Shown here piece after piece: positions 1 through 64,000 of a DNA stretch of 64,000 nt. Within the stretch, counting starts at the first letter, position 1. Every line of letters begins with the position of its first letter. The DNA comes from a candidate division KSB1 bacterium (GTDB lineage: Bacteria > Zhuqueibacterota > Zhuqueibacteria > Residuimicrobiales > Krinioviventaceae). The notes under the pieces were generated by a model. The model worked only from the letters and a program-made list of their open reading frames with translations, did not search any database and was not told the origin of the DNA. The position numbers were made by a program, and so were the translations under genes. Where the stretch lies: contig JAXHMJ010000005.1 of assembly GCA_034521575.1 (NCBI GenBank), forward strand, positions 868,001 to 932,000, read 5' to 3'.

Positions 1-436
1 TAAAACACAGCGCATCAAACATTAATATTCCGGCCACCACCCGGACCATCATCACCAGATCGATGGTCAGTTCCTGAACATTACCACTAAAAATATGACC
101 TGCAATCCATTCGGCATTAAAAATAATCAAGGCGCTGAAAAGAATCGATGTACCGATCATGGTGAGAAAGGCGGTAGTGAACACCTGGTTTTTTTGTTTG
201 TCCGTATCGCCCATAATGTAAAAGCGAAAAAACGCGGTATCCAGACCATAGGCATAGACAATGGTAAAAATTCCAAGATAGGTAAAGATGAGTCCGGCCA
301 CACCCATATCCGCTTTGGGGAAAATATTGGTGTGCAGGGGCATGAGCAGAAATATAATAGCGCGGGTCAGAATATGCCCGACCCCGTACACAGCGGAATG
401 TTTGACCAGACGCAATATGGAGCGAAATATGGACAT
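1..436 (-). CDS. Polysaccharide/lipid flippase, MATE/MOP-like (N-terminal part, cut by window edge)
   Basis: The minus strand reads open from an ATG at 436 to the window edge, giving about 145 residues that start MSIFRSILRLVKHSAVYGVG. The peptide is very hydrophobic, with at least three membrane segments, and has the N-terminal pattern of the polysaccharide biosynthesis/oligosaccharide flippase families (Wzx, MurJ-like; MOP superfamily): a short amphipathic start, then GHILTRAIIFLLMPLHTN and FRFYIMGD. Such proteins move lipid-linked sugars across the inner membrane. GGGA lies about 8 bases before the ATG. The C-terminal two thirds lie outside the window, so the exact subfamily cannot be settled. 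Confidence 0.75.
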   Translation of the reverse strand, partial: MSIFRSILRLVKHSAVYGVGHILTRAIIFLLMPLHTNIFPKADMGVAGLIFTYLGIFTIVYAYGLDTAFFRFYIMGDTDKQKNQVFTTAFLTMIGTSILFSALIIFNAEWIAGHIFSGNVQELTIDLVMMVRVVAGILMFDALCF

Positions 437-628
437 ACAGGATTCCCGGAAGCTAAAGTGAATGGATTGTTCGATTAAAAAGTAATGTAATAGTTTTGGG
501 AAAAAATTGCTAATGCTTTTTTAAAGAGTAAATAAAGTGTTAAAGAAAAGCAGAGGCAAACGGATAAATCGGCTAAAAATGGTTTGTCGGTTTATAAATT
601 GAACCGTTTTGAAACGTTTACAGGCATG

Positions 629-665
629 ACCGCCCCGGATGGACAAAATGAATATCCGGGGCGGT
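629..665. repeat. Perfect 12-bp inverted repeat (hairpin)
   Basis: ACCGCCCCGGAT at 629-640 is the exact reverse complement of 654-665, with a 13-base loop. It lies upstream of the flippase gene. No T-run follows on either strand, so a rho-independent terminator is not supported. Confidence 0.5.
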
Positions 666-715
666 TCTGAACAGGGATATTCATCGGGGGCAATAGACTT
701 TAATTGCGAAACTCA

Positions 716-865
716 CGTTTGCCGAGGGGATTGACAACAAGATAAGAATGGATGCAAAACCAAATTAAAGGCATAACAAAACCCGAACCGCAAAATCTGG
801 TTGCCAAATTGCATTTGGCAACCAGATTGGTGAACGAAACTTTTTCGTGTCAATCCCCCTAAACG
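716..865. repeat. Nested palindromic element, possible MITE or structured RNA
   Basis: An outer inverted repeat pairs 716-736 with 848-865 (core GGGGATTGACA / TGTCAATCCCC, plus CGTTT / AAACG at the tips). Inside it is a perfect 16-bp hairpin, 794-809 with 813-828, with a 3-base loop. A third small hairpin pairs 834-839 with 843-848. No credible gene lies here. The arrangement fits a non-autonomous mobile element with terminal inverted repeats, or a structured transcript. No target duplication is obvious. Confidence 0.5.
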
Positions 866-1059
866 TAATGCCAAAACAAGCCCGCAACGCACCGGACAGA
901 AACACCGCACTCAAAATAAATCTGTTTCCTTTATGATATTCCTTGCTGGCTACACTCTTTAATAGGAAAAATTTCATCAATTAGAGAATGGTTTTCTGCT
1001 ATATATTGCCGAAATTAATAAATACCGAGAGCAACGCTAATTGTTTTAGCCGGATCAGT

Positions 1060-1152
1060 CAGCTTTTTGAGGATTACATGATTCCACTCTGGATTTGTAA
1101 TCAGAGGCTTTATAATTCAGATTTGGTCTGCAGAAACGGCCAGATTTTGTGA
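1060..1152 (-). pseudogene. Degraded HigA-type antitoxin C-terminal remnant
   Basis: About 90 bases resemble the 3' end of the HigA pseudogene at 20385-20671, sharing CAGCTTTTTGAGGAT and the CTGCAGAAAC.GCCAG block. It has no usable reading frame. The left end of the IS element at 1167 begins just beyond it. Homology was judged by eye only. Confidence 0.4.
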
Positions 1153-1166
1153 CAAAATATGTAATA

Positions 1167-2893
1167 CCTAAATTGATCGATTTATAAGGGCACCAAATAA
1201 AACCGGCGCAAAATGTTGCCGGTGCCGTCTTTTTCTATTTGTTTTCATCTGAAATAACTTCTTATTACGCAATCAACCTTGCTTTTTGAACTGATTTTTC
1301 ATTAAAGTCAGAGAATTATCAGTGTAACGGCATACTTCTCCCATTGTTTAGCTCTTTAATACGATTAATTTTTATTATGTTTTACGTCACAAATGCGGGT
1401 TCATACTCCTCAATGAATGACCATAATTTTAAAATCTTCAGGGAATCATAGACTGTCTGTGTTACCCTTAGTATAATTTTTCCGCCTGTTGTCACAATTT
1501 TGGCTGCAAAATCAATCATGATCCGACGAAAGGAATTGGGGTAAGCGGTAACTGGTACTGCTTCACAGGGGATGTCCCTTTTATATGCTTCAAAAAGAAA
1601 ATGGCTGATGATCATCAAATAGTAAAAAACTCTATTCATACCGAAACGCTTAAATGGTAACTGTTCTCTTCCAGCAAATTCTTTCTGTGATCGGTGTACT
1701 AATTCAGCTCTACCTCGACTGTGGTTTAACTCGATAATCTTTTCGGCCTTGAGATAATTGCCACTACCAGCATTGATTAGTTTTTCATCCAGCTCACTGT
1801 TTCGGCCTATATTGGTATAGATTACTGAATCCGGTTGTGCAAAATCAAATAAGAGTTGACCATTTTCCTCAGCTTTCTGAGAGGTAAAAATACAACGGCG
1901 AAATGTCTTCCATGATTTGAGGCGATTAGCAAATTCGACAAAAGTCCATGTCTGTCTATAAGAACGAAAAGCATCATAACTAAGATTGTTAACATATTGT
2001 TTAATATCGTTATATATTTTCCCGGCACAAACATAATGAATACCAAGGCGTTGTTCAAAGAACCGAAAGTTCTGGTCATCCATAAAACCACTGTCTGTTA
2101 GCAGAATGATTGGAACATCTTTATAGCGACGTCGAATAGCTTTGACCAGACGCCCCACTGACTTTATAAAGTCGCTGCCATGATTACAATGAACATCTCC
2201 GGCTCGGAACAGCGCATCAACAACATAAGGCCCCCAACTAATTTGCATAGGCTGGAATCCTTTTTTATTTTTATAGGTCACATTTGAGCCTTCACGCTTT
2301 TTAGCGCCGTCATTGTCGAAAACTACGCTGTCACCAAAAGAATAACTTCTTTGGGTTGTTCAATAATAAGTCGCCAAATAAACATCTCCAACAAAAGAGA
2401 CCGAAATATCATTTGCCCAACAAAACTGAACTTGCGAAACATCCTTTTGATTTGATGGGATGTTGCCATTTGTTCCGGGTGATTTTCGAGCACGGCAGCA
2501 TAGGCTTCATCGTTTTTTCGACGATCAAAAGAACAGATTGACATATCCGTACCATCAATAAACCAAGCAAAAAGCTGTTTGACAAACTGACGGTATCCCA
2601 GTCCTTTAGAAGAGCCTTTTAAAAAGCTAAAAACGTTTTCAAATAGAGAATAGAATCGAATTTGGTCAATATATCTAAGAAAAAACAACAGACCACCACG
2701 ACCGCTAATTTTATCTTTTGTGATCTCAATTTTTGATATTTTAGGTTGCGTTGTATCGGTTTTTTTCTGCATATTATGGCTACCTTTTGGGTTTTGTTGT
2801 TATTCTTTTTATTGGTTACACAACTAAAAATAATAACAAACTATTATAAACCCAAAAAGGTTTTTTATTTTTTTAAAAACCGCTCAATTTAGG
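1167..2893 (-). mobile_element. IS1380-family insertion sequence, complete ends
   Basis: The element is 1727 bp. Its terminal inverted repeats match: the left end at 1167 begins CCTAAATTGATCGATTTATA, and the reverse complement of the right end (2893) begins CCTAAATTGAGCGGTTTTTA. TAATA occurs directly outside both ends (1162-1166 and 2894-2898), a 5-bp target-site duplication consistent with the family. It carries one transposase gene on the minus strand, broken by a frameshift. The intact ends and duplication suggest a fairly recent insertion. Confidence 0.85.
1382..2772 (-). pseudogene. IS1380-family DDE transposase, frameshifted
   Basis: Two adjacent frames make one transposase. The first (2772-2323) has the N-terminal region ending PKEVILLV. 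The second continues DSVVFDNDGAKKREG, then YKNKKGFQPMQISWGP and DALFRAGDVHCNHG, which are hallmarks of IS1380 (DDE transposase group 1). The first catalytic Asp lies in the DSVVFDND segment. The frames separate near 2336, where GTGAC stands in place of an expected GTTGAC, so one T is missing. As written the enzyme is dead unless this is a sequencing error. Programmed frameshifting is not usual in this family. Confidence 0.85.
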
Positions 2894-2984
2894 TAATATA
2901 TACTATTTCTGTTTATTACAAATCGATCGACACATACCTTCACCAGAAAGGAACACGCAGTCATGGAAAAGTGTCTTTAACAAG

Positions 2985-4246
2985 CTATTCGTTTTTTGAG
3001 CCTGGAAATTTATGATTAATATTCATCAAATTGGAATCAATTTCATGAAAATGCAGTATTTCCGTATTCAGACCGCTTCGTTCAACACCGGAGACTCTTA
3101 ACGACGTCTTGGAAGAAGGAGGCAGTTTGTCCTTTATTTGGTTTTTTTTCAATATCTTCAAGTACTCGGAATCGGACAATTTCTTTAACGCTTCCACCTT
3201 GCCAAACGATGAAAAAGAGATGATCAACATGGTCACATTATTTTCAGTCGGAAATTTCGCAACGACGGTATAATCGTCATGAAATCCGTAACGGTAATAG
3301 GATTCCAGTGAATAAGTTTCAGTTGTATCCGTATAAAAAGGGGTATAATACACCTGATGCGGAAAAAGATTCACCTCTGAACCGTAACTGATTAAAAAAT
3401 ATTTTCATTTGCCGCAATGTTTTGACACTGCCAACAAAAATAATATTGTTCTGCAGCATATCCTGCCAGGCCAAATCTGACGCTAATTTTATATTCAGCT
3501 TGTTCTTATGTCCATTATAGATATTATCCAGGATCGAAACCACATAAGGAACTTCCATCCCCAAATACGTCAAAGGGGTTTCGGTAATTTCCATTTTCCT
3601 GAGGATGATCTCCCCAGAGAAAACTTTCAGAATCCTCTTTTGAATTGATTTCCACATCCCGGATAAACCGTTCACGCTCATTGGTTTCAAGCGGCTGTTG
3701 AAGGACATAGTAATCACCTATCACCAGGAGTGTCGGCAGAGAAGATTCTATAAAGTCAGACCAAATTGGATTCTCATGATGATTGTACTGATTTCCATGA
3801 ACTTGTTTTTCCAGAGAATAACTTTTTTGAAAATAATAGATGGACAACGCAATAAATAGTAAAAGGACTGCAGCAAATACAGCATATGCATTCTTTTTAA
3901 TCTTTTTTGAGGGGACTTGATTTTGAGTGGCAACACATTCCACCTTGTACTGACCTTTGGGCAAAACCAATTTTTTCTTATCTTCTTTCCCCTCTGTCAA
4001 ATAGTACGTTTGCAGTTTTTTCCGCAGAGAATACATATGAGACCGAACGATCGAGTCCAAAGAGGAGAATGGGGATACGTCAGTTCTCCCGAAAAATTCC
4101 ATGGCAATATCTATTTCTTTAAGTGTTCTGTGATTAACAGAGGCGTCAATAAGATATTTCAGGAACTTGCGATCAATTTCGGAATTAAAGTATGAACTCT
4201 CAATGAGAGTTGTATATATTGTATATGCGGTTTCTTTGTCAATCAT
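2985..4246 (-). pseudogene. Membrane-anchored winged-helix (CadC/ToxR-like) regulator, frameshifted
   Basis: Residues 20-105 form a winged-helix DNA-binding domain of the type seen in CadC/ToxR-like one-component regulators: AMEFFGR, then SIVRSHMYSLRKKLQTYY and LPKGQYKVE. A single transmembrane helix follows at about 119-137 (VFAAVLLLFIALSIYYF), then an extracytoplasmic domain ending at 2985. That domain is spread over three reading frames, with shifts near 3600-3650 and 3375. The gene stands head to head with the TBDT at 4637, so the likely job is to sense an envelope signal and control that locus. The output domain is well supported. The sensor domain matches no family I recognise. Confidence 0.6.
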
Positions 4247-4636
4247 AGGATATTACCTGACAATCTATTGGTTAAATTAAAATTTGACAATGTTACACTC
4301 CAGCTAATATTATCACACGTTAACTGTCAAATTATTCAGACCTTATTCACAAATCTAATATATGAATTATCCGTGCATTTGCAAATACTTTGTTTTTGAC
4401 ATGTTTATAACAAGTTTTTCACTGGCAATGTATTGCAATTATTAGTATATACCAAAGCAGATTGTTCATTTGTTTCCATAAAAATACAATGAGCATTGGT
4501 TATGAACAAAATATAGAGAATTATACAGAATTGGAATGCATTCTTTTTATAAAGGCATCAAGAACTCAATACCAAATGTGTTTACAATTGATTCCGGGAT
4601 TGTAAAGCTGTAACTATTATTGATTTGGAGGTTAAC
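4247..4636. other. AT-rich divergent intergenic region
   Basis: About 390 bases separate the regulator from the TBDT and must hold the promoters for both. A TTGACA is present near 4396 and GGAGGT lies just before the TBDT start. I found no convincing -10 at a proper spacing and no operator palindrome. Confidence 0.4.
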
Positions 4637-7563
4637 ATGCAAAAAAAATTATACAGCTTGTTGCTTTTGCTTTTATTTGCTGTTAGTGTGTTTTCTGCAA
4701 CAACAGGCAAAATCACAGGTAAAGTTATGGATGCGGAAACCGGCGAGCCCCTGCCGGGTACTAACGTCACCATTGCAGGCACAAAGATGGGGGCTCCGAC
4801 GGATTGGAGGATCTTGTTTTTATCATTAATGTCTCTCCGGGCATCTATACCGTTTCAGCAAAAATGATGGGCTATAAAACATTGAAAAACATCAGGTAAA
4901 CATTGACCGCACCACGACCGTCAATTTTTCATTAACGATGACTACCATAGAAGGCGAAGAAGTTGCCATTGTCGCTGAACGGGAGAAAATCCAAAAGGAT
5001 GTTTCATTTTCACAGATGGCATTGACGGCCCGGGAAATCAACTCGATGCCGACAGGTGTGGATTTACGCGAGTCCATTGCCATGGGCGTCGGAATCGAAC
5101 GGAACTTGTACGGGCACCTCAGTATCCGCGGCGGAGAAATTGATGAAATCGGCTACTTTGTAGATGATTTATCGCGCAACGACAGACGTGTCGGTATGCC
5201 GGTGATTAAAGTCCCGCAGTCCGCTGTAAAGGAAATCCAGGTATTAACCGGCGGCTTTAGCGCGGAATATGGGCAAGCCAGATCAGGTATGATCAATGTG
5301 GTGACAAAGGACGGCGGTCCCAATTATACCTTTAGTCTGGATTACAGAACAAGTCCGGCTGCCAGAAAGCATTTCGAACCCAATATTATTCTCTCCGGAA
5401 AACTGGTGGGACGTCGGCCGCTATTTATATCTGGAGCCCTCTCCGGACCGGGATGGTGACGGCACACCGGATTTCGAAGGATGGAACTCGTATATGGAAC
5501 GAAACGGCGGTGAAAAAACAGTACCCGGTCCTTATGGGAATGCCGGTGTAGCCAAAAGTCCGGAAGAAATGCTGGAAATCTGGAAATATCAGCACAGACC
5601 GCAGGATTATGCCAATGAACCGGACCACTATATTGAATCCACGTTCGGCGGACCTGTTCCCTTTACCAATGATAAACTGCATTTTTTCTACAGCGGATAT
5701 TTTGACAGAACACTGTTTGCATTCCGGTTTTCAAGACCCGCTTTCGTGGACCAGACGCATTCATTAAAATTGAATTAAACTGAATAACAATTTAAAGCTT
5801 CGGTACACGGGTAATTATGGTGAGACCAGATCGGTAACCTATGACGCAGAGCCGGGCAGGTATGTGGATGCCCATTACTGGGGAAACGTTAAAGATGCCA
5901 TGGATGGAACCGCTGCGGGGCATCTCTTTAATTCTGACACCCGAATGGTGCATGCCAACGTATGGCGGACACTTCACGGCCTGGAGTTGGAACATGTGAT
6001 CAATCCTCGGTCCTTTTATAAAGTCAGATTTCAATATGACAGAACAAAATACCGGGCCCATCCCGGCGAGATGCGGGATACCACAACCGTCAAAATGGTC
6101 GGAGATGTAAGGCTCGATGAAACCCCGCTAAACTTTGCTCCGAATCAATGCCGAAGATGTACTGAACATTCACCGTATGGGCGAGGATAAAGGCTGGCGG
6201 GATTATACCTGGTATGATGCCTTCCAGCTGCGCGGTGATTATACCAATCAGATAACCAACCGGCATCAGCTCAAATCCGGATTCAAAGCTACATTAAATA
6301 AGATGCATCTCGATTACGGCCGCCACCGCTGGAGCGACCACCGTATAGATCAGCCGCCGGAATATTGGACTGAACGCAATGTCTCTTACCTGGAAGTGGG
6401 CGCCTATATCCAAGACAAGATAGAATTTGAAGGCATGGTCATGAACATTGGTGTACGCATGGATGGCTTTAAATCATTCGAAGGTGCGTTCACCGATCCC
6501 TGGTCCTATTATTATACAAAAGGCGTCAATTATGACAGTCTGTATTATGCGCCCAGTAAAGTTCCGCCCATGAAAGTGGTTGTGAGTCCGCGGCTGGGCG
6601 TATCACATCCCATCACAGACAATGCCAAACTGTTTTTTAATTACGGATATTTCTTTCAGCGTGCTACCGTGGAAGATCTTTATACTGATATTCGCGAACA
6701 AACAAGCAGTCTGGAAATGATGGGAAATGCAAGATATGAATTTCCGCAAAACCATTTCTTACGAACTGGGTGTTGAACATAATGTTGCCGACATCTTTAC
6801 CTACAAATTAACCGGCTATTACAAGGATGCATCCAATGAAATAGGAACCATTGCATTTCTGGGTGATACGTATCCGGGTTCCTATTATAGAAGAATGAAC
6901 AACCGGTATCGGGATATTCGCGGATTTGAATTTGAGTTGTTTCTGCCTTATAACAAATATCTGGCGGAAGAGCTAACAAGTTATGATTACAGGTTGTCAA
7001 ACAGAGGATGGTATGGATACCAGGCTTATTTTGAAGATCTATTCCGAAATATATGCAATCGCCCAAATCGAAGCAAACCGCGTCCACGCCCCAGGTTCAG
7101 GGCAAACCTGACCTTTCGAACCCCGGAATCCTTAAAACAGCCGGTTATGAACACGCTCTTTTCCGATGTTCAAATCACCACCTATTTACGCTGGGAAGCA
7201 GGCAATTGGCTGACCTATCATTCCGAAACGTATCCGGGTGAAGAAGAAAATAATATCCAGTGGACGTCCTGGCATAACATCGATCTGCATCTATCAAAAG
7301 GATTCAGGCTGTTTGGGATTTACACGGAATTGTATACAGAAATCCAAAACCTGTTAAATTCCAAATTTCTGGACGGCGACGGTAGTTTCTGGAACCAGTC
7401 ACTCATCAGTCAGCAGCAGTATTTGGAACTTGTGGCTGAAAAGGGTATGAAACCGGGTGAATATGACGATCCCGATGTTCAAAAACTTTTGGATAAAGGA
7501 ATGTATTATCTGCTGTATGGTCCGACACGCGATATCTGGCTCGGCATCAGGATGAGTTTCTAA
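4637..7563 (+). pseudogene. TonB-dependent receptor with CarboxypepD_reg domain, multiple frameshifts
   Basis: The ATG at 4637 follows GGAGGTTAAC. A signal peptide (MQKKLYSLLLLLLFAVSVFS) leads into a carboxypeptidase-regulatory-like domain (GKITGKVMDAETGEPLPGTN). The plug follows (SIRGGEIDE, VKEIQVLTGGFSAEYGQ, MINVVTK), then a long beta-barrel ending RDIWLGIRMSF. This is a SusC-like outer-membrane transporter without a SusD partner. The protein runs through all three frames, with shifts near 4802, 4898, 5405, 5775, 6145 and 6745. At least two can be repaired by restoring one base of a homopolymer (4898 needs G, 5405 has an extra A). No in-frame nonsense is needed to explain the breaks. It is either a pseudogene or an indel-rich consensus. 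Confidence 0.75.
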
Positions 7564-7602
7564 TTTTCCAATTCGACATGTACTATAAATGGAGATTTCA
7601 AA

Positions 7603-9448
7603 ATGACGGTAGATAGATTTTTTAACTATTTTCCAATTTTGATATTAATATTTCGCATTTTCCAGGGTTCAGCGAAATTACTGGATTCTGATTGGGAAGA
7701 TTTCAAATGGATGTTAATGATGACGGCTCGTATGAATTTTGTATCCGGCTGATTTGATGAAGAAGATGGTTGGGAATGCAGAAGAGTACAATCTCTTTTA
7801 TGGCAAAAAACTGGACAGATCCCAACGGAACACTGTATGAATATCAGGTGGGAGGCATTTATCCTCACTCTTCCATAAATATATTCGATACGCTCCTACG
7901 AACATTATTGTGGACGGCGGAGATGTTCTGAAAATTTGAGCAGTATTGAAAGTATTTAGACGAAAATCTGACAGCCAATCGCAGAATGATCAAACACGTG
8001 TATATTTCAAGTATGGGATTACGTATCGTAGCAAGAACCTACGGGTTCAGTCATGAAGATTATCAGGATTTCGCTCTCACCCATTATATGTTTATCAATA
8101 CGGGTGAAGCCAATGAAGTTGAAGATGGATTTACCGGATCAGGATTTAACAGACCTTTACTTGATACTGGACCGTTGGAAATCATGGCCTGACCAGCATT
8201 TGTCAGACCGTCACCATCCCGGCGTGAGTTCTCATTTTATGGATTATTACGGAGATGATCCGGAAGACTCGCTGCGGGAGTGTGCTTTACCGCTTGGGAC
8301 GACAATGATCCGAGCAATGGCGAGTATGAAGATGAGGGCAATCCAGCCTATGCTACGGACTGGGAATTTCTGACATCTTATCGCGGAGATACAGCTTGTA
8401 CATGCCGACCAAAGCAACAGGAATGCCACTAATGATCAAACAAAAGTTGTGTCGGTTTTGCGCGGCGCCAATTATGATCTAAGCAATTGGACCGAAGACG
8501 AGTTTTATTCATATTTAACAACACCCGGAAATTATCCTCCTCCCATAGATCCGGATACTCCCGGTATCGATCCTAAAAATGAACAGCAGCCCAGAGTATA
8601 CATGTCAGTCGGTCCGTATGACCTGGCGTTTGCGAGATACCGTGAATATCGTTTTGTTTATGGGGGTTGGCGCCCGCAGTACCGAAGAATGCCGGGAATG
8701 GGGAACAAAGTATAAAAATGGTGAAATTACCGATACCCAGAAAAATGAGTTTCTGCGCTGGGGTAAAACGGATTTGCTGAACAAATTGAGCAGATCAAAA
8801 AAACTGTGGCGGGATGATTTACAGCTACCCGCCGGTATGAATCCTGAACCGCCTGCTGCCATAACCATTGAAAGCGGCCCGGGATATATAGATTTAAACT
8901 GGGAAGCGGTTCCGGATGCTGAATACTATAATATTTACAGAGCGCTCGGTGTGCAGGATTCAGTTATTTATCCTCTGGTCATGGAGGGTATAACAGAAAC
9001 ATCTATAAGAGATGACAGTGTTAAAAGAGGATTTGATTATTATTGCGTATTAACGGCCATGAACAGCAAAGATGCGGAAAGCAGCAAATACTGGGCTCGG
9101 ACTTCGAGAAAATCTGCAGTTCCCAGAACAGCCCTGGGAGCGGAAGATTTAAAAGATGTCAGAGTGGTTCCGAATCCGTTTGTTTATGACAGATCCGGTC
9201 AGGGAAATTATACCGGTCAAAAAGACAAAATAATCTTTGCGGGCTTGCCGGGACCCTGTACAATCACCATCTTCACACAATCCGGCGACATTGTGGATGA
9301 AATCAATCATGATTCCGATGAGGGGACACACGATTGGTTCCAGGTTACCCAATATAACCAGTTTATATCGAGCGGTATCTATGTTTATCACGTCAAAAGT
9401 ACAGAAGGTAAGGGCAGCATGATGGGCAAATTTATTATTATTCGATAG
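7603..9448 (+). pseudogene. Secreted FN3-containing protein with C-terminal secretion-type domain, multiple frameshifts
   Basis: Pieces in all three frames can be read as one protein of about 600 residues. The N-terminal half has segments such as WTDPNGTLYEYQVGG and DFALTHYMFINTGEA. The intact 3' part (about 8705-9448) has a fibronectin type III domain (PPAAITIESGPGYIDLNWEA, YYNIYRA). It ends in an Ig-like sorting-type domain with VRVVPNPFVYDRSG and a final MGKFIIIR. Such proteins commonly sit beside TBDT and PorV-like genes in KSB1/Calditrichota-type genomes, probably as surface or secreted accessory proteins. The N-terminal half is too broken to trust residue by residue. Confidence 0.55.
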
Positions 9449-9487
9449 CGCTCTCTGTCCAATTTTTTTCAATAAAAGGAGTTGACA

Positions 9488-10469
9488 ATGGAAAAATACT
9501 CTTTCAAAATATTAATAACAATGATCATTGTTTTGTCTGTTCCCAATATCATTTTTTCACAAATTCGTGAAGACTTTCCGGAATTTGAAAATGTTAAAAA
9601 AGTCGCTCAAACCGGATACCAATTTTTAAAAATCGGATCCAGTGCACGCAGCGCTGCCATGGGCGGAGCGGTGGTCACCCTGGAGGGAGATGCATCAACG
9701 GTATTTTCCAATACCTGCTGGTCTTGCTTCGATCAAAAGGAATTGGCTTTTGCCCAGTATTCCGATCCGGTTCGCAGAGATGAAACGTCAGGCCGTGTCT
9801 GCCGCATTCAATTTGGGCAGCTATGGATTCCTGGGTATCAATGCGGTGAACCTTGATAATGGTGACATTAAAGGTACCCGAATCAGCAATTCTAATCTGG
9901 GATATGAAGATACCGGTAATTTGAACGTCACAGAAATGGCCATCGGTCTCACTTATGCGCAGCGGTTCACAAACAGTTTCGGCGCCGGTATTACGGTCAA
10001 ATATTGTGAACAGGATCTGATCGCCGAGAAATCTTCTGTATTGGCCTTTGATATCGGAACCCTGTACAATACCGGATGGAATGCCGTGAAAGTGGCGGTT
10101 TCTGTCCAGCATTTCTCAAAAGAGATAAAATATATCGATGAAAACTTTGTACTGCCTTTGACATTCCGAGTGGGTTTTTCGGGTGATGTTTTGCAAATGG
10201 TCAATGTGGATTCAGAACAGCATAAACTCATGCTTGCCCTGGAAGGTGTAAATCCCCGGGATTATTCAGAAAGGGTTCATATCGGCAGCGAATACGTGTA
10301 CAATGATTTTTTGGCCATACGCGGCGGATATAAATTCAATTATGATGTGGAAAGTTTTTCCCTGGGTGTCGGATTCAGACACAAAGGCTTTCAATTCGAT
10401 TATTCCTATTCCGAGTTCGGCTCCATACTCGGTATGGTAGACAGATTTTCTCTTGTTGTGGATTTTTAA
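9488..10469 (+). CDS. PorV/PorQ-like outer-membrane barrel protein, frameshifted
   Basis: The start at 9488 follows AAAGGAG at 7 bases. After a signal peptide ending in IIFSQ comes FLKIGSSARSAAMGGAV with EGDASTVFSN, the N-terminal signature of the PorV/PorQ (UPF0164-like) family. The rest is an alternating beta-barrel ending DRFSLVVDF. In T9SS bacteria PorV takes part in cargo release, and paralogues accompany individual cargo or transport loci. Extra bases near 9713 (family sequence would read SNPAGLA) and shifts near 9740-9770 break the frame. It lies between the FN3 protein and a T9SS cargo protein, so it probably serves this locus. Confidence 0.7.
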
Positions 10470-10575
10470 CCAGAAAATGCATGGTATTGGAAATACATTC
10501 ATGTGGAGGAGGTGATTATCAGATAAATTGTTTCATTAATTCATAATAATTACACTCAAATAATTGGAGGAAGTC

Positions 10576-11623
10576 ATGAAAAGGCAAATGATACAATTCA
10601 TTTTAGTTGCAGTACTGGTCCTGGGATTCGGCACTGCTTTCGGTCAATGGGTTGTCTATGATTGCTCGGATCTGCCGGAAAACACATTTATGGGAGATTC
10701 GGCTTGGGTCGAACAGGACAATACGGATTTTATTACGGATAATGGTGTATCCGATTTGTTTTTCCGTGATTGAAGACCCGGATATCGAGGGCAATCATTT
10801 AATTCAGGTTGAAGAGTTAATCGGCGACCGCAAGGAATCGTTTATCAACAACTGGAATATTGAGGATCCATCTGTAGGCGTAACCTGTGTGTTCCGGACC
10901 AAACCCTCCCAGGGCATTCTGGATGCACAGGCTGATGATGACAATGATTACCGGTATTGCTATGTATCGCTACGCAATGGCCAATGGCGGGAAGAATTCC
11001 GTCTTGATTACCCGGGCGTAATCGACATTAATTATATTGATCAGGTTGTCGAGTTTCCAGAGGTAGTCGATTGGCATATATATCGATTTACCTTAAAAGG
11101 GAATGAAGTCAATATCTATGTGGATGAAAATCCGGAACCGCTTATTACCGGCATTACAGACAAATCCGTGGATCAAAATTACATCAAAATCGGCGATTCC
11201 AGTACCGGCGGCATGCATGGCTGTTTGTTCGACTGGGTTATCTGGGACAAAAGCGGCGCTTATGCACCGGGAGAAGGTATGGCTCTGCCCAGTGAACTGA
11301 CAGGTCTGGAAACAGGCGTTGCCGCAAAAGGCACAAGCGCTCCTTCCAGTCTACAGCTGTTGCAGAATTATCCGAATCCATTCAATCCCGTAACCATGAT
11401 CGATTATAAGCTTTCAACCGCATCCAATGTCACACTTGAAGTCTACAACACAATAGGACATAAAGTGCGGTCACTGGTGAATGCAGCACAAACAGCCGGT
11501 GATTACCGGGTGAACTGGAACGGTCAGGACGATGCCGGCAATCAATTGCCCAGCGGTATCTATTTTTACCGTCTGCAGGCAGGTCAGCAGGTTGAGATGA
11601 AAAAAATGACCATGATGAAATAG
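10576..11623 (+). CDS. Secreted LamG-like protein with T9SS type A sorting domain, one frameshift
   Basis: ATG 10576 follows GGAGGAAGTC. A signal peptide (LVAVLVLGFGTAFGQ) precedes a mainly beta domain, including YVSLRNGQWREEFRLDYPG and WHIYRFTLKGNEVNIYVDE, that looks like a concanavalin/LamG-type fold. The last 80 residues are a T9SS type A sorting domain (LLQNYPNPFNPVT, SGIYFYRLQAGQ, MKKMTMMK). The frame breaks near 10760 in GTTTTTCC, a T homopolymer. A strong hairpin terminator follows at 11642. The probable role is a surface or secreted polysaccharide-binding protein. Substrate is unknown. Confidence 0.7.
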
Positions 11624-11641
11624 ATTCATTGACAAAATCAC

Positions 11642-11680
11642 AAAAGTGCCATGTATGTATTCTCACTGCATGGCACTTTT
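11642..11680 (+). terminator. Rho-independent-type terminator
   Basis: AAAAGTGCCATG (11642-11653) pairs perfectly with CATGGCACTTTT (11669-11680), and the downstream arm ends in TTTT. It lies 18 bases after the T9SS-cargo stop codon. Confidence 0.75.
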
Positions 11681-11693
11681 AGTAAAGGTGCAT

Positions 11694-11815
11694 GACTACG
11701 GCTAAAGAAACAGATCTGGTGTATCCGGAGGGATATACGGTTAAAAAGTTAATTTCGATGCTGGTATTTTCGACGCAGACCGGGATTTGGGTAAAACTCG
11801 TCAGGAAAAAAGATG
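11694..11815 (+). pseudogene. C-terminal stub of an unidentified protein ending on the GH67 start codon
   Basis: Allowing one indel near 11749, the sequence codes for a peptide containing LVYPEGYTVKK then VNFDAGIFDADRDLG and ending RQEKR. Its TGA overlaps the GH67 ATG as ATGA, the classic layout of a translationally coupled upstream gene. The stub begins right after the terminator, so most of that gene has been deleted. I cannot name the family. Confidence 0.35.
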
Positions 11816-13957
11816 AAAAAAGCATTTAATCGTTATGTATTTTTATTGGCAGGTATTCTTTGTATTGTTTTGAACAGTTATGCCAAAGATGGATACAATC
11901 TTTGGCTGCAATATGAGCGTGTGAAAAATCCTCAATTGCTTCAACAATATAAACAGAATGTTACCGAGATTGTTGTTCCAGGCAATGGCAAAACATTTCA
12001 AATCATAAAAAATGAACTTTCCAGGGGATTGGCAAATCTTTTACAAAAAGATATGCAACAGTCCTCTCATATCACCCGCGATGGCGCTGTTGCGGTCGGA
12101 TCGGTAAAAAGTTCTGCATGGATTGCATCATTAGGATGGGAAAAAGAACTCGGGAAATTAGGCGATGAGGGATATATCATCCGGTCTGCCGTTGTACAGG
12201 GAAAAAAAATCACCGTAATCGCTTCAGACGATAAAATCGGGGCTTTATACGGTTCCTTTCATTTTTTGAGATTGCTGCAAACCCGTAAACCCATCAACGC
12301 ATTAAATATCATTCAGTCTCCAAAAATTCAGCGACGGTTTTTAAATCACTGGGATAATATTTATTCTACCCGCTTTGGCACGATAGAACGCGGTTATGCC
12401 GGAAAAACCCTGTGGAAGTGGGAGGACTTGCCGGATGAGATTGATCATCGATACCGGGATTACGCCCGAGCCAACGCATCAATCGGCATAAACAGTGTTG
12501 TCCTGAACAATGTGAATGCTGAGCCGCATATTTTAAAAAACGAATATCTAAAAAAAGCAGCAGCTTTGTCCGATATTTTCAGGCCGTACGGAATTACCGT
12601 ATATTTAACCGCCAATTATAATGCCCCGATGAAGCCTTCAGAGACGCCGTTTGCATTTAAAAAATGGGGAGGAATCGGAAATTTGCATACAGCCGATCCT
12701 CTGGATCCCGATGTGATTCAATGGTGGACAAATAAAGTCGATACAATTTATAAATATATACCGGATTTCGGCGGATTTCTTGTAAAGGCCAATTCAGAAG
12801 GCATGCCGGGGCCTCAGGATTACGGACGCACTCATGCCGAGGGCGCCAATATGCTGGCCAAGGCTCTAAAACCGCATAACGGCATTGTCATGTGGCGAGC
12901 TTTTGTCTATAATTCCGATATTGATTCAGACCGTGCAAAACGCGCGTATAAAGAATTTGTTCCTCTGGATGGACAATTTGAATCGAATGTTTTTATTCAG
13001 CCGAAAAACGGACCGCTGGATTTTCAACCGCGCGAACCGGTTCATCCGTTATTCGGGGCCATGCCTCAAACTCCCCTGTTAATGGAATTCCAGATCACCC
13101 AGGAATATCTTGGTGAATCTACATATCTTGTCTATCTGGACTCCGATGTGGAAAGAAATTCTGAATTTTGACACCTATGCCAAAGGTAAAACTCATTTGT
13201 CGCAACCGTTATCGACGGATCTCTGGATAATCATTCTATGACCGGTATTGCAGGCGTTGCCAATACGGGTTCGGACCGAAACTGGTGCGGGCATCACTTT
13301 GCCCAGGCAAACTGGTATGCTTTCGGACGTTTGGCCTGGGACTATTCACTGTCTTCAGATGAAATCTCTGAAGAATGGATCAGAATGACATGGGGAAACG
13401 ATGACAGAATTGTCAGTACAATAAAATCGATCATGTCGGGATCATGGGAAGCGGTTGTTAACTATATGACCCCCCTTGGACTGATTTTTACCATGGATGG
13501 ACAGCATTATGAGCCCGGTCATGAAAAGCGCAATAACAGGTACTGGTTTGCCGACAGTCAGGGATTGGGCTATGAGCGTACCCGCAGCGGCACAGGCGCT
13601 GTAGACCAGTATTTTAGCCCCATAAATGATCGATTTAATAATATTAAAACAGCGCCGGAAAAATACATAAGCTATTTTCACAAAGTTGATTGGGATCATC
13701 AAATGAAATCCGGCAATACATTTTGGCAGGAACTCTGTCTCAAATATGATAAAGGTCTGGACTATGTCAACACAATGATATCATTGTGGGAGTCGTTAAA
13801 ACCCCTGATTGATGATGAACGATATCAGCATGTTTTGAATAAGCTTGAAGAACAGCAACAGCACGCAGAAAAATGGCACAATAAAAGCACACAATTTTTT
13901 CGCAAATTCAGCGACTATCCGTGTGACATGAGATCTGCATCGTCTTCAGCCGAGTAA
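11813..13957 (+). CDS. GH67 alpha-glucuronidase, exported; two compensating frameshifts
   Basis: This enzyme cleaves (4-O-methyl-)glucuronic acid from the ends of xylan oligosaccharides. A signal peptide (LLAGILCIVLNSYA) is followed by the GH67N domain and the catalytic barrel. The family's three acids are visible: E329 in KANSEGMPGPQDYG, D386 in FVPLDG and E425 in LLMEFQITQEY. Length is about 715 residues, normal for GH67. The frame is lost near 13143 and regained near 13205, where the family sequence continues FDTYAKGK then ATVIDGSL, so two indels cancel. The 3' part is clean: VANTGSDRNWCGHHFAQANW and AVVNYMTPLGL. It is followed by GH28 and a GH67-like gene in the same direction. The ATG overlaps the stop of the preceding stub. 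Confidence 0.88.
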
Positions 13958-14018
13958 AGATTCAATTAATTTTAAAAACTGGAATGACACAAAAAATGAA
14001 TATATGGAAGGCATATCA

Positions 14019-15555
14019 ATGAAAATTATCAACAATCTATCGAGTTTCTTGATCCTCGCTTGCTCCTTATTTTTTCTAAATTGTACATTGATATCTCCTG
14101 ATAACAATAAAAACAAAACAGACACAGACAAATTATTTTATGTATCCGATTTTGGCACAAAAGCAGATGGACAAAGCAATGATGCAGCTGCAATCAATGC
14201 GGCAATCACGGCATGCTCTGATTCAGGCGGCGGCGTTGTTCGTTTTTCAAAAGGAATCTATGCCACAGGTTCGATTCATCTGAAAAGCAATGTCACAATC
14301 AAGCTGGATTCCGGAGCCATTGTCAAGGCACTGACCGGCGTCATGGATCACTGGGAACCCAATGAACACGATCAGGGTTTAATGGATGCTGCGTATTACC
14401 ACTGGGAAGCCTCTCTGATATGGGGCAAAAATCTCGAAAACATTAAAATATTAGGCCCCGGCACCCTGGATGGATCAGCATTAACCCGCAGCAGCGATGT
14501 TCCCAAAGGTACAGGAGACAAGGGCATCGCTCTTAAATTATGCAAAGACATTGAGATCAGGGATCTGAATATAGTACAAGGCGGACATTATGCCATACTG
14601 GCAACAGGCTGTTCGGATCTGACTGTTAACAATGTCAACATTAACACCAGCCGCGATGGAATTAATTTATCCCAATGCAGCAACGTCATAATAAGCGATT
14701 GTTATATTGATGCGGTTCGCTATGAGAACGGGGTTCCGGCCGGAGGTGATGATGCAATCAAACTCGGCAGCGATCTCTCATTAGGTGAAGCCCTGCCGAG
14801 CACAAATATCCGGGTAGTCAATTGTACGCTTGCAAGCGGCTGCAATCCCCTTCAATTCGGAACCGAAACAATCGGTACGTTTCAGAACATCCGTTTCGAG
14901 AACATTCGGATTAAAAATGCCGGCAAAGCCGGAATCAGCATTGACATCCAATGACGGCAGTGTGATCGACGGCGTAACGTATAAAAATATAAGCATGGAA
15001 AAAACATTTGTCCCCATTTTCCTCAAAATTTCGGATGTAGCGCGCGTACCCGCGGGTACATACAGCCGCGGTGTCATTCGTAATATTGATTTTGAAAATA
15101 TTACGGCAACAGATTGTTTCAGTTATATAAAAAACAGAGAAATGCCTTCGGTGATTTGGGGCAAACCCGGCACCCCCATTGAAAATGTTACATTCAAAGA
15201 TGTAAACATCCGGGCAAAAGGCGGACATCCGCTTTCTGAAGCGTCTATTCAACCATCAGAAAATGACGAAAGATTCCCGAGAAAAGTCGGCGCTATCCCT
15301 TCTTATGCCTGGTACCTCAGACATGTGAAAAATATCAGTTTCAGGGAATGTGAGTTCGGCTTTGAGCAAAATGACGACAGACCCGCATTTGTGATTGATG
15401 AGGGTTCCAGTGTGGAACTGTCCGACACTTTCCTGCAGAAAGGGTCCGGTATAGAATACCGCATCGAATTAAGAGAAAGGGTGCATGATTTCAAAATCCA
15501 TAATTGTGACGGACTTGACGACGTCAATGAAAGCGCAACGAATAAAAGGTACTAA
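14019..15555 (+). CDS. GH28-like (polygalacturonase-type) beta-helix lipoprotein, one frameshift
   Basis: ATG 14019 lies 7 bases after GGAAGG, and a hydrophobic leader ends FFLNC. The mature protein opens YVSDFGTKADGQSNDAAAINAAI, typical of pectate-lyase/GH28 beta-helices. It carries NTSRDGINL and GGDDAIKLGSD, matching the NTD and DD positions of GH28 (Asp 213, 244 and 245). The usual GHG motif is replaced by NPLQFGTET, as I recall from a GH28-like bacterial subgroup, so the exact substrate is open. A one-base shift near 14945 separates GISI from SNDGSVIDGVTYKNISM. It sits between two GH67-type genes, which suggests a galacturonate- or glucuronate-containing pectin or hemicellulose side chain. 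Confidence 0.75.
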
Positions 15556-15591
15556 AAGCCTGTCTTGGTTTAAAAGTGTGAAAGGTAAAAT

Positions 15592-18327
15592 ATGAAATTT
15601 TTCAGAATCATAACGGCAACACAGGTAATTGTCATGCTCTTGTCCGTATCATTCTGCATGGCAAAAGACAAAAATACCGCCGCTCCGGTCGGTAGATGGG
15701 ATTTCCCTGCAGGCACAGGGCAGGATGGTTCCGCTTATAACAATCCCGCTGATTTGGGGGATGCCATGGCTTATCCCCTTGGTAATGACCAGTTTTGCAT
15801 GAAAGTGATGCCTGACGGCAAACCGATTACCATAAAAACAAATGCTGATTCCAAACTCGCTATCAAAGCCGGTACCATCAGTTTATGGGTCAATTCAAGT
15901 TATGTGCATAATTATAATCTGGTCGACTATGACAATGGTGCATTTACTCTGCGAAGTTATAGGGGCTATCTGCAAGCAAGATTCAAAGGCGAGACCAGCT
16001 TTAAATTTTCCGGCACTGTCATGAATGATAAATGGCACAAGTATGTAATGCGAGAGGACGCATTTTATCCTCATGACAATGCCATGATCAGCAATAATGT
16101 CTGGCATCATTTTGCCGTCACATTTGACTATGTAAATAAAAGGTTTATTGGGTGGCGTGACGGAGAACTGATAGCAGTCATTGATCTGTCCGAATCTGAT
16201 GTGGAAGCGTTAAAAACACAAGATCTCGGCAAAATTGTAATCGCAGAAGAGTTTACAGGATTTATCGATGACATTCGAATCTATGATGAAATTTTTGAAA
16301 TAGCGGATGTGCAAAGAATATACAACGCGACCACATCTATTTACAAGTCAAGACAGGATATCATCAAACCACCAAAAGACCTCTATGTCTATTCCTTCAA
16401 TGAATCCGATAAAGAATTATATGATGCCTGGTTGAGAGAAAAGCCGGACAATACAGTAAATCCGTTCAAATTTAAACATATCGTGATCCAGGGACAGAAC
16501 TCAACCATTTATACAGCAGGCCAAGAATTGACCGCTGCTATTCATCAAAAGCCAGAACTTGAAGTTATTTCATCGCCGGCTAAAGAGGGGAACATTATCC
16601 TCGGAACACCTTCTGAATCGAAAATTATAAGTGAAATGGCTGCGGTTCTCGAATTGGATAAAATTGTTCATGATGGATATGTTATTAAAACTGTAGATTA
16701 TCATGGTAGTCTCTGCATCTTTGTTGCCGCTAATAAACCCGCCGGTGTTGTATTCGGCGCCTTTGATTTAATCAGAAAGATCAATTTTGAAAAAGACTTG
16801 GACAAACTGGATATCCTTTCAAATCCCAAAGTGGAAATACGCTTAATAGGGCATTGGGACTGGTTTCGCGGATTTGCAAGTGACGGTTGGCATGCAAAGG
16901 AAATCAATTCCTTTAAATGGGAGAGCAATCGCTATAATTCTATTTACAGCTGGGAGGATTTGCGCACAGGAAATACCAAATTAATAAAAGACTGGGCCCG
17001 GTTACTGGCATCTGCAGGCTGGAATGCCGTGTGTCCGACCGAAATCAACTGGCAATTTCAGAATAATTTTTTAGAACACCTGGATGAGGTGGAATTATTA
17101 GCTGAAATATTCCGCAATTACGGGATCACCCTGTATTGGACGCCCAATTATCTGTTGGCCCTGGAAAAAGCTACAGCTGATACGCTGTATGCCCATGTTC
17201 CGGACTTTGGCGGTTATCTGCTGAAACTGGGCTCCGAAGGTCAATTGGGCAATCCCTTCCCTCCCATGGTCAATCAAATTGCTGATAATTTACTGCCGTA
17301 CGGCGGCCAGGCTCTGGTGCGCGGTTTTGTTTATGGCAAACACCGATACAAACACCTGACCCCGGTGTATCGAAACACTATGCAGTACGATATCTATGTC
17401 CCCAATGACGGCACATACCGCGAAAACGTGACCATTGTCGGCAAGGCCAACCCCCTGGACTGGGACCTGTCTGCTCCGATCTCACCATTGGACGGCGCGC
17501 TGCGGGAAACTGCGTACGGTACAGAGATGGTCGTGGCAAAAAGTTGGCCGGCATCCTGGATTGAAAAATGGAAATGGTGGATGGATTACGATAATTATCG
17601 CAATGGTCCTGGCAGTTATAACAAAAATGAAATAAAATGTCTGCTGGGTGTGTCAATGATCAGCCCGTCCCCCGCCTGGACATCCAATCCATTGAATATG
17701 GCAAACTATTACGGATTGGGCCGACTCGGATGGAATCCCGACATTTCAGTGGATCAAATATACGACGAATGGATAAAATTAACGTTTAATAAAGACCCAA
17801 AGGTCGCTAAAACCGTCAAAGATATATTGTACCTCTCGGATAATGTATTAAAGAACCTTTATCTGTATCGCGGATACAGAGGCGTCTGGTTCGACACCTC
17901 TGAAGACAACCTGGTCGAGAGCAAGACTCCTCATATTCTCAACAAAAAGGGCTTTGGAATAGTGAATACCAAAGCCCAAAAGAAAGAACTTGAGCAATAT
18001 GCTCCGCAACTGCGCTCCGTATTTGCTGACCCCGTAAAAACTGAAGCGTTTCTGCCGTACTTTCATTTTGTCGAATATGATTACAAACTCACAAACGGCA
18101 GGACTCTGATCGAGGACATGTATGCCAATCTGGATGACGCCGTCGCGGGAACAAAGCAGATGCTGAAATTGTGGAATCAACTGGATGGTCATATCAATCA
18201 GAGACAGTTCGATTATACCCGAAATCATTTAAAAGATTATATTGACATTGCCGAGAGCAGGCGGCGGCAAATGAACGAAATATTTGAACACTTGACCGGA
18301 TACGAATATAGTGATGTAATCGACTGA
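15592..18327 (+). CDS. LamG domain fused to a divergent GH67-like glycosidase, 911 aa
   Basis: The gene is intact, with AAAGGT 7 bases before the ATG. Residues 1-24 are a signal peptide. Residues 30-245 look like a LamG/concanavalin-type domain (KAGTISLWVN, NNVWHHFAVTFDY, FTGFIDDIRIYDE). From about 290 the protein aligns with GH67: GAFDLIRKI, HVPDFGGYLLKLGSEG, YVPNDGTY, GTEMVVAKSW. Candidate catalytic acids E549, D606 and E645 have spacings of 57 and 39 residues, identical to E329, D386 and E425 of the neighbouring GH67. The GH67 substrate-site motifs PGPQDYG and NWCGH are absent, so the substrate is probably not ordinary aldouronic acid. It is likely exported and acts on the same polymer as its neighbours. 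Confidence 0.7.
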   Translation: MKFFRIITATQVIVMLLSVSFCMAKDKNTAAPVGRWDFPAGTGQDGSAYNNPADLGDAMAYPLGNDQFCMKVMPDGKPITIKTNADSKLAIKAGTISLWVNSSYVHNYNLVDYDNGAFTLRSYRGYLQARFKGETSFKFSGTVMNDKWHKYVMREDAFYPHDNAMISNNVWHHFAVTFDYVNKRFIGWRDGELIAVIDLSESDVEALKTQDLGKIVIAEEFTGFIDDIRIYDEIFEIADVQRIYNATTSIYKSRQDIIKPPKDLYVYSFNESDKELYDAWLREKPDNTVNPFKFKHIVIQGQNSTIYTAGQELTAAIHQKPELEVISSPAKEGNIILGTPSESKIISEMAAVLELDKIVHDGYVIKTVDYHGSLCIFVAANKPAGVVFGAFDLIRKINFEKDLDKLDILSNPKVEIRLIGHWDWFRGFASDGWHAKEINSFKWESNRYNSIYSWEDLRTGNTKLIKDWARLLASAGWNAVCPTEINWQFQNNFLEHLDEVELLAEIFRNYGITLYWTPNYLLALEKATADTLYAHVPDFGGYLLKLGSEGQLGNPFPPMVNQIADNLLPYGGQALVRGFVYGKHRYKHLTPVYRNTMQYDIYVPNDGTYRENVTIVGKANPLDWDLSAPISPLDGALRETAYGTEMVVAKSWPASWIEKWKWWMDYDNYRNGPGSYNKNEIKCLLGVSMISPSPAWTSNPLNMANYYGLGRLGWNPDISVDQIYDEWIKLTFNKDPKVAKTVKDILYLSDNVLKNLYLYRGYRGVWFDTSEDNLVESKTPHILNKKGFGIVNTKAQKKELEQYAPQLRSVFADPVKTEAFLPYFHFVEYDYKLTNGRTLIEDMYANLDDAVAGTKQMLKLWNQLDGHINQRQFDYTRNHLKDYIDIAESRRRQMNEIFEHLTGYEYSDVID

Positions 18328-18388
18328 TTTTGTAGTTGAAATTAGACACTTAAACCTGAACTCCGCACCTGAAAGTTTAGACCAGAAC

Positions 18389-18419
18389 GAGCTGTCCTGC
18401 TGCAAGTTCAGGACAGCTC
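18389..18419 (+). terminator. Hairpin after the LamG-GH67 gene, terminator-like
   Basis: GAGCTGTCCTG (18389-18399) and CAGGACAGCTC (18409-18419) pair perfectly around a 9-base loop, 62 bases past the stop codon. There is no T-run, so termination is probable rather than proven. Confidence 0.5.
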
Positions 18420-18461
18420 ACCCATAGTCCGAAAACCCGCAGAACCTGTTAAAGGCAGATT

Positions 18462-18604
18462 TTGTGTTAAAGAAAAAAACCGGAATTATCTGGATATTGC
18501 TTCTCATTACCCTCTCCTATGCCCCGGGTGTGATATATGGCCTGGATCAGGTGAGCGGACACCGCTACAATATTGATGACTTCTTAAAATGCAATGGCGC
18601 ATGA
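18462..18604 (+). other. Short signal-peptide-like reading frame in a 424-base gap
   Basis: A GTG-started frame of 47 residues begins with a plausible leader (KKKTGIIWILLLITLSYAPG) and ends CNGA. Beyond it another frame reads MNNKSRAKRKDEQILERTRR. This may be the 5' end of a decayed exported protein. I cannot identify a family, and the rest of the gap between 18328 and 18751 shows nothing else. Confidence 0.2.
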
Positions 18605-18751
18605 ACAATAAAAGCCGGGCCAAACGCAAAGACGAACAAATCCTTGAGCGTACCCGCCGGAAAATGCAGGTGAGAACAAATCAAATGGCACCAGGAATAT
18701 TTTTTCCTTTGCCTTTTTATCAAATCAAATATTTAGCTATAGGACACGGAG

Positions 18752-20230
18752 ATGATTGAAAGATCGGGATTTAAAGTTCCATTTACCCATAGAGTAATCC
18801 GCATTGTGATTGCCTTTCTTTTTAGCCTGGTATGTATTTCTGCTGCCGAGAATGGCCCCCCATACCAGGCCTCAGGAGTGAAAATCGGCGAAGTGGATCA
18901 GACGTCAGCGATTGTGTGGTGCCGACTGACTAAAAACGCCGATCGGCAAGATACAGGATTTGTAATACGTGAACAGGATATTTTCAATGATTCAACACCT
19001 GTGAAAAAATATTACCCGGATATAGATCTCGAATTGATGCATGGTGCAGTGCCCGGTATGCCGGGTGAGGTGAGGTTATGCTATTCCAAACAGGAAGATG
19101 CCGCTGATATGGTTTGTACGCCGTGGGCAGCAGTTGACGGAACACGGGATTATACGCATAAATTTAAAATAAATGGTTTGGAACCAAACACAAAATATTC
19201 ATTCAGCACAGAATGCCGGGCTTCAGAGGCTTCACCGCCGGGTCAGACTGTGCAGGGAAATTTCTGCACAGCCCCTCCCGTTCTGTACCCCGCTAAAGTG
19301 ATGTTTACGGTTGTGACCGGTCAGAAATATAGAAACCGCGACCGTGAAAACGGTCACCACATATTCACAGTGATGGATGAAATGAACCCGGATTTTTTTG
19401 TGCACACCGGTGACTTTGTTTATCTGGACCGTGAATGGGTCGCATCCGGAAAACAGGAAAATGCCGTTGACCGCGCCCGTCTGCAGTACCATCGCATCCA
19501 CGGCCTGGAACCGCAAAAAGAGTTCTATCGTTCCGTTCCATGCTTTATGATAAAAGATGATCATGACATCGGCAGAAATGACGCCTATCCCGGAAAGGAC
19601 ATTATCGGGTTTACTTTTGAACAGGGCATCAAGCTATTTAATGAGCAAATGCCGACCGGAGATATGCCGCACCGGACACGCCGTTGGGGAAAAGATCTAC
19701 AGATTTGGATGGTAGAGGGCAGAGATTTTCGCAGTCCGAATAACATACCCGATGGACCCGAAAAAACCATCTGGGGCCGGGAACAATTTGAATGGCTGAA
19801 ACAATCGGTCAAGCAATCTGACGCAACTTTTAAAATTCTGATCAGTCCGACACCGATAGTCGGTCCTGACCGGGCAACAAAAGGCGATAACCATTCAAAC
19901 CATAATTTCGCTTACGAAGGCAACCGGGTCAGACAGTGGATACATGATCAAGCGCCTGAATTGTACGTCATTTGCGGCGACCGGCACTGGCAGTATGTAT
20001 CCGTACATCCGACAACCGGAGTTCGCGAGTACAGCTGCGGCGCCACCACCGACAAACACGCAGGAGGATGGAAAGATGGTTTTATCGAAGAATATCACCG
20101 TTATTTCAATGTGATCGGCGGTTTCCTTTCCGTTACAGTCGAGCGGATCGATAATACACCCAACATCGTGTTCCGGCATTTTGATGTAAACGGACTGCTG
20201 CGCTATGCGGAACGTCATGTGAATGAGTAA
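18752..20230 (+). CDS. PhoD-like exported alkaline phosphatase/phosphodiesterase family protein
   Basis: Intact 492-residue protein with a signal peptide (IVIAFLFSLVCISAA). An N-terminal beta domain typical of PhoD (VKIGEVDQTSAIVWCR, FKINGLEPNTKYSF) leads into a metallophosphoesterase core. Metal-binding motifs are FFVHTGDFVYLDR, IKDDHDIGRND and YVICGDRHWQY. PhoD enzymes hydrolyse phosphate mono- and diesters outside the cytoplasm. Distant relatives occur in polysaccharide loci, where the true substrate is often unknown. It follows the glycosidases in the same direction after a 424-base gap, so co-regulation is possible but unproven. Confidence 0.8.
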   Translation: MIERSGFKVPFTHRVIRIVIAFLFSLVCISAAENGPPYQASGVKIGEVDQTSAIVWCRLTKNADRQDTGFVIREQDIFNDSTPVKKYYPDIDLELMHGAVPGMPGEVRLCYSKQEDAADMVCTPWAAVDGTRDYTHKFKINGLEPNTKYSFSTECRASEASPPGQTVQGNFCTAPPVLYPAKVMFTVVTGQKYRNRDRENGHHIFTVMDEMNPDFFVHTGDFVYLDREWVASGKQENAVDRARLQYHRIHGLEPQKEFYRSVPCFMIKDDHDIGRNDAYPGKDIIGFTFEQGIKLFNEQMPTGDMPHRTRRWGKDLQIWMVEGRDFRSPNNIPDGPEKTIWGREQFEWLKQSVKQSDATFKILISPTPIVGPDRATKGDNHSNHNFAYEGNRVRQWIHDQAPELYVICGDRHWQYVSVHPTTGVREYSCGATTDKHAGGWKDGFIEEYHRYFNVIGGFLSVTVERIDNTPNIVFRHFDVNGLLRYAERHVNE

Positions 20231-20384
20231 TAGATCTTTGTATAGAGGGAGCCTCACAGTGAGGGTTCTGACATCCGCATGCTATCATGGACACGGCAGC
20301 ACCTGGATCAATCAAACAGCATCTATCAGGAATTTAGCTGCGGGGCAGCTTTTATAAACTTTCCGCAACGCGATTATTCCTGAG

Positions 20385-20671
20385 TCATGCAGCTTTTTGA
20401 GGATCAAATGGTTCAACATGGGACTCGTGATTGGAGGCGTTCCATAAATCAAGTTTGGCCTGCAGAAACAGCCAGCTTTCCGGTATTGTCCCCGTTGCTT
20501 TGCTGATTCGTATGGCTATATCCGGACTCAGAGAGGATCTACAATTCAATAGCGCCGATAAGGTCTTGCGTGTAACGCTGAGCTTTTTCGCAGCATCCGT
20601 TACATTATCCCGAGCGAGTTTATGATATCTTTTCTTGTGATTTCACCCGGATGCGTTGGTTTCCTACTCAT
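20385..20671 (-). pseudogene. HigA-family XRE antitoxin, frameshifted, toxin missing
   Basis: From the ATG at 20671 the sequence reads MSRKPTHPGEITRKDI. It then needs a shift near 20620 to continue as DAAKKLSVTRKTLSALLN, SLSPDIAIRISKATGTIPES and WLFLQAKLDLWNAS, ending PQKAA. PGEI at the start and the helix-turn-helix with a P(E/D)xWLxxQ tail are diagnostic of HigA antitoxins. No HigB-like toxin is found upstream, where REP-like hairpins lie instead. A second, more decayed copy of its 3' end is at 1060-1152. Confidence 0.75.
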
Positions 20672-20717
20672 GGTTTTATCAAAAACAGTCCTTGCTGTAT
20701 TTATGGTCAGAACATTT

Positions 20718-20779
20718 GGGGGCTAAAGCCCCCTTAGGGTGTTGGAGGGATACTGAGTTCCACGCGCTAAAGCGCGTGG
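20718..20779. repeat. Two REP-like palindromes with a shared GCTAAAGC core
   Basis: GGGGGCTAAAGCCCCC (20718-20733) and CCACGCGCTAAAGCGCGTGG (20760-20779) are both palindromic stems around the same core, 26 bases apart. Such pairs are typical of REP/BIME-like repeats mobilised by Y1 (RAYT or IS200/IS605-type) transposases. No transposase is present here. Confidence 0.6.
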
Positions 20780-20928
20780 CTATGAAATGGGTATTACTCA
20801 AGTTGTTTGGATATTTAATAATTGTATCTCTTGGATTATAAAATTCTCAACCACAAACCAGGCTACACACAACCCAGTCGGTCTGTATCCATACCAGTAT
20901 ATTTCATCATTGCAAAATAAAATGCAAA

Positions 20929-21708
20929 CTAGAATCCCAGTGTCAATAATCGGTTCAAGGCAACAGCACATAACACCAGCACCAGCATAGACGTAATGAT
21001 TTTAGATTTGATTTCTGATCCCGTTTCGTACCGGTTGGGCGCTTTCAATATCGCGGGAAACGAAACCATAATGGCAAACGAACTGGTCGCCGGATAAACC
21101 ACACTCAACATGACAACCACGGGAAATGATGTCACCACATTGACCGCGCTGCCGATGATAATCGGGAAAAACATGAGATGATAGACATATTTTGTTTGCA
21201 TAGCCTCATCCACCCGGCCGGGAATGAAATTGGCAAAATTTTTACCCACCGTAAAGACCAAACCCATCAGAAAAAGCAGTCCGGCTGCTGCAATGAGCCA
21301 TTGGATGCCAAAGCTGAGGTGCAAAAGCTCGGCAACTTTGCCGGTGTCGCCCATGGAACTCAAAGGCGTCATGGCCAGATAGCCGAAAAAATTGACAAAT
21401 CCCAACAGCGCCAGCCAGAGAAACAACAAATGGCCGACCGTGTTTTGTTTTCTTCTGGTGACGATAAATGCGAACAGCATACCCTGGATCAAACTGAAAA
21501 CCGGTCCGCCCATGGATGTGATGATTTTTGCACCTGTCGCCAAGTTCCGAGCATTTGCCTGAACATAGTTATGAAAAAGCGTCGGATCGGCCCCGAACCA
21601 AACATAGGCCAGATAGTGCCCCGATTCGTGAAAAACAGTGGTCAAAATAAAGGCTGATATGAATGCCAGAGTTGAATTGATCAGGATATTCCGATACGGT
21701 TTTTTCAT
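20929..21708 (-). CDS. Integral membrane protein with HESGH zinc motif, M50-like
   Basis: 259 residues with about six hydrophobic segments. The first helix carries VFHESGHYLAYVWFG (H27, E28, H31), an HExxH zinc-binding motif inside a membrane helix. A GGPVFSLIQG segment near residue 68 resembles the glycine-proline motif of M50 site-2 proteases. No clear third-ligand NxDG motif is seen, so peptidase activity is uncertain and it may be a non-proteolytic relative. It follows the acetyltransferase and DUF1080 genes on the same strand with an 81-base gap. Confidence 0.55.
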   Translation of the reverse strand: MKKPYRNILINSTLAFISAFILTTVFHESGHYLAYVWFGADPTLFHNYVQANARNLATGAKIITSMGGPVFSLIQGMLFAFIVTRRKQNTVGHLLFLWLALLGFVNFFGYLAMTPLSSMGDTGKVAELLHLSFGIQWLIAAAGLLFLMGLVFTVGKNFANFIPGRVDEAMQTKYVYHLMFFPIIIGSAVNVVTSFPVVVMLSVVYPATSSFAIMVSFPAILKAPNRYETGSEIKSKIITSMLVLVLCAVALNRLLTLGF

Positions 21709-21789
21709 CGTATACCTGCCTCCCGCTTTTAGTTAATAGGGTGCGCAAACGGCGGTCTGGTGAATGAGCGTGAAAAATGCAAACGTAAA

Positions 21790-22466
21790 TCACGGTATCC
21801 GTTCCGGGTTTAAAAATTCCTGATCGATTCGATCACCATTTTTCCGGTAATCAGACACATCAAAAATCCGCTCCTTGAAATAACAGGCACGATCTTTATC
21901 CGTTACTTTCCGCAATACCCGGCACGGCACGCCGGCGGCAATGACGTCCGCAGGGATGTCCCGGGTGACAACCGCTCCCGCGCCGATCACAGAATTGTCC
22001 CCGATGCTGACACCGGGATTGATGACGCAATGGCTGCCGAGCCAGACATTGTCCCCGATGCTGACGGAAATCCCGTACTCGTATCCGGAATTTCTGGATT
22101 CAGAATGCACCGGATGTCCGCGGTAACGATGCTTACATTCGGACCGCACTGAACACAGTCGCCGATGCGGACCTGAGCGGGATCCAGAACAATCAGATTG
22201 TAATTTGCGAAAAAATGATCCCCGACCTCGATATTATACCCATAATCGCAGTGAAAGGGCGCTTCAATGGTCAGATTTTCTCCGGCGTTTGCCAGAATAC
22301 GCCTGATCAACCGGTCTTTTCTGCGCATATGCTGCGGTCTGCAGTGGTTATATCGGTAAAGCAGTTTTTTTGTACGCAGCCGGTCTCTGGGCAGTCCATC
22401 CAGCCAGGCTTTGTAGGGCAATTCTGCAAGCATGCGTTCTTTCTGGTTAAGATTTTGACTGCTCAT
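21790..22466 (-). CDS. Maltose O-acetyltransferase-like left-handed beta-helix acetyltransferase, one frameshift
   Basis: The N-terminal half (KERMLAELPYKAWLDGLPRD) and the hexapeptide-repeat C-terminal half (YGISVSIGDNVWLGSHCVIN, DNSVIGAGAVVTRDIP) are those of the maa/lacA/nodL family, which moves acetyl from acetyl-CoA to sugar hydroxyls. The halves are in different frames. Compared with the intact paralogue at 26185, one G is missing near 22119 (ACCGCGGACAT where the paralogue has ACCGCCGGACAT). The start is 21 bases after the DUF1080 stop, so the two form an operon. Substrate is unknown. Confidence 0.8.
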
Positions 22467-22487
22467 ACGAATGGCACACGTTTTATA

Positions 22488-23186
22488 TCATTCATCACTC
22501 AATTTTTTAATCGGCGTCAATGTTAATGTCCTGAACTCGACTTCCGAACCTTCTGCCTGCAGAGCGATCTGTCCGCTCTGTGCGCTACAGTCGTATCCGA
22601 AATTCACCCGATCATCGTTCACCCACACTTTGATCGAATCCTCATGACACTCAATCACCATTTGATTCCATTCACCCAGGGGATTCTCGGAATCATTGGT
22701 CAGATTGAGAATACGCCGCTTTTTACCTTCAGTGATACCCCATTCCTCTTTCGGACCGCGCCGTTCGACCATATCCGGCACAGTAATATCCTCGACGATG
22801 CACCAGAATGGCCGGCATGGCCGTGCTGCCGCCTGCACTTCAAGGGATTTCGGAAACATGTCGTACAGCGCCCGCGGGGTTGACGCATGTACCAGCACCC
22901 CGCAGTTGCCCGGTTCGCCCGGAAAGCGGTATTCCACCTCCAGCCGATAGTCCGAATAGCTGGAATCCGTGATGAGATGGCTTTTGGGCGTACCCAGACT
23001 CACCAGCAGACTGTCGCGCACCACAAACGGGCCCGGCAAATCGGGATTCTCGTCCATTTTCGGCACGTCCATATGCCAGCCGGACAAATCGCGGCCGTTG
23101 AAAAGATTCACGGTTTGTATCTGCGGCTGCGAGGTACAGGATAACATCAGAATAACAGTCAAAAATGCGATGATGAGTGTTTTCAT
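22488..23186 (-). CDS. DUF1080 (3-keto-disaccharide hydrolase-like) lipoprotein
   Basis: A 232-residue protein with lipobox LMLSC (Cys17). It then shows LFNGRDLSGWHM, DYRLEVEYRFPG, GNCGVLVHAS, EDITVPDMVERRGPKEEWG and GEWNQMVIEC, the pattern of DUF1080 concanavalin-like domains. Members bind or hydrolyse sugars, some as 3-keto-glycoside hydrolases. Residues 117-127 read AAARPCRPFWC where relatives usually have an NAGDFWC-type loop. An alternative frame there gives QHGHAG, so two indels that cancel are likely. It leads the unit with the acetyltransferase, and a divergent ECF sigma gene starts 261 bases away. Confidence 0.75.
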   Translation of the reverse strand: MKTLIIAFLTVILMLSCTSQPQIQTVNLFNGRDLSGWHMDVPKMDENPDLPGPFVVRDSLLVSLGTPKSHLITDSSYSDYRLEVEYRFPGEPGNCGVLVHASTPRALYDMFPKSLEVQAAARPCRPFWCIVEDITVPDMVERRGPKEEWGITEGKKRRILNLTNDSENPLGEWNQMVIECHEDSIKVWVNDDRVNFGYDCSAQSGQIALQAEGSEVEFRTLTLTPIKKLSDE

Positions 23187-23359
23187 ACTTGGCCTGTTCT
23201 GTTTAATGATTAAACGAAAAGTTGAAATTGATTTTATGGACTTGATTACATATTGAATTTAGTTGTAGTACAGGATTTTAGCGATTTAAGATTAAAGATG
23301 CAAGCGAAAAAAGAAATAGAGAATAGAGAATAGTGAATTGCGAATAGTAAATTCACAAT

Positions 23360-23388
23360 TTGCATCCCACCGAAAAACATGTTATATT
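23360..23388 (+). promoter_or_regulatory. Sigma-70-type promoter for the ECF sigma gene
   Basis: TTGCAT (23360-23365) and TATATT (23383-23388) are separated by 17 bases, about 60 bases before the gene at 23448. Just upstream (23317-23356) is a run of loose GAATAG-type repeats of no clear function. Confidence 0.5.
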
Positions 23389-23447
23389 CATCCTGAATGA
23401 GCTTTTAATAATCAGCCCAGTTCTCCACCTATCATCAAGGGTAGTCA

Positions 23448-24047
23448 ATGCTTTTTTTGTTCATGACAGAGTCCAAAACCAATCGGCAGAAACCCGACGC
23501 GGAATCCTGGGTGGACGAGCACGGCGATGCTCTGTACCGCTATGCCCTGTCGCGCATCAGTGATGCAACGATGGCCGAGGATCTGGTGCAGGAGACCTTT
23601 CTGGCGGCGCTGCGGACGTTTCACAGCTTTGACGCCAAAAGCAGCGAACGCACCTGGTTTATCAGCATATTAAAGCACAAAATCATTGATCATTACCGGA
23701 AACAATCACGCCGTTCGGATCTGTTCAGCGATGACGCTGCGCCGGAAGAAAAAGATTATCAGGAGGACGGATTCTGGAACATGCAGCGCGCGCCGTCCGA
23801 CTGGGGCAGTCAGCCCGAAGAAGAGCTGCAGCGTCAGGAGTTTATGGCAGTGCTGCGGCGGTGCATGGAACAGCTGCCAAAAACCTTTGCCGCTGTGTTT
23901 TCGCTGCGCGAACTGGAAGGGCTGTCGTCCAAAGCCATTTGTAAGGAACTGGACATTACGTCGTCTAATCTATGGGTGCTGCTGCACCGGGCGCGACACC
24001 GGCTGCGACGCTGCCTGGAGGATACCTGGTTTAAAGTCAATGCATAG
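23448..24047 (+). CDS. ECF-family RNA polymerase sigma factor
   Basis: Residues 20-95 form sigma region 2: ALYRYALSRI, AEDLVQETFLAALRTF, TWFISILKHKIIDHYRK. Residues 140-195 form region 4: CMEQLPKTFAAVFSLRELEG, KELDITSSNLWVLLHRAR. The 199-residue size fits the ECF family. The ATG at 23448 has AAGGG 7 bases upstream. An ATG at 23463 is possible but has no Shine-Dalgarno. The next gene, 9 bases downstream, codes for a zinc-binding anti-sigma-like protein, so this is a sigma/anti-sigma unit of unknown target. Confidence 0.88.
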   Translation: MLFLFMTESKTNRQKPDAESWVDEHGDALYRYALSRISDATMAEDLVQETFLAALRTFHSFDAKSSERTWFISILKHKIIDHYRKQSRRSDLFSDDAAPEEKDYQEDGFWNMQRAPSDWGSQPEEELQRQEFMAVLRRCMEQLPKTFAAVFSLRELEGLSSKAICKELDITSSNLWVLLHRARHRLRRCLEDTWFKVNA

Positions 24048-24056
24048 AATAAATAT

Positions 24057-24380
24057 ATGAAAACGCTCGCCAAAAAATTCAATATGATGATCATGATGAT
24101 GATTGTCAAACTCACCCCCAGCTGCGAAACGATCAGTAAACAGATTTCCGAATCCCTGGACCACCGACTGTCCGTGCGCAAACGGCTGACCATTCGTCTG
24201 CACACCTGGCAGTGTGTGCTCTGCGACCGTTACCGGCGTCAACTCCTGGCTATTCATAACATGCTAAAAACCTATTCCGATGCAGTGGATTCACCCCTGT
24301 ATCAGAAAGACAGCCTCACCCCGGATATGCGCAAGCGCATCAAAGATACGCTACGGCAAAAAAACAATCACACTCGTTAG
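24057..24380 (+). CDS. Small ZAS-type anti-sigma factor without membrane anchor
   Basis: 107 residues, 9 bases after the sigma gene. C23 followed by HTWQCVLC (H49-x3-C53-x2-C56) is the zinc-binding anti-sigma (ZAS) motif. The N-terminus is methionine-rich (FNMMIMMMIVK). No transmembrane helix follows, so it would act in the cytoplasm, like RsrA or ChrR-type ZAS proteins that sense redox or chemical signals directly. The sensing role is inferred from the motif and position only. Confidence 0.7.
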   Translation: MKTLAKKFNMMIMMMIVKLTPSCETISKQISESLDHRLSVRKRLTIRLHTWQCVLCDRYRRQLLAIHNMLKTYSDAVDSPLYQKDSLTPDMRKRIKDTLRQKNNHTR

Positions 24381-24473
24381 GTTCTTACACACTGACGCTC
24401 AAACGCCAGGCGACACCCGCTCCTCTCTCTTTATCCGGTCAATTCGATATTTTTTTACATCAGGAGATGGAAA

Positions 24474-24517
24474 ACAAGCAGAGCCGGTCTATGCTCAGCA
24501 AAACCGGCTCCGCTTGT
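24474..24517 (+). terminator. Long hairpin between the sigma unit and the DUF3179 gene
   Basis: ACAAGCAGAGCCGGT (24474-24488) pairs with ACCGGCTCCGCTTGT (24503-24517), 14 of 15 positions including one G-T pair. It lies between convergent genes and could terminate both. There is no strong T-run. Confidence 0.5.
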
Positions 24518-24641
24518 CTGCTAACCTATATTCGATAGTTGTTGAACATTTTGGCCATTTTATCAGGTTCATTATTTACAATAAAAATGATTCCTTAATC
24601 CGGTATAATGAAAACTTTTCTTGTCAATATTAAATTAAACG

Positions 24642-25709
24642 TCAAAGTTTGGTATCCGGATAAAACGCCGCCCAGGCAAACCAGTACGCCACATACGAGT
24701 CTGTTGACGTCAGCAACTCATCGGCATGATCACCGTCAACCGCCTGCCCGAACACCGACCAGGTTGATCCGCTGCCGTCCGTCATCACAACCGGCAAGGC
24801 CTTATCCGCCGCCGGTTCAAACTCGAGAACCTCACCGTTTACCCGTCGCTCATAAGCAACCGCAAAATTGTGCGTACTGCTGCCGACAATGACCACAGGC
24901 TGACCTCCGATCATATCATTCAGCACATCAAGATCACCGAATGAATTAATCGGATACGCCTTTGACTCACCGGACACCGTTACGCCAAGTACACGAGTTT
25001 TACCCGGCAGGCGTTGATCGGTGTGAGATACGGGAAACAGCAGTTTGCTCTGATTGGTCTTGTAATCGCCGTACGGATAACGCCCGTAGGCGCGGTCATA
25101 GCCCGTATTTTCAGACACCACCTGCGTCTGCGGCGCCATTTGTTTCCAGGTCCCCCATTCCGTTTCGATCACCGGACAGGTGTTCACGCGCGCCCCGGAA
25201 AGCGTGCCTTCCACGGCCTGCAATTTCATCTGCGACCAGTTGCTGTCGGTTGCCCGGTCATAGGGGATCAGATTGCTGTTGTACAACAGTCCGGAAACAC
25301 CAAATGTGGTGACCGTACCTCTGATCCTGCGGTTCCAGCCGATCCCGGACCCGGTCAACGGACAATATGTGATTGCCAACGATCGCCCGCCGATCTCGTC
25401 ATTGATAATTTCATGCCAGTCCAGAATAACGTGCGGATAGGCTTTGTACGACTCTCCGACCCGCACCCCGATGACCAGATCCCGGTCAGTCAGGTAGGAC
25501 GCAGACAATCCCGTTGTCATATCAGGTTCTGTAAGCGCCGGGATGCCGTCCTTGCCCGGGCCGCCGTCATAGATTTCGTTTTCGGAAATCAGCCAGTCAC
25601 CGGATCCGCCGCCCGACGCATCCGATCCGCTCCGGGCCGTGGATTCGTTCGGCGAATTGCATGTCAGTGTCAAAAAAGCTACAATAGCTGTTAAAAATAA
25701 TTTATTCAT
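24642..25709 (-). CDS. DUF3179-domain lipoprotein
   Basis: 355 residues with a leader and lipobox-like FLTLTC (Cys17), then a Gly/Ser-rich linker. The body carries DUF3179 hallmarks: GIPALTEPDM, ESYKAYPHVILDWHEIIND, ITYCPLTGSG, FGVSGLLYNSNLIPYDRATD and SNWSQM, then a second half with KAYPINSFGDLDVLND and GSSTHNFAVAYERR. The family is widespread in exported proteins of unknown biochemical role. AGGAGGTAGATC precedes the ATG. It stands convergent to the sigma/anti-sigma pair. Confidence 0.85.
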   Translation of the reverse strand: MNKLFLTAIVAFLTLTCNSPNESTARSGSDASGGGSGDWLISENEIYDGGPGKDGIPALTEPDMTTGLSASYLTDRDLVIGVRVGESYKAYPHVILDWHEIINDEIGGRSLAITYCPLTGSGIGWNRRIRGTVTTFGVSGLLYNSNLIPYDRATDSNWSQMKLQAVEGTLSGARVNTCPVIETEWGTWKQMAPQTQVVSENTGYDRAYGRYPYGDYKTNQSKLLFPVSHTDQRLPGKTRVLGVTVSGESKAYPINSFGDLDVLNDMIGGQPVVIVGSSTHNFAVAYERRVNGEVLEFEPAADKALPVVMTDGSGSTWSVFGQAVDGDHADELLTSTDSYVAYWFAWAAFYPDTKL

Positions 25710-25731
25710 GATCTACCTCCTGTTCATCATG

Positions 25732-25990
25732 TTAAAACGCAATCGAATAAAACAGAGAAACCTGCCAGCGGTAACGGATGGTCAACTAAGTGCCGGTCAC
25801 AGTTCTGCACAGCCGACCGGAGCGAAATATGAACGGTCAGTTTGATATTCACGCCCGGTACGGCATTCAGCCACCGGCCTCCGGTATTTCCGAACACCTG
25901 AATTGATCCGGCGCCAAGACCCGGTATTTGAATGAAAAAATATAATCAAACAGTGTATCCGTACAGTAGCTGGTGCTAAAACGACCATCC
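25732..25990 (-). pseudogene. Remnant of an outer-membrane beta-barrel C-terminus
   Basis: In the 475-base gap the minus strand holds short alternating segments such as LGAGSIQVFGNTGGRWLNAV and, in another frame, IRYRWQVSLFYSIAF followed by a stop at 25732. A C-terminal aromatic residue after an amphipathic strand is typical of barrel proteins. Frames change at least once and no start is present. The rest of the gap (25991-26184) shows nothing recognisable. Confidence 0.35.
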
Positions 25991-26184
25991 TGTTGATCGC
26001 GTCTCCTCATATTCACAGAATTAGTCGTTTTAAAAACAGTATGCTTACATAGGAATCTGGGGAAAAACAGAAAGGAATATTAAAACTTGCATAGACGGGA
26101 TGCCGAAAGGAACTGATATTGTCTGCAACGAGAAATAAGAAAGACGGTTTTTATATCGTTTACCCGTCCCCTTGCAGGATGGAA

Positions 26185-26793
26185 TCAAAAATCGGAAACA
26201 TCAAAAACCCGATCCTTGAAATAATAGGGACGCTCCTGCTCCGTGATGGTTCGCAGAACGCTGCACGGCACCCCCGCCGCTATGACATTGTCCGGCATAT
26301 CCCGGGTGACGACAGCCCCGGCGCCGATCACACTGTTGTCCCCGATGCGCACGCCGGGATTGATAACACAGTTGCTGCCAAGCCAGACATTATTGCCGAT
26401 CGTGACCGGAATTCCGTACTCGTATCCGGAATTTCTGGATTTATAATGCACCGGATGTCCGGCGGTAATGATGGAAACATGCGGACCGCACTGAACATGA
26501 GAACCGATCCGGACCCGGGCAACGTCTAAAATAACCAGATTGAAATTTGCAAAAAAATCATCACCGATTTCAATATTATATCCGTAATCACAGTAAAACG
26601 GTGCTTCTATGGTCACCGGTTCGCCTGCTTTCCCCAGAATACGCCTGACAAGCTTTTTCTTTTTTCGCATCTGCTGCGGTTTGCAGTGATTATACTTGTA
26701 AATTTTTCTATTTGTCCGCAGCCGTTCTTCCGCCAGTCCATCCAGCCAGGCTTTGTACGGCAGTTCCGCCAGCATCCGCTCTTTCTGGGTCAT
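26185..26793 (-). CDS. Maltose O-acetyltransferase-like acetyltransferase (intact paralogue)
   Basis: 202 residues, intact, closely similar along its length to the broken gene at 21790-22466. The N-terminal maltose-acetyltransferase domain (KERMLAELPYKAWLDGLAEE) precedes hexapeptide repeats with FHCDYGYN-like YCDYGYNIEIGDDFFANFNL, ITAGHPVHYKSRNSGYEYG (catalytic His in the GHPVH loop) and NSVIGAGAVVTRDMP. It probably acetylates a sugar or small hydroxylated acceptor. It lies 115 bases downstream of the GH9 gene on the same strand. Confidence 0.88.
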   Translation of the reverse strand: MTQKERMLAELPYKAWLDGLAEERLRTNRKIYKYNHCKPQQMRKKKKLVRRILGKAGEPVTIEAPFYCDYGYNIEIGDDFFANFNLVILDVARVRIGSHVQCGPHVSIITAGHPVHYKSRNSGYEYGIPVTIGNNVWLGSNCVINPGVRIGDNSVIGAGAVVTRDMPDNVIAAGVPCSVLRTITEQERPYYFKDRVFDVSDF

Positions 26794-26850
26794 GCTTTGA
26801 CTCCCTGAATCGGAAACTAATCCAAACCGCTATACTCCCAGCACATTGAT

Positions 26851-26902
26851 CGTGCAGGAGCCCCCCTGTCACACTGCATAAACGAGAGTTCCGCCCTCTG
26901 TC
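26851..26902. repeat. Paired-hairpin repeat, copy 1 (degenerate)
   Basis: CGTGCAGGAGCCCCCCTGTC then CGAGAGTTCCGCCCTCTGTC is an imperfect copy of the two-hairpin repeat at 31159-31213. It lies 7 bases beyond the GH9 stop codon, in the 3' region of that transcript. Confidence 0.5.
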
Positions 26903-26908
26903 TTTTCA

Positions 26909-29900
26909 TTATTTCAGCAAGATCATCTTCTTAACATCTTTAGTGCCGCCGGCCTTTAGGGTATAAATATAAACACCGCTGGCCAGATTCTGTCCATCAA
27001 AAGTCACCTGATGACTGCCGGCGTTTTGCGCCTCATCAACAAGGGTGGTCACGTGCCGGCCGACAATATCGTAAATCTCGATGCGGACGCGCGAACTCTG
27101 AGGCAGATCATAACGGATTTTAGTTTCCGGATTGAACGGATTGGGGAAATTATGAAACAGCTGATAGTCGCCGGGAGTATTTGTCATGGCCTCTGTCGGA
27201 GTCTGCACACCGGTTGAAGTGGTATCTTTTTCAAAATAAATATCATCAATGTACACGGCAATGTCACCGGGATTCACACCCAGGGTTTTGAACGAAACAC
27301 CGAAGGACTGTACTTTTGAATGATCCACATGATCCGGAATCGCCAGAGTCAACGCGCGTCCAGCCGTCCCCGGCCAGGTCTGCCATACTGACCCATTCAC
27401 TCTCCCACTGCCAACCGTTATGCATCAGATACACCTGAAGTCCGCCGACCCGGGTGCTGTCGCGCTCGTACACCGCAAGCGAGGAATCCACCAGCACCTG
27501 CGGCACCCAAACATGATAAGCCAGTGTTGAAACACCGGGGTCCAGGTTGCTGTCCCGGCGCAGGGCGTGTTCCGATTCGGCGCTGAAATTTCCGGCAATT
27601 TTTAAGCTGAACGCGCCGCCGTGAACCACTTCGGTGCTGTGACTGGCGATCGGAGCGCCGCCCGTACCTGAAAAATTTTCCGCATACCAGTCATCAAACT
27701 GGGCGGCGGTTTCAAAATCATAATCCGCGGGTTTGACAGCAGCCTGATAGGTGACATCATCCACATAGACACTGCCTTCGCCTATGGAAGCACCCTGCAG
27801 TGTAAAAACCAGACCGGTTTCCTGGATCTCGGAATTGACCACATCATCCGGAATCGTCAAAGAGATGCGGTTCCAGGCATCGCCCTGCAAATCCGGAATG
27901 CTGTACCACTGATCCACCCAGGTCCAGCCCGAGTGCATCAGATAGTTCTGCACGCCGCCGCCGGTCCCCTCTTCGGCCGCGGTCGCCGAGTCCACCAGAG
28001 CCTGGGGAATCCAGACATAATAGATGATGGTTTCAACATCCTCATCCAGAGCGCCGCTTTTTTTTAAAAGATTTTGCGAATTGGCCACAAAATTTCCGCT
28101 AATTTTGGCGCTTTGGGTTCCGTTTCTGGCCTGTTCCGAAGAGAGAGCGGCGGTGGGTACGCCGCCCTCTCCCCAGTTATCAAGCAGCCAGTCGTCCAGC
28201 TGACCCGTGGTTTCAAAATCATAGTCCGCTTCTTCGTCGGACACCTGGGACAGTATCTGAATCTTGACCGTATCCGATGCGGTTTCAGAAGCGGCATTCT
28301 CAATATCCAGAACAATCTCATAGCTGCCGGTATCCAGCTGCACTGTTGCTGTCATACCCGTAGCGATTACACTGTCCCCCAGACTCCAGGAATAATCGGT
28401 GATCTCACTGGCGCTGGAATAACTGGCGGTTGCGTCCAGCTGCACGCTTTCCACCCCGTTTCCGTCCTCGTCAACAATACGCTGATCCGGCCCGGCATCC
28501 GCAATCAATGCCGGAGTAATGGCGCCGCCGCTTTTGGACAGGCTGTACAGATAGGCGTAATTCAGCATCTTGCCGCGCATGGTCTGGCGCGGTGTAAATT
28601 CCGAATGCGCCCAGATGTGCCGGGTGTCGATAAATCTCTCAGCATGCGGCCAGTTGTTATAGTCCGGATAATATTTCTGCAGCACTTTTTTCGGATTGCT
28701 GCCGACCATATTGCCGCCCCAGCCTTCAATATTCAGATACGGCGTATGCCCGGGATGCAGTCCCGGCGATCCGTCATTGCGTCCTGACGTATAGCAATTG
28801 ACCACACTGCGCTTGTCGCCCAGTTCCGTGGTGGCAGTGGTCATCTGGATCATGTTCAGCGGATTGCGTCCCAGTCCCCAGTCCGCTTCCAGCAGCAGAG
28901 CGTCCAGAAACGCCAGCTGATCCGTGGGATTGTCCGATACCGCGTGCGCGAGAACAGTTCGCGGCATGTCCTGACTGGTCTGCCACCAGGCGTTCTCGCT
29001 GCTGTAACCGCGCCGGGACGGGCGCTTGCGCACGTTATCCGCTTCCCGGCTTTTCGCTTTGGCGATAATGGCGGTTTTCATGTCAGCCTGCAGGCCGGGA
29101 TAATTCACCGGCTGCTGCGTCAGCAGATACGCCGCCGTTCCCCACAATTGATGATAAGAGCCCTGCTGCAATATGGCAGAATTGGATGTCGTGACCATAC
29201 TCTCGGCTTTGACAATATCTTCATAGCCGGTATCGCCGGTCAAATTGTACAAAAACGCCGCCGTCATCATTTTAAAATCCACGCCGCGTATGCCTTCCAT
29301 CTGGGTGTTCAGCATGGGATCGGCCAGCGCATTCGCATAATTGTAAGCGGCAAGCGCCGAATCCAGATAGGCCTGCCTGAGATCCGTGTGTCCGGAGATC
29401 TGAAAACAATACGCCAGCATGGCGCTGTTCAGCGCATTCGCCCAGGCCGCCATCGGTGTATTGTCCGCCTGGAACAAATGATTGTTGTCATCCGGATTGG
29501 TCAGACCGTGCGAATACCCGCCCTGGTAACGCAAATTCAGCCAGAAATCAACTTCATTGCGCGCCTCGTCGAGAATATCCGGTATACCGTTGCCGCTTTC
29601 AGCGATTCGCAGGTCATCATCATCCAGCACGCCGTTGCTGACGATATAAGCCAGACACAGATCATAGATATTGACCACATGCCCCAGATGCCGGTCCCAG
29701 TCCAGCGCGTCGCTGTGTCCGCCGACGGCATCAGGATTGGTGGGACTGCCCGCCTTTTTATAAGCAACCCAGCTTTCCGGCCGGTCCCATTTGTCGCCGC
29801 TGGCAAAACTGCTCCAGTCAGGATGATAAGGGTCCATATCCGTGACGTAAATTTTGCAGTCCGGCGGATCCTGATTTTGAATATACAGCGGCCGGCGCGG

Positions 29901-30842
29901 CACCGGAGTCATGTCCAGGTTGTCCTGACCGATGCGCATGTAAAAATATCCGAGCACCCCCAGTTTATAGGGATCGTGATAAATATCATCAGCAATCTCA
30001 AAATTCTGACTGCAGCCCACGCCTTCAATCGCAAGCCGATAAGTGCCGGGCTGACTGAATCCGGTGAAATCCGCGGTCCACACATCCGAGCCGGTAAGAT
30101 TCCAGTGCAGCTCTGTCTGGTTCTGCATCCAGAATTCCACGGACCCAACGGTCTGCGATTCCTCAGTGTCCACGTTATAGATATACACGTCATTGCCGAC
30201 AAATCCCGAATAATCGCGGTTGCCGCCGTCACCCATGAAATGATACAGATCCGCGGATTTGACGCGTGAGCTGCTCATATAACCGACCAGATTGGTATGC
30301 ACCGCCTCGGAGGGACAGTTGAAAATATCAAAAGTCATGGTCACGGCTGTTGTATCGGCGTTGATATCCGCCGGGATCTCGACCGTGTACTGTTTGTCCT
30401 GCTGCAGCGAATGCGGCAGCTGCAGATAAATAAAATGTTCGTGCGTATAATCAAAGCCGTGATCACTGTTAATGGGATCCCATCCGGTATAGGACATGCC
30501 GTTCACGCGCGACTTGCGGTACACGGCCGTCGGTGCAGCGCCGGCATCGCTGTAATTGGCGTCGTCAGCGGATTTAATCGTCCAGTTGCCCGCCTGCGCT
30601 GCTGCGGTCTTGTCCAGAGCATCTCCGTACGTGACCACGTAGCTGTTATCCGCTTCGGAATGATGTCCGTGATGCGCATCCGGTCCGGTGCCGTCGTCCA
30701 CATACTCGACCTCGCTGTCCTGGAACCACAGCATTACAACATCCTGGTCCAACACCTTGAACTCGTAAAGTCGGGATGCATTCAGCGCCTGAAACATGCC
30801 GACCAGGCAAAACACAAGCCCTGCAATGGTTAATGTTCGCAT
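26909..30842 (-). CDS. Multidomain GH9 glycosidase with T9SS sorting domain, one frameshift
   Basis: ATG 30842 follows AAAGGAGAGAACC. Total length is about 1311 residues. Order: signal peptide; N-terminal Ig-like domain (to about 285); GH9 alpha/alpha barrel (about 290-780) with GGHSDALDWDRH (D378, D381), NGIPDILDEARNEVDFWL and HSEFTPRQTMRGK (E748, likely acid); a PKD-like domain (about 780-865); two tandem carbohydrate-binding-like repeats of about 155 residues, each opening ADYDFET and closing YVDDVTY or YIDDIYF; and a T9SS domain (HNFPNPFNPETKIRYDLP, MILLK). The usual DAGD is DALD. One extra base near 27360 shifts the frame before the last 160 residues. It is probably secreted and degrades a beta-1,4-glucan-type polymer. 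Its promoter operator matches that of GH130. Confidence 0.85.
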
Positions 30843-30898
30843 GGTTCTCTCCTTTTTATGTTTGCAATCATGCCCCTTGTCCACCCTTTTAAGATACT

Positions 30899-30948
30899 AT
30901 ACTGTTATATACTGGTATGAATATAAATGATTTTTAGAATAGTGTCAA
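30899..30948 (-). promoter_or_regulatory. Promoter and operator of the GH9 gene
   Basis: On the minus strand TTGACA (30948-30943) and TATATT (30925-30920) are 17 bases apart. Directly downstream, over the expected start of transcription, lies a 20-base operator, ATACTGTTATATACTGGTAT on the plus strand (30899-30918). It is a tandem of two near-identical decamers, ATACTGTTAT and ATACTGGTAT. The same arrangement occurs at 32342-32391. Confidence 0.75.
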
Positions 30949-31158
30949 GACAAGTTTTAACCGCAAAGGTTTAAGTTTTGAGCAGAACAGTAAAAAGTAA
31001 GAAGAAAAAAGTAGAAAGCAGTCAATAGAAAAAACTGTCAGCTTTTATTCAGGACGATGCAACAACGGGATGCGGGGGCTTGACTGAATACCAAGTCAGG
31101 GATGATCTGTTTAATTGTTGAAGTTGAATCGTTTATTTAAAAAACCGGATTCTCCGGA

Positions 31159-31213
31159 TCGTGCAGGGGCTCTGCCCCTGTCACGTCCTATAACCGAGGG
31201 CTCTGCCCTCTGT
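31159..31213. repeat. Paired-hairpin repeat, copy 2
   Basis: CAGGGGCTCTGCCCCTG and GAGGGCTCTGCCCTC are two compact hairpins with the same GGGCTCTGCCC core. The element lies 35 bases beyond the GH130 stop codon. The other bases between 30949 and 31247 are A-rich and show no gene. Confidence 0.55.
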
Positions 31214-31247
31214 CCCGCTCAAAACAGCTCGCGCTGGCAAACACCGC

Positions 31248-32246
31248 TCAGTCCACAGCTGAATTCTCCTTGACAAAATCGACCACCTCGTCCACGCTGC
31301 AGAACGCCAGTCCGGTCACCGTATCGGCGGCGCCGTAATAGATGGCAATGCGGCCGGTCTCTGCATCCGTCAGCGCTGCACAGGGAAACACCACGTTGGG
31401 CACATCGCCCACGCATTCATAAGTCTCTCTCGGATTCAGCAGATAGGGTTCGCCGCGGTACAATACCTTCCAGGGTTCATCCAGATCCAAAAGCGCGGCG
31501 CCAAAACTGTAGACAAACCCGTTGCAGCTGGTCATTACACCGTGATAGAACAGCAGCCAGCCTTCAGAGGTCTCGATGGGCACCGGTCCGGGACCGATTT
31601 TGGTGCATTCCCAGGTGAGTTTATCCTGTTTCGGCGACATGACATGCCGGTGACAGCCCCAGTGAACCATATCCGGACTCTGACTAACAAAAATATCCCC
31701 GAACGGCGTATGCCCGGTGTCACTGGGCCGACTGAGCATGTAATACTTGCCGTTGATTTTGCGCGGAAACAGCACGCCGTTGCGGTTAAAGGGCAGAAAT
31801 GCATTTTCCATTTGATAAAAGGTCTTGAAATCATCCGTATATCCCACCCCGATGGTATAGCCGTGGTAATTGTTGCACCAGTTGATATAGTAGCGGTCCT
31901 CGATCTTGATCACACGCGGATCATAGGCTTCGACAAACTGCCGGATCTCGTCATTCTCGCTGACCCATTGAATGGGACCGGGATCGATCTCGAACTGAAA
32001 TCCGTCCTTGCTGCGGCCGTTGTGAATGCGCATATGCCGGCAGGTCTGTCCGCCCGAAACACCCCGGCAAACTCACCGTTGAACGGCACCACCGCGCTGT
32101 TGAAAATGCTGTTCAGCGCCCGGAAACAGATCACGCGGGATCACCGGATTCTGGTCATAACGCCACACCACATCGCTGCTTCCCGCGGGTCGGTCCTGCC
32201 AGGGAATATTAGCCAGAGAATCACCGATTATGTTTACCTTGTTCAT
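31248..32246 (-). CDS. GH130 family beta-mannoside phosphorylase-like enzyme, two frameshifts
   Basis: The start at 32246 follows AGAAAGGAC. The N-terminus reads [20 protein letters not shown] and [10 protein letters not shown], diagnostic of GH130. Two shifts (near 32130 and 32040) then pass through [19 protein letters not shown] to [12 protein letters not shown]. The rest is intact: [19 protein letters not shown] (catalytic Asp in DPR), [32 protein letters not shown] and [22 protein letters not shown]130 enzymes phosphorolyse or hydrolyse beta-mannosides in the cytoplasm. No signal peptide is seen, so it would process imported oligosaccharides. Co-regulation with GH9 suggests glucomannan or a similar mixed glycan. 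Confidence 0.82.
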
Positions 32247-32341
32247 ATTTGTCCTTTCTGCACTCTAGTTTATGGCCGCACTCCGCCCTGCTTTGCGGCT
32301 GTCGTGAGGCTGCCTGGATTCGCATAAAGTGGATCGACAGC

Positions 32342-32391
32342 ATACTGTTACATACCGGTATGAATATAACAGAATTTATCAACAGGATCAA
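32342..32391 (-). promoter_or_regulatory. Promoter and operator of the GH130 gene
   Basis: Minus-strand TTGATC (32391-32386) and TATATT (32368-32363) are 17 bases apart. The operator ATACTGTTACATACCGGTAT (plus, 32342-32361) follows at the same distance as in the GH9 promoter and matches it at 18 of 20 positions. ACTTGTC just upstream of the -35 is shared too. The rest of the gap (32392-32789) shows no gene. Confidence 0.75.
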
Positions 32392-32789
32392 GGACAAGTT
32401 GATCGGTTGAACAGAAAAATAGTAAAAAATCAAGCGGGAGCGTTGATTGTTATACGTAATCAAACGGCTGTTTTATACATTATCCAGGTGCCGGACAGCG
32501 TTGTAATCCCCGACGATGATGAATGTTTTACCGTTGAGAGCCGTATGCCGTTCATCGCGCAGGTTTTGACGTCTTTAGCAGATAAATGCATGTTTCCGCA
32601 TGTGGCTTACCGTACTTTGAATTGCACGTGCCGCAGCCCTTGTTTCAGGTTAGAAACAGCATTGTTTTGACGTATCCATTCGAATTGAAAACATTAATCG
32701 CTAAATACAAGCTTGTGACAGTATTTTTGCGTCAATGTGTTATCGCTTTGTTGAAAATAATGATATCATCTCTGGCGAATTCAGGTATT

Positions 32790-33695
32790 TTACATCTCGG
32801 TATGCTTTGGAAGCTCCTTATGAATTTTGAGGAAATCCTGTTCTTGCCCAAAATGCGCCCTTTTGTGGCAGTTAGGGCACAAAGCAGCAGCATTTTCAAT
32901 CGTATCTTCTCCACCTTCGGATAAGGTTATCCAATGATGAACTTCTAAATATGGTTTTCCGTCAGATTTTTTATCAAAAGATGCATCACATCCACATAAT
33001 TCACATTTGCCTTTGGATCGTTTGAGTACAAAGGCTATTACATCAGGATTTCGCCTAAAACCAGACGATATGATTTGTACTTTTTCCGGGATCATTTCGG
33101 CTTTTGCTAGACGTTTCTCTAAAAAGTCTTCTTTTTTCTGTAAAGAGACAGACACTTTTTTCCCCAGTTCTGCATCCAAACGATCATTTATATAAGAATT
33201 TTCAAGCTTTAGAAATGGAGGTGCGAATACATAACTCCACCCTCCAGATCTGGATCGCTTTTTAAGAGGTTCGCCATTACTTTCCTTGACAAGATGTAAA
33301 GTAGAAAGCTGATTGGGCAGCTCGACCAGATTTCTGATTGAAATCAGGTTAACACACTTTTTACCCTTCATTTCAAAATAAATTTCGTTTTCTTTTGGCT
33401 GAAACCGTTTAATGTGATCATTCAAAAAAGCCAGTCTTTCATTCGAAATTTGATTCTTGTCTTCCCATCCGATTATATCCGCTGAATAACAGATTTGATT
33501 GAGTTGAGCTGTTGTTGAAATATAAAGAGGCAATGGCGATTCTGGCGCGGGAGGATTCTGCTTTAATCTCTTTATGGTAGATTCTGCATAGGGCTGCAAA
33601 TAAAAGGTCTTGCCAGGATTTGCATTTTGAGATCGCATAATCTCATCAAGCACATCTTTAAAAACACCATTAATAAATAATGCTTTTTCCATCAT
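32790..33695 (-). CDS. HNH endonuclease domain protein with EVE/PUA-like N-terminus
   Basis: 301 residues, intact. The C-terminal 80 residues form an HNH nuclease: CELCGCDASF (C231, C234), YLEVHHWITLSEGGEDTIEN (H253, H254, N268) and CPNCHKRAH (C273, C276, H281). The N-terminal 130 residues contain PLPLYISTTAQLNQICYSADIIGWEDK, which recalls EVE/PUA-like modified-base readers, but this is a weak by-eye match. Such fusions act as modification-dependent restriction nucleases. It lies beside a truncated helicase-type gene and a toxin-antitoxin pair, as in defence islands. Confidence 0.75.
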   Translation of the reverse strand: MMEKALFINGVFKDVLDEIMRSQNANPGKTFYLQPYAESTIKRLKQNPPAPESPLPLYISTTAQLNQICYSADIIGWEDKNQISNERLAFLNDHIKRFQPKENEIYFEMKGKKCVNLISIRNLVELPNQLSTLHLVKESNGEPLKKRSRSGGWSYVFAPPFLKLENSYINDRLDAELGKKVSVSLQKKEDFLEKRLAKAEMIPEKVQIISSGFRRNPDVIAFVLKRSKGKCELCGCDASFDKKSDGKPYLEVHHWITLSEGGEDTIENAAALCPNCHKRAHFGQEQDFLKIHKELPKHTEM

Positions 33696-33820
33696 GTCTC
33701 CCTGGCTCTAATGTTTTTCAGAAACGTGCAAGCTCGATTATTTATTTTAAAACTGAAAAAGAAAAGTGCACGTCTTTAATTTATACAGATTATCCGCGCC
33801 CTCAAATTGATACTTTTAAT

Positions 33821-34177
33821 TTAAAATTTTAGTATTCCATCTTCACCTATTTTGGCATCAGAAGAATTTTCGACTTCAGATACAAGCTCTTTGCCAAATA
33901 TTTCTTTTATTTTTGCATGTGATTCAAAGTCATTGCCGTTTGCAGTCTCTATAATCTGAAATGTTTTTCTATCCAGATTCAAACCAACAAGAATCTGGAT
34001 TTTTTCTATGGTTTCGAACGATTTATATAATCGAAAAAACCCGCTCGAACGAAAATATCCCACCAGTATATCAAAATATTTTACATCTTTTAGTATTTGG
34101 GTGAACCTGTCAAGCAGTGTGGAATCAGGTTCATTGGTGAAAAAGGTTAAATCAGTTTTCAAGTTTTGTTCTGTCAT
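33821..34177 (-). pseudogene. N-terminal remnant of a PLD-like/helicase defence protein
   Basis: From ATG 34177 the protein reads MTEQNLKTDLTFFTNEPDST and FDILVGYFRSSGFFRLYKSF then EKIQILVGLNLDRKTFQII. This is the N-terminal phospholipase-D-like region found on large SNF2/DEAD helicases. It stops after DGILKF, although the next codons in frame (IKS, NLRAR) still resemble the family before homology ends. The intact protein would be several times longer. This is a truncated pseudogene, and the deletion also removed anything between it and the HNH gene. Confidence 0.65.
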
Positions 34178-34240
34178 AATATTCCAATCACGGAATTTGA
34201 ATTTGCAAATGTGTATGAAAGAATTTAATAAAATAATCAA

Positions 34241-34593
34241 AAATGTAAAACCATATATATAGAAATTTCAAGAGTCCAACGATGCACAATGACAATAAAA
34301 TACTATTCACGTATTTAAATACTCGTTTTTTGAAATAGACAAAAAAATGCATTCTTTGTCAAAAACATACGAATTCAGATTGACTCGCATCAATAACACC
34401 CTGTATCATTTCAAAGAAAGATTTTGACCACCCGATTAAACCTGTGTCCGGCATGACGTCCCCGTTGGCACAGATCACTGTTGAATAATATATATTTATG
34501 GAATGAAATGCCAGGGAAAGTTTTAAGTGTTAAGGAAGGCAAGCTGAAAAGTTGAAGCGTTGAAGCGTTGAGATTGAGGATCACAGAATCCGT
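34241..34593. other. AT-rich gap, no gene seen
   Basis: A 12-base palindrome GTATTTAAATAC lies at 34311-34322. Near 34550 there is a short tandem GTTGAAGC repeat. No coding sequence, RNA or mobile-element end was recognised. Confidence 0.4.
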
Positions 34594-34875
34594 TCAACTC
34601 TCAACAATCTCCATTTTGACCCGTTTGCCGAGCGCTCTGGCATAGTTCTCAAGCGTCGATAATCTGATATCTTCGGAGTGGTTCTCAATCCGGGATATGG
34701 ACGATTTCTTTGTGTTCATTTTATGTGCAATTTGCTCCTGTGTCATCCCGGATTCGATGCGCGCCTGACGCAAAAGCACACCAATCTTAAAATTTTTATA
34801 ACCCTTTTCAAAATTCTCACGAAAATCCGGATCCGTTTTTTTTCTATTATGAATATAATTTTCCAGGTCACTCAT
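34594..34875 (-). CDS. XRE-family antitoxin of a type II toxin-antitoxin pair
   Basis: 93 residues with an XRE helix-turn-helix at about 32-85: LLRQARIESGMTQEQIAHKM, TKKSSISRIENHSEDIRLST, LENYARALGK. The N-terminal 30 residues (LENYIHNRKKTDPDFRENFE) match the short leader common to HigA/HipB-like antitoxins of RelE partners. Its start overlaps the toxin stop by 8 bases, with toxin first, as in higBA loci. It should neutralise the toxin and repress the operon. Confidence 0.85.
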   Translation of the reverse strand: MSDLENYIHNRKKTDPDFRENFEKGYKNFKIGVLLRQARIESGMTQEQIAHKMNTKKSSISRIENHSEDIRLSTLENYARALGKRVKMEIVES

Positions 34876-35239
34876 TTTCGTTTCTCCTTAAAAAGTCCTT
34901 TTTCCGTTGTTCAGCTGTTTCTATTTCTTTTTTGGGAGTTTTTTGTGATTTTTTCAAAAAAGCATGGTTCAACACAATGAGGTTATCTTTGTAAAAAAAG
35001 CCGAGTATTCTAACATTGTTTTTACCTGCTTTTACTCTTACCTCCCAGAGTTCAGATGTCCCTTTTAATTTCTTAAAATATTGTATGGGAACAACATATA
35101 AATCCTCGATCAGTTTCAATACCCAGACAACTTTTTGTGCCTGCTTGCCGTTAAGCGAATCCAAAAATTCTTCTACCGGACAAAAACCGGAATCGGTTCT
35201 GTAAAAAGAAACTTTCCAAGTTAACATAATTGTGAACAC
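34868..35239 (-). CDS. RelE/HigB-superfamily toxin (phage Gp49-like)
   Basis: 123 residues: WKVSFYRTDSGFCPVEEFLD, LKLIEDLYVVPIQYFKKLKG, SELWEVRVKAGKNNVRILGF and VLNHAFLKKSQKTPKKEIET. This is the RelE/HigB (Gp49-like) fold, in which basic and aromatic residues near the C-terminus cut mRNA on the ribosome. The final helix with KKSQKTP is the family signature. An ATG 12 bases inside the frame (MLTWKV) could be the true start. It is followed directly by the antitoxin gene. Confidence 0.87.
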   Translation of the reverse strand: MFTIMLTWKVSFYRTDSGFCPVEEFLDSLNGKQAQKVVWVLKLIEDLYVVPIQYFKKLKGTSELWEVRVKAGKNNVRILGFFYKDNLIVLNHAFLKKSQKTPKKEIETAEQRKKDFLRRNENE

Positions 35240-35755
35240 AAATCAAGAATTATTTTTTATCCTTTTATAAATCTAAAAGTGCGTTTTTATTTCGTTTGTC
35301 ATACATTTATTCCTGCTATTCCTGTAAATCCTTTTTGAGATAAATCATATCAAAAAGTTGTATATCTCCCTCGAAAATAGGGTGGTCGTAATTGTCTGTA
35401 AAAAAATTCTTTACTCGATGTGACGTTTCAAATCCACAACTTTTAAAACCAAAGACCGTGCAAAACAAAACATCGGCAAATCAAATCTTGACTTTATTGC
35501 AGAAAATGATTATGATAAACAAATGTTTCTGTTCCGATTATCGCTGTCCGAACCGAATATTTGCCTCTGACGGTTGAATGACCGCCGGGCCGCATCAGGA
35601 TCCCTTCTCAGCATTAAAAGAGACATTTGAACAGACAAGGCTGCCGAATGTCAGCATTTCAACTGTTTTACGAACAGGCGTCTCGCTATTTATAGAATCA
35701 ACCGGTTTTAAGCAGATTATTGACGCAGGTCATCACTTTTTTTCAGGAGGCACCC
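35240..35755. other. Intergenic region, no gene seen
   Basis: About 515 bases between the divergent toxin operon and the C39-like gene. No frame here has a recognisable protein. AGGAGG ending 6 bases before ATG 35756 is the only clear signal. Confidence 0.4.
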
Positions 35756-37777
35756 ATGAAACCCATCATAAAAACAGGCCTGTTGCCGCTGCTATTTCTC
35801 TTTATCGCGTGCTCGGATTCAGGCGGCCCCACAGCGCCAAGTCCGGTGTTCGACGGAAAGATCACCACTGAGTCTTCCGTTGAGGTGACCCGGCAGGAGG
35901 TGTCTGCCGCCGGGGGATCCGTGATTATTGATGATCCGTCTGACCCGTTGCACGGCTTTGAACTCACCCTACCGCCGGACGGATTCGGGCAGTCTGAGGA
36001 GTTTGTCATCTCCCGGGCTGAAATTACGGCCCACGAGCGCGGCGCGCATTTCAATCCGGTTTCCCCCATGATCAGCATCCGCGGCCCGGCCGGTTACTCG
36101 GCCGATCCCCTGACTGTCAAAGTGCCTGTCAGTATACCCGAGGATCATTTTGCCATGGGCTTTTTCTACAATGAAGCCACCGGAACCCTTGAACCCATCC
36201 CGGTCGAACAGCTCAGCACGGATTTTGTCACGTTGAGCACCCGGCATCTGTCGCCGGAGGGCATAACCTCGCTGTCCAAACGCTCGCTCCGAAGCGGCGT
36301 CCCCGCGGTGGGTAATCTGGTGATCAGCTCGATCCAGCAAACAGTCCTGGACGGACAGCCCGTGCTGTCCAGCGGATTCAAACCCGGAGAAGACGACTGG
36401 GAGTTTCCCAATTACGGCTCCTTTGTCTGTCCCGGCGGTCACTGTGCCGGACAGTCCATGGCGGCCATGTGGTATTATTATGAACAGAAACTGAACGGCA
36501 AAGAAAACCTCTATGCAGCGTACGACAGCCTGAACGATCCTTCTGACCCGTCCTCTCTCTGGGAGGATAATCCGCGCGGCTACCGCTTTTGTTCCACGCT
36601 GCAGAAAGATCAGAATTTCGATCACTGGGTGGAGAATGTCAAATGGGCGTCCATGCGGCCCCGCTTGACCTATTATTCGTTTATTACCGCCATGCTGCTG
36701 ACCGGCGAACCCCAGTACGTGCTGATCCATAACAGTACGGCCGGCGGGGGACATGCGATGATCGTGTATCAGGTCACACCGTCCACCGGCACGCTTCATA
36801 TCGCGGACCCCAATTTCCCCAACAACCAGACCCGCCGCATTCAATACGAGAACGGCGTACTGCAGCCCTATTCCAGCGCCGCGGTTGCCGGGGGCGAAGG
36901 CAAAGCATACGACGAAATCGGCTATGCGGCCAAATCCACGCATATCGACTGGCAAACCATCCCGCAGCGCTGGGCCGAGTTTGAGAACGGCATAATCGGC
37001 GATGACCGGTTCCCGGACTATGCATTGCGGGTGAGAAACGGCGGCGGATTTGATGTGACCGGAGATTTTACCACCTTTCTGGACACGCTTGAACTGCACT
37101 GCCGGTCGACTGAAATGCCTTTTTATTTGACGGGCACAGACCGTTATCAGGTGTTCTATGTCTATGATGACCAGGGAAACTATCTGGGAGGCGGACGCCC
37201 CGCCAATCACGGCGTGTTCAAACTACCGGTCAAAAAAGGAAAAAACACATTCGGTTTCAGCATCAGAGGTGCCGTATCTACTTCATCCGTGGAAGAGTAT
37301 GTGGATTTCAAATGGATCACCATTGACCGCACCGAGGATGTCGATTATTCCAGTGTCAAAGAGATTATCATCGGACTCCTGGCGGTGACCACCCACTGGG
37401 AAAAAGAGAACGGGGATCAAAAAAATTACGGATTTTCCCCGACAGCCGGCGCGGATGTCACGTTCGACGGCTCGGTGTTCACCGGTACCTCCTCAATCGA
37501 TGGAGACAGTGTGTGGGTCAAGGTGGCGGGATTTTCGATCGAATTCTTTTGCAAGACACGCGAATCGCTGGGAAGTCCCGGAAACCGGGATGTTAGTTTC
37601 AGCGGCACCTTGAATACCATCACCGAGGTCAATGACCGGGGATTCGGTTTCTCCGCAACCGGGACCGCGGTCGCTTCGGCTCTGTCCACTCTGGAAATCG
37701 ATCCGCCGAACGGGTATACCTACCTCGGGTATACCGCGGAATCCAATACCAGCCTGGGCGTTTTATTCAGGTACTGA
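35756..37777 (+). CDS. Lipoprotein with ZU5-like domain and C39/papain-like cysteine peptidase domain
   Basis: ATG 35756 follows AGGAGGCACCC and gives 673 residues. The lipobox LFIAC places the lipidated Cys at 19. Residues 45-170 resemble a ZU5-type domain (VSAAGGSVIIDD, FELTLPPDGF, FNPVSPMISIRGPAG). Residues 215-380 look like a C39/papain-like peptidase: CPGGHCAGQSMAAMWYYYEQ (C230), GGGHAMIVYQV (H333), LHIADPNFPN (D351 or N353). Three hundred beta-rich residues follow. The protein should face the periplasm or cell surface. Peptidase activity is inferred from the Cys-His-Asp/Asn order. The substrate is unknown. It is transcribed alone. Confidence 0.65.
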   Translation: MKPIIKTGLLPLLFLFIACSDSGGPTAPSPVFDGKITTESSVEVTRQEVSAAGGSVIIDDPSDPLHGFELTLPPDGFGQSEEFVISRAEITAHERGAHFNPVSPMISIRGPAGYSADPLTVKVPVSIPEDHFAMGFFYNEATGTLEPIPVEQLSTDFVTLSTRHLSPEGITSLSKRSLRSGVPAVGNLVISSIQQTVLDGQPVLSSGFKPGEDDWEFPNYGSFVCPGGHCAGQSMAAMWYYYEQKLNGKENLYAAYDSLNDPSDPSSLWEDNPRGYRFCSTLQKDQNFDHWVENVKWASMRPRLTYYSFITAMLLTGEPQYVLIHNSTAGGGHAMIVYQVTPSTGTLHIADPNFPNNQTRRIQYENGVLQPYSSAAVAGGEGKAYDEIGYAAKSTHIDWQTIPQRWAEFENGIIGDDRFPDYALRVRNGGGFDVTGDFTTFLDTLELHCRSTEMPFYLTGTDRYQVFYVYDDQGNYLGGGRPANHGVFKLPVKKGKNTFGFSIRGAVSTSSVEEYVDFKWITIDRTEDVDYSSVKEIIIGLLAVTTHWEKENGDQKNYGFSPTAGADVTFDGSVFTGTSSIDGDSVWVKVAGFSIEFFCKTRESLGSPGNRDVSFSGTLNTITEVNDRGFGFSATGTAVASALSTLEIDPPNGYTYLGYTAESNTSLGVLFRY

Positions 37778-38204
37778 GCAGGCATACAGTCGATCCCCGC
37801 TGCAGGGACAAGTTCTGATTCCCGCCCGCTTCAGCGGGTAAAACCGTTTCTCCGTTTTGAGTAAGCGAACCCATATCTTTCAGTCCGCTGGCAGCATTTT
37901 GGGTTGCGGCTACATGATGTCATTCGCGGCTATTGACATCAGAGTCCAACACCACCCTCACCGGCTTTGCCGACGCCGAAATCCGCCTGACTGCCGAACA
38001 GCGACACACCGAAATCGCTTTTCTGACCGCCGAATTCGGCGTCCACCAGACCAATTCCGTCCCACCCGTGATCGTCCGCTGCTCCGGTCTGAGTGATTTT
38101 CAAAAACCCAAAGCGCCTTCCAGATGGGGTAAAGCGCAAATATCCGCAATATCTCAATGTATGAAATAAACCATTGCATTTAATTGTTCTATTCATTACT
38201 ACAT
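37778..38204. other. Intergenic region without a confident gene
   Basis: A compact hairpin (CCCGCTTCAGCGGG) lies near 37826, 50 bases past the lipoprotein stop, and may end its transcript. Both strands have open frames between 37930 and 38200, but none matches a family and each has biased, shadow-like composition. Confidence 0.35.
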
Positions 38205-38219
38205 TGATAATATTTATCA
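38205..38219. promoter_or_regulatory. Palindromic operator candidate before the Rrf2 gene
   Basis: TGATAATATTTATCA is a perfect 15-base palindrome ending 17 bases before the start codon of the Rrf2 regulator. It is a good candidate for an autoregulatory site of that operon. Confidence 0.5.
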
Positions 38220-38236
38220 TATTAAAAGGAGAACCG

Positions 38237-38674
38237 TTGAAATTTTCAAAAAAAAGTGAATACGCCATCTATGCGCTCATTGACCTCAGTCGGCAAGAAA
38301 AAGAAAAAGCCGTGCCGTTATCCGAGATCAGCGCACGCCAGAATATCCCCATGCCGTTCCTCGAACAAATTATGCTGACTTTGAAAAGCGGCGGGATTGT
38401 CAGCTCACGACGCGGCAGCGGCGGTGGCTTTATACTGAGCCGACATCCAAAGCAAATTACTTTGGGTGAAATTATTAAACTGACCGAAGGTCCTCTTGGT
38501 CTGGATACGGATTCTGCCAAAGAGTATTCGTCTGCGGAAAGACAGGTTTTCTTCGAAATTTGGCAGCAGGTCTCCACCACCGTTCAAAAGGCAATCGGGC
38601 GCATAACCCTCACCGATATGAATCAACGAATTATAGAAATCAATGAATCCCGGGAATACAGTTACGTTATTTAG
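38237..38674 (+). CDS. Rrf2-family transcriptional regulator, CymR-like (no cysteines)
   Basis: A TTG start at 38237 follows AAAGGAGAACCG and gives KFSKKSEYAIYALIDLSRQ, the usual Rrf2 N-terminus. The winged helix is PLSEISARQNIPMPFLEQIM, LKSGGIVSSRRGSGGGFILS and ITLGEIIKLTEGPLG. The protein has no cysteine, so it cannot carry the Fe-S cluster of IscR or NsrR. This matches the CymR branch, which represses cysteine-synthesis genes and binds CysK in Bacillus. MetY and CysK genes follow at once (12-base gap to metY), which supports a sulfur-control role. Confidence 0.85.
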   Translation: MKFSKKSEYAIYALIDLSRQEKEKAVPLSEISARQNIPMPFLEQIMLTLKSGGIVSSRRGSGGGFILSRHPKQITLGEIIKLTEGPLGLDTDSAKEYSSAERQVFFEIWQQVSTTVQKAIGRITLTDMNQRIIEINESREYSYVI

Positions 38675-38686
38675 AAAGGAGATTTT

Positions 38687-39967
38687 ATGAGCCATAAAAT
38701 AGAGACCCTGGCTCTGCACGCCGGACACACACCGGACAGCGACACGCTTTCTCGTGCGGTGCCTTTGCACCGAACCAGCTCTTATCTATTCAAGAGCAGC
38801 GAACACGCTAAAAATCTATTCAATCTTAAAGAGCAAGGCAATATTTACACACGACTCGGCAACCCCACTCAGGACGTACTGGAACAGCGCGTTGCAGCCA
38901 TGGAAGGTGGCGGCGCCGCCCTGGCCCTGGCCTCCGGCACCGCGGCCGTCCAGTATTCGATCATGAACATTTGTTCCGCCGGAGATGAATTTGTCACCGC
39001 CAACAATCTATACGGCGGCACGTATACCATGTTTAACGATATTTTACCGCAATTCGGCATCAAGGCGCATTTTGTCAATCCTGATGATATGGACGCCTGG
39101 GAACAGGCGATCACTGAAAAGACCAGGCTGCTTTATGTGGAAACGATCGGCAATCCGACCCTAAGCGTAACGGACCTAAAGGCGGTCGCCCGCATTGCAG
39201 AAAAGCATCATCTTCCTCTTGTGGTCGATTCCACGTTTACCACCCCCTACCTCCTGCGTCCCATTGAACACGGCGCGCATATCGTTATCCACTCTCTCAC
39301 CAAGTGGATGGGCGGACACGGCGCAGGAATCGGCGGGATTGTGGTGGACAGCGGTAAATTTGACTGGACTGATTCCAAATTCCCGCTCTACAATGAACCG
39401 GATAACAGCTATCACGGCATCCGTTACGCTCATGATCTGGGCGATCTGAATCCCCTGGCGTTTATCATGCGCATGCGCCTGGTGCCATTGCGCAACCTGG
39501 GTGCCTGTATCTCGCCGGATAACGCCTGGCTGTTTCTTCAGGGCATTGAAACCCTGGCGCTGAGAATGCAGCGCCACTGCGATAACGCCATGCAGACCGC
39601 CAAATTTTTGAAAAAACATAAAAAAGTCGAATGGGTGCGCTATCCCGGACTGTACAGCGATCCGTCACATAAAATTGCCAAACAGGTTCTTGAGAATGGA
39701 TACGGCGGTATGGTCGTCTTTGGAATCAAAGGCGGACGCCGGGCCGGAGAAGCTTTTATTGAAAATCTGCATTTGTTTTCGCATCTGGCCAATGTAGGTG
39801 ATGCCAAAAGTCTGGCCATTCATCCGGCCGGAACCACCCATTCACAGATGAGCGCAGAACAGCAAAAAGCCGCCGGACTGCCGCCGGAACTGGTGCGGTT
39901 ATCCATCGGCATTGAAAATATCGATGACATTTTATCTGACATTGAGCAGGCGCTTGAACATATATAG
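38687..39967 (+). CDS. metY: O-acetylhomoserine sulfhydrylase-type PLP enzyme
   Basis: 426 residues of the Cys/Met-metabolism PLP family. The opening [45 protein letters not shown] and [11 protein letters not shown] are typical of O-acetylhomoserine sulfhydrylases (MetY/Met17). [10 protein letters not shown] holds the PLP lysine K206. It would make homocysteine from O-acetylhomoserine and sulfide. Related lyases cannot be fully excluded, but the length and the long insertion after K206 ([19 protein letters not shown]) favour MetY. It is the middle gene of the rrf2-metY-cysK operon, 23 bases before cysK. Confidence 0.88.
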
Positions 39968-39990
39968 TGAATTTATTAACGAGGTGTTTT

Positions 39991-40956
39991 ATGAATATAT
40001 ACAAAGACAACAGTTATTCCATCGGACGCACACCGTTGGTGCAGTTGAATAAAATTGCAAAAAACAGCAAGGCGACCATACTCGCTAAAATCGAAGGCCG
40101 CAATCCAGCCTATTCCGTCAAATGCCGGATCGGCGCCAACATGATCTGGGATGCTGAAAAACGCGGAATTTTAAATCCCGCTAAAACCATTGTGGAACCG
40201 ACGAGCGGCAACACCGGCATCGCTCTTGCGTTTACCGGAGCCGCTCGCGGTTATCAGGTTATCCTCACCATGCCGGAATCCGCCAGCATTGAACGTCGAA
40301 AAGTCATGAAAGCCCTGGGCGCGCAGCTCATTTTAACACCGGCTGAGGACGGCATGAAAGGCGCCATTGCCAAGGCGCAGGAAATCCTGAACAATGATCC
40401 AACCCGTTATATTTTCCTGAATCAGTTCGAGAATCCCGCAAATCCTGCGATTCACGAATCCACCACCGGCCCGGAAATCTGGCAGGATACCGACGGCAAT
40501 ATCGATATATTTGTCGCGGGTGTCGGCACCGGCGGAACATTCTCCGGTGTCTCCCGATTTTTCAAGTCCAAAAAAGCTGTAAAAACCATTGCCGTCGAAC
40601 CGACGACCAGTCCGGTTATCACTCAGACGTTGAATGGTGAATCCCTGCAGCCGGGCAGCCACAAAATTCAGGGTATCGGAGCCGGGTTCGTGCCTCATAA
40701 TCTGGATCTTGACCTCGTCGACGCGGTCGAACAGGTGAGCAGCGAAAAAGCCATCGAGTATTCACAGCGGCTGGCGCGTGAAGAGGGCATTCTTTCCGGC
40801 ATTTCGTGCGGCGCTGCGGCAGCTGCAGCTGTCAAAATCGGGGCGCGCGAAGAAAACAGCGGCAAGACAATCGTCACCATACTGCCGGATGCCGGAGAAC
40901 GCTATTTATCGACCCCGCTGTTTGAAGGACTGTTTGATCCGCAAACCGGCGCTTAA
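39991..40956 (+). CDS. cysK: Cysteine synthase A (O-acetylserine sulfhydrylase)
   Basis: ATG 39991 follows GAGGTGTTTT and gives 321 residues. [19 protein letters not shown] holds the PLP lysine K44. [43 protein letters not shown] and [17 protein letters not shown] are CysK signatures close to the proteobacterial CysK type. It makes cysteine from O-acetylserine and sulfide. The position behind a cysteine-free Rrf2 regulator recalls the CymR-CysK regulatory pair. Confidence 0.93.
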
Positions 40957-40963
40957 TTCTGTT

Positions 40964-40991
40964 TTGAAAAACTCTCTGCTTTTTGTATATT
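40964..40991 (+). promoter_or_regulatory. Promoter of the glycyl-tRNA synthetase gene
   Basis: TTGAAA (40964-40969) and TATATT (40986-40991) with a 16-base spacer lie just after the cysK stop, giving a leader of about 40 bases before ATG 41038. Confidence 0.5.
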
Positions 40992-41037
40992 ATCTCTTTG
41001 CAATCAATGGAAACACTTTATCAAATGGAGAGATAGT

Positions 41038-42354
41038 ATGGCAAAAGCAGAGAGTACTATAATGGATAAACTGATATCGATGTCCAAACGCCGCGGCTAT
41101 ATCTTTCAGTCCAGTGAAATATACGGCGGACTGGCCAGTTGTTATGATTACGGCCCCCTCGGTGTAGAGCTGAAAAACAATATAAAAAAATTCTGGTGGA
41201 AATGGATGGTCCAGAATCGCGAGAATATCGTCGGCCTGGATTCCGCCATTCTCATGTCCCCGCGAATCTGGGAGGCGTCCGGTCATGTGGAAGGTTTCAC
41301 GGATCCGCTGGTGGATTGTAAAAAATGTAAACACCGTTTCCGCCAGGACGTGCTTGAAAATCCGTCAACGTGTCCGGACTGCGGCGGAGAATTGACCGAT
41401 CCCCGCCAGTTCAACCTGATGTTTAAGACGCATATGGGCCCTATTGAAGACAGCGGACATATTGTGTACCTGCGTCCTGAAACCGCTCAGGGCATCTATG
41501 TCAATTTTTTAAACGTGATTAATTCATCCCGTCAAAAAGTGCCGTTCGGCATTGCACAGATCGGTAAAGCTTTTCGCAACGAGATTACCACGGAAAACTT
41601 TATATTTCGCACCCGCGAATTTGAACAAATGGAAATGCAGTTTTTTGTAAAACCGGGCGAAGACATGGAATGGTTTGAGCACTGGAAACAGGATCGCATT
41701 CATTACTATAAAGAACTGGGTATCCGGGAAGAAAAACTGCGGTTCCACCAGCATGGTGATGATGAGCTGGCACATTACGCAGCCGCCGCGTTTGACATTG
41801 AATACGAATTCCCGTTCGGCTGGAAAGAGCTTGAAGGAATTCATAACCGCACGGATTTTGATCTCAAACGCCATCAGGAGCATTCCGGCAAAGATATGAG
41901 CTATTATAACAATGAAACCAAAGAGCGGTTCCTACCCTATATCGTGGAAACGTCCGCCGGCGCTGACCGTACGGTCTTGACCGTACTGGCCGACGCTTAT
42001 GAAGAACAGGAACTTGAAAAAGACACACGTACGGTTCTGCATCTGCATCCGGCGCTTGCCCCGATTAAAGCCGGTGTGTTTCCATTGGTAAAAAAAGGCG
42101 GATTGGCGGAATTGGCTCAGAAAATCCATACGGACTTGAAAAAACATTTCAATGTATTTTATGATCAGGGAGGCGCGGTCGGCAGACGTTATCGCCGCCA
42201 GGATGAAATCGGCACCCCCTATTGTATTACCGTTGACTTTGACACGCTGGAAGATGACACTGTAACCCTCCGGGATCGCGATTCAATGGAACAGCAGCGT
42301 ATCAAAATCGATGCGCTATTTGATACGCTTTATTGTAAAATAAATGGCATGTAA
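41038..42354 (+). CDS. glyQS: Glycyl-tRNA synthetase, class II alpha2 type
   Basis: 438 residues. Motifs: GYIFQSSEIYGGLASCYDYG, PLGVELKNNIKKFWW, a zinc-binding pair CKKCKHRF and CPDCGGEL, FNLMFKTHMGP, LRPETAQGIYVNF, QIGKAFRNEIT, REFEQMEMQFFV, SAGADRTVLTVLADAY and a C-terminal anticodon-binding domain ending in RDRDSMEQQRIK. This is the single-chain homodimeric enzyme that charges tRNA-Gly, intact and of normal length. It ends 57 bases before the stop of a convergent outer-membrane gene. Confidence 0.97.
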   Translation: MAKAESTIMDKLISMSKRRGYIFQSSEIYGGLASCYDYGPLGVELKNNIKKFWWKWMVQNRENIVGLDSAILMSPRIWEASGHVEGFTDPLVDCKKCKHRFRQDVLENPSTCPDCGGELTDPRQFNLMFKTHMGPIEDSGHIVYLRPETAQGIYVNFLNVINSSRQKVPFGIAQIGKAFRNEITTENFIFRTREFEQMEMQFFVKPGEDMEWFEHWKQDRIHYYKELGIREEKLRFHQHGDDELAHYAAAAFDIEYEFPFGWKELEGIHNRTDFDLKRHQEHSGKDMSYYNNETKERFLPYIVETSAGADRTVLTVLADAYEEQELEKDTRTVLHLHPALAPIKAGVFPLVKKGGLAELAQKIHTDLKKHFNVFYDQGGAVGRRYRRQDEIGTPYCITVDFDTLEDDTVTLRDRDSMEQQRIKIDALFDTLYCKINGM

Positions 42355-42411
42355 AACGGTGTAAAACGCAGGGCGGTTATCCCGCGTCTTTTCGGAATAA
42401 CAGCTCTGCGT

Positions 42412-43611
42412 TTACGGATTAGTATCTTTTTCCCTTTCCTCTTGCAAGCGCTCGCGCAGTTCTTTTAGCATCTTTTCTTTTTCTTCCCGTTCCTGCAGCA
42501 AAAGCTCCTGATAGGTTTCTATAAACTCGCGTTCTGACACATCGTCATGCCGGAGTTTTTCCAGAAAACGCTCCCGATCAAACTGCAAATCGGTTTCGGA
42601 TGTATCAACCGGCGGAGAAGCGCCCAGCGCGTCCCGCAAATCATCTCCCCTATTGCGTGATTCACCGGCGTCCAGGGTCACTCCCAATCCCGCCCGAATC
42701 CGCCAGGCGGGCAAATTGGGCGCTTTGGCCCAAAACGGATCCGCATAACTATACATATAATCCGTACGATCAGTCCCGCCTCTCAGCAGGACAGTCAGCG
42801 AGACATTGAGATTCAGCCAGGCCATCGGTTCGAGTGTGAATCCACTATTCATAATCAAACTGTTTTCCCGGGTATAGGCGGATATCGGCGGACGCTGGAC
42901 AAATTGACGCCCGTACAATTCGACATAAAAAGCCATAGCCTTGTAATGACTCTGAGCGGACATCCCGTATACAATTTCCTTTGTACTTTTTTCAACGGTT
43001 AAATTGTCCTTTTCATCCGTCGTCAGGTTCAAGCCGCGGTCATTGTGGTCCAAAAGCTGTGTGTTAAAATCGAGCTGCACATCAAAACATTCTTCCCGCA
43101 GAACAATCCAGCTTGCCAGCCCTCCAACGCCAAAGCGAACGTGACGGGTCGCATAATAACTCAGAGGTGGATTTGTATACGTATCAAGCGGAACCCGGGA
43201 AGAAAATCGAACAGCCATAAAGAATGTAGAATCATTCAGCGGCCGGGTTCCCCAGGTGGCCCACAAATCCACATGCGCAGGAGAACTCCATGTTTGGCCG
43301 GGACGGTGATTGCTTTTTAACAGCATCACCAACCCTCCAAAGCCCAAACCTGAATAAGGCGAATAAAAAACTCCGCTCTCGAATTGCTTGTCGCTTATTT
43401 GTTCGGTTCGATCCGGGCTATACTCGACCGGAGAGGATCGAAAAGTTGCAAACTGTAAAAGCGTGTAAACATGCCCTCTGGGCGGCATGACCGCGCTTTG
43501 TACCATTCTGGAATAGCTGACGGAATGGTTGGTTTGTGCCGAGACAATCCATATCCCAGGGAATCCCGCCAATAGCAATAAAACAACACTGCGTTTCATG
43601 TTCTTTTTCAT
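42412..43611 (-). CDS. Outer-membrane beta-barrel-like protein with C-terminal coiled coil
   Basis: About 399 residues. ATG 43611 or 43599 could be the start, and neither has a strong Shine-Dalgarno. A signal peptide (SVVLLLLAGFPGIWIVSAQ) is followed by about 290 residues of alternating aromatic/hydrophobic strands (HVYTLLQFATFRSSP, GVFYSPYSGLGFGGLVML, VRFGVGGLASWIVL). It ends in a 70-residue, strongly charged coiled coil (LLLQEREEKEKMLKELRERL). The fold suggests a barrel with a periplasmic or surface tail. I do not recognise the family. Confidence 0.6.
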   Translation of the reverse strand: MKKNMKRSVVLLLLAGFPGIWIVSAQTNHSVSYSRMVQSAVMPPRGHVYTLLQFATFRSSPVEYSPDRTEQISDKQFESGVFYSPYSGLGFGGLVMLLKSNHRPGQTWSSPAHVDLWATWGTRPLNDSTFFMAVRFSSRVPLDTYTNPPLSYYATRHVRFGVGGLASWIVLREECFDVQLDFNTQLLDHNDRGLNLTTDEKDNLTVEKSTKEIVYGMSAQSHYKAMAFYVELYGRQFVQRPPISAYTRENSLIMNSGFTLEPMAWLNLNVSLTVLLRGGTDRTDYMYSYADPFWAKAPNLPAWRIRAGLGVTLDAGESRNRGDDLRDALGASPPVDTSETDLQFDRERFLEKLRHDDVSEREFIETYQELLLQEREEKEKMLKELRERLQEEREKDTNP

Positions 43612-43784
43612 TTTCAACACCAATAAAATCCTGGTCTATTCCCGCTCACAGTCTACATATTTTATAAAGCAAAAACAACAAAAAAATAAACCTGCAAACA
43701 ATCAAAACTGTATAAACAGTTTGCACATAATCTTCATTCCGGTGAAGATGCGAAAAGTTGGAACACAATGAGTAATTTTTCACC

Positions 43785-43806
43785 AAGTGGGGGATTTTAC
43801 CCACTT
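43785..43806 (+). promoter_or_regulatory. Inverted repeat, candidate enhancer (UAS) for the sigma-54 promoter
   Basis: AAGTGGG (43785-43791) and CCCACTT (43800-43806) form an inverted repeat with an 8-base spacer. It lies about 110 bases upstream of the -24 element at 43914, the usual range for sigma-54 activator sites. Confidence 0.4.
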
Positions 43807-43913
43807 TCCCGCAACGAAAAAAAGTCCTAAATTTACCTCGATCATAAAAATGCCCTATATCATTAAATAACAACACTCTATTAATCCATTTAATATAGGT
43901 TTTTTATCGGTTT

Positions 43914-43929
43914 TGGCATATTGCTTGCA
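43914..43929 (+). promoter_or_regulatory. Sigma-54 (RpoN) promoter
   Basis: TGGCATATTGCTTGCA matches the -24/-12 consensus (TGGCAC-N5-TTGCA) with the required 10 bases between GG and GC. Transcription would start near 43940 and give a leader of about 45 bases before ATG 43985. Confidence 0.75.
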
Positions 43930-43984
43930 TGTAGAAATTCAGAGTATGGAAACGTTGGATGCAATTATTAAAGAGAGGAGAGCT

Positions 43985-44212
43985 ATGGGAGAGGTTCAAT
44001 TGGATGCAGAGTTTATTTATCCTCAAATCCAAATAATCAGTGAAGAACATTCGGAATCCCGACTCAAAAGCCTCGCCGAGGTTGAACTAGAGCACATCAT
44101 TCATGTTTTGGAAAAAGTTGGAGGCAATAAATCCAAGGCATCACGAATATTGGGGATATCGAGAAAAACACTTCGAGAAAAACTCAAACAATCCGAATTT
44201 GTTCTTGCGTGA
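43985..44212 (+). CDS. Stand-alone Fis-type HTH protein
   Basis: ATG 43985 follows AGAGGAGAGCT. Starts further upstream would overlap the sigma-54 promoter. The 75-residue product ends in LAEVELEHIIHVLEKVGGNK and SKASRILGISRKTLREKLKQ, the Fis/NtrC C-terminal DNA-binding domain. No AAA+ or receiver domain is present, so it cannot itself activate sigma-54 polymerase. It may be a Fis-like DNA-bending protein, a regulator, or the detached DNA-binding end of an NtrC-like protein. A terminator hairpin follows at 44223. Confidence 0.75.
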   Translation: MGEVQLDAEFIYPQIQIISEEHSESRLKSLAEVELEHIIHVLEKVGGNKSKASRILGISRKTLREKLKQSEFVLA

Positions 44213-44222
44213 AAATGTATGA

Positions 44223-44285
44223 ATCAGAGTATGCCCCTGGGTAAACGTTGCTGTTGTGGGAAAAAGGGGGGATACTCTGATTTTT
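44223..44285. terminator. Bidirectional-type terminator hairpin
   Basis: ATCAGAGTATGCCCC (44223-44237) pairs with GGGGATACTCTGAT-like sequence ending at 44281, with one mismatch, then a T-rich run. It separates the Fis-type gene from the convergent TBDT. Confidence 0.7.
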
Positions 44286-44288
44286 CTA

Positions 44289-46546
44289 TTAAAACATCAA
44301 ACCAATTCCGATCGACGGCAAGATTCCGATCCCACCGCTGCTTTCAATCCTTTGCTCAAATGAATCATAGCGGGGGATGGTATTGAATGTATAATTGTAT
44401 GCATTCTGTACATCGAGATAGGTGATCAGCATCAGCCGGTCAAAATACCATCGACGCTCAATCCGGATGTCCAGGGCATGATTCGGAGCAATCCGTTTTG
44501 AATTATAAAAATCAGATGACTTGCTAAAATCGGGATTGAACGGCGTATAGGGTCGACCGGTATATACGCGAAATTTGGCATTAAATTCCCATTTTTCTTC
44601 GTAAAGATACCCCGCACTGATATTAAAAATCCACCGCTGGTCATAACTTCCAGGCCGGGTTTCGCCATCCAGGGCAGTAAATTCGGTTTGACTAAAAGTT
44701 GCGCTCACAATTCCGTAAAGAGGTTTTTGCTTTTTCTGCACAAGCACTTCTATACCGCGTGAGCGGCCTGTCCCCTCACTCACCAGCGGATCAACTCCAA
44801 AGGACTGAAACCCGTTTTGAGAACCGCCGAACCCGACACCGGTATTTGCCATAATCAGATATGGGCGCGTCTCGCTAACCGGATAATGATTGTACTGTTT
44901 ATTGTAAAGCTCTATGCTCAATTTCGTATCCTCACGCAGCAAATACTCATATCCGGCGATAACCTGCTGTGCCTGAATGTAATTCAGGTTTCGATTTTGA
45001 GGCCGGGACATGACCCAAATCAAAGACGGAGACTGATGGTACAACCCGGCGCTGGCTTTGATACTTGATGTTTCGTTTAATGAATATTTCAGGGACAACC
45101 TGGGGGAGAGTGACAGTGAATTCTTTATCAGGTTAAAATAGTTTGCCCTCACCCCAAAAATGACCTTGAGTTGCGGGAAAAAATGCGAAACCTGCGCCCA
45201 GGCCGCGCTCTTGACAGTTAATGTATCATAAGACGCATTTAGAGAAAACCGATTGCCGAAATAATCCTGAAATTCCGGGAGCAGAATATCCGCATCAAAC
45301 CGAATCAAATTGGCCTGCGCCCCGACTGTAAATTCTGTATTGGATGAAAAATTATAAACCAGATTCTCAATCAGTCCGATTTCCTGTTCAAATGAATTGT
45401 TTTGAAATACGGGCTGATTTAACGTATCTGTCTGTTCGAAACGATAATCAACAGCAGTCTGGCTGAGTGTTAAACGGGAAAATCCATTTCGGAACACGTG
45501 CCGCCAGGTCAGACCTGCGATCGCCTGATTTTGAGAATTGCCGAGGATCTGTGAGTTGTTCAGTCTGTTTTCACGTGTGTCATTGAAAAAAGTGGTCTTG
45601 TCCAGGGCCGCTATTCCCAATACCGTAATTTTGTTATTGGTATTGATATTGTAGACTCCTTTGCCAAAAAATCCCAATACTCCGGGACAAACCCGAAACC
45701 ATTGGCTTTGAAAATAAAATCCAGATAACTGCGCCGGGCTGAGAAAATAAAATTTCCGTTCCGACTCAGCGGTCCTTCCAGGTCCAGGCCAAATTGCGTG
45801 GCGGATAATGTCAACTCTCCGCCGATCCGATCCTCCCGGCCTTCTTTCAGATCAATACTCAAAACCGATGACAATTTATCGCCATAGCGCACACCAAATC
45901 CGCCTGTGGCAAATTCGGTTTGCTGTACATAATCCAGATTGATAAAGCTCTGCGGACCGCCGCTTGCCCCCTGGGTGCCAAAATGATTAATATTGTTCAC
46001 CGCGATACCGTCGACCACATACAGATTCTCTGAAGGTGCTCCGCCGCGAACAATGAGATCATTTCGGCCGGCCTGTGCCTGCGCCACTCCGGGAAGTATG
46101 GAAACCGCTCGCACAACATCCTCAAAATTTCCGGGCAAGCGGCGAATTTCTTCACTGGTCTGAATTTGAGTGGACACCGGTTTGTCATTGGATTCAGAGA
46201 AAAAATCCGGACGCACGGTAATATCTCCGAATTCAAGCACCGTCTGCCGCAGCTCAAAATTCACGGTCACCGGCCTGACCGGTGTCACCACAACATCCGT
46301 TTTGGTGACCGCCGTATAGCCGATCACATCTGCTCGTAACGAATAGATACCGGGCGGCACATCTTCAATACGGTAACTGCCGTCCGTGGCGGCCGCTGCG
46401 CCGTAATTCGTACCCAGGATAATAATATTGGCGGCCGGCATGGGCTGATTCGTCGTTACATCAGTCACAGTGCCGACTATATCAGCCGCGCTTATGGAAC
46501 CGGCGAATAGACAGATCAAAAAAAGTATGTAAATGATTTTCATCAT
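44289..46546 (-). CDS. TonB-dependent receptor with CarboxypepD_reg domain, one frameshift
   Basis: The start at 46546 follows AAAGGAATATT. Order: signal peptide, carboxypeptidase-regulatory domain (VGTVTDVTTNQPMPAANII, DGSYRIEDVPPGIYSLRA), plug (FEDVVRAVSILPGVAQAQAG, DLIVRGGAPSENLYVVDGI, FATGGFGVRYGDKLSSVL) and a 22-strand-type barrel ending GIGILPSIGIGLMF. About 750 residues. The only break is near 45672 in a run of six T where seven would restore WDFFGKGVYN, so a sequencing error is likely. Receptors with this plug import unknown oligomers. No SusD or enzyme gene is adjacent. Confidence 0.87.
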
Positions 46547-46681
46547 AATATTCCTTTACCTGTAGCATTCAAATTGCAGTATAAAACCATACAACGAAAA
46601 GGAATATTCCAGGCGCTGAAAATCAAACGCGGTGTCCGGGAAATGCTATTGACGATTTTGAACAGCTCTTAACCCTGCAGT

Positions 46682-47083
46682 CTATCGATTGTGATCCAGT
46701 ATATCCCGCAATTTTTCCGCCAGAGATGCCGGTGAAAAGGGTTTCTGGATGAAATTAATATTCTCCGTTAAAACCCCTTCTTTACCGATTGTGTCATCGG
46801 TGTAACCGGACATAAAAATAATGACCAGATCCGGCTGTTTTACAGCCAATTGGTCGGCCAATTCCTTGCCGCTCACATTCGGCATCACAACATCGGTGAG
46901 CAGAACATCAATTTTCTGCGCTGCGTTTGCATAGACAGACAGGGCTTCTTCCGCATCAGCGGCTGTCAATGTGGTATAACCAAACTTTTGCAAAGATGAT
47001 TTGGCAATATTGCGTATGGCTTGCTCATCTTCCACAATGAGAATGGTCTCATCCCCTTTCAGACAATGTTCTTCATGACTCAT
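46682..47083 (-). CDS. Single-domain response regulator (receiver)
   Basis: From ATG 47083 (GGGAG 9 bases upstream) the protein has 133 residues: ILIVEDEQAIRNIAKSSL, phospho-acceptor D64 in VLLTDVVMPNVSGKELA, FMSGYTDD and INFIQKPFSP with the conserved Lys. There is no output domain. It closely resembles the C-terminal receiver of the hybrid kinase at 53994 ([22 protein letters not shown]), so it may be a phosphate partner or a receiver split from such a kinase. No kinase gene is adjacent. Confidence 0.87.
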   Translation of the reverse strand: MSHEEHCLKGDETILIVEDEQAIRNIAKSSLQKFGYTTLTAADAEEALSVYANAAQKIDVLLTDVVMPNVSGKELADQLAVKQPDLVIIFMSGYTDDTIGKEGVLTENINFIQKPFSPASLAEKLRDILDHNR

Positions 47084-47279
47084 ACAACCAATCTCCCACT
47101 CCTTTATTGTTCGGGATTCCGGCAAAATTGGCATAAAAATCGGATCAGCACAATTTTTACCCGCCATCTCCCCGGCGCCCCGATTTTGCAATTTTTCCTA
47201 CACGGGCAACCCCAGCCCGTTCATCTATACACTCAATCCCGCAAAAACGGCATTCGATTCCGAATGCTTTATATAAAAA

Positions 47280-47528
47280 TTAATAAAAAAATAGCAAAAT
47301 TGCAAACAATTTATGTTTTACTGAACGCCGGATAAAATCGGGCTCCAGACTGTAGTTCAGCTGTTCCGAACCAGGCCAACCGCACAGTTGAAACCATTCC
47401 TCATTGCCAGAAGCCCAACTCAAAACTGCTGAAACAAAATTCGTCTCACCGGGATGGTCTCCAACCAGATCAAATCGACCTCCACGCACAATCCGATATA
47501 CATGCCGGGTTCCACAAAAGTCATTCAA
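47280..47528 (-). CDS. Small unrecognised reading frame downstream of the polyferredoxin
   Basis: A TTG-started frame of 82 residues overlaps the polyferredoxin stop by 8 bases. It contains a protein-like stretch (GGRFDLVGDHPGETNFVSAV, EEWFQLCGWPGSEQLNYSLE) but matches no family I know. The start codon and overlap are only suggestive, and it may be a fragment or chance frame. Confidence 0.22.
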   Translation of the reverse strand: MNDFCGTRHVYRIVRGGRFDLVGDHPGETNFVSAVLSWASGNEEWFQLCGWPGSEQLNYSLEPDFIRRSVKHKLFAILLFFY

Positions 47529-48573
47529 AATGCGCAGTTAATTCACTGTTGCAGTCATTGGCCTGCACCAAAAGCGGAACAAAAAAGACAAACAGCCAGA
47601 TTCTAGTCATCAGACTTTTCCTGTTTTCGTGAAAATGATATTGCCCTTTTCGACAGTGATCCAGACATTCACCGCACATCAGACACTCCTGACAGTTCAT
47701 CTCGATATCCACACCAATAGCCAGCATTTTACATTGCCGTGAACAGGCTTTGCAAGCCGTGCAATCGGCTCCGGCAGCCAGCCGCAGAGCGCCGGGTAAT
47801 TTGCCAATCCAGCCCAGAACCAATCCGACCGGACAGGCGCCGCGGCAAAATGGCCGGTATATGAACAATGAGGTGATCAGCAAAAGCGCAAGCAGTACAA
47901 GACTGATGGTGTTGCCGGCCATCAGATTAAAGATGACTTTGAACGGGTCATAATGAATAAATTCGTTGGTTCGGGTGATGATCAACTGTGTAACCAGGGC
48001 GGCAAACAAAACAATTTGTGCAATTTTTAGCGAGCGCTGAATGCGCGAGGACTGAAACCGCTTGACTCCGGGCGCCCGATATAAAAATTCCTGCACGGCG
48101 CCGAGATGGCATACCCATCCGCACCAGACCCGGCCAAAAACATAGGTCAATGGAATCAGACCTAAAAACCACAACGGCTGATACCAGCGAACCGTTTCCC
48201 CCAGCCCGGCAAGCACGCTGTTTTGAAAGCTGGAAATCATACAGGGACAACCGCCGTTGAGAAAACCGAAAAAAATCACTGCGCCCAATAAGAACAACGG
48301 GCGCAGTGTCCGCAGCGCTGAAAATCGGACAGCAACACCGGCTGCAGCGGTCAAACCCAGCGCTATCAATGTATATCGCAGTCCGCGCGGAATCCCCGCA
48401 TCATGCGCGCAATCCCCTGCACACCCGGCGGTAGACGTATCAACCTGCTGCTCAAAATCCCCAAACTCTGCATCCGACAACTCTTGAAATTCATCGGCAA
48501 ACGCTGTCTGCATCCCTCCCAGGACAAAGCCCACGATCAGCGCCGGAATCCACGGCCGACCTCTCCGTATCAT
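47521..48573 (-). CDS. NosR/NapH-like membrane polyferredoxin
   Basis: 350 residues, start after GAGGATGAC. A leader ends in FADE. A periplasmic stretch follows with TAGCAGDCAHDAG, then several membrane helices with GGCPCMISSF, VWCGWVCHLGAVQEFLY and FCRGACPVGLVLGW. Two 4Fe-4S clusters close the protein: CTACKACSRQCKM and CQECLMCGECLDHC. Such proteins carry electrons between membrane quinols or cytoplasmic donors and periplasmic reductases. There is no FMN-binding domain. The small secreted protein at 48583 lies 9 bases upstream, so the two are one operon. The partner reductase is not in the window. Confidence 0.8.
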   Translation of the reverse strand: MIRRGRPWIPALIVGFVLGGMQTAFADEFQELSDAEFGDFEQQVDTSTAGCAGDCAHDAGIPRGLRYTLIALGLTAAAGVAVRFSALRTLRPLFLLGAVIFFGFLNGGCPCMISSFQNSVLAGLGETVRWYQPLWFLGLIPLTYVFGRVWCGWVCHLGAVQEFLYRAPGVKRFQSSRIQRSLKIAQIVLFAALVTQLIITRTNEFIHYDPFKVIFNLMAGNTISLVLLALLLITSLFIYRPFCRGACPVGLVLGWIGKLPGALRLAAGADCTACKACSRQCKMLAIGVDIEMNCQECLMCGECLDHCRKGQYHFHENRKSLMTRIWLFVFFVPLLVQANDCNSELTAHFE

Positions 48574-48582
48574 GTCATCCTC

Positions 48583-48951
48583 TTATTTGATTTGTATTTC
48601 ACCGCTGCCGGCGGCGCCGCCTTTATCACAGCTGCGTACCGCTTTCAGGACAGCTTTGCTATCAGCATTTTTTTGCACTTTGGCTTTGACCAACCGCACA
48701 TAATCATATTCAGACACTTTTTTCCAGGGTGTGGCGCCCAGCAGTTCCAGACCGTCGCCGGTGAATTGGGTGGCTTTAATTCCATGCGGACAATTCCGGT
48801 GTGTCAGATGAACATCCACCTTGAAAATTACTTCATCACCGGTATGATAGTCTTTTTTGGATTCCCCGTGGACGCTTATTTTGATATCACAAGCGGCTGC
48901 GGCTTGTATCAGCATAAATATAACCACAAAAACAACATATTTTTTCATCAT
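48583..48951 (-). CDS. Small secreted protein partnered with the polyferredoxin
   Basis: ATG 48951 follows AGAGAGGAAC. The signal peptide is KKYVVFVVIFMLIQAAAAC. The mature part of about 100 residues is beta-rich: CDIKISVHGESKKDYHTGDE, VIFKVDVHLTHRNCPHGIKA, LVKAKVQKNADSKAVLKAV and SCDKGG. Three or four cysteines and HRNCPHG could bind metal or form disulfides. I do not recognise a family. Its position as first gene of the operon suggests it works with the polyferredoxin in a periplasmic redox step. Confidence 0.6.
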   Translation of the reverse strand: MMKKYVVFVVIFMLIQAAAACDIKISVHGESKKDYHTGDEVIFKVDVHLTHRNCPHGIKATQFTGDGLELLGATPWKKVSEYDYVRLVKAKVQKNADSKAVLKAVRSCDKGGAAGSGEIQIK

Positions 48952-49116
48952 GTTCCTCTCTGTTTTTTGATCACAAACAGACAAAAGTTGCGCCAAAACA
49001 ATTATATTGTTTTTTAATCACTTACCAAATCAACCTTCGACGAAACAGTCGAATATTTGCGTCTGTTTCGTCGAAATCAAATAAATTTACACAATCCTCT
49101 GTTAAAAACAAACAAT

Positions 49117-49145
49117 TTGACTTTATCAGCAAAATAAGCTATATT
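49117..49145 (+). promoter_or_regulatory. Promoter of the peptidase operon
   Basis: TTGACT (49117-49122) and TATATT (49140-49145) with a 17-base spacer, 36 bases before ATG 49182. Confidence 0.55.
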
Positions 49146-49181
49146 GACAGGTTTGCTGAAAAATGAGTGAAAGGATGAACT

Positions 49182-50852
49182 ATGCGTACAGCAAAATTTT
49201 GGGTTATCATTATGATTATTTCACTGCTTGGGGGATGTTCTCAAGGTCCTTTTCCCAACCGTAAAACGGTTTCTTATGTAGAAGGAGAACTGGCCAAACT
49301 GGCTCCTGTTCAGATCAACAGCGACCTGTCCGGTTTATCAGACGGAGATGTTGAGGCGCTGAAACAGCTGCTGCAGGCCTCTCATCTCATTGATTCCCTG
49401 TTTTTACTGCAGGTCGATCCTGAAAATCCGGGTCTGCGGGCGGAACTGGTGGATGCCGGTTATCAGAAGCATCTGGAACTTTTTGACATCATGTTTGGAC
49501 GCTGGAACCGGCTTGTTAATGACGAACCGTTTCTGGATCACCATGAAAAACCGTTGGGCGCCGGATTCTATCCGACGGACATGAGCAAAAAAGAATTTGA
49601 AACCTACATTCAAAATCACCCGGACCAGGAAGAAGCATTTACCAGCGAATTCACCCTGATCCGGCGGGACAGCAGCGGCCTGAAAGCCGTGCCCTATCAC
49701 GTTGCTTTTCCTAAAGTCCGACGTATCGCCGATCATCTCAAAAATGCCGCAAACGCCACAGATGATCCGAGTTTATCCCGCTTTCTCAATTTAAGAGCGG
49801 ATGCTTTTTTGACCGATGATTATTATGAAAGCGATATGGCCTGGATGGACCTGAGCGGTGATCTTGAAATCGTGATCTCGCCCTACGAGGTGTACGAAGA
49901 CGCATTGTTCAATTACAAAGCCGCTTACGAAGCGTTCCTCTGCCGGGTGGATCATGAAGAAAGCCAAAAGCTAAAGAATGTTGCACAGTACCTCAATGAT
50001 ATGGAACGGCATTTGCCCATACCGGAAAAACATAAAAATTACGACCGCGGTTCATCATCGCCGATCAAAGTGGTTCAGGAACTGTACGCCGCCGGTGACA
50101 CCAAAGCCGGAATTCAAACCACGGCGTTCAATCTCCCCAATGACGAACGTGTACGCAAAGCCAAAGGCTCGAAAAAAGTGATGCTGAAAAACATCGCTCG
50201 CGCTAAATTTGATAAATGCTGGATTCCGATCGTCAACACCATATTGGCGGAAGAACCGCTACAGAATGTTTCGTTTGAGGCGTATTTTAATCACGTGCTC
50301 ATGCACGAGATGAGCCACGGCATCGGTCCCGGGCTTATTACGCTCGGGAATGGCAAAGAAACCTCTGTAGCCAAAGAATTGAAAGAACTGTATTCCACCA
50401 TAGAAGAATGCAAAGCCGATGTACTCGGAATCTATAATGTAAAATATATGCTGGATATGGGCGTCTTTCCGCCGGATCTGCAGAACTCCATGTACGCCAG
50501 TTACCTGGGCGGTATGTTTCGTTCCATCCGGTTCGGCATTGACGAAGCCCACGGCGGCGGTGTGGCCATTCAGTTCAATTTTTTCATGGAAAAGGGCGCC
50601 TTTTTCGTCAATGAAAACGGAAAACTGGACCTGAATGCTGAAAAACTGTATCCCGCCATTGTGAAGCTGGCTGAAAAGGTTCTGATGATCGAGGCCACCG
50701 GGGATTACAAGGCCGCCCGGGACTTTATCAAGGAATACAGAGTTATGACACCCGTCATGCAGGGATATATTGATGAATTGCAGGACGTACCGGTTGATAT
50801 CCGTCCGTCTTTTGATCTGGCGGAAATACTCGGAATGGCTGAGAACAAGTAA
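49182..50852 (+). CDS. Lipoprotein metallopeptidase, M49 (dipeptidyl-peptidase III)-like
   Basis: 556 residues, lipobox SLLGGC (Cys19). The zinc site is HEMSHGIGPG (H375, E376, H379) with a second motif TIEECKADVLG (E408 or E409). These correspond to the HExxGH and EECRAD motifs of DPP III, but here the first is a plain HExxH. GAGFYPTDMSKKEFE and FVNENGKLDL are shared with bacterial DPP III-like proteins. It should remove short peptides at the envelope. The oligoendopeptidase gene follows after 10 bases, so both work on exported peptides. Confidence 0.82.
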   Translation: MRTAKFWVIIMIISLLGGCSQGPFPNRKTVSYVEGELAKLAPVQINSDLSGLSDGDVEALKQLLQASHLIDSLFLLQVDPENPGLRAELVDAGYQKHLELFDIMFGRWNRLVNDEPFLDHHEKPLGAGFYPTDMSKKEFETYIQNHPDQEEAFTSEFTLIRRDSSGLKAVPYHVAFPKVRRIADHLKNAANATDDPSLSRFLNLRADAFLTDDYYESDMAWMDLSGDLEIVISPYEVYEDALFNYKAAYEAFLCRVDHEESQKLKNVAQYLNDMERHLPIPEKHKNYDRGSSSPIKVVQELYAAGDTKAGIQTTAFNLPNDERVRKAKGSKKVMLKNIARAKFDKCWIPIVNTILAEEPLQNVSFEAYFNHVLMHEMSHGIGPGLITLGNGKETSVAKELKELYSTIEECKADVLGIYNVKYMLDMGVFPPDLQNSMYASYLGGMFRSIRFGIDEAHGGGVAIQFNFFMEKGAFFVNENGKLDLNAEKLYPAIVKLAEKVLMIEATGDYKAARDFIKEYRVMTPVMQGYIDELQDVPVDIRPSFDLAEILGMAENK

Positions 50853-50862
50853 AGGAGAACTC

Positions 50863-52743
50863 ATGAAAACACTAACGGGAATTGCAATGATACTATCTGT
50901 ATTATGTATGTCACAAAACTTGTCCGCACAAACCAGAGAACGCAAAGACATTGATAAAGCCTATACCTGGAATCTTACCGATATCTATGAAAGCGATGCA
51001 GCCTGGCAGGACGCCAAACAGGAACTGGCGGCTGAGATGGATAAAATCACCAAATTTGAGGGCAAACTCTCTTCTTCCGCACAAACGCTTTTGCAATGTC
51101 TTGAATTCAGCAGCAAACTGGATAAAGACCTGACCCGACTGTATGTCTATGCCATGCAGAAATCCGATCTCGACACCCGCGTATCCGAATACCAGGCTAT
51201 GAAACAGGAACTCGAACAACTGGCAACGCAAATGGGATCCATGGCCTCGTATATCGAACCCGAAATCCTCAAAATGGATTCATCCCAAATACTCAACTTT
51301 ATCAATCAGAAAAAAAAATTAAAAGTTTACGCCTTTTACCTGAAAGACCTGCTGCGCAAAAAAGAACATCGTTTGTCTCAAAAAGAAGAAAAAATAATGG
51401 CGGAAGCGGGACTGTTGACCGGCGGCCCGCAGCATATCTACAGTATTCTGTCCAACGCCGATCTCCCCTATCCAACCGTCACGCTGAGTGACGGCACGGA
51501 AGCCAAACTGAATGCAGCCGGCTATGCCAGATACCGCTCCTCGAAAAACCGCAGCGACCGGGAACTGGTGTTTAATTCCTTTTTTACAGCCATGAAGGAT
51601 TTCAGCAGCACATTCGGCGCCTCTCTGGCCGGCAATATTAAAACCGATCTGTTCAACATGCGCGCCCGCAATTACGAATCCTGTCTGCAGGCCGCTCTGG
51701 ACCGCAACAACATTCCGACCGAGGTGTATACCAGCCTGATCAACAATGTCACGGCCAATCTGGAATCTTTTCACCGTTATCTGGATATCAAACGGCGGAT
51801 GCTCGGCGTAGACACCCTAAAGTACAGCGATCTGTATGCCCCGACTGTCAAGAACGTTGATCTGGAATACTCGTATGACAAAGGCAGGGAAATCGTCCTG
51901 GAATCCCTGGCTCCGCTCGGAGATGAGTATCTGTCCACGGTTCGTCAGGCCATGGACGAGCGCTGGATCGATGTATACCCGACTCCCGGAAAACGCTCGG
52001 GCGCCTATTCCAGCGGCAATGCCTATGACGTTCACCCTTTTATTCTCTTGAATTACAATGATCAGTACAGCGACGTCAGCACGCTGACGCACGAACTGGG
52101 TCATACCATGCACAGCTTTTACTCGAACAAAACCCAGCCGTATCCGTTAGCCGATTACTCTATTTTTGTCGCCGAAGTCGCCTCAACTTTTAATGAAGCT
52201 CTCCTGACAGAGTATATGCTGGACAAAATCAAGGACGACGACACGCGCCTGTCCCTGCTCATGGAATATCTGGACGGTCTCAAAGGCACCGTGTTCCGCC
52301 AGACTCAGTTTGCAGAATTTGAACTCAAAATTCACGAACAGGCTGAAAACGGTCAGGCCTTGACGGGTGAATCCCTGACCCAACTGTATGCAGATATTGT
52401 ACGGAACTATTACGGCCATGACAAGGGTGTTTGTAACGTCAAAGACCTTTACACCTATGAATGGGCTTATATCCCGCATTTCTATTATAACTTTTATGTT
52501 TACCAGTATTCAACATCTTTTTGCGCCTCCACAGCGCTGTCGGAAAAAGTACTGGCGGAAGAACAAGGCGCGCTTTCCAAATACATCCAGTTCATCTCAT
52601 CCGGCGGTTCGGATTATCCCATCGAACTGCTGAAAGCAGCCGGCGTGGACATGACCACGTCGGAACCGTTTGACAAAACCATGCAAAAGATGAACCGGGT
52701 CATGGACGAAATCGAGTCCATTCTGGAGAAAAAAGGAATATAA
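50863..52743 (+). CDS. pepF: Oligoendopeptidase F (M3B), exported
   Basis: ATG 50863 follows AAAGGAGAACTC, 10 bases after the M49-like stop. Of 626 residues the first 22 are a signal peptide (ILSVLCMSQNLSAQ), unusual for PepF, which is normally cytoplasmic. KAYTWNLTDIYESDAAW opens the PepF domain. The zinc motif is STLTHELGHTMHS (H410, E411, H414), followed by FVAEVASTFNEALL with the third ligand Glu. It should cleave peptides of roughly 7 to 17 residues in the periplasm. A strong terminator follows. Confidence 0.9.
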   Translation: MKTLTGIAMILSVLCMSQNLSAQTRERKDIDKAYTWNLTDIYESDAAWQDAKQELAAEMDKITKFEGKLSSSAQTLLQCLEFSSKLDKDLTRLYVYAMQKSDLDTRVSEYQAMKQELEQLATQMGSMASYIEPEILKMDSSQILNFINQKKKLKVYAFYLKDLLRKKEHRLSQKEEKIMAEAGLLTGGPQHIYSILSNADLPYPTVTLSDGTEAKLNAAGYARYRSSKNRSDRELVFNSFFTAMKDFSSTFGASLAGNIKTDLFNMRARNYESCLQAALDRNNIPTEVYTSLINNVTANLESFHRYLDIKRRMLGVDTLKYSDLYAPTVKNVDLEYSYDKGREIVLESLAPLGDEYLSTVRQAMDERWIDVYPTPGKRSGAYSSGNAYDVHPFILLNYNDQYSDVSTLTHELGHTMHSFYSNKTQPYPLADYSIFVAEVASTFNEALLTEYMLDKIKDDDTRLSLLMEYLDGLKGTVFRQTQFAEFELKIHEQAENGQALTGESLTQLYADIVRNYYGHDKGVCNVKDLYTYEWAYIPHFYYNFYVYQYSTSFCASTALSEKVLAEEQGALSKYIQFISSGGSDYPIELLKAAGVDMTTSEPFDKTMQKMNRVMDEIESILEKKGI

Positions 52744-52763
52744 AAATCACGGCTCACGTTTCC

Positions 52764-52796
52764 AGCCCCGATTCTTGACGATCGGGGCTTTTTTTT
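52764..52796 (+). terminator. Rho-independent terminator of the peptidase operon
   Basis: AGCCCCGAT (52764-52772) pairs with ATCGGGGCT (52781-52789), followed by eight T. Confidence 0.92.
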
Positions 52797-52846
52797 AAAT
52801 GTAGCCGTTTCTTGATTACCGCAATATTCTTTTCGAGTCCTTTTTC

Positions 52847-52876
52847 TTGATTTTTTACTGATATTTCATATATTAT
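52847..52876 (+). promoter_or_regulatory. Promoter before the PAS/CheD/kinase genes
   Basis: TTGATT (52847-52852) with TATTAT (52871-52876) at 18 bases, or TATATT (52869-52874) at 16 bases. The first gene starts at 52931. Confidence 0.45.
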
Positions 52877-52930
52877 ACCGGTGATCTATTAAAACATGCT
52901 GGGTTGATCGGCTAAATCAAAGGGGCAGAC

Positions 52931-53477
52931 ATGAATGGCCAACATAAAACGCGTAACAGGGATGAATCAAAATTGTTTCAGGATAACATCATTGATCACA
53001 GCCCCATAGCCATGTGGGTGTCGGATGCAGAGGGAACGGTTGTTCGCACCAACCAGTCGCTTTGTGAGATTACTAATCTTTCAAAAGAAAGCATTGTGGG
53101 AAAGTACAATGTGTTCAAAGACAAAAACCTGGCAACCGAAGAACTACTGCCAAAGATCAAAGATGTATTTGAAAAACAAAAAACTACACATTCAGGTGGA
53201 TATTGAGGTGTTGAAAAAAACAGCGCCTGCGTACAGATCGCGTCCCCCCTTTATCATCAATGTTGCAAAAAAACGATTGAAAACCGTTGCCACTTTGCTC
53301 GGAAGTCTGGTTCAGCACAGAAAAATGGACAAAGAAATAAAGCAGCGGTTGCAGGAACTGGAAATTTTCAACAATGCAGCGGTGGACCGGGAACTGTTGA
53401 TCAATGAACACCGCAAAGAGATCAACAACCTGCTGCAACAACTTGGAAGGCCACCCAAATATGATATTGTTGAATGA
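52931..53477 (+). pseudogene. PAS-domain sensor protein, frameshifted
   Basis: Residues 1-90 are a PAS domain: NIIDHSPIAMWVSDAEGTVV, RTNQSLCEITNLSKESIVGK, YNVFKDKNLA. The frame then changes near 53190 and perhaps again near 53260. The downstream part ends in RLKTVATLLGSLVQHRKMDK, IKQRLQELEIFNNAAVDREL, INEHRKEINNLLQQLGRPPK and YDIVE, a coiled-coil tail that usually leads into or closes a sensor-kinase input module. Its TGA overlaps the cheD start at 53461, so the genes are coupled. There is no kinase domain. Confidence 0.6.
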
Positions 53478-53964
53478 TAAAAAAGAAATCAATGTTGCAA
53501 CAGGTCAGGTCAAAACAGGGACAACATCCTGCGTTTTGGTCTCAAGCGCCATCGGGTCCTGCGTGGTGATTACGGCCTATAATGCAGAACATCGAATCGG
53601 CGCTTTGGCTCATATTATGCTGCCCGGCCGCGCCCCTGAAACCAGCTTTTTACCGAAAACACGATATGCGGCTGATGCCATTGAATCCATGCTGCAGCTA
53701 TTGCGGCAATCCGGCGCTGACCTATCAGCACTGGATATTTGTTTGATCGGCGGCGGCAATGTCCTGCAGCGCAAAAATGATCAGATTTGCAAGGCCAATC
53801 TGGATTCGGTGCACCGTATACTGAACGAAAAACAGCTGCCCATCCGGGCCAAAGCAATAGGGGGTGTTGAACGCCGTACTGTCCGTTTTGACCTCAAAAA
53901 CGGCAAGGTGTTTTACACTCAGGCAGAGTCCGACCCGAAATTATTGTGGGATCCGGGCGTTTAA
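53461..53964 (+). CDS. cheD: CheD-type receptor-glutamine deamidase
   Basis: From ATG 53461 (GGAAGG 9 bases upstream, overlapping the PAS gene's end) the protein has 167 residues. Catalytic C34 in AIGSCVVITAYN and H51 in GALAHIMLPG keep the 17-residue spacing known from Thermotoga CheD (C27/H44). YAADAIESML, CLIGGGNVL and FDLKNGKVFY are further CheD features. CheD deamidates glutamines on chemoreceptors. No other che gene is in the window and both neighbours are PAS sensor proteins, so the target may be a sensor of this operon or a distant receptor. Confidence 0.88.
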   Translation: MILLNDKKEINVATGQVKTGTTSCVLVSSAIGSCVVITAYNAEHRIGALAHIMLPGRAPETSFLPKTRYAADAIESMLQLLRQSGADLSALDICLIGGGNVLQRKNDQICKANLDSVHRILNEKQLPIRAKAIGGVERRTVRFDLKNGKVFYTQAESDPKLLWDPGV

Positions 53965-53993
53965 ATCATAAACCGTGACAAGGAATGAGCACG

Positions 53994-56900
53994 ATGCAAA
54001 AATCTCCGGACAAAAAAACAAAAGAAGCGCGACGCGACAAGCGGCAACTTTGGGACAGGGAAGAACAACTTGCCAAAGTGCAACAACAATTGCAGGACAA
54101 GGATCAATATATCGAACACCTGAACAACATCCTGTCTGCGATCCACCGCATCAATCGTCTGATTACCCGCACAGATGATTCGGACCGGATGCTGAGCCGC
54201 GTTTGCGATATCTTGACGGAAAACCGTGGTTATTACAATGCCTGGATTTTATTGCTGAACTCAAAACAAACATTCAAGAGTGTTTATGATTCCGGATTCA
54301 ATGGCGAATTTGATGTCGTGCGTGAAAAACTGCAGCACAACCAATTCACGGACTGCGCATGCAAGGCGCTGCAGCAGCCTGGGCCCGTCGTCATTGACAA
54401 TCCCGCAAAAATCTGCAAAAACTGTCCCTTAGCACCCCATTATAGCAATCGCAGCGCCATATCCGTGCGTATTGCAGACACTGAACGGATTTATGGGCTG
54501 CTCACGGTGTCCATCTCCCGAATAATTTTACAAAATTCGGACGAATGCGACCTGCTTGAAGATATCGCTGCTGATTTGAGTTTGGCGCTGCAGAGCATTG
54601 ACGCCAGACTGGAACGCCGCCGCTCGAATACCATCGTCAACACGTTGCCTCAGCCTATGGCATTTGTCTCCACGGATTATCGTTACCTGACAGTTAATGA
54701 GGCGTACGCGGATTTTTACAACGCACCGGTGCAGCAAATTATTGGACGCCGGGTTGAGGATTTTCTCAGGAATTCCCAGTTCAAAACCATTAAACCCAAC
54801 CTGGACCGATGCCTGAAAGGAGAGACCATACACTATGACATCCAGATTGATTTTGGGCACAAGGGCCGGCGCTGGATGTCCATGCAGTATCATCCCTATT
54901 TTGACAAAAATGGCCGGATTAACGGGATCATCTCGCATGGGCTGGACATCACTGACCGCAAAAACATGGAACTGAACCTCAAAACCGGCAATCAACAATT
55001 GTCTGCCAGCGAGCAGCAATTGCGGGCCACTAATCAACAGCTGCGTGCCGGCGAACAGCAATTGGCCGCCGCCAATCAGCAGTTAGCGGCCAACAATCAA
55101 CAGCTGCGCGCCAGTGAACAGCAATTGCGGGCAAATGAACGGCAGCTCAAAGCCAAATCAGCCGAGATGCAAAAGCTGTTGGAAAAAAGCGAAAAACAAC
55201 GCCTCGCCAATCTAATTGTGCTCAAAGACCTGACTGAAACCAGCAACAGGTTGAAAAAAGAAATCAAGGAACGCCACCAGGCACAGAAAAGTCTGTTTGA
55301 AAGCGAAAAACGGTTTCGCCGGATGTACGAACATATGGAAGTGGGTATTGCCTTTGTTTCACTGGAATTCAAAATCGAGGCCGCAAATCAGGCTTATTGT
55401 AAAATGCTCGGTTATAAAGAGAACGAACTCGTCGGTAAAACACTAAACGATATCACACATCCGGATACCTTGAAAGCGAATCTTGAAAAACAAAGGCAGC
55501 TCCGCCGGGGCGAGATTGACTTTTTTAGACTGGAAAAATGCTTCATTCACAAAGACGGGCATACGGTCTATGGTATTCTGGATGCCAATCTTGTCCGCAA
55601 TGCGGAAGGAAATCCGCATTACTTTTTGGGAAGTGTATTGGACATCACAGACCGCAAACTCAAGGAACAGGAAATCCTGCGCCAGAGGGACATGATTACC
55701 ATGAACAATCGCATTGCCAATGTGTTTCTAAAACCGTCGCAAGAATCCATTTACGCGGACATTCTTGATATTATCCTGGATGTAATGCAGAGCCAATATG
55801 GCTTTTTTGGCTATATCAATGATCAAGGCGATCTGGTTTGTCCGTCCATGACACGGGATATCTGGGCGCAATGTCAGGTTGAAGACAAAAGCATTATTTT
55901 CCCCCAGGATCAGTGGAACGGATTGTGGGGGCGTTCATTGAGAAAGAAGCAGGTGCTGGTGAGCAACACCGGACTGAAACTGCCGGAAGGACATGTGCCC
56001 CTGAATAATGCGCTCGCGGTTCCGATCCTGCATCAGGATGAACTGATCGGTCAATTTGTCGTGGCCAATAAAAGCGGCGGATACACACAACAGCACTGTG
56101 AGTTGCTCGAAAGTGCGGCAGCGCAAACCGCTCCGATTCTGCGGGCCCGGCTTGAAGAAACCCGGCACAAACAGGAAACAGCCAAGCTGGAGGAACAATA
56201 CCGTCAGGCACAGAAAATGGAGTCCGTGGGACGTCTCGCCGGCGGCGTGGCGCATGATTTCAACAACATGCTCAGCGTCATCCTGGGCTACTCGGAAATG
56301 GCAATGAGCGACCTTGATCCCCAGGATGAACTTTACGCACAATTACAGGAAATCGACAAAGCCGCCAATCGATCCGCCGAACTCACGGCGCAATTGCTGG
56401 CCTTTGCGCGCAAGCAAACCATCAATCCGCAAATCCTGGATTTGAACGAAACCGTCAGTCATATGCTCAACATGCTGCAGCGATTGATCGGTGAAGATAT
56501 CGAGCTGATCTGGAAACCCGGCGCTGAACTGTGGGCCGTCAAACTTGATCCGGCCCAGATCAATCAGATTCTGGCCAATCTGTGCGTCAATGCCCGCGAC
56601 GCCATCAGCAATATCGGCGATATCACTCTAGAAACGGAAAATATCAATATTGATTCGGTGTTTCACGGTCCGGAGACCGATGCGCAACCCGGTGATTATG
56701 TGATGCTGGCGGTGATGGACAGCGGCTGCGGCATGGACGCGGATATTGCTGAACAGATTTTTGATCCGTTTTTCACCACCAAAGAGCAAGGCCAGGGAAC
56801 CGGTTTGGGTTTGTCAACTGTTTACGGTGCGGTTCAACAAAATAATGGGTTTTTAAAGGTCTGCAGCGAACCCGGTCAGGGCACCACATTCAAGCTGTTT

Positions 56901-57335
56901 TTTCCGCGACACACCGGGGATATCAAGACAAATTCAACAACACAAATAAAGAAAATCCCGCGCGGACATCATGAACAGATCCTGCTGGTGGAAGATGAAA
57001 CTGCGATCCTGAATATGACTCAAAACATGCTAAAATCACTCGGATATCGCGTTCAGACAGCCTCAAGTCCGGCCGAAGCTTTGAATTGGGCGCAAACGCA
57101 ACAACCTGCCATCGACCTGTTAATTACCGATGTGGTTATGCCTGAAATGAACGGGCGTGAACTGGCCGAGCAGTTCAGAACTCTGTATCCGGATTTGAAT
57201 GTTCTGTTCATGTCCGGATACACGGAAGATGCTATTGAGCACCGCGGAGTGCTGGAAGAACATGTTTTTCTTATGCAAAAGCCGTTTAACAAGGAGACAC
57301 TGGCGGTCAAGGTGAGGAAAGCAATGAAAAGTTAA
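53994..57335 (+). CDS. Hybrid histidine kinase: GAF-PAS-coiled coil-PAS-GAF-HisKA-HATPase-REC
   Basis: About 1113 residues. ATG 53985 is also possible, but 53994 has AAGGA at a better distance. In numbering from 53985: N-terminal coiled coil 20-50; GAF-like 60-205 with a Cys group (CACK, CKNC); PAS 215-325; heptad-repeat coiled coil 330-440; PAS 445-555; GAF 570-725; HisKA with H757 in [19 protein letters not shown]; HATPase with [16 protein letters not shown] and [11 protein letters not shown]; receiver 998-1113 with D1049. There are no membrane segments, so it is a cytoplasmic sensor. It would phosphorylate its own receiver and perhaps a downstream partner. It lies 30 bases after cheD. Confidence 0.92.
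54990..55148 (+). repeat. Tandem heptad-coding repeat inside the hybrid kinase
   Basis: About 53 residues repeat a seven-residue unit, QQLRA(S/T/G/N)(E/N), about seven times: [20 protein letters not shown] and so on. The DNA repeats at about 21 bases with synonymous changes. It codes for a continuous coiled-coil linker between two PAS domains. Confidence 0.8.
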
Positions 57336-57548
57336 AACAATCTCCACACGCACCCCGGCAGGAGGCCTGTAGCCCCCAATGACAAGCCTCATCACATGCT
57401 CTACGTTCCTCTTTATTCCCCCACTCTACAGAAGAATGCAGAGGTGACACTCTGTATCGCGAGATCTTTTTGACAAGAGTTCACCAAACAACCAATTACT
57501 TGAGGCCAGAGCCCCCCATATCTTTCGCCGGATAACTGGTGGGGAATT

Positions 57549-59648
57549 TCAATATCGCACCTGCATGCGCGTAAAAAACTCTCGCCCGATATAAGGACCA
57601 TATAAATCATTTGTATAATCATTCACATTATTCACTCCGGCGCGCAACTCAATACGGGATGTGAAACTGAATCCCAGCGACAGATCAAGCATATGGTACG
57701 CTTCTTTGGTCTGCGCGCTGATGGCGCCGCCGCGGCCCACGACGGAAACATCCTGTTCACTGTAGACCTGGTCGCGCACAGACAGGGTTAAACGCTCTTT
57801 GAACCAGGCTCCGGTGAGTTCAACCGATCCCGCATGCGGGGCGGTGCGTCCGCCGGTGTAGCCCTGGCTTTTTTCTATATCCGTGTAAATATAACTGACT
57901 GCCGGCTGCAGCGGACCGATTTTGTATGCAGTACGGACTTCAAAGCCTTTAAAAACAGCATGTTCAACATTGTGATAGCTGTACACCAGTGAAGACTGTT
58001 GGAAATCAACAATCATATCATTGAGTTCATTTCGAAAAGCAGACACGCTGATATTCATCCGGTCGGAAACGAGAAAATCCAGTCCGAGTCCGGTTCCGTT
58101 GGATGTCTCGGGCTGCAAATGCGGATTGCCTTTGACCTGCAGCGGCATACCGGGAATGGGCATCATAAAATCAGAATACATTTCAATGAACGACGGCGCG
58201 CGAAATCCCAGGCCCCAATGCGCGCGCAGACTCAGATTCGAGGACACATCGATTAACGTGCTCACTCGCGGACTCCAGTGCGCCTCCAGATTGCTGATTT
58301 TATCAAACCGGCCGCCAACCGACAAGCGCACCGGCTCCAGAGCCTGCCACTGCGCCTGGGCAAACACGCCCAGCTCATCCCGTTCCGCCTTACTGCTCAG
58401 ACGTTTGTTGTCATAGTTGTGGCGGGACACGTCCACGCCCATATCCAGATCCAGCGTTTGCGTCACGCTCCAGGCAATATCAGACCGGACCCCGTAAATC
58501 TGATCCTCTGTGGTATCCACAGACGCAGCCGGCGCCATAAAGCTTTCAGTTGAATACTCGCGATGGTGCCCGGAATAATATCCTTTGATGCGGGTCTGTA
58601 ATAAAGTGCCAAACTCCCGCTTCCAGTCCAGGGTACTGTGCCAGGTTTGTACATCGAGTTCATTGTCGGACGCCTGGCCCATAAACTGTGTTTCTGAATC
58701 CATCTCGTCCCGGCGCAGATCGGTTTTAATCGTAAAATCGCCAAGCCGCTTGTTTGTATAATCCATTGTCAAACCGGCGCGCATAGCCTGCGATTCATCC
58801 ACCTGAATTTCACCAACGGACTGCCGCGCCCCCTGTTTCTGAACATCCAAAGTCACACGGGTATGCACCGCTCCCAGACGCCGGGACAGATTGAAATTGC
58901 CTCCGACGGTTTCATAAGAGCCGTAACGCAGGTTTGCGGCAATCGTCTCGTTTGAAACAGAGCGGGTAATCACATTGATCACCCCGCCCATGGCATCACT
59001 GCCGTACAATGCAGAGCCGGGGCCCTTGACAATTTCAATACGATCAACCTGATCCGCATCGATATGCGCCAGATTCACTTTATCGTTCAGGCGCGCGGAA
59101 AACGGCACGCCGTCCACCAGCACCAATACACGTTTGCCGTCAATGCCGTTCAGAGTCACATTTTTTTCACCGCTGGTGCCGCGCTGAATAACAATGCCGG
59201 GACGCGTCTTGAGCGCATCCGCCACATCCAGGGCGCCGCGCGCCTCGATTTCACGGCGCTGAACAACGCGGGTCGGTACCGCAACATTTTTGTAAATCTG
59301 CGGCGAACGCGATGCGGTCACCACCACATCGGACAGGCGAAACACATCGCGGGTCAGGGCAATCTCCAGATTCACGGTATCTTGTTCAGATACAGTCAGA
59401 GCAAGACTATACGGTTCATACCCCATATGGTTCACCTGAACCTGATACCTGCCGGGCACAATGCCGGGCACGATAAAACGGCCGTTCTGATCCGCCACCG
59501 CTCCCGTTTGTGTGTCCTTGAGCAGTACATTGGCGTTCGGCAGCGCTTCACCGGACATCTCATCCGTCACTCGTCCTTTGATTACCGAAGCATCCGTATT
59601 TGACAAACAGTATAAAACGGATAATAAAATGATTAAATAATATTTCAT
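57549..59648 (-). CDS. BtuB-like TonB-dependent receptor
   Basis: Intact, 699 residues. Signal peptide; CarboxypepD_reg domain (IKGRVTDEMSGEALPNANVL, DQNGRFIVPGIVPGRYQVQV); plug (VVVTASRSPQIY, LKTRPGIVIQRG, RVLVLVDGVPFSARLNDKVN, VDRIEIVKGPGSALYGSDAM, GGVINVITR); barrel with GFRAPSFIEMYSDF and GNPHLQPETS, ending FFTRMQVRY. The plug and barrel motifs are those of the BtuB/FepA-type receptors for cobalamin, siderophores or similar ligands. No cobalamin riboswitch-like sequence was noticed in the 97-base upstream gap. The 213-base gap downstream holds no gene. Confidence 0.92.
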   Translation of the reverse strand: MKYYLIILLSVLYCLSNTDASVIKGRVTDEMSGEALPNANVLLKDTQTGAVADQNGRFIVPGIVPGRYQVQVNHMGYEPYSLALTVSEQDTVNLEIALTRDVFRLSDVVVTASRSPQIYKNVAVPTRVVQRREIEARGALDVADALKTRPGIVIQRGTSGEKNVTLNGIDGKRVLVLVDGVPFSARLNDKVNLAHIDADQVDRIEIVKGPGSALYGSDAMGGVINVITRSVSNETIAANLRYGSYETVGGNFNLSRRLGAVHTRVTLDVQKQGARQSVGEIQVDESQAMRAGLTMDYTNKRLGDFTIKTDLRRDEMDSETQFMGQASDNELDVQTWHSTLDWKREFGTLLQTRIKGYYSGHHREYSTESFMAPAASVDTTEDQIYGVRSDIAWSVTQTLDLDMGVDVSRHNYDNKRLSSKAERDELGVFAQAQWQALEPVRLSVGGRFDKISNLEAHWSPRVSTLIDVSSNLSLRAHWGLGFRAPSFIEMYSDFMMPIPGMPLQVKGNPHLQPETSNGTGLGLDFLVSDRMNISVSAFRNELNDMIVDFQQSSLVYSYHNVEHAVFKGFEVRTAYKIGPLQPAVSYIYTDIEKSQGYTGGRTAPHAGSVELTGAWFKERLTLSVRDQVYSEQDVSVVGRGGAISAQTKEAYHMLDLSLGFSFTSRIELRAGVNNVNDYTNDLYGPYIGREFFTRMQVRY

Positions 59649-59745
59649 AACAACCTCAATTATTTAAATTTTTTATACAAAAAACAGTTCCGCCTTGGTT
59701 CCACATGGTTCAACGCTCTCTTTTAAACGCTTGAATCAGAGCAGA

Positions 59746-60720
59746 CTAAAATTTCAGACGCAGACTGTCTCTGAAAACACCCTGAGCGCCGAAACTTTCT
59801 TTAAAGCGGGCCAGGCCCCAGTTCGGCTCCTCATTAACCGTAAAAATTCCAAAATCCAGAAAGCCGTAACCGTTTTTAATGCCCCAGTCCACAATATCAT
59901 GAAACAGACAATTGACACCGCGGTATTGCTGATAGTCATCATCATGACTGATATAAAACGCCAGAACCACGCGTGGATTACAGACAAACATGACCACACC
60001 CGCCACCATCACATTCTCAGGCGTAAAGGCGGCAAACAATTTGATACGTTCCGGAAACATGCCTTTCAGCATCAACAATTCATCCAGACTGTGTGTGGGG
60101 GTTACATTATGCCGCAATTTAAGATTCTTTTCCAGTATATCGTAAAACCGTTGATAATGCGCATGCTCCCCGGTTTCGCGCACGCTTACTCTGAGTTTTT
60201 TGCCCCGCCGCACCGCACGGCGCGAGCCCTCGTTAAACGTCTGCAATATGTCATCGCTTGCAAAATCCAAAGGGATGACACTGGAAATTTCGCGTTTGCG
60301 ATAGATGAATCCATTCTGCAGCATGGCAAAATCAAGATAATTGCTCGGTCGGCGCAGATAAATCTGCGGCGGCGGCGTGACATCCACAGCCTCAAATCCG
60401 TGCTGACGTGCATATGCGATCAAACCGGTGACCAGATCAAAGGCTTCACGGATCGACAGGGTATCGCACACCACAAATCCACCATAAGACGCGCCGCGGT
60501 GCGAAATCAGCATCCGCTTGCCATCCAGTTCACAATCCACTGCCGGCAGCAGTGCCAATATTTTGCCTTTTTTACTGAAAATCAGCGAGTGATCGGTAAA
60601 GCGTTCCGGCGGATGGTAGGATAAAAACCGCCGCAAATGAAACATATTGCCGTTATTGGCGGTTTTTACAAATGCGTCCCAGTCCGATGCCTGGTCCGGC
60701 TGAAATACTGTAATATCCAC
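59746..60720 (-). CDS. FemAB/GNAT-like acyltransferase
   Basis: 324 residues. WDAFVKTANNGNMFHLRRFL opens a FemAB-type double-GNAT fold. The second half has SRRAVRRGKKLRVSVRETGE, FYDILEKNLKLRHNVTPTHS, IKLFAAFTPENVMVAGVVMF and NCLFHDIVDWGIKNGYGFLD then FGIFTVNEEPNWGLARFKES. Proteins of this group add amino acids to peptidoglycan or acyl groups to surface molecules (FemX, PEP-CTERM/XrtA-associated types). The exact substrate cannot be deduced. It lies upstream of the TBDT on the same strand with a 97-base gap. Confidence 0.8.
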   Translation of the reverse strand: MDITVFQPDQASDWDAFVKTANNGNMFHLRRFLSYHPPERFTDHSLIFSKKGKILALLPAVDCELDGKRMLISHRGASYGGFVVCDTLSIREAFDLVTGLIAYARQHGFEAVDVTPPPQIYLRRPSNYLDFAMLQNGFIYRKREISSVIPLDFASDDILQTFNEGSRRAVRRGKKLRVSVRETGEHAHYQRFYDILEKNLKLRHNVTPTHSLDELLMLKGMFPERIKLFAAFTPENVMVAGVVMFVCNPRVVLAFYISHDDDYQQYRGVNCLFHDIVDWGIKNGYGFLDFGIFTVNEEPNWGLARFKESFGAQGVFRDSLRLKF

Positions 60721-60815
60721 AATTCGTCCTCTGCATGTTTGTTCGTATCAATATAAAAAAAACAAGCGCCACATTCAAGACTTGCTGAGAGGATCAGGCT
60801 TTTTCAACACTATTT

Positions 60816-62105
60816 TTATCCTGAACTCAATTCTTTTAATATTCCATCAGCCGCACGGATACCGCTGGCCCAGGCTGCCGTGATTCCCCGGCTGGTCCCG
60901 GCGCCATCACCGATCAGATACATACGGCGAGCTGTTTGAAAATACGCATCGGAAAATTCGGGGCGATTGGCGTACAATTTGATCTCCGGGTAATACATGA
61001 TAGTTCCGGGATGCAGCACGCCCGGAATAATCGTATCCAGATATTTTAACGATTTCCAAATCGCGCGCAGGATACGCGCGGGCATGGACAGGCTGATATC
61101 TCCGGCGGTACAGTTTTTCAACGTGGGTTCAAAATCAAACAAATCGGAATTAAAAGACTCGGTTTTGGAGCGTTTGCCCAGACGGAAATCGCCGACCCGC
61201 TGCATCAGGGGACGACCGCCGCCCATGAGCATTGCCATTTTTCCCAGCATTTCCGCATACGCCTGTCCGCTGGCCAGAGGTTGAGTCAGGGATACGGTTT
61301 TCAATAACGCAAAATTCACCAGTCCGTTGGCCTTGTGCGCGGAGGAAAACGCGTGTCCGTTGACGCTGAAATAAGATTCATCATGCAGTCCTTTGTATTT
61401 TTCCCGCACCACAAACGCAGCCCCGCTGTTGGTGCAGAATGTGCGCACCTTGTCCGGGAAATAAAACTTGGGATCATAATAATCGCGTACAATGGGGTAA
61501 TTTTCAACCCGCGTTTCCACACGTATGCCGATATCCACCACATTGTCAATATAATCAATTTTGTTTTCGTTCATCACGGTTTGCAGAAAACGAAACCCGC
61601 TGCGGCCCGGGGCCACAATGACCCGGCCAAATTCCAATTCACGTTCTTTTGTTGTCAAAATACGTTTTTCTGCGTCAATACCGGTTACGGTTTCCCCCAG
61701 AGCAAATTCAACGCCCCATTGTTCCAGTTCACCCGTAAGCTGCTTGATCAGCTTTTTGCCACCGTCCGTTCCCAAATGCGACTGCCGTACTTCAAGAAGC
61801 TGCACGCCCAGACGGTTGGCGCGTTTTTCATAGACCTGCAGATTTTCCCGATTGAGAATATCAGGCGTCAAATGCTGTTCCACTTTGCCCAGGTAGTATT
61901 CACCCTGTTCCCGGTTCCAGCAGCCGTGCGGAAACCCCACCGGATAGGTAAAATTCATCTTGCAGTCGTTGCGCAGTCCACCGGTGCTGGCCCTGGCTTT
62001 ATCGATCATCAGCAAAGTCAGGCCGGGCTGTTCCTGCTTGAGCCGAAAGGCGGCGCCAAGGCCGGCAGGCCCGGTGCCGACAATGATACAGTCATAACGC
62101 GTCAT
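60816..62105 (-). CDS. FAD-dependent dehydrogenase/oxidoreductase
   Basis: 429 residues, intact. The N-terminal Rossmann motif CIIVGTGPAGLGAAFRL binds FAD. STGGLRNDCKMNFTYPVGFP and REKYKGLHDESYFSVNGHAF are seen in the uncharacterised FAD-dependent dehydrogenases sometimes annotated with the HI0933/thiazole-like group. The C-terminal MYLIGDGAGTSRGITAAWAS closes the FAD site. Redox partner and substrate are unknown. It is divergent from the eIF2B-like gene at 62221. Confidence 0.83.
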   Translation of the reverse strand: MTRYDCIIVGTGPAGLGAAFRLKQEQPGLTLLMIDKARASTGGLRNDCKMNFTYPVGFPHGCWNREQGEYYLGKVEQHLTPDILNRENLQVYEKRANRLGVQLLEVRQSHLGTDGGKKLIKQLTGELEQWGVEFALGETVTGIDAEKRILTTKERELEFGRVIVAPGRSGFRFLQTVMNENKIDYIDNVVDIGIRVETRVENYPIVRDYYDPKFYFPDKVRTFCTNSGAAFVVREKYKGLHDESYFSVNGHAFSSAHKANGLVNFALLKTVSLTQPLASGQAYAEMLGKMAMLMGGGRPLMQRVGDFRLGKRSKTESFNSDLFDFEPTLKNCTAGDISLSMPARILRAIWKSLKYLDTIIPGVLHPGTIMYYPEIKLYANRPEFSDAYFQTARRMYLIGDGAGTSRGITAAWASGIRAADGILKELSSG

Positions 62106-62220
62106 ATGCTTTATCCTGTTGTCCCGTTGAATGGTGCCGGTTACGCAGAATTACGGGATATGCCTGTTTAACCCTACAAAAACATCTTGAATTAATCAAC
62201 AATTATTGCAATTTTATCCT

Positions 62221-63093
62221 ATGGTATCACTAAAAGACATTCAAATCGATAACCGCTCCGGCGCCTCCGAGCTTTTGACAAAAGCCGCTCAATTCCTGAA
62301 ACCGCAAATCCAGCGCTTGCGGGATGCAGAGGATCGCCGCCGCATCTGCATGGATCTGGTTGTAGCACAGCCGCGTATGGCGCCGATGATCCACCTGGCC
62401 AACAGGGTCATTCACAGCAACGGCGACCGAGCCGAGCTACTGCAAAGTATTGATCATTTTTTAGAATCGCGCAAACAGTCCATGAAAACCATACAAAATC
62501 ATGCGGCGGCGCTGATAAGGCCGAATAGTCGTGTGGGGATTTACAGCCGCAGCAGTCTGGTTATGCAGTGCCTGAAAGCCTGCGCCGAACACGTGACATT
62601 TTCGGTTGCCGTTTGCGAGTCAAGACCGATGCTGGAAGGCCGCACCGCCGCGCAGGAATTGACCCATGCCGGCGTGCCGGTTACCATGATGATAGACGCT
62701 GCCTTTTCCGTGTTGACGCGCAATTCAGATATTATTTTGATCGGAGCGGACAGTATCTCACCGGCCGCTGTGACCAATAAAATAGGCAGTCGGCCGTTAT
62801 GTCTGATCGCTAAAGCCGATGATACACCGGTTTACTGTATCATCACACCGGATAAATTTATTCCGGATAACCTGCAGCAGCCACCGGAACCGGCGCACAA
62901 TCCCGCTGAAATCTGGGAGACTGATCTCTCCCTGAACTTTGAAACCCCGTACTTTGAATCGTTCCCGCCCGAGCTTTTAACCGGACTGGTGACCGATGCC
63001 GGTGTAATCACAGCCTCTGACATCCAAAAACACATACCCGACATTCACCCTGACCTGAAACTGGCCCTGGCCAATCTCAATTCACATCAATAA
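62221..63093 (+). CDS. eIF-2B/ribose-1,5-bisphosphate isomerase-like protein
   Basis: 290 residues from ATG 62221. An earlier TTG at 62206 is possible and no clear Shine-Dalgarno decides. The helical N-terminal domain has RSGASELLTKAAQFL. The C-terminal Rossmann-like domain has VTFSVAVCESRPMLEGRTAA, LIGADSISPAAVTNKIGSRP and LIAKADDTPVYCI, the pattern of the eIF2B alpha/beta/delta and MtnA/R15P isomerase family. Bacterial members are sugar-phosphate isomerases or of unknown role. The sequence ends 17 bases inside the convergent acetyltransferase gene. Confidence 0.8.
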   Translation: MVSLKDIQIDNRSGASELLTKAAQFLKPQIQRLRDAEDRRRICMDLVVAQPRMAPMIHLANRVIHSNGDRAELLQSIDHFLESRKQSMKTIQNHAAALIRPNSRVGIYSRSSLVMQCLKACAEHVTFSVAVCESRPMLEGRTAAQELTHAGVPVTMMIDAAFSVLTRNSDIILIGADSISPAAVTNKIGSRPLCLIAKADDTPVYCIITPDKFIPDNLQQPPEPAHNPAEIWETDLSLNFETPYFESFPPELLTGLVTDAGVITASDIQKHIPDIHPDLKLALANLNSHQ

Positions 63094-63529
63094 TCAGCGC
63101 ATTCTCGTCACAGTCCGGAAATTTAGGACAGTTAATACAGTCCTTCCAGACCTTGTGCGGCAGGTATTTTTTATCAATCGGACTAAAACCGAGTTTTTGA
63201 AAAAATTCCGGTTTGTAGGTCAGGGTAAACACGCGGGGTATTTCCAGCTCTTTGGCTTCGTCCAGCAAATAAGACACAATCTCTCTACCGATTCCCTGTC
63301 CGATGGCTTCCGGCTTTAGCGCCAGCGAGCGCACTTCGGCCAAATCCCCCCAGATAATCACCAGAGCGCCGACGCCAATCACTTTTTCATCTTGTTCCAC
63401 CACCACAAAACTGCGCAGCTGACTGAACACCTGTGACTGGGCCACCGGCAACATTTCTCCCTGATCGGACCAAACTTTGATCAGCTGTACAATTTGCGGC
63501 ACATCATGTATTTTGGCTCTGCGAATCAT
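63077..63529 (-). CDS. argA: N-acetylglutamate synthase-like GNAT acetyltransferase
   Basis: 150 residues. IRRAKIHDVPQIVQLIKVWS, FVVVEQDEKVIGVGALVII, AEVRSLALKPEAIGQGIGRE (acetyl-CoA loop) and FTLTYKPEFFQKLGFSPIDK are typical of the short, stand-alone ArgA-type synthases that start arginine synthesis. The C-terminal CINCPKFPDCDENAL is a common tail in this group. The ATG overlaps the argD stop by 4 bases, so the two are translated together, which strongly supports the arginine assignment. Confidence 0.85.
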   Translation of the reverse strand: MIRRAKIHDVPQIVQLIKVWSDQGEMLPVAQSQVFSQLRSFVVVEQDEKVIGVGALVIIWGDLAEVRSLALKPEAIGQGIGREIVSYLLDEAKELEIPRVFTLTYKPEFFQKLGFSPIDKKYLPHKVWKDCINCPKFPDCDENALIIDVN

Positions 63530-64000
63530 AGTTCTTCCGTACTTGTTTCCAATGCGTTCTCAAATTTTTCAACGGCTGTATTGATCTGTTCCTGATCAAT
63601 GATCAAAGGCGGCAAGAACCGGATCGCCTGTCCGCCGGTTTTACAGATTAACAATCCCTGCTGCAGACACGCGTCAATCAACGTTTTCGGTTCAATATGG
63701 ATCTCGACACCAATCATCAATCCGCGGCCGCGTACCTGGACAATTTCGCTGCGACGGCTCTGCAGTTCGCGCAGCCGTTCCTGAAAATAAGCGCCGTTTT
63801 CCCGGACCTGCTGTAAAAACCCCGGTGCTGCAATGCGCTCAAGCACATCCCTGGCCACAGCCGACACCAGCGGACCGCCGCCGAATGTGGTACCGTGGTC
63901 TCCCGGCTCAATCGGATCCGCCACATCCTGGCTCATCAATACAGCGCCCAGAGGCAGACCGTTGGCAATAGGCTTGGCTGCAGTCAGAATGTCCGGGACA
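63526..64000 (-). CDS. argD: Acetylornithine aminotransferase, C-terminal part (cut by window end)
   Basis: The reading frame is open to the window edge. PDILTAAKPIANGLPLGAVL contains the PLP lysine (AAKPIANG). EPGDHGTTFGGGPLVSAVAR and GRGLMIGVEI follow, then LLICKTGGQAIRFLPPLI. This is the class III aminotransferase ArgD, which makes N-acetylornithine. GGQAIRFLPPLI is typical of the acetylornithine branch, although related omega-aminotransferases share it. About 158 C-terminal residues are in the window. Confidence 0.88.
   Translation of the reverse strand, partial: VPDILTAAKPIANGLPLGAVLMSQDVADPIEPGDHGTTFGGGPLVSAVARDVLERIAAPGFLQQVRENGAYFQERLRELQSRRSEIVQVRGRGLMIGVEIHIEPKTLIDACLQQGLLICKTGGQAIRFLPPLIIDQEQINTAVEKFENALETSTEEL

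Follow-up and report, generated by a model that had tools for sequence, protein, structure and literature searches.

The question raised by this locus is whether the second of its two GH67-type genes still encodes a working glycoside hydrolase, and if so, of what kind. We analysed a window of 64,000 nucleotides (the whole stretch of DNA, from contig JAXHMJ010000005.1 of a candidate division KSB1 bacterium) and compared the gene, designated here as LamG-GH67, with known GH67 enzymes and with homologous loci in other genomes. To our knowledge, all GH67 members have been assigned a single activity, and their base pair has been regarded as invariant. On comparison of the sequences, the LamG-GH67 protein is best read as belonging to a distinct GH67-related subfamily of three members, outside canonical GH67. 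Such a subfamily, which keeps the uronate pocket, lacks one base residue and occurs in two unrelated groups of bacteria, would offer a natural experiment on the need for that glutamate and on how GH67 could move to other acidic glycans.

Domain organization and predicted fold

The LamG-GH67 gene is an open reading frame of 911 codons without internal stops, and the N-terminus of its product is signal peptide-like; the protein looks secreted. In Pfam, the domains follow the order Laminin_G_3, GH67N, GH67M, and GH67C, all above the curated cut-offs (Table 1), which agrees with the preliminary description of this gene, where a LamG-like domain was said to have been added at the N-terminus. Laminin_G_3 scored 33 bits in this protein, and 47 and 44 bits in two orthologs (cut-off, 27.6). 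The LamG part is a poor region of the predicted model, and its matches in a search of PDB were all weak and repetitive. As a warning, the gene would be called an ordinary alpha-glucuronidase if judged by a domain search alone.

The best sequence matches in PDB were Geobacillus AguA and Cellvibrio GlcA67A (E 4e-69), which are GH67 xylan alpha-1,2-glucuronidases, enzymes that free GlcA or MeGlcA from xylo-oligosaccharides with inversion. The AlphaFold model matched AguA with a TM score of 0.82 by target length, and the top 11 PDB structural matches in Foldseek were all GH67 (11/11). According to the model, the protein is a complete GH67 fold behind a LamG domain. Like AguA and GlcA67A, it has the three-domain fold and the counterparts of E292, D365, W160, K288, R325, K360, and E387 (GlcA67A numbering). 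Unlike them, it shares only about 30% identity with either, has Ser in place of E393, has lost the PGPxxYG, DPLDP, NWxGH, and HHYGP loops, and has gained LamG.

Outside GH67, the best structural match was the GH138 pectin RG-II enzyme BP0997 (E 3e-14); however, with 13% identity, an rmsd of 12.7 Å, and a TM score of 0.45 by target length, the resemblance is at the level of the barrel only. The GH115 alpha-glucuronidase BoAgu115A has a distantly similar fold (Foldseek), but the identity is 11-12%, and the active-site residues of GH115 are not shared with GH67 (PMC3879575).

Table 1. Features of the locus. Positions refer to the window unless a locus is named; residues are those of the LamG-GH67 protein.
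Feature	Position	Strand	Basis
TonB-dependent receptor, several frames, at least 5 pieces	4691..7560	+	conserved locus
613-aa protein, PorV-like protein, T9SS-sorted protein	7615..11590	+	conserved locus
Canonical GH67 gene, frameshift-split (11813-13171 and 13238-13957)	11810..13957	+	ORFs, Pfam
GH28 gene, frameshifted	14004..15555	+	Pfam; best NCBIfam match rhamnogalacturonidase BT4146
LamG-GH67-like protein, 911 aa	15592..18327	+	ORF; orthologs L121 and L122
Laminin_G_3 match, residues 82-239	15835..16308	+	Pfam
GH67 N-terminal domain match, residues 293-393	16468..16770	+	Pfam
GH67 TIM-barrel (middle) domain, residues 398-678 (approximate)	16783..17625	+	Pfam; extent taken from ortholog L122
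E484, new acid in place of N209, the same in all three orthologs	17041..17043	+	alignment
E549 = catalytic acid E292 (GlcA67A) / E285 (AguA), kept	17236..17238	+	alignment; PDB titles
D606 = GlcA67A D348, not catalytic	17407..17409	+	alignment; predicted structure
D623 = base residue D365, kept	17458..17460	+	alignment
D625, new acid in place of Q367, the same in all three orthologs	17464..17466	+	alignment
E645 = GlcA67A E387 / AguA E386, conserved	17524..17526	+	alignment
S651 in place of base residue E393	17542..17544	+	alignment; both orthologs
GH67 C-terminal domain match, residues 697-905	17680..18306	+	Pfam
Remnant (C-terminal end) of 575-aa GH67-related gene	18524..18681	+	comparison with ortholog loci
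PhoD-like gene, open frame	18752..20230	+	conserved locus
575/577-aa and 586-aa proteins beside the orthologs	L124:6159-7892, L123:8677-10404, L124:2777-4537		distant GH67-barrel similarity

Orthologs and divergence

We found two full-length orthologs, LamG included, with 64% identity over residues 18-909 (L121, genome G1090) and 63% over residues 13-907 (L122, genome G1260). Both belong to one bacterial family, which also includes Ignavibacteriales bacterium DeMMO6_29 (G088). The search for orthologs covered 1,994 genome counts, in overlapping sets. No second copy was found among 82 genomes of the phylum of the source genome, which is separate from the family of the orthologs, and no relative above about 34% identity was found there or in 392, 388, and 128 genomes (the phyla of the Phycisphaerales, Verrucomicrobia, and Kryptoniota records, respectively), in plasmids, or in viral contigs. 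A pattern scan of genome contigs built from the LamG-GH67 protein alone detected no relatives; the same kind of scan from a mixed alignment detected at least 80 GH67s, nearly all with E393.

Compared with 98 other GH67-type proteins, the LamG-GH67 protein keeps 65 of 124 near-invariant positions and has changed the remaining 59. The next-lowest protein, which is truncated (412 residues), keeps 84 of the 124, and the one after that keeps 115. In the three orthologs, 49 of the near-invariant positions have switched to one common new state; the switched and fixed positions include those of E393, V210, N209, and Q367. E549, D623, S651, E645, K545, R577, K618, and W422 are identical in all three. 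The loops on the active-site face are 79% invariant among the three orthologs, versus 60% in the rest of the barrel and the C-terminal domain, although this contrast gives modest support because 19 of 507 rotations reach it as well. The preliminary description had suggested that a profile search might reveal a clade of its own, and the two full-length orthologs, which keep the changes, do form a lineage of its own with the protein.

The placement of the protein in a tree was set aside because of its saturated end branch (length 10), and an hhalign comparison of the ortholog alignment with alignment A2 was set aside because A2 includes the LamG-GH67 protein. The term 'GH67-like' was not found in the open-licence papers searched, which leave out most subscription journals; among these papers, GH67 and LamG occur together only in a Paenibacillus genome survey.

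Catalytic residues

The gene had been described as keeping a catalytic triad of E549, D606, and E645. These residues are present with spacings of 57 and 39, and they align with E329, D386, and E425 of the neighbouring GH67. Retention of the triad is nevertheless not supported, because E393 is Ser in the three orthologs and the barrel face that carries D606 is not the catalytic one. Strand 6 of the predicted barrel consists of residues 613-618; D606, seven residues ahead of it, would therefore lie at the N-terminal face, away from the active site. Judged by the outcomes that the preliminary description had named as refuting, the GH67 fold stands, but D606 fails, as the model puts it on the barrel face away from the active site. 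E645 is not the assigned base; its counterpart E386 in AguA is the residue mutated in 1MQR.

The assignment of E549 as the acid is backed by the titles of PDB entries for mutants, 1H41 (E292A) and 1K9E (E285N), and the position is Glu without exception in the 98 other GH67-type proteins and both orthologs. The base residues are, as we take it, D365 and E393 in GlcA67A and D364 and E392 in AguA, an assignment that reportedly goes back to Nurizzo 2002, Zaide 2001, and Golan 2004. When the 1GQI chain is numbered with an offset of 4, Glu, Asp, and Glu fall exactly at 292, 365, and 393. Of 97 other full-length GH67s, 96 have Glu at the E393 position, where the LamG-GH67 protein and both orthologs have Ser. 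In the predicted structure, E549, D623, S651, and E484 come after strands 4, 6, 7, and 2, respectively, and R577 ends strand 5. By sequence, predicted fold, the acid, and D365 the protein agrees with GH67, and at E393 it does not; we file it as GH67-related, in a distinct subfamily, and not as a canonical alpha-glucuronidase. A hidden frameshift near S651 that would restore QITQEYLG was ruled out, as the other reading frames do not contain the motif. The one exception among the 97, an otherwise canonical GH67 from Kryptoniota (L042:5812-7986, also L112), has QGALG instead of TQEYLG and is likewise without the E393 glutamate.

In canonical GH67, mutation of either base residue is reported to lower activity strongly, so the loss of E393 could mean lost function. 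The protein might then be a relative of GH67 enzymes with little or no catalytic activity, one that, together with LamG, binds acidic oligosaccharides for capture or sensing. We consider this unlikely: the lost base residue, the 59 changed positions, and the fused LamG would fit such a role, whereas the acid and D365 are kept in all three orthologs, the active-site-face loops are more conserved than the rest (with the modest support given above), and the gene has stayed open while many of its neighbours are frameshifted.

The reading that we prefer, at about an even chance, takes the protein to be secreted and to belong to a small subfamily related to GH67; it would probably act as an exo-alpha-uronidase in which the acceptor site is altered and the base modified. 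Its substrate would be an oligosaccharide with a terminal alpha-linked uronic acid (GlcA or 4-O-methyl-GlcA type), which the enzyme would release from an acceptor sugar other than the xylose found in classical GH67 substrates. In this scheme the leaving oxygen would receive its proton from E549, and water would be activated for an inverting attack by D623, possibly with help from D625 or E484, the new acids; LamG may help to bind the glycan. D634 is a further new acid that is fixed in the three orthologs. An inverting glycoside hydrolase without a carboxylate base has a precedent in GH95 (PMC4491172).

A less probable reading is a GH67-fold subfamily that works without the canonical Asp/Glu base pair, with either a base relocated to D625 or E484, or phosphate instead of water. 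The latter would make the protein a uronoside phosphorylase, in which phosphate in place of base-activated water would yield uronic acid 1-phosphate, and we regard this particular form as highly improbable. Inverting phosphorylases have no general base, and the change of Glu to Ser next to K650 and the PhoD-like gene in the locus would be in keeping with such an activity; however, the kept D365 would repel phosphate, the protein looks secreted, and Lys at the 650 position is not specific, since 19 of 97 ordinary GH67s have it too. In GH130, phosphorylase and hydrolase activities are told apart by whether the basic residues that bind phosphate have been exchanged for acids (PMC4599007).

Substrate pocket and the conserved locus

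W160, K288, R325, and K360, presumably the uronate-site residues of GH67, correspond to W422, K545, R577, and K618. In the alignment, K288, R325, and K360 are kept as a set, which suggests that the cleavage subsite would still take a uronic acid. What has been lost is at the base and in loops where the acceptor sugar should be held. The substrate motifs are gone, as had been noted, with PGPQDYG replaced by QLGNPFP and NWCGH by AWTSN. An acceptor other than xylose would follow from the changes in the PGPxxYG, DPLDP, and HHYGP loops and at the conserved C-terminal domain Trp (W543, chain numbering). That the substrate is a new uronic acid, as originally proposed, we only infer.

The changed loops and Trp position argue against an ordinary xylan-type alpha-glucuronidase with D623 alone as the base, for which the kept pocket residues, the canonical GH67 in the same locus, and the Kryptoniota GH67 without E393 would speak. 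Since a canonical GH67 is already encoded beside it, and since the stretches that were read showed no xylanase, we regard this as quite improbable. Activity on alpha-linked galacturonate, another suggestion of the preliminary description, is only slightly less doubtful. The adjoining GH28 resembles rhamnogalacturonidase BT4146 and is conserved in the orthologous loci; however, its NCBIfam score (214 bits) is below the cut-off of 500, and the position of V210, which we take to contact the 4-O-methyl group of 4-O-methyl-GlcA, is Ile and thus still hydrophobic.

The region 3024-20230 of the window is a locus of the utilisation type and is syntenic with both orthologous loci, although the order of the last genes differs. 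The shared set consists of a putative regulator (a weak Trans_reg_C match, below the cut-off), the TonB-dependent receptor, the 613-aa, PorV-like, and T9SS-sorted proteins, the canonical GH67, GH28, the PhoD-like protein, and LamG-GH67. The receptor, the 613-aa, PorV-like, and T9SS-sorted protein genes, GH67, and GH28 change frame at least once, and the LamG-GH67 and PhoD-like genes are open. These frame changes reflect either sequence error or decay. The neighbour that had been called a true GH67 is indeed canonical, but its gene is split by frameshifts. The receptor, GH67, and GH28 together suggest that a glycan containing uronic acid is imported and broken down. Beside the orthologs are also GH16, an MGH1-like GH, GH31, a 3-keto-disaccharide hydrolase, and a GFO/IDH oxidoreductase; the latter two (L123:3096-5841, beside the G1090 ortholog) suggest an oxidative route of glycoside cleavage nearby. 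As the neighbouring gene content points to several glycans, we claim no single substrate.

In the other two genomes, a 575/577-aa GH67-related protein is encoded between PhoD and the LamG-GH67 homolog. In the window, only the remnant is left, with about 520 codons missing compared with the intact gene beside both orthologs. The 575/577-aa and 586-aa proteins are distantly like the GH67 barrel and C-terminal domain (hhalign E 2.4e-7, with a profile that includes one LamG-GH67 copy), but are without the GH67 N-terminal domain and without LamG; in Pfam, no family scored above the cut-off. By eye, they have a Glu six residues past the strand-7 Glu. A 26% relative is encoded elsewhere in the source genome (G000:C5:1490904-1491755). 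A GH130 gene (mannooligosaccharide phosphorylase family) is located at 31248-32033 on the minus strand of the window, not near the locus.

Follow-up and report, generated by a model that had tools for sequence, protein, structure and literature searches.

To our knowledge, the known outer-membrane electron conduits of Gram-negative bacteria rest on multihaem cytochromes. NapH has been proposed to oxidise quinol and to deliver the electrons to NapG (PMC5928378, available portion), and NapH-like proteins have been viewed as modular electron exits (PMC8238504, likewise in excerpt). A related protein, CcoG, is a cupric reductase that combines two 4Fe-4S clusters and Cu sites with an Ig-like periplasmic domain, whose role is given as unknown in the available part of PMC7558416.

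The locus described here lies in a window of 64,000 nucleotides from a candidate division KSB1 bacterium (contig JAXHMJ010000005.1 of assembly GCA_034521575.1). It encodes a small exported cysteine protein (g1) and a membrane polyferredoxin (g2), and both open reading frames of this originally predicted pair were confirmed. Remains of a third gene (g3) follow, and in relatives a fourth (g4) may be present. The features, in window coordinates, are as follows.

48951-48583, minus strand: g1, an ORF of 122 aa, with its ATG at 48951 and its stop at 48583.
48574-48582, minus strand: the nine-base gap between g1 and g2, holding GAGG, a ribosome-binding-like sequence.
48573-47521, minus strand: g2 as an ORF of 350 aa, with its ATG at 48573, nine bases downstream of the g1 stop, and its stop at 47521.
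47617-48573, minus strand: g2 proper, a NapH/NosR/CcoG-type membrane protein with a signal or anchor and an acidic periplasmic stretch containing C51/C55.
47521-47616, minus strand: in-frame tail of the 350-aa ORF, outside the g2 of relatives, the last ~29 residues of which (from Met 47610) are the start of the g3 relic.
From 47610, minus strand: N-terminal piece of the g3 relic, signal peptide and mature start (MTRIWLF...NDCNSELTAHF), matched by tblastn with g3 rows at 47571-47524.
47403-47528, minus strand: internal piece of the g3 relic (NDFCGTRHVYRIVRGGRF...GETNF), 57% identical to the g3 of locus L036 over 42 aa.
47317-47409, minus strand: piece from the C-terminal third of the g3 relic, found by tblastn, with an in-frame stop.

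In comparison to NapGH, g2 has the same NapH-type membrane module, with its two Cys motifs, and a 2x[4Fe-4S] domain at the C-terminus, and the g4 of relatives is, as NapG, a Tat-signal poly-[4Fe-4S] protein. However, g2 falls well below the NapH cut-offs (57.8 versus 213 bits for TIGR02163 and 56.1 versus 234 bits for NF007013), and the Tat-exported multi-[4Fe-4S] partner, although present in relatives, was not found in the window genome at E 1e-8 with the L036 g4 as query. Additionally, against the four clusters of NapG, g4 carries 7-12 motifs together with a lipobox, and g1 and g3 are without a Nap counterpart. The CcoG/RdxA/FixG cupric reductases would, on the predicted fold of g1, resemble the pair in joining an Fe-S membrane protein to an Ig-like periplasmic part, but here the predicted Ig-like part is a separate gene (g1) with its own Cys/His set, and the CcoG model is not reached (TIGR02745, 24.1 versus 316.7 bits). 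NosR (over the membrane region) and NapH are the best NCBIfam matches of g2, both far under their cut-offs. In contrast to NosR and RdhC (PceC), g2 is without a listed FMN-binding domain, and neither an N2O reductase nor a dehalogenase partner was seen in the regions examined. Porin-cytochrome conduits (MtrAB, Pcc) may be similar in that an exported protein with barrel-like features stands beside a multi-cofactor exported protein, but g4 would have Fe-S in place of haem: no multihaem c-type cytochrome and no ORF with at least two CxxCH motifs was found in the 11 g4-bearing loci, and CxxCH is absent from the g1, g3 and g4 proteins and occurs once in 2/36 g2 rows. Finally, the NapH-like flavinylation clusters (eLife 2021, PMC8238504) likewise use a PF12801 protein as electron exit, and DUF2271 proteins stand beside some of the present loci; however, g2 has no FMN-bind domain, the DUF2271 link is occasional, and g1, g3 and g4 go unmentioned in the available part of that paper. 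The parts of the module are of known kinds and their combination is absent from the family libraries searched. Likewise, no described module of this kind was found in the literature as judged from titles and abstract openings, which is weak evidence of absence, and none is mentioned in the available part of PMC11334425.

PF12801 (Fer4_5) matches g2 at 51 bits, above the gathering cut-off of 22, and the protein carries GGCPC, the membrane motifs CGWxC and FCxxxCP, and C-terminal ligand sets for 2x[4Fe-4S] (two CxxCxxCxxxC). The window copy retains 48/50 positions conserved in relatives and, as had been predicted, neither g1 nor g2 has a listed FMN-binding or reductase domain in Pfam. From hydropathy and charge, a simple estimate would have the N-terminal Cys pair and GGCPC facing the periplasm and the ferredoxin domain facing the cytoplasm. 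Of the predicted extra periplasmic cysteines in g2, GGCPC is conserved outside one subgroup, but the exact TAGCAGDCAHDAG is private to the window g2. TAGCAGDC was considered as a conserved motif and rejected, as it is not conserved as such among g2 rows. Of the 24 g2 rows that have CPC, 15 carry at least two Cys in the N-terminal stretch, a count that leaves out 12 further rows without CPC, some of them partial. The exceptional subgroup (L091, L092, L095, L097, L098 and L104) has GGPG in place of GGCPC, and therefore GGCPC is not essential there. The His of CGWxCH is replaced by Tyr in this subgroup as well, and in its loci g3 comes after g2 where the contig allows, with no g4 seen.

The g1 product is, in line with the original prediction, a small exported protein with an HRNC motif and no known family: neither Pfam nor NCBIfam gave a match, even at E 10, a PDB sequence search gave chance-like best matches and none that was meaningful, and a search of plasmid records gave no match. 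GAGAGG stands upstream of its ATG. Three Cys and one His are invariant (C20, H50, C53 and C107, numbered from the second Met at 48948), each being present in 32/33 core homologues with one gap each; the motif itself is H50 R51 N52 C53. The window copy retains 16/17 positions conserved in relatives. Signal cleavage is expected directly before the first invariant Cys (A|CDI), so that the N-terminal residue would be Cys. Among the homologues, residue -1 is A in 28 and S in 4 and residue -3 is mixed; either signal type is thus possible, and the first invariant Cys could be a lipobox Cys, as far as these residues indicate. A structure model (pLDDT 83) predicts an Ig-like beta sandwich, and a fold search with it matched Ig-like domains, among them those of pilin and adhesin, at Z of about 10, a likeness that speaks to fold only. 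No member of the aligned g1 set (A3) matches an Ig-domain Pfam model at E 1.

Among 60 related genomes, the window's own included, g1 occurs in three (the window genome, G015 and G017), and a strong g2 (E 7e-90 or better) is found in the same three only. In the phylum sample, 4/82 KSB1 genomes have g1, and each of these has g2 clustered with it. A collection scan returned five g1 loci, two from KSB1 (G015 and G017) and three from Bacteroidales, and g2 adjoins g1 in each. Additionally, g1 is present in 27 of 393 Bacteroidales genomes, and all 27 also have an orthologous g2. For this comparison, 76/393 genomes reach E 1e-30 for g2, and an E-value gap from 8e-50 to 4e-39 leaves 28 genomes on the strong side, which include all 27 with g1. 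In the 28th (G340), g2 runs off the end of a 5,871-base contig, and g1 may therefore just be absent from the assembly. The co-occurrence has a Fisher p of 7e-41 without correction for kinship, and this value is inflated by kinship among the genomes. The two genes are neighbours in 19 of the 27 genomes; in the other eight they lie on different contigs (six genomes) or a few kb apart (G147 and G222). Since g2 is present even in these eight, co-retention is independent of adjacency. A g1 without g2 was looked for in the 27 Bacteroidales and 4 KSB1 genomes and was not found, and g1 as a free-standing secreted protein was therefore rejected. These observations support g1-g2 as a conserved functional pair.

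The proposal that the two genes form a self-contained module is only partly upheld: the pair is conserved, but in many relatives g2 is followed by g3 and often then by g4 (L036, L038 and L039 have both), and g3 remains persist in the window. The g3 product is exported, about 400-480 aa long with a signal peptide, and without a Pfam or NCBIfam family (3 and 2 members tried). Most g3 C-termini end in an OMP-like, E-x-R-x-x-F-like strand, and two Cys are invariant, one just past the signal peptide (23/23) and one mid-protein (24/24). The structure model is poor (pLDDT 43), and a fold search with it gave nothing at E 0.001. Judged from these sequence features, g3 would be an outer-membrane barrel-like protein. 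In 12/12 rows, g4 starts with RR and carries a Cys between about residues 30 and 38, as in a Tat-signal, lipobox-bearing protein. The number of CxxCxxCxxxC motifs is 7-12 in 11 g4 rows, and L155, a cut copy of L203, has 6. Short g4-like proteins with two motifs each were seen in place of the full polyferredoxin in L085 (5274-5675, 133 aa) and L094 (6831-7160, 109 aa).

The occurrence of g3 and g4 indicates nesting of g4 within g3 within g1+g2. The g3 gene is present in 19/393 Bacteroidales genomes, all within the 28 with g2, and is below threshold in 9/28, including G168, which has a g3 fragment at a contig end. Similarly, g4 adjoins g3 in 11 loci and is missing from others, e.g. L090, L092, L095, L098, L100 and L104. 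All four genes occur together in two phyla, and their order is rearranged to g1-g4-g3-g2 in G076. Intact g3/g4 are missing from two of the four KSB1 genomes that have g1. Pair-only genomes comprise about 8/28 g2-bearing Bacteroidales plus the window genome and G015, and thus g1-g2 may also be functional by itself.

The window copy of this set is reduced: g1 and g2 look intact, g3 is decayed and g4 is lost. A genome search with the L036 g3 found pieces only, at 47403-47546 (E 1e-10) and, collinear with these, at 47314-47409 (E 0.17). The internal piece is in a different frame from the N-terminal piece, and the latter is fused to g2 by loss of the g2 stop, which is either real or an assembly indel. 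The C-terminal 29 residues of the 350-aa ORF were considered as an extra g2 helix, and this was rejected since they match the g3 start. A candidate g3 remnant in L035 of G015 was also rejected: the sole close match is the 3' end of g2 itself, in the reading frame of an L036 g3 ORF extended at its 5' end, and G015 therefore shows absence of g3 rather than decay.

Neighbouring genes vary among relatives. DUF2271 proteins adjoin g1 in L038, L101 and L087, with a T9SS-like tail that is over the cut-off in L101 and L087 and slightly under it in L038. The flavinylation motif [ST]GA[ST], taken from PMC8238504, is exact in L038 (SGAS) and L101 (TGAS) and near in L087 (TGVS); a similar DUF2271-like protein after g4 in L205 has no flavinylation motif. 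DUF2271 is mildly enriched in Bacteroidales genomes with g2 (10/28 versus 53/365 without, p 0.007), is over the cut-off in 2/7 module-bearing genomes, and was searched for in the window genome and not found. A DUF2271 flavoprotein as a fixed fifth member was rejected on the mild enrichment and the 2/7 count; these neighbours hint at a surface acceptor in some lineages, and no rule. In L101 (107-2552), g1 lies in a run with the DUF2271 protein, a DUF5777 barrel and a small one-CxxCH protein, and g2 is divergent. In L038, L085 and L094, an ArsP_1 permease stands beside a g1 paralogue, and one of these permeases is weakly like the SO_0444 Cu/Zn exporter. These paralogues keep only the middle Cys, lacking the His as well as the N-terminal and last Cys; with their permeases they directly follow g4 or short g4 (L038 10465-11863, L085 3816-5260 and L094 7103-8578). 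An ArsG-family transporter (NF040495, over the cut-off; L198 5043-5753) lies downstream of g2 in G383. The ArsP_1 and ArsG-family neighbours are a hint of metal or metalloid handling.

Overall, the observed gene content, co-occurrence, decay and motifs are most simply covered, for all four genes, by electron export from g2 to g1 and, where present, g4 and g3. Export of electrons by the module is likely; that g1-g2 is the core of such a module, with a full version leading via g4 towards g3 and a reduced version in the window, has about an even chance of being right. NapH-like g2 would draw on the quinol pool or a cytoplasmic donor and bring the electrons to the periplasmic face, where its dedicated partner may be g1, small and predicted to be Ig-like, with a metal, Fe-S or thiol site that could be formed by the three invariant Cys and the one His. 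Where the set is complete, g4 would resemble an enlarged NapG, as a putative Tat-exported lipoprotein of 7-12 predicted [4Fe-4S] sites, and would carry electrons towards g3 as the barrel-like end point at the outer membrane. We infer the direction of flow, the cofactors and, from the presence of g3 and g4, a possible crossing of the outer membrane. No substrate, donor or acceptor enzyme was linked to the module. Several observations speak against electron export: the g3 'barrel' is drawn from sequence features of a protein with a poor model and no fold match, DUF2271 is mildly enriched and was not found in the window genome, the CPC cysteines are lost in one g2 subgroup, permeases in a few loci point to metals or metalloids, and half of the KSB1 g1 genomes are without intact g3/g4.

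A stronger form of electron export, tentative and rather doubtful, is that the full g1-g2-g3-g4 set is a haem-free outer-membrane conduit, in which a NapH-like quinol dehydrogenase feeds the g4 [4Fe-4S] chain in or against a barrel and sometimes, beyond it, a T9SS-exported surface flavoprotein. If so, Bacteroidales and KSB1 would have an iron-sulfur counterpart of MtrAB, and the window would represent a lineage that no longer has the outer half. Such a conserved cytochrome-free set (inner-membrane Fe-S exit, poly-ferredoxin lipoprotein and barrel-like protein) would offer a haem-free route open to testing, candidate genes through which uncultured Bacteroidales and KSB1 might exchange electrons, and a function to look for in the g1 family, which is modelled in neither the Pfam nor the NCBIfam copies searched.

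The predicted Ig-like fold of g1, with its three Cys and one His, and the published CcoG description also fit a metal reductase pair, in which the Fe-S clusters of g2 would reduce Cu(II) or another metal ion and g1, as a detached Ig-like domain, would bind or pass on the reduced metal. The ArsP_1 permeases beside g1 paralogues, including the SO_0444-like one, and the ArsG-family transporter beside g2 in G383 favour this explanation as well. It is nevertheless unlikely, since g2 is far from the CcoG cut-off, the aligned g1 set is without an Ig-domain Pfam match, and g3 and the 7-12 clusters of g4 are left unexplained. Thiol-disulfide exchange, the second possibility raised in the original prediction, is quite improbable: dithiol electrons would pass from the N-terminal Cys pair or CPC of g2 to the g1 cysteines, like those from DsbD to its partners. 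The CPC and recurrent N-terminal pairs on the periplasmic side of g2, the invariant Cys of g1 and g3, and one ArsG/DsbD-like neighbour agree with such a relay, but the module showed no thioredoxin-like protein, one subgroup has lost CPC, 9/24 g2 rows are without two N-terminal Cys, and the first Cys of g1 could instead carry a lipid.

Alternatively, the window copy could be a decaying and functionless relic, with g3 broken, g4 lost, the g2 stop lost, and g1 and g2 not yet eroded. The g3 pieces, the read-through tail and the lack of a g4 match in the window genome (G000) are as expected for a relic. However, g1 and g2 keep nearly all conserved positions, and G015 and several Bacteroidales likewise keep g1-g2 without g3, which makes this explanation decidedly improbable.

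Elsewhere in the window, a TonB-dependent receptor (CarboxypepD_reg, Plug and barrel) is split into ORFs at 46546-45611 and 45677-44289 on the minus strand, which overlap in different frames and thus reflect a frameshift, real or of the assembly. On the plus strand, divergent from g1, are an M49-type metallopeptidase (49182-50852) and then an M3-type metallopeptidase (50770-52743).
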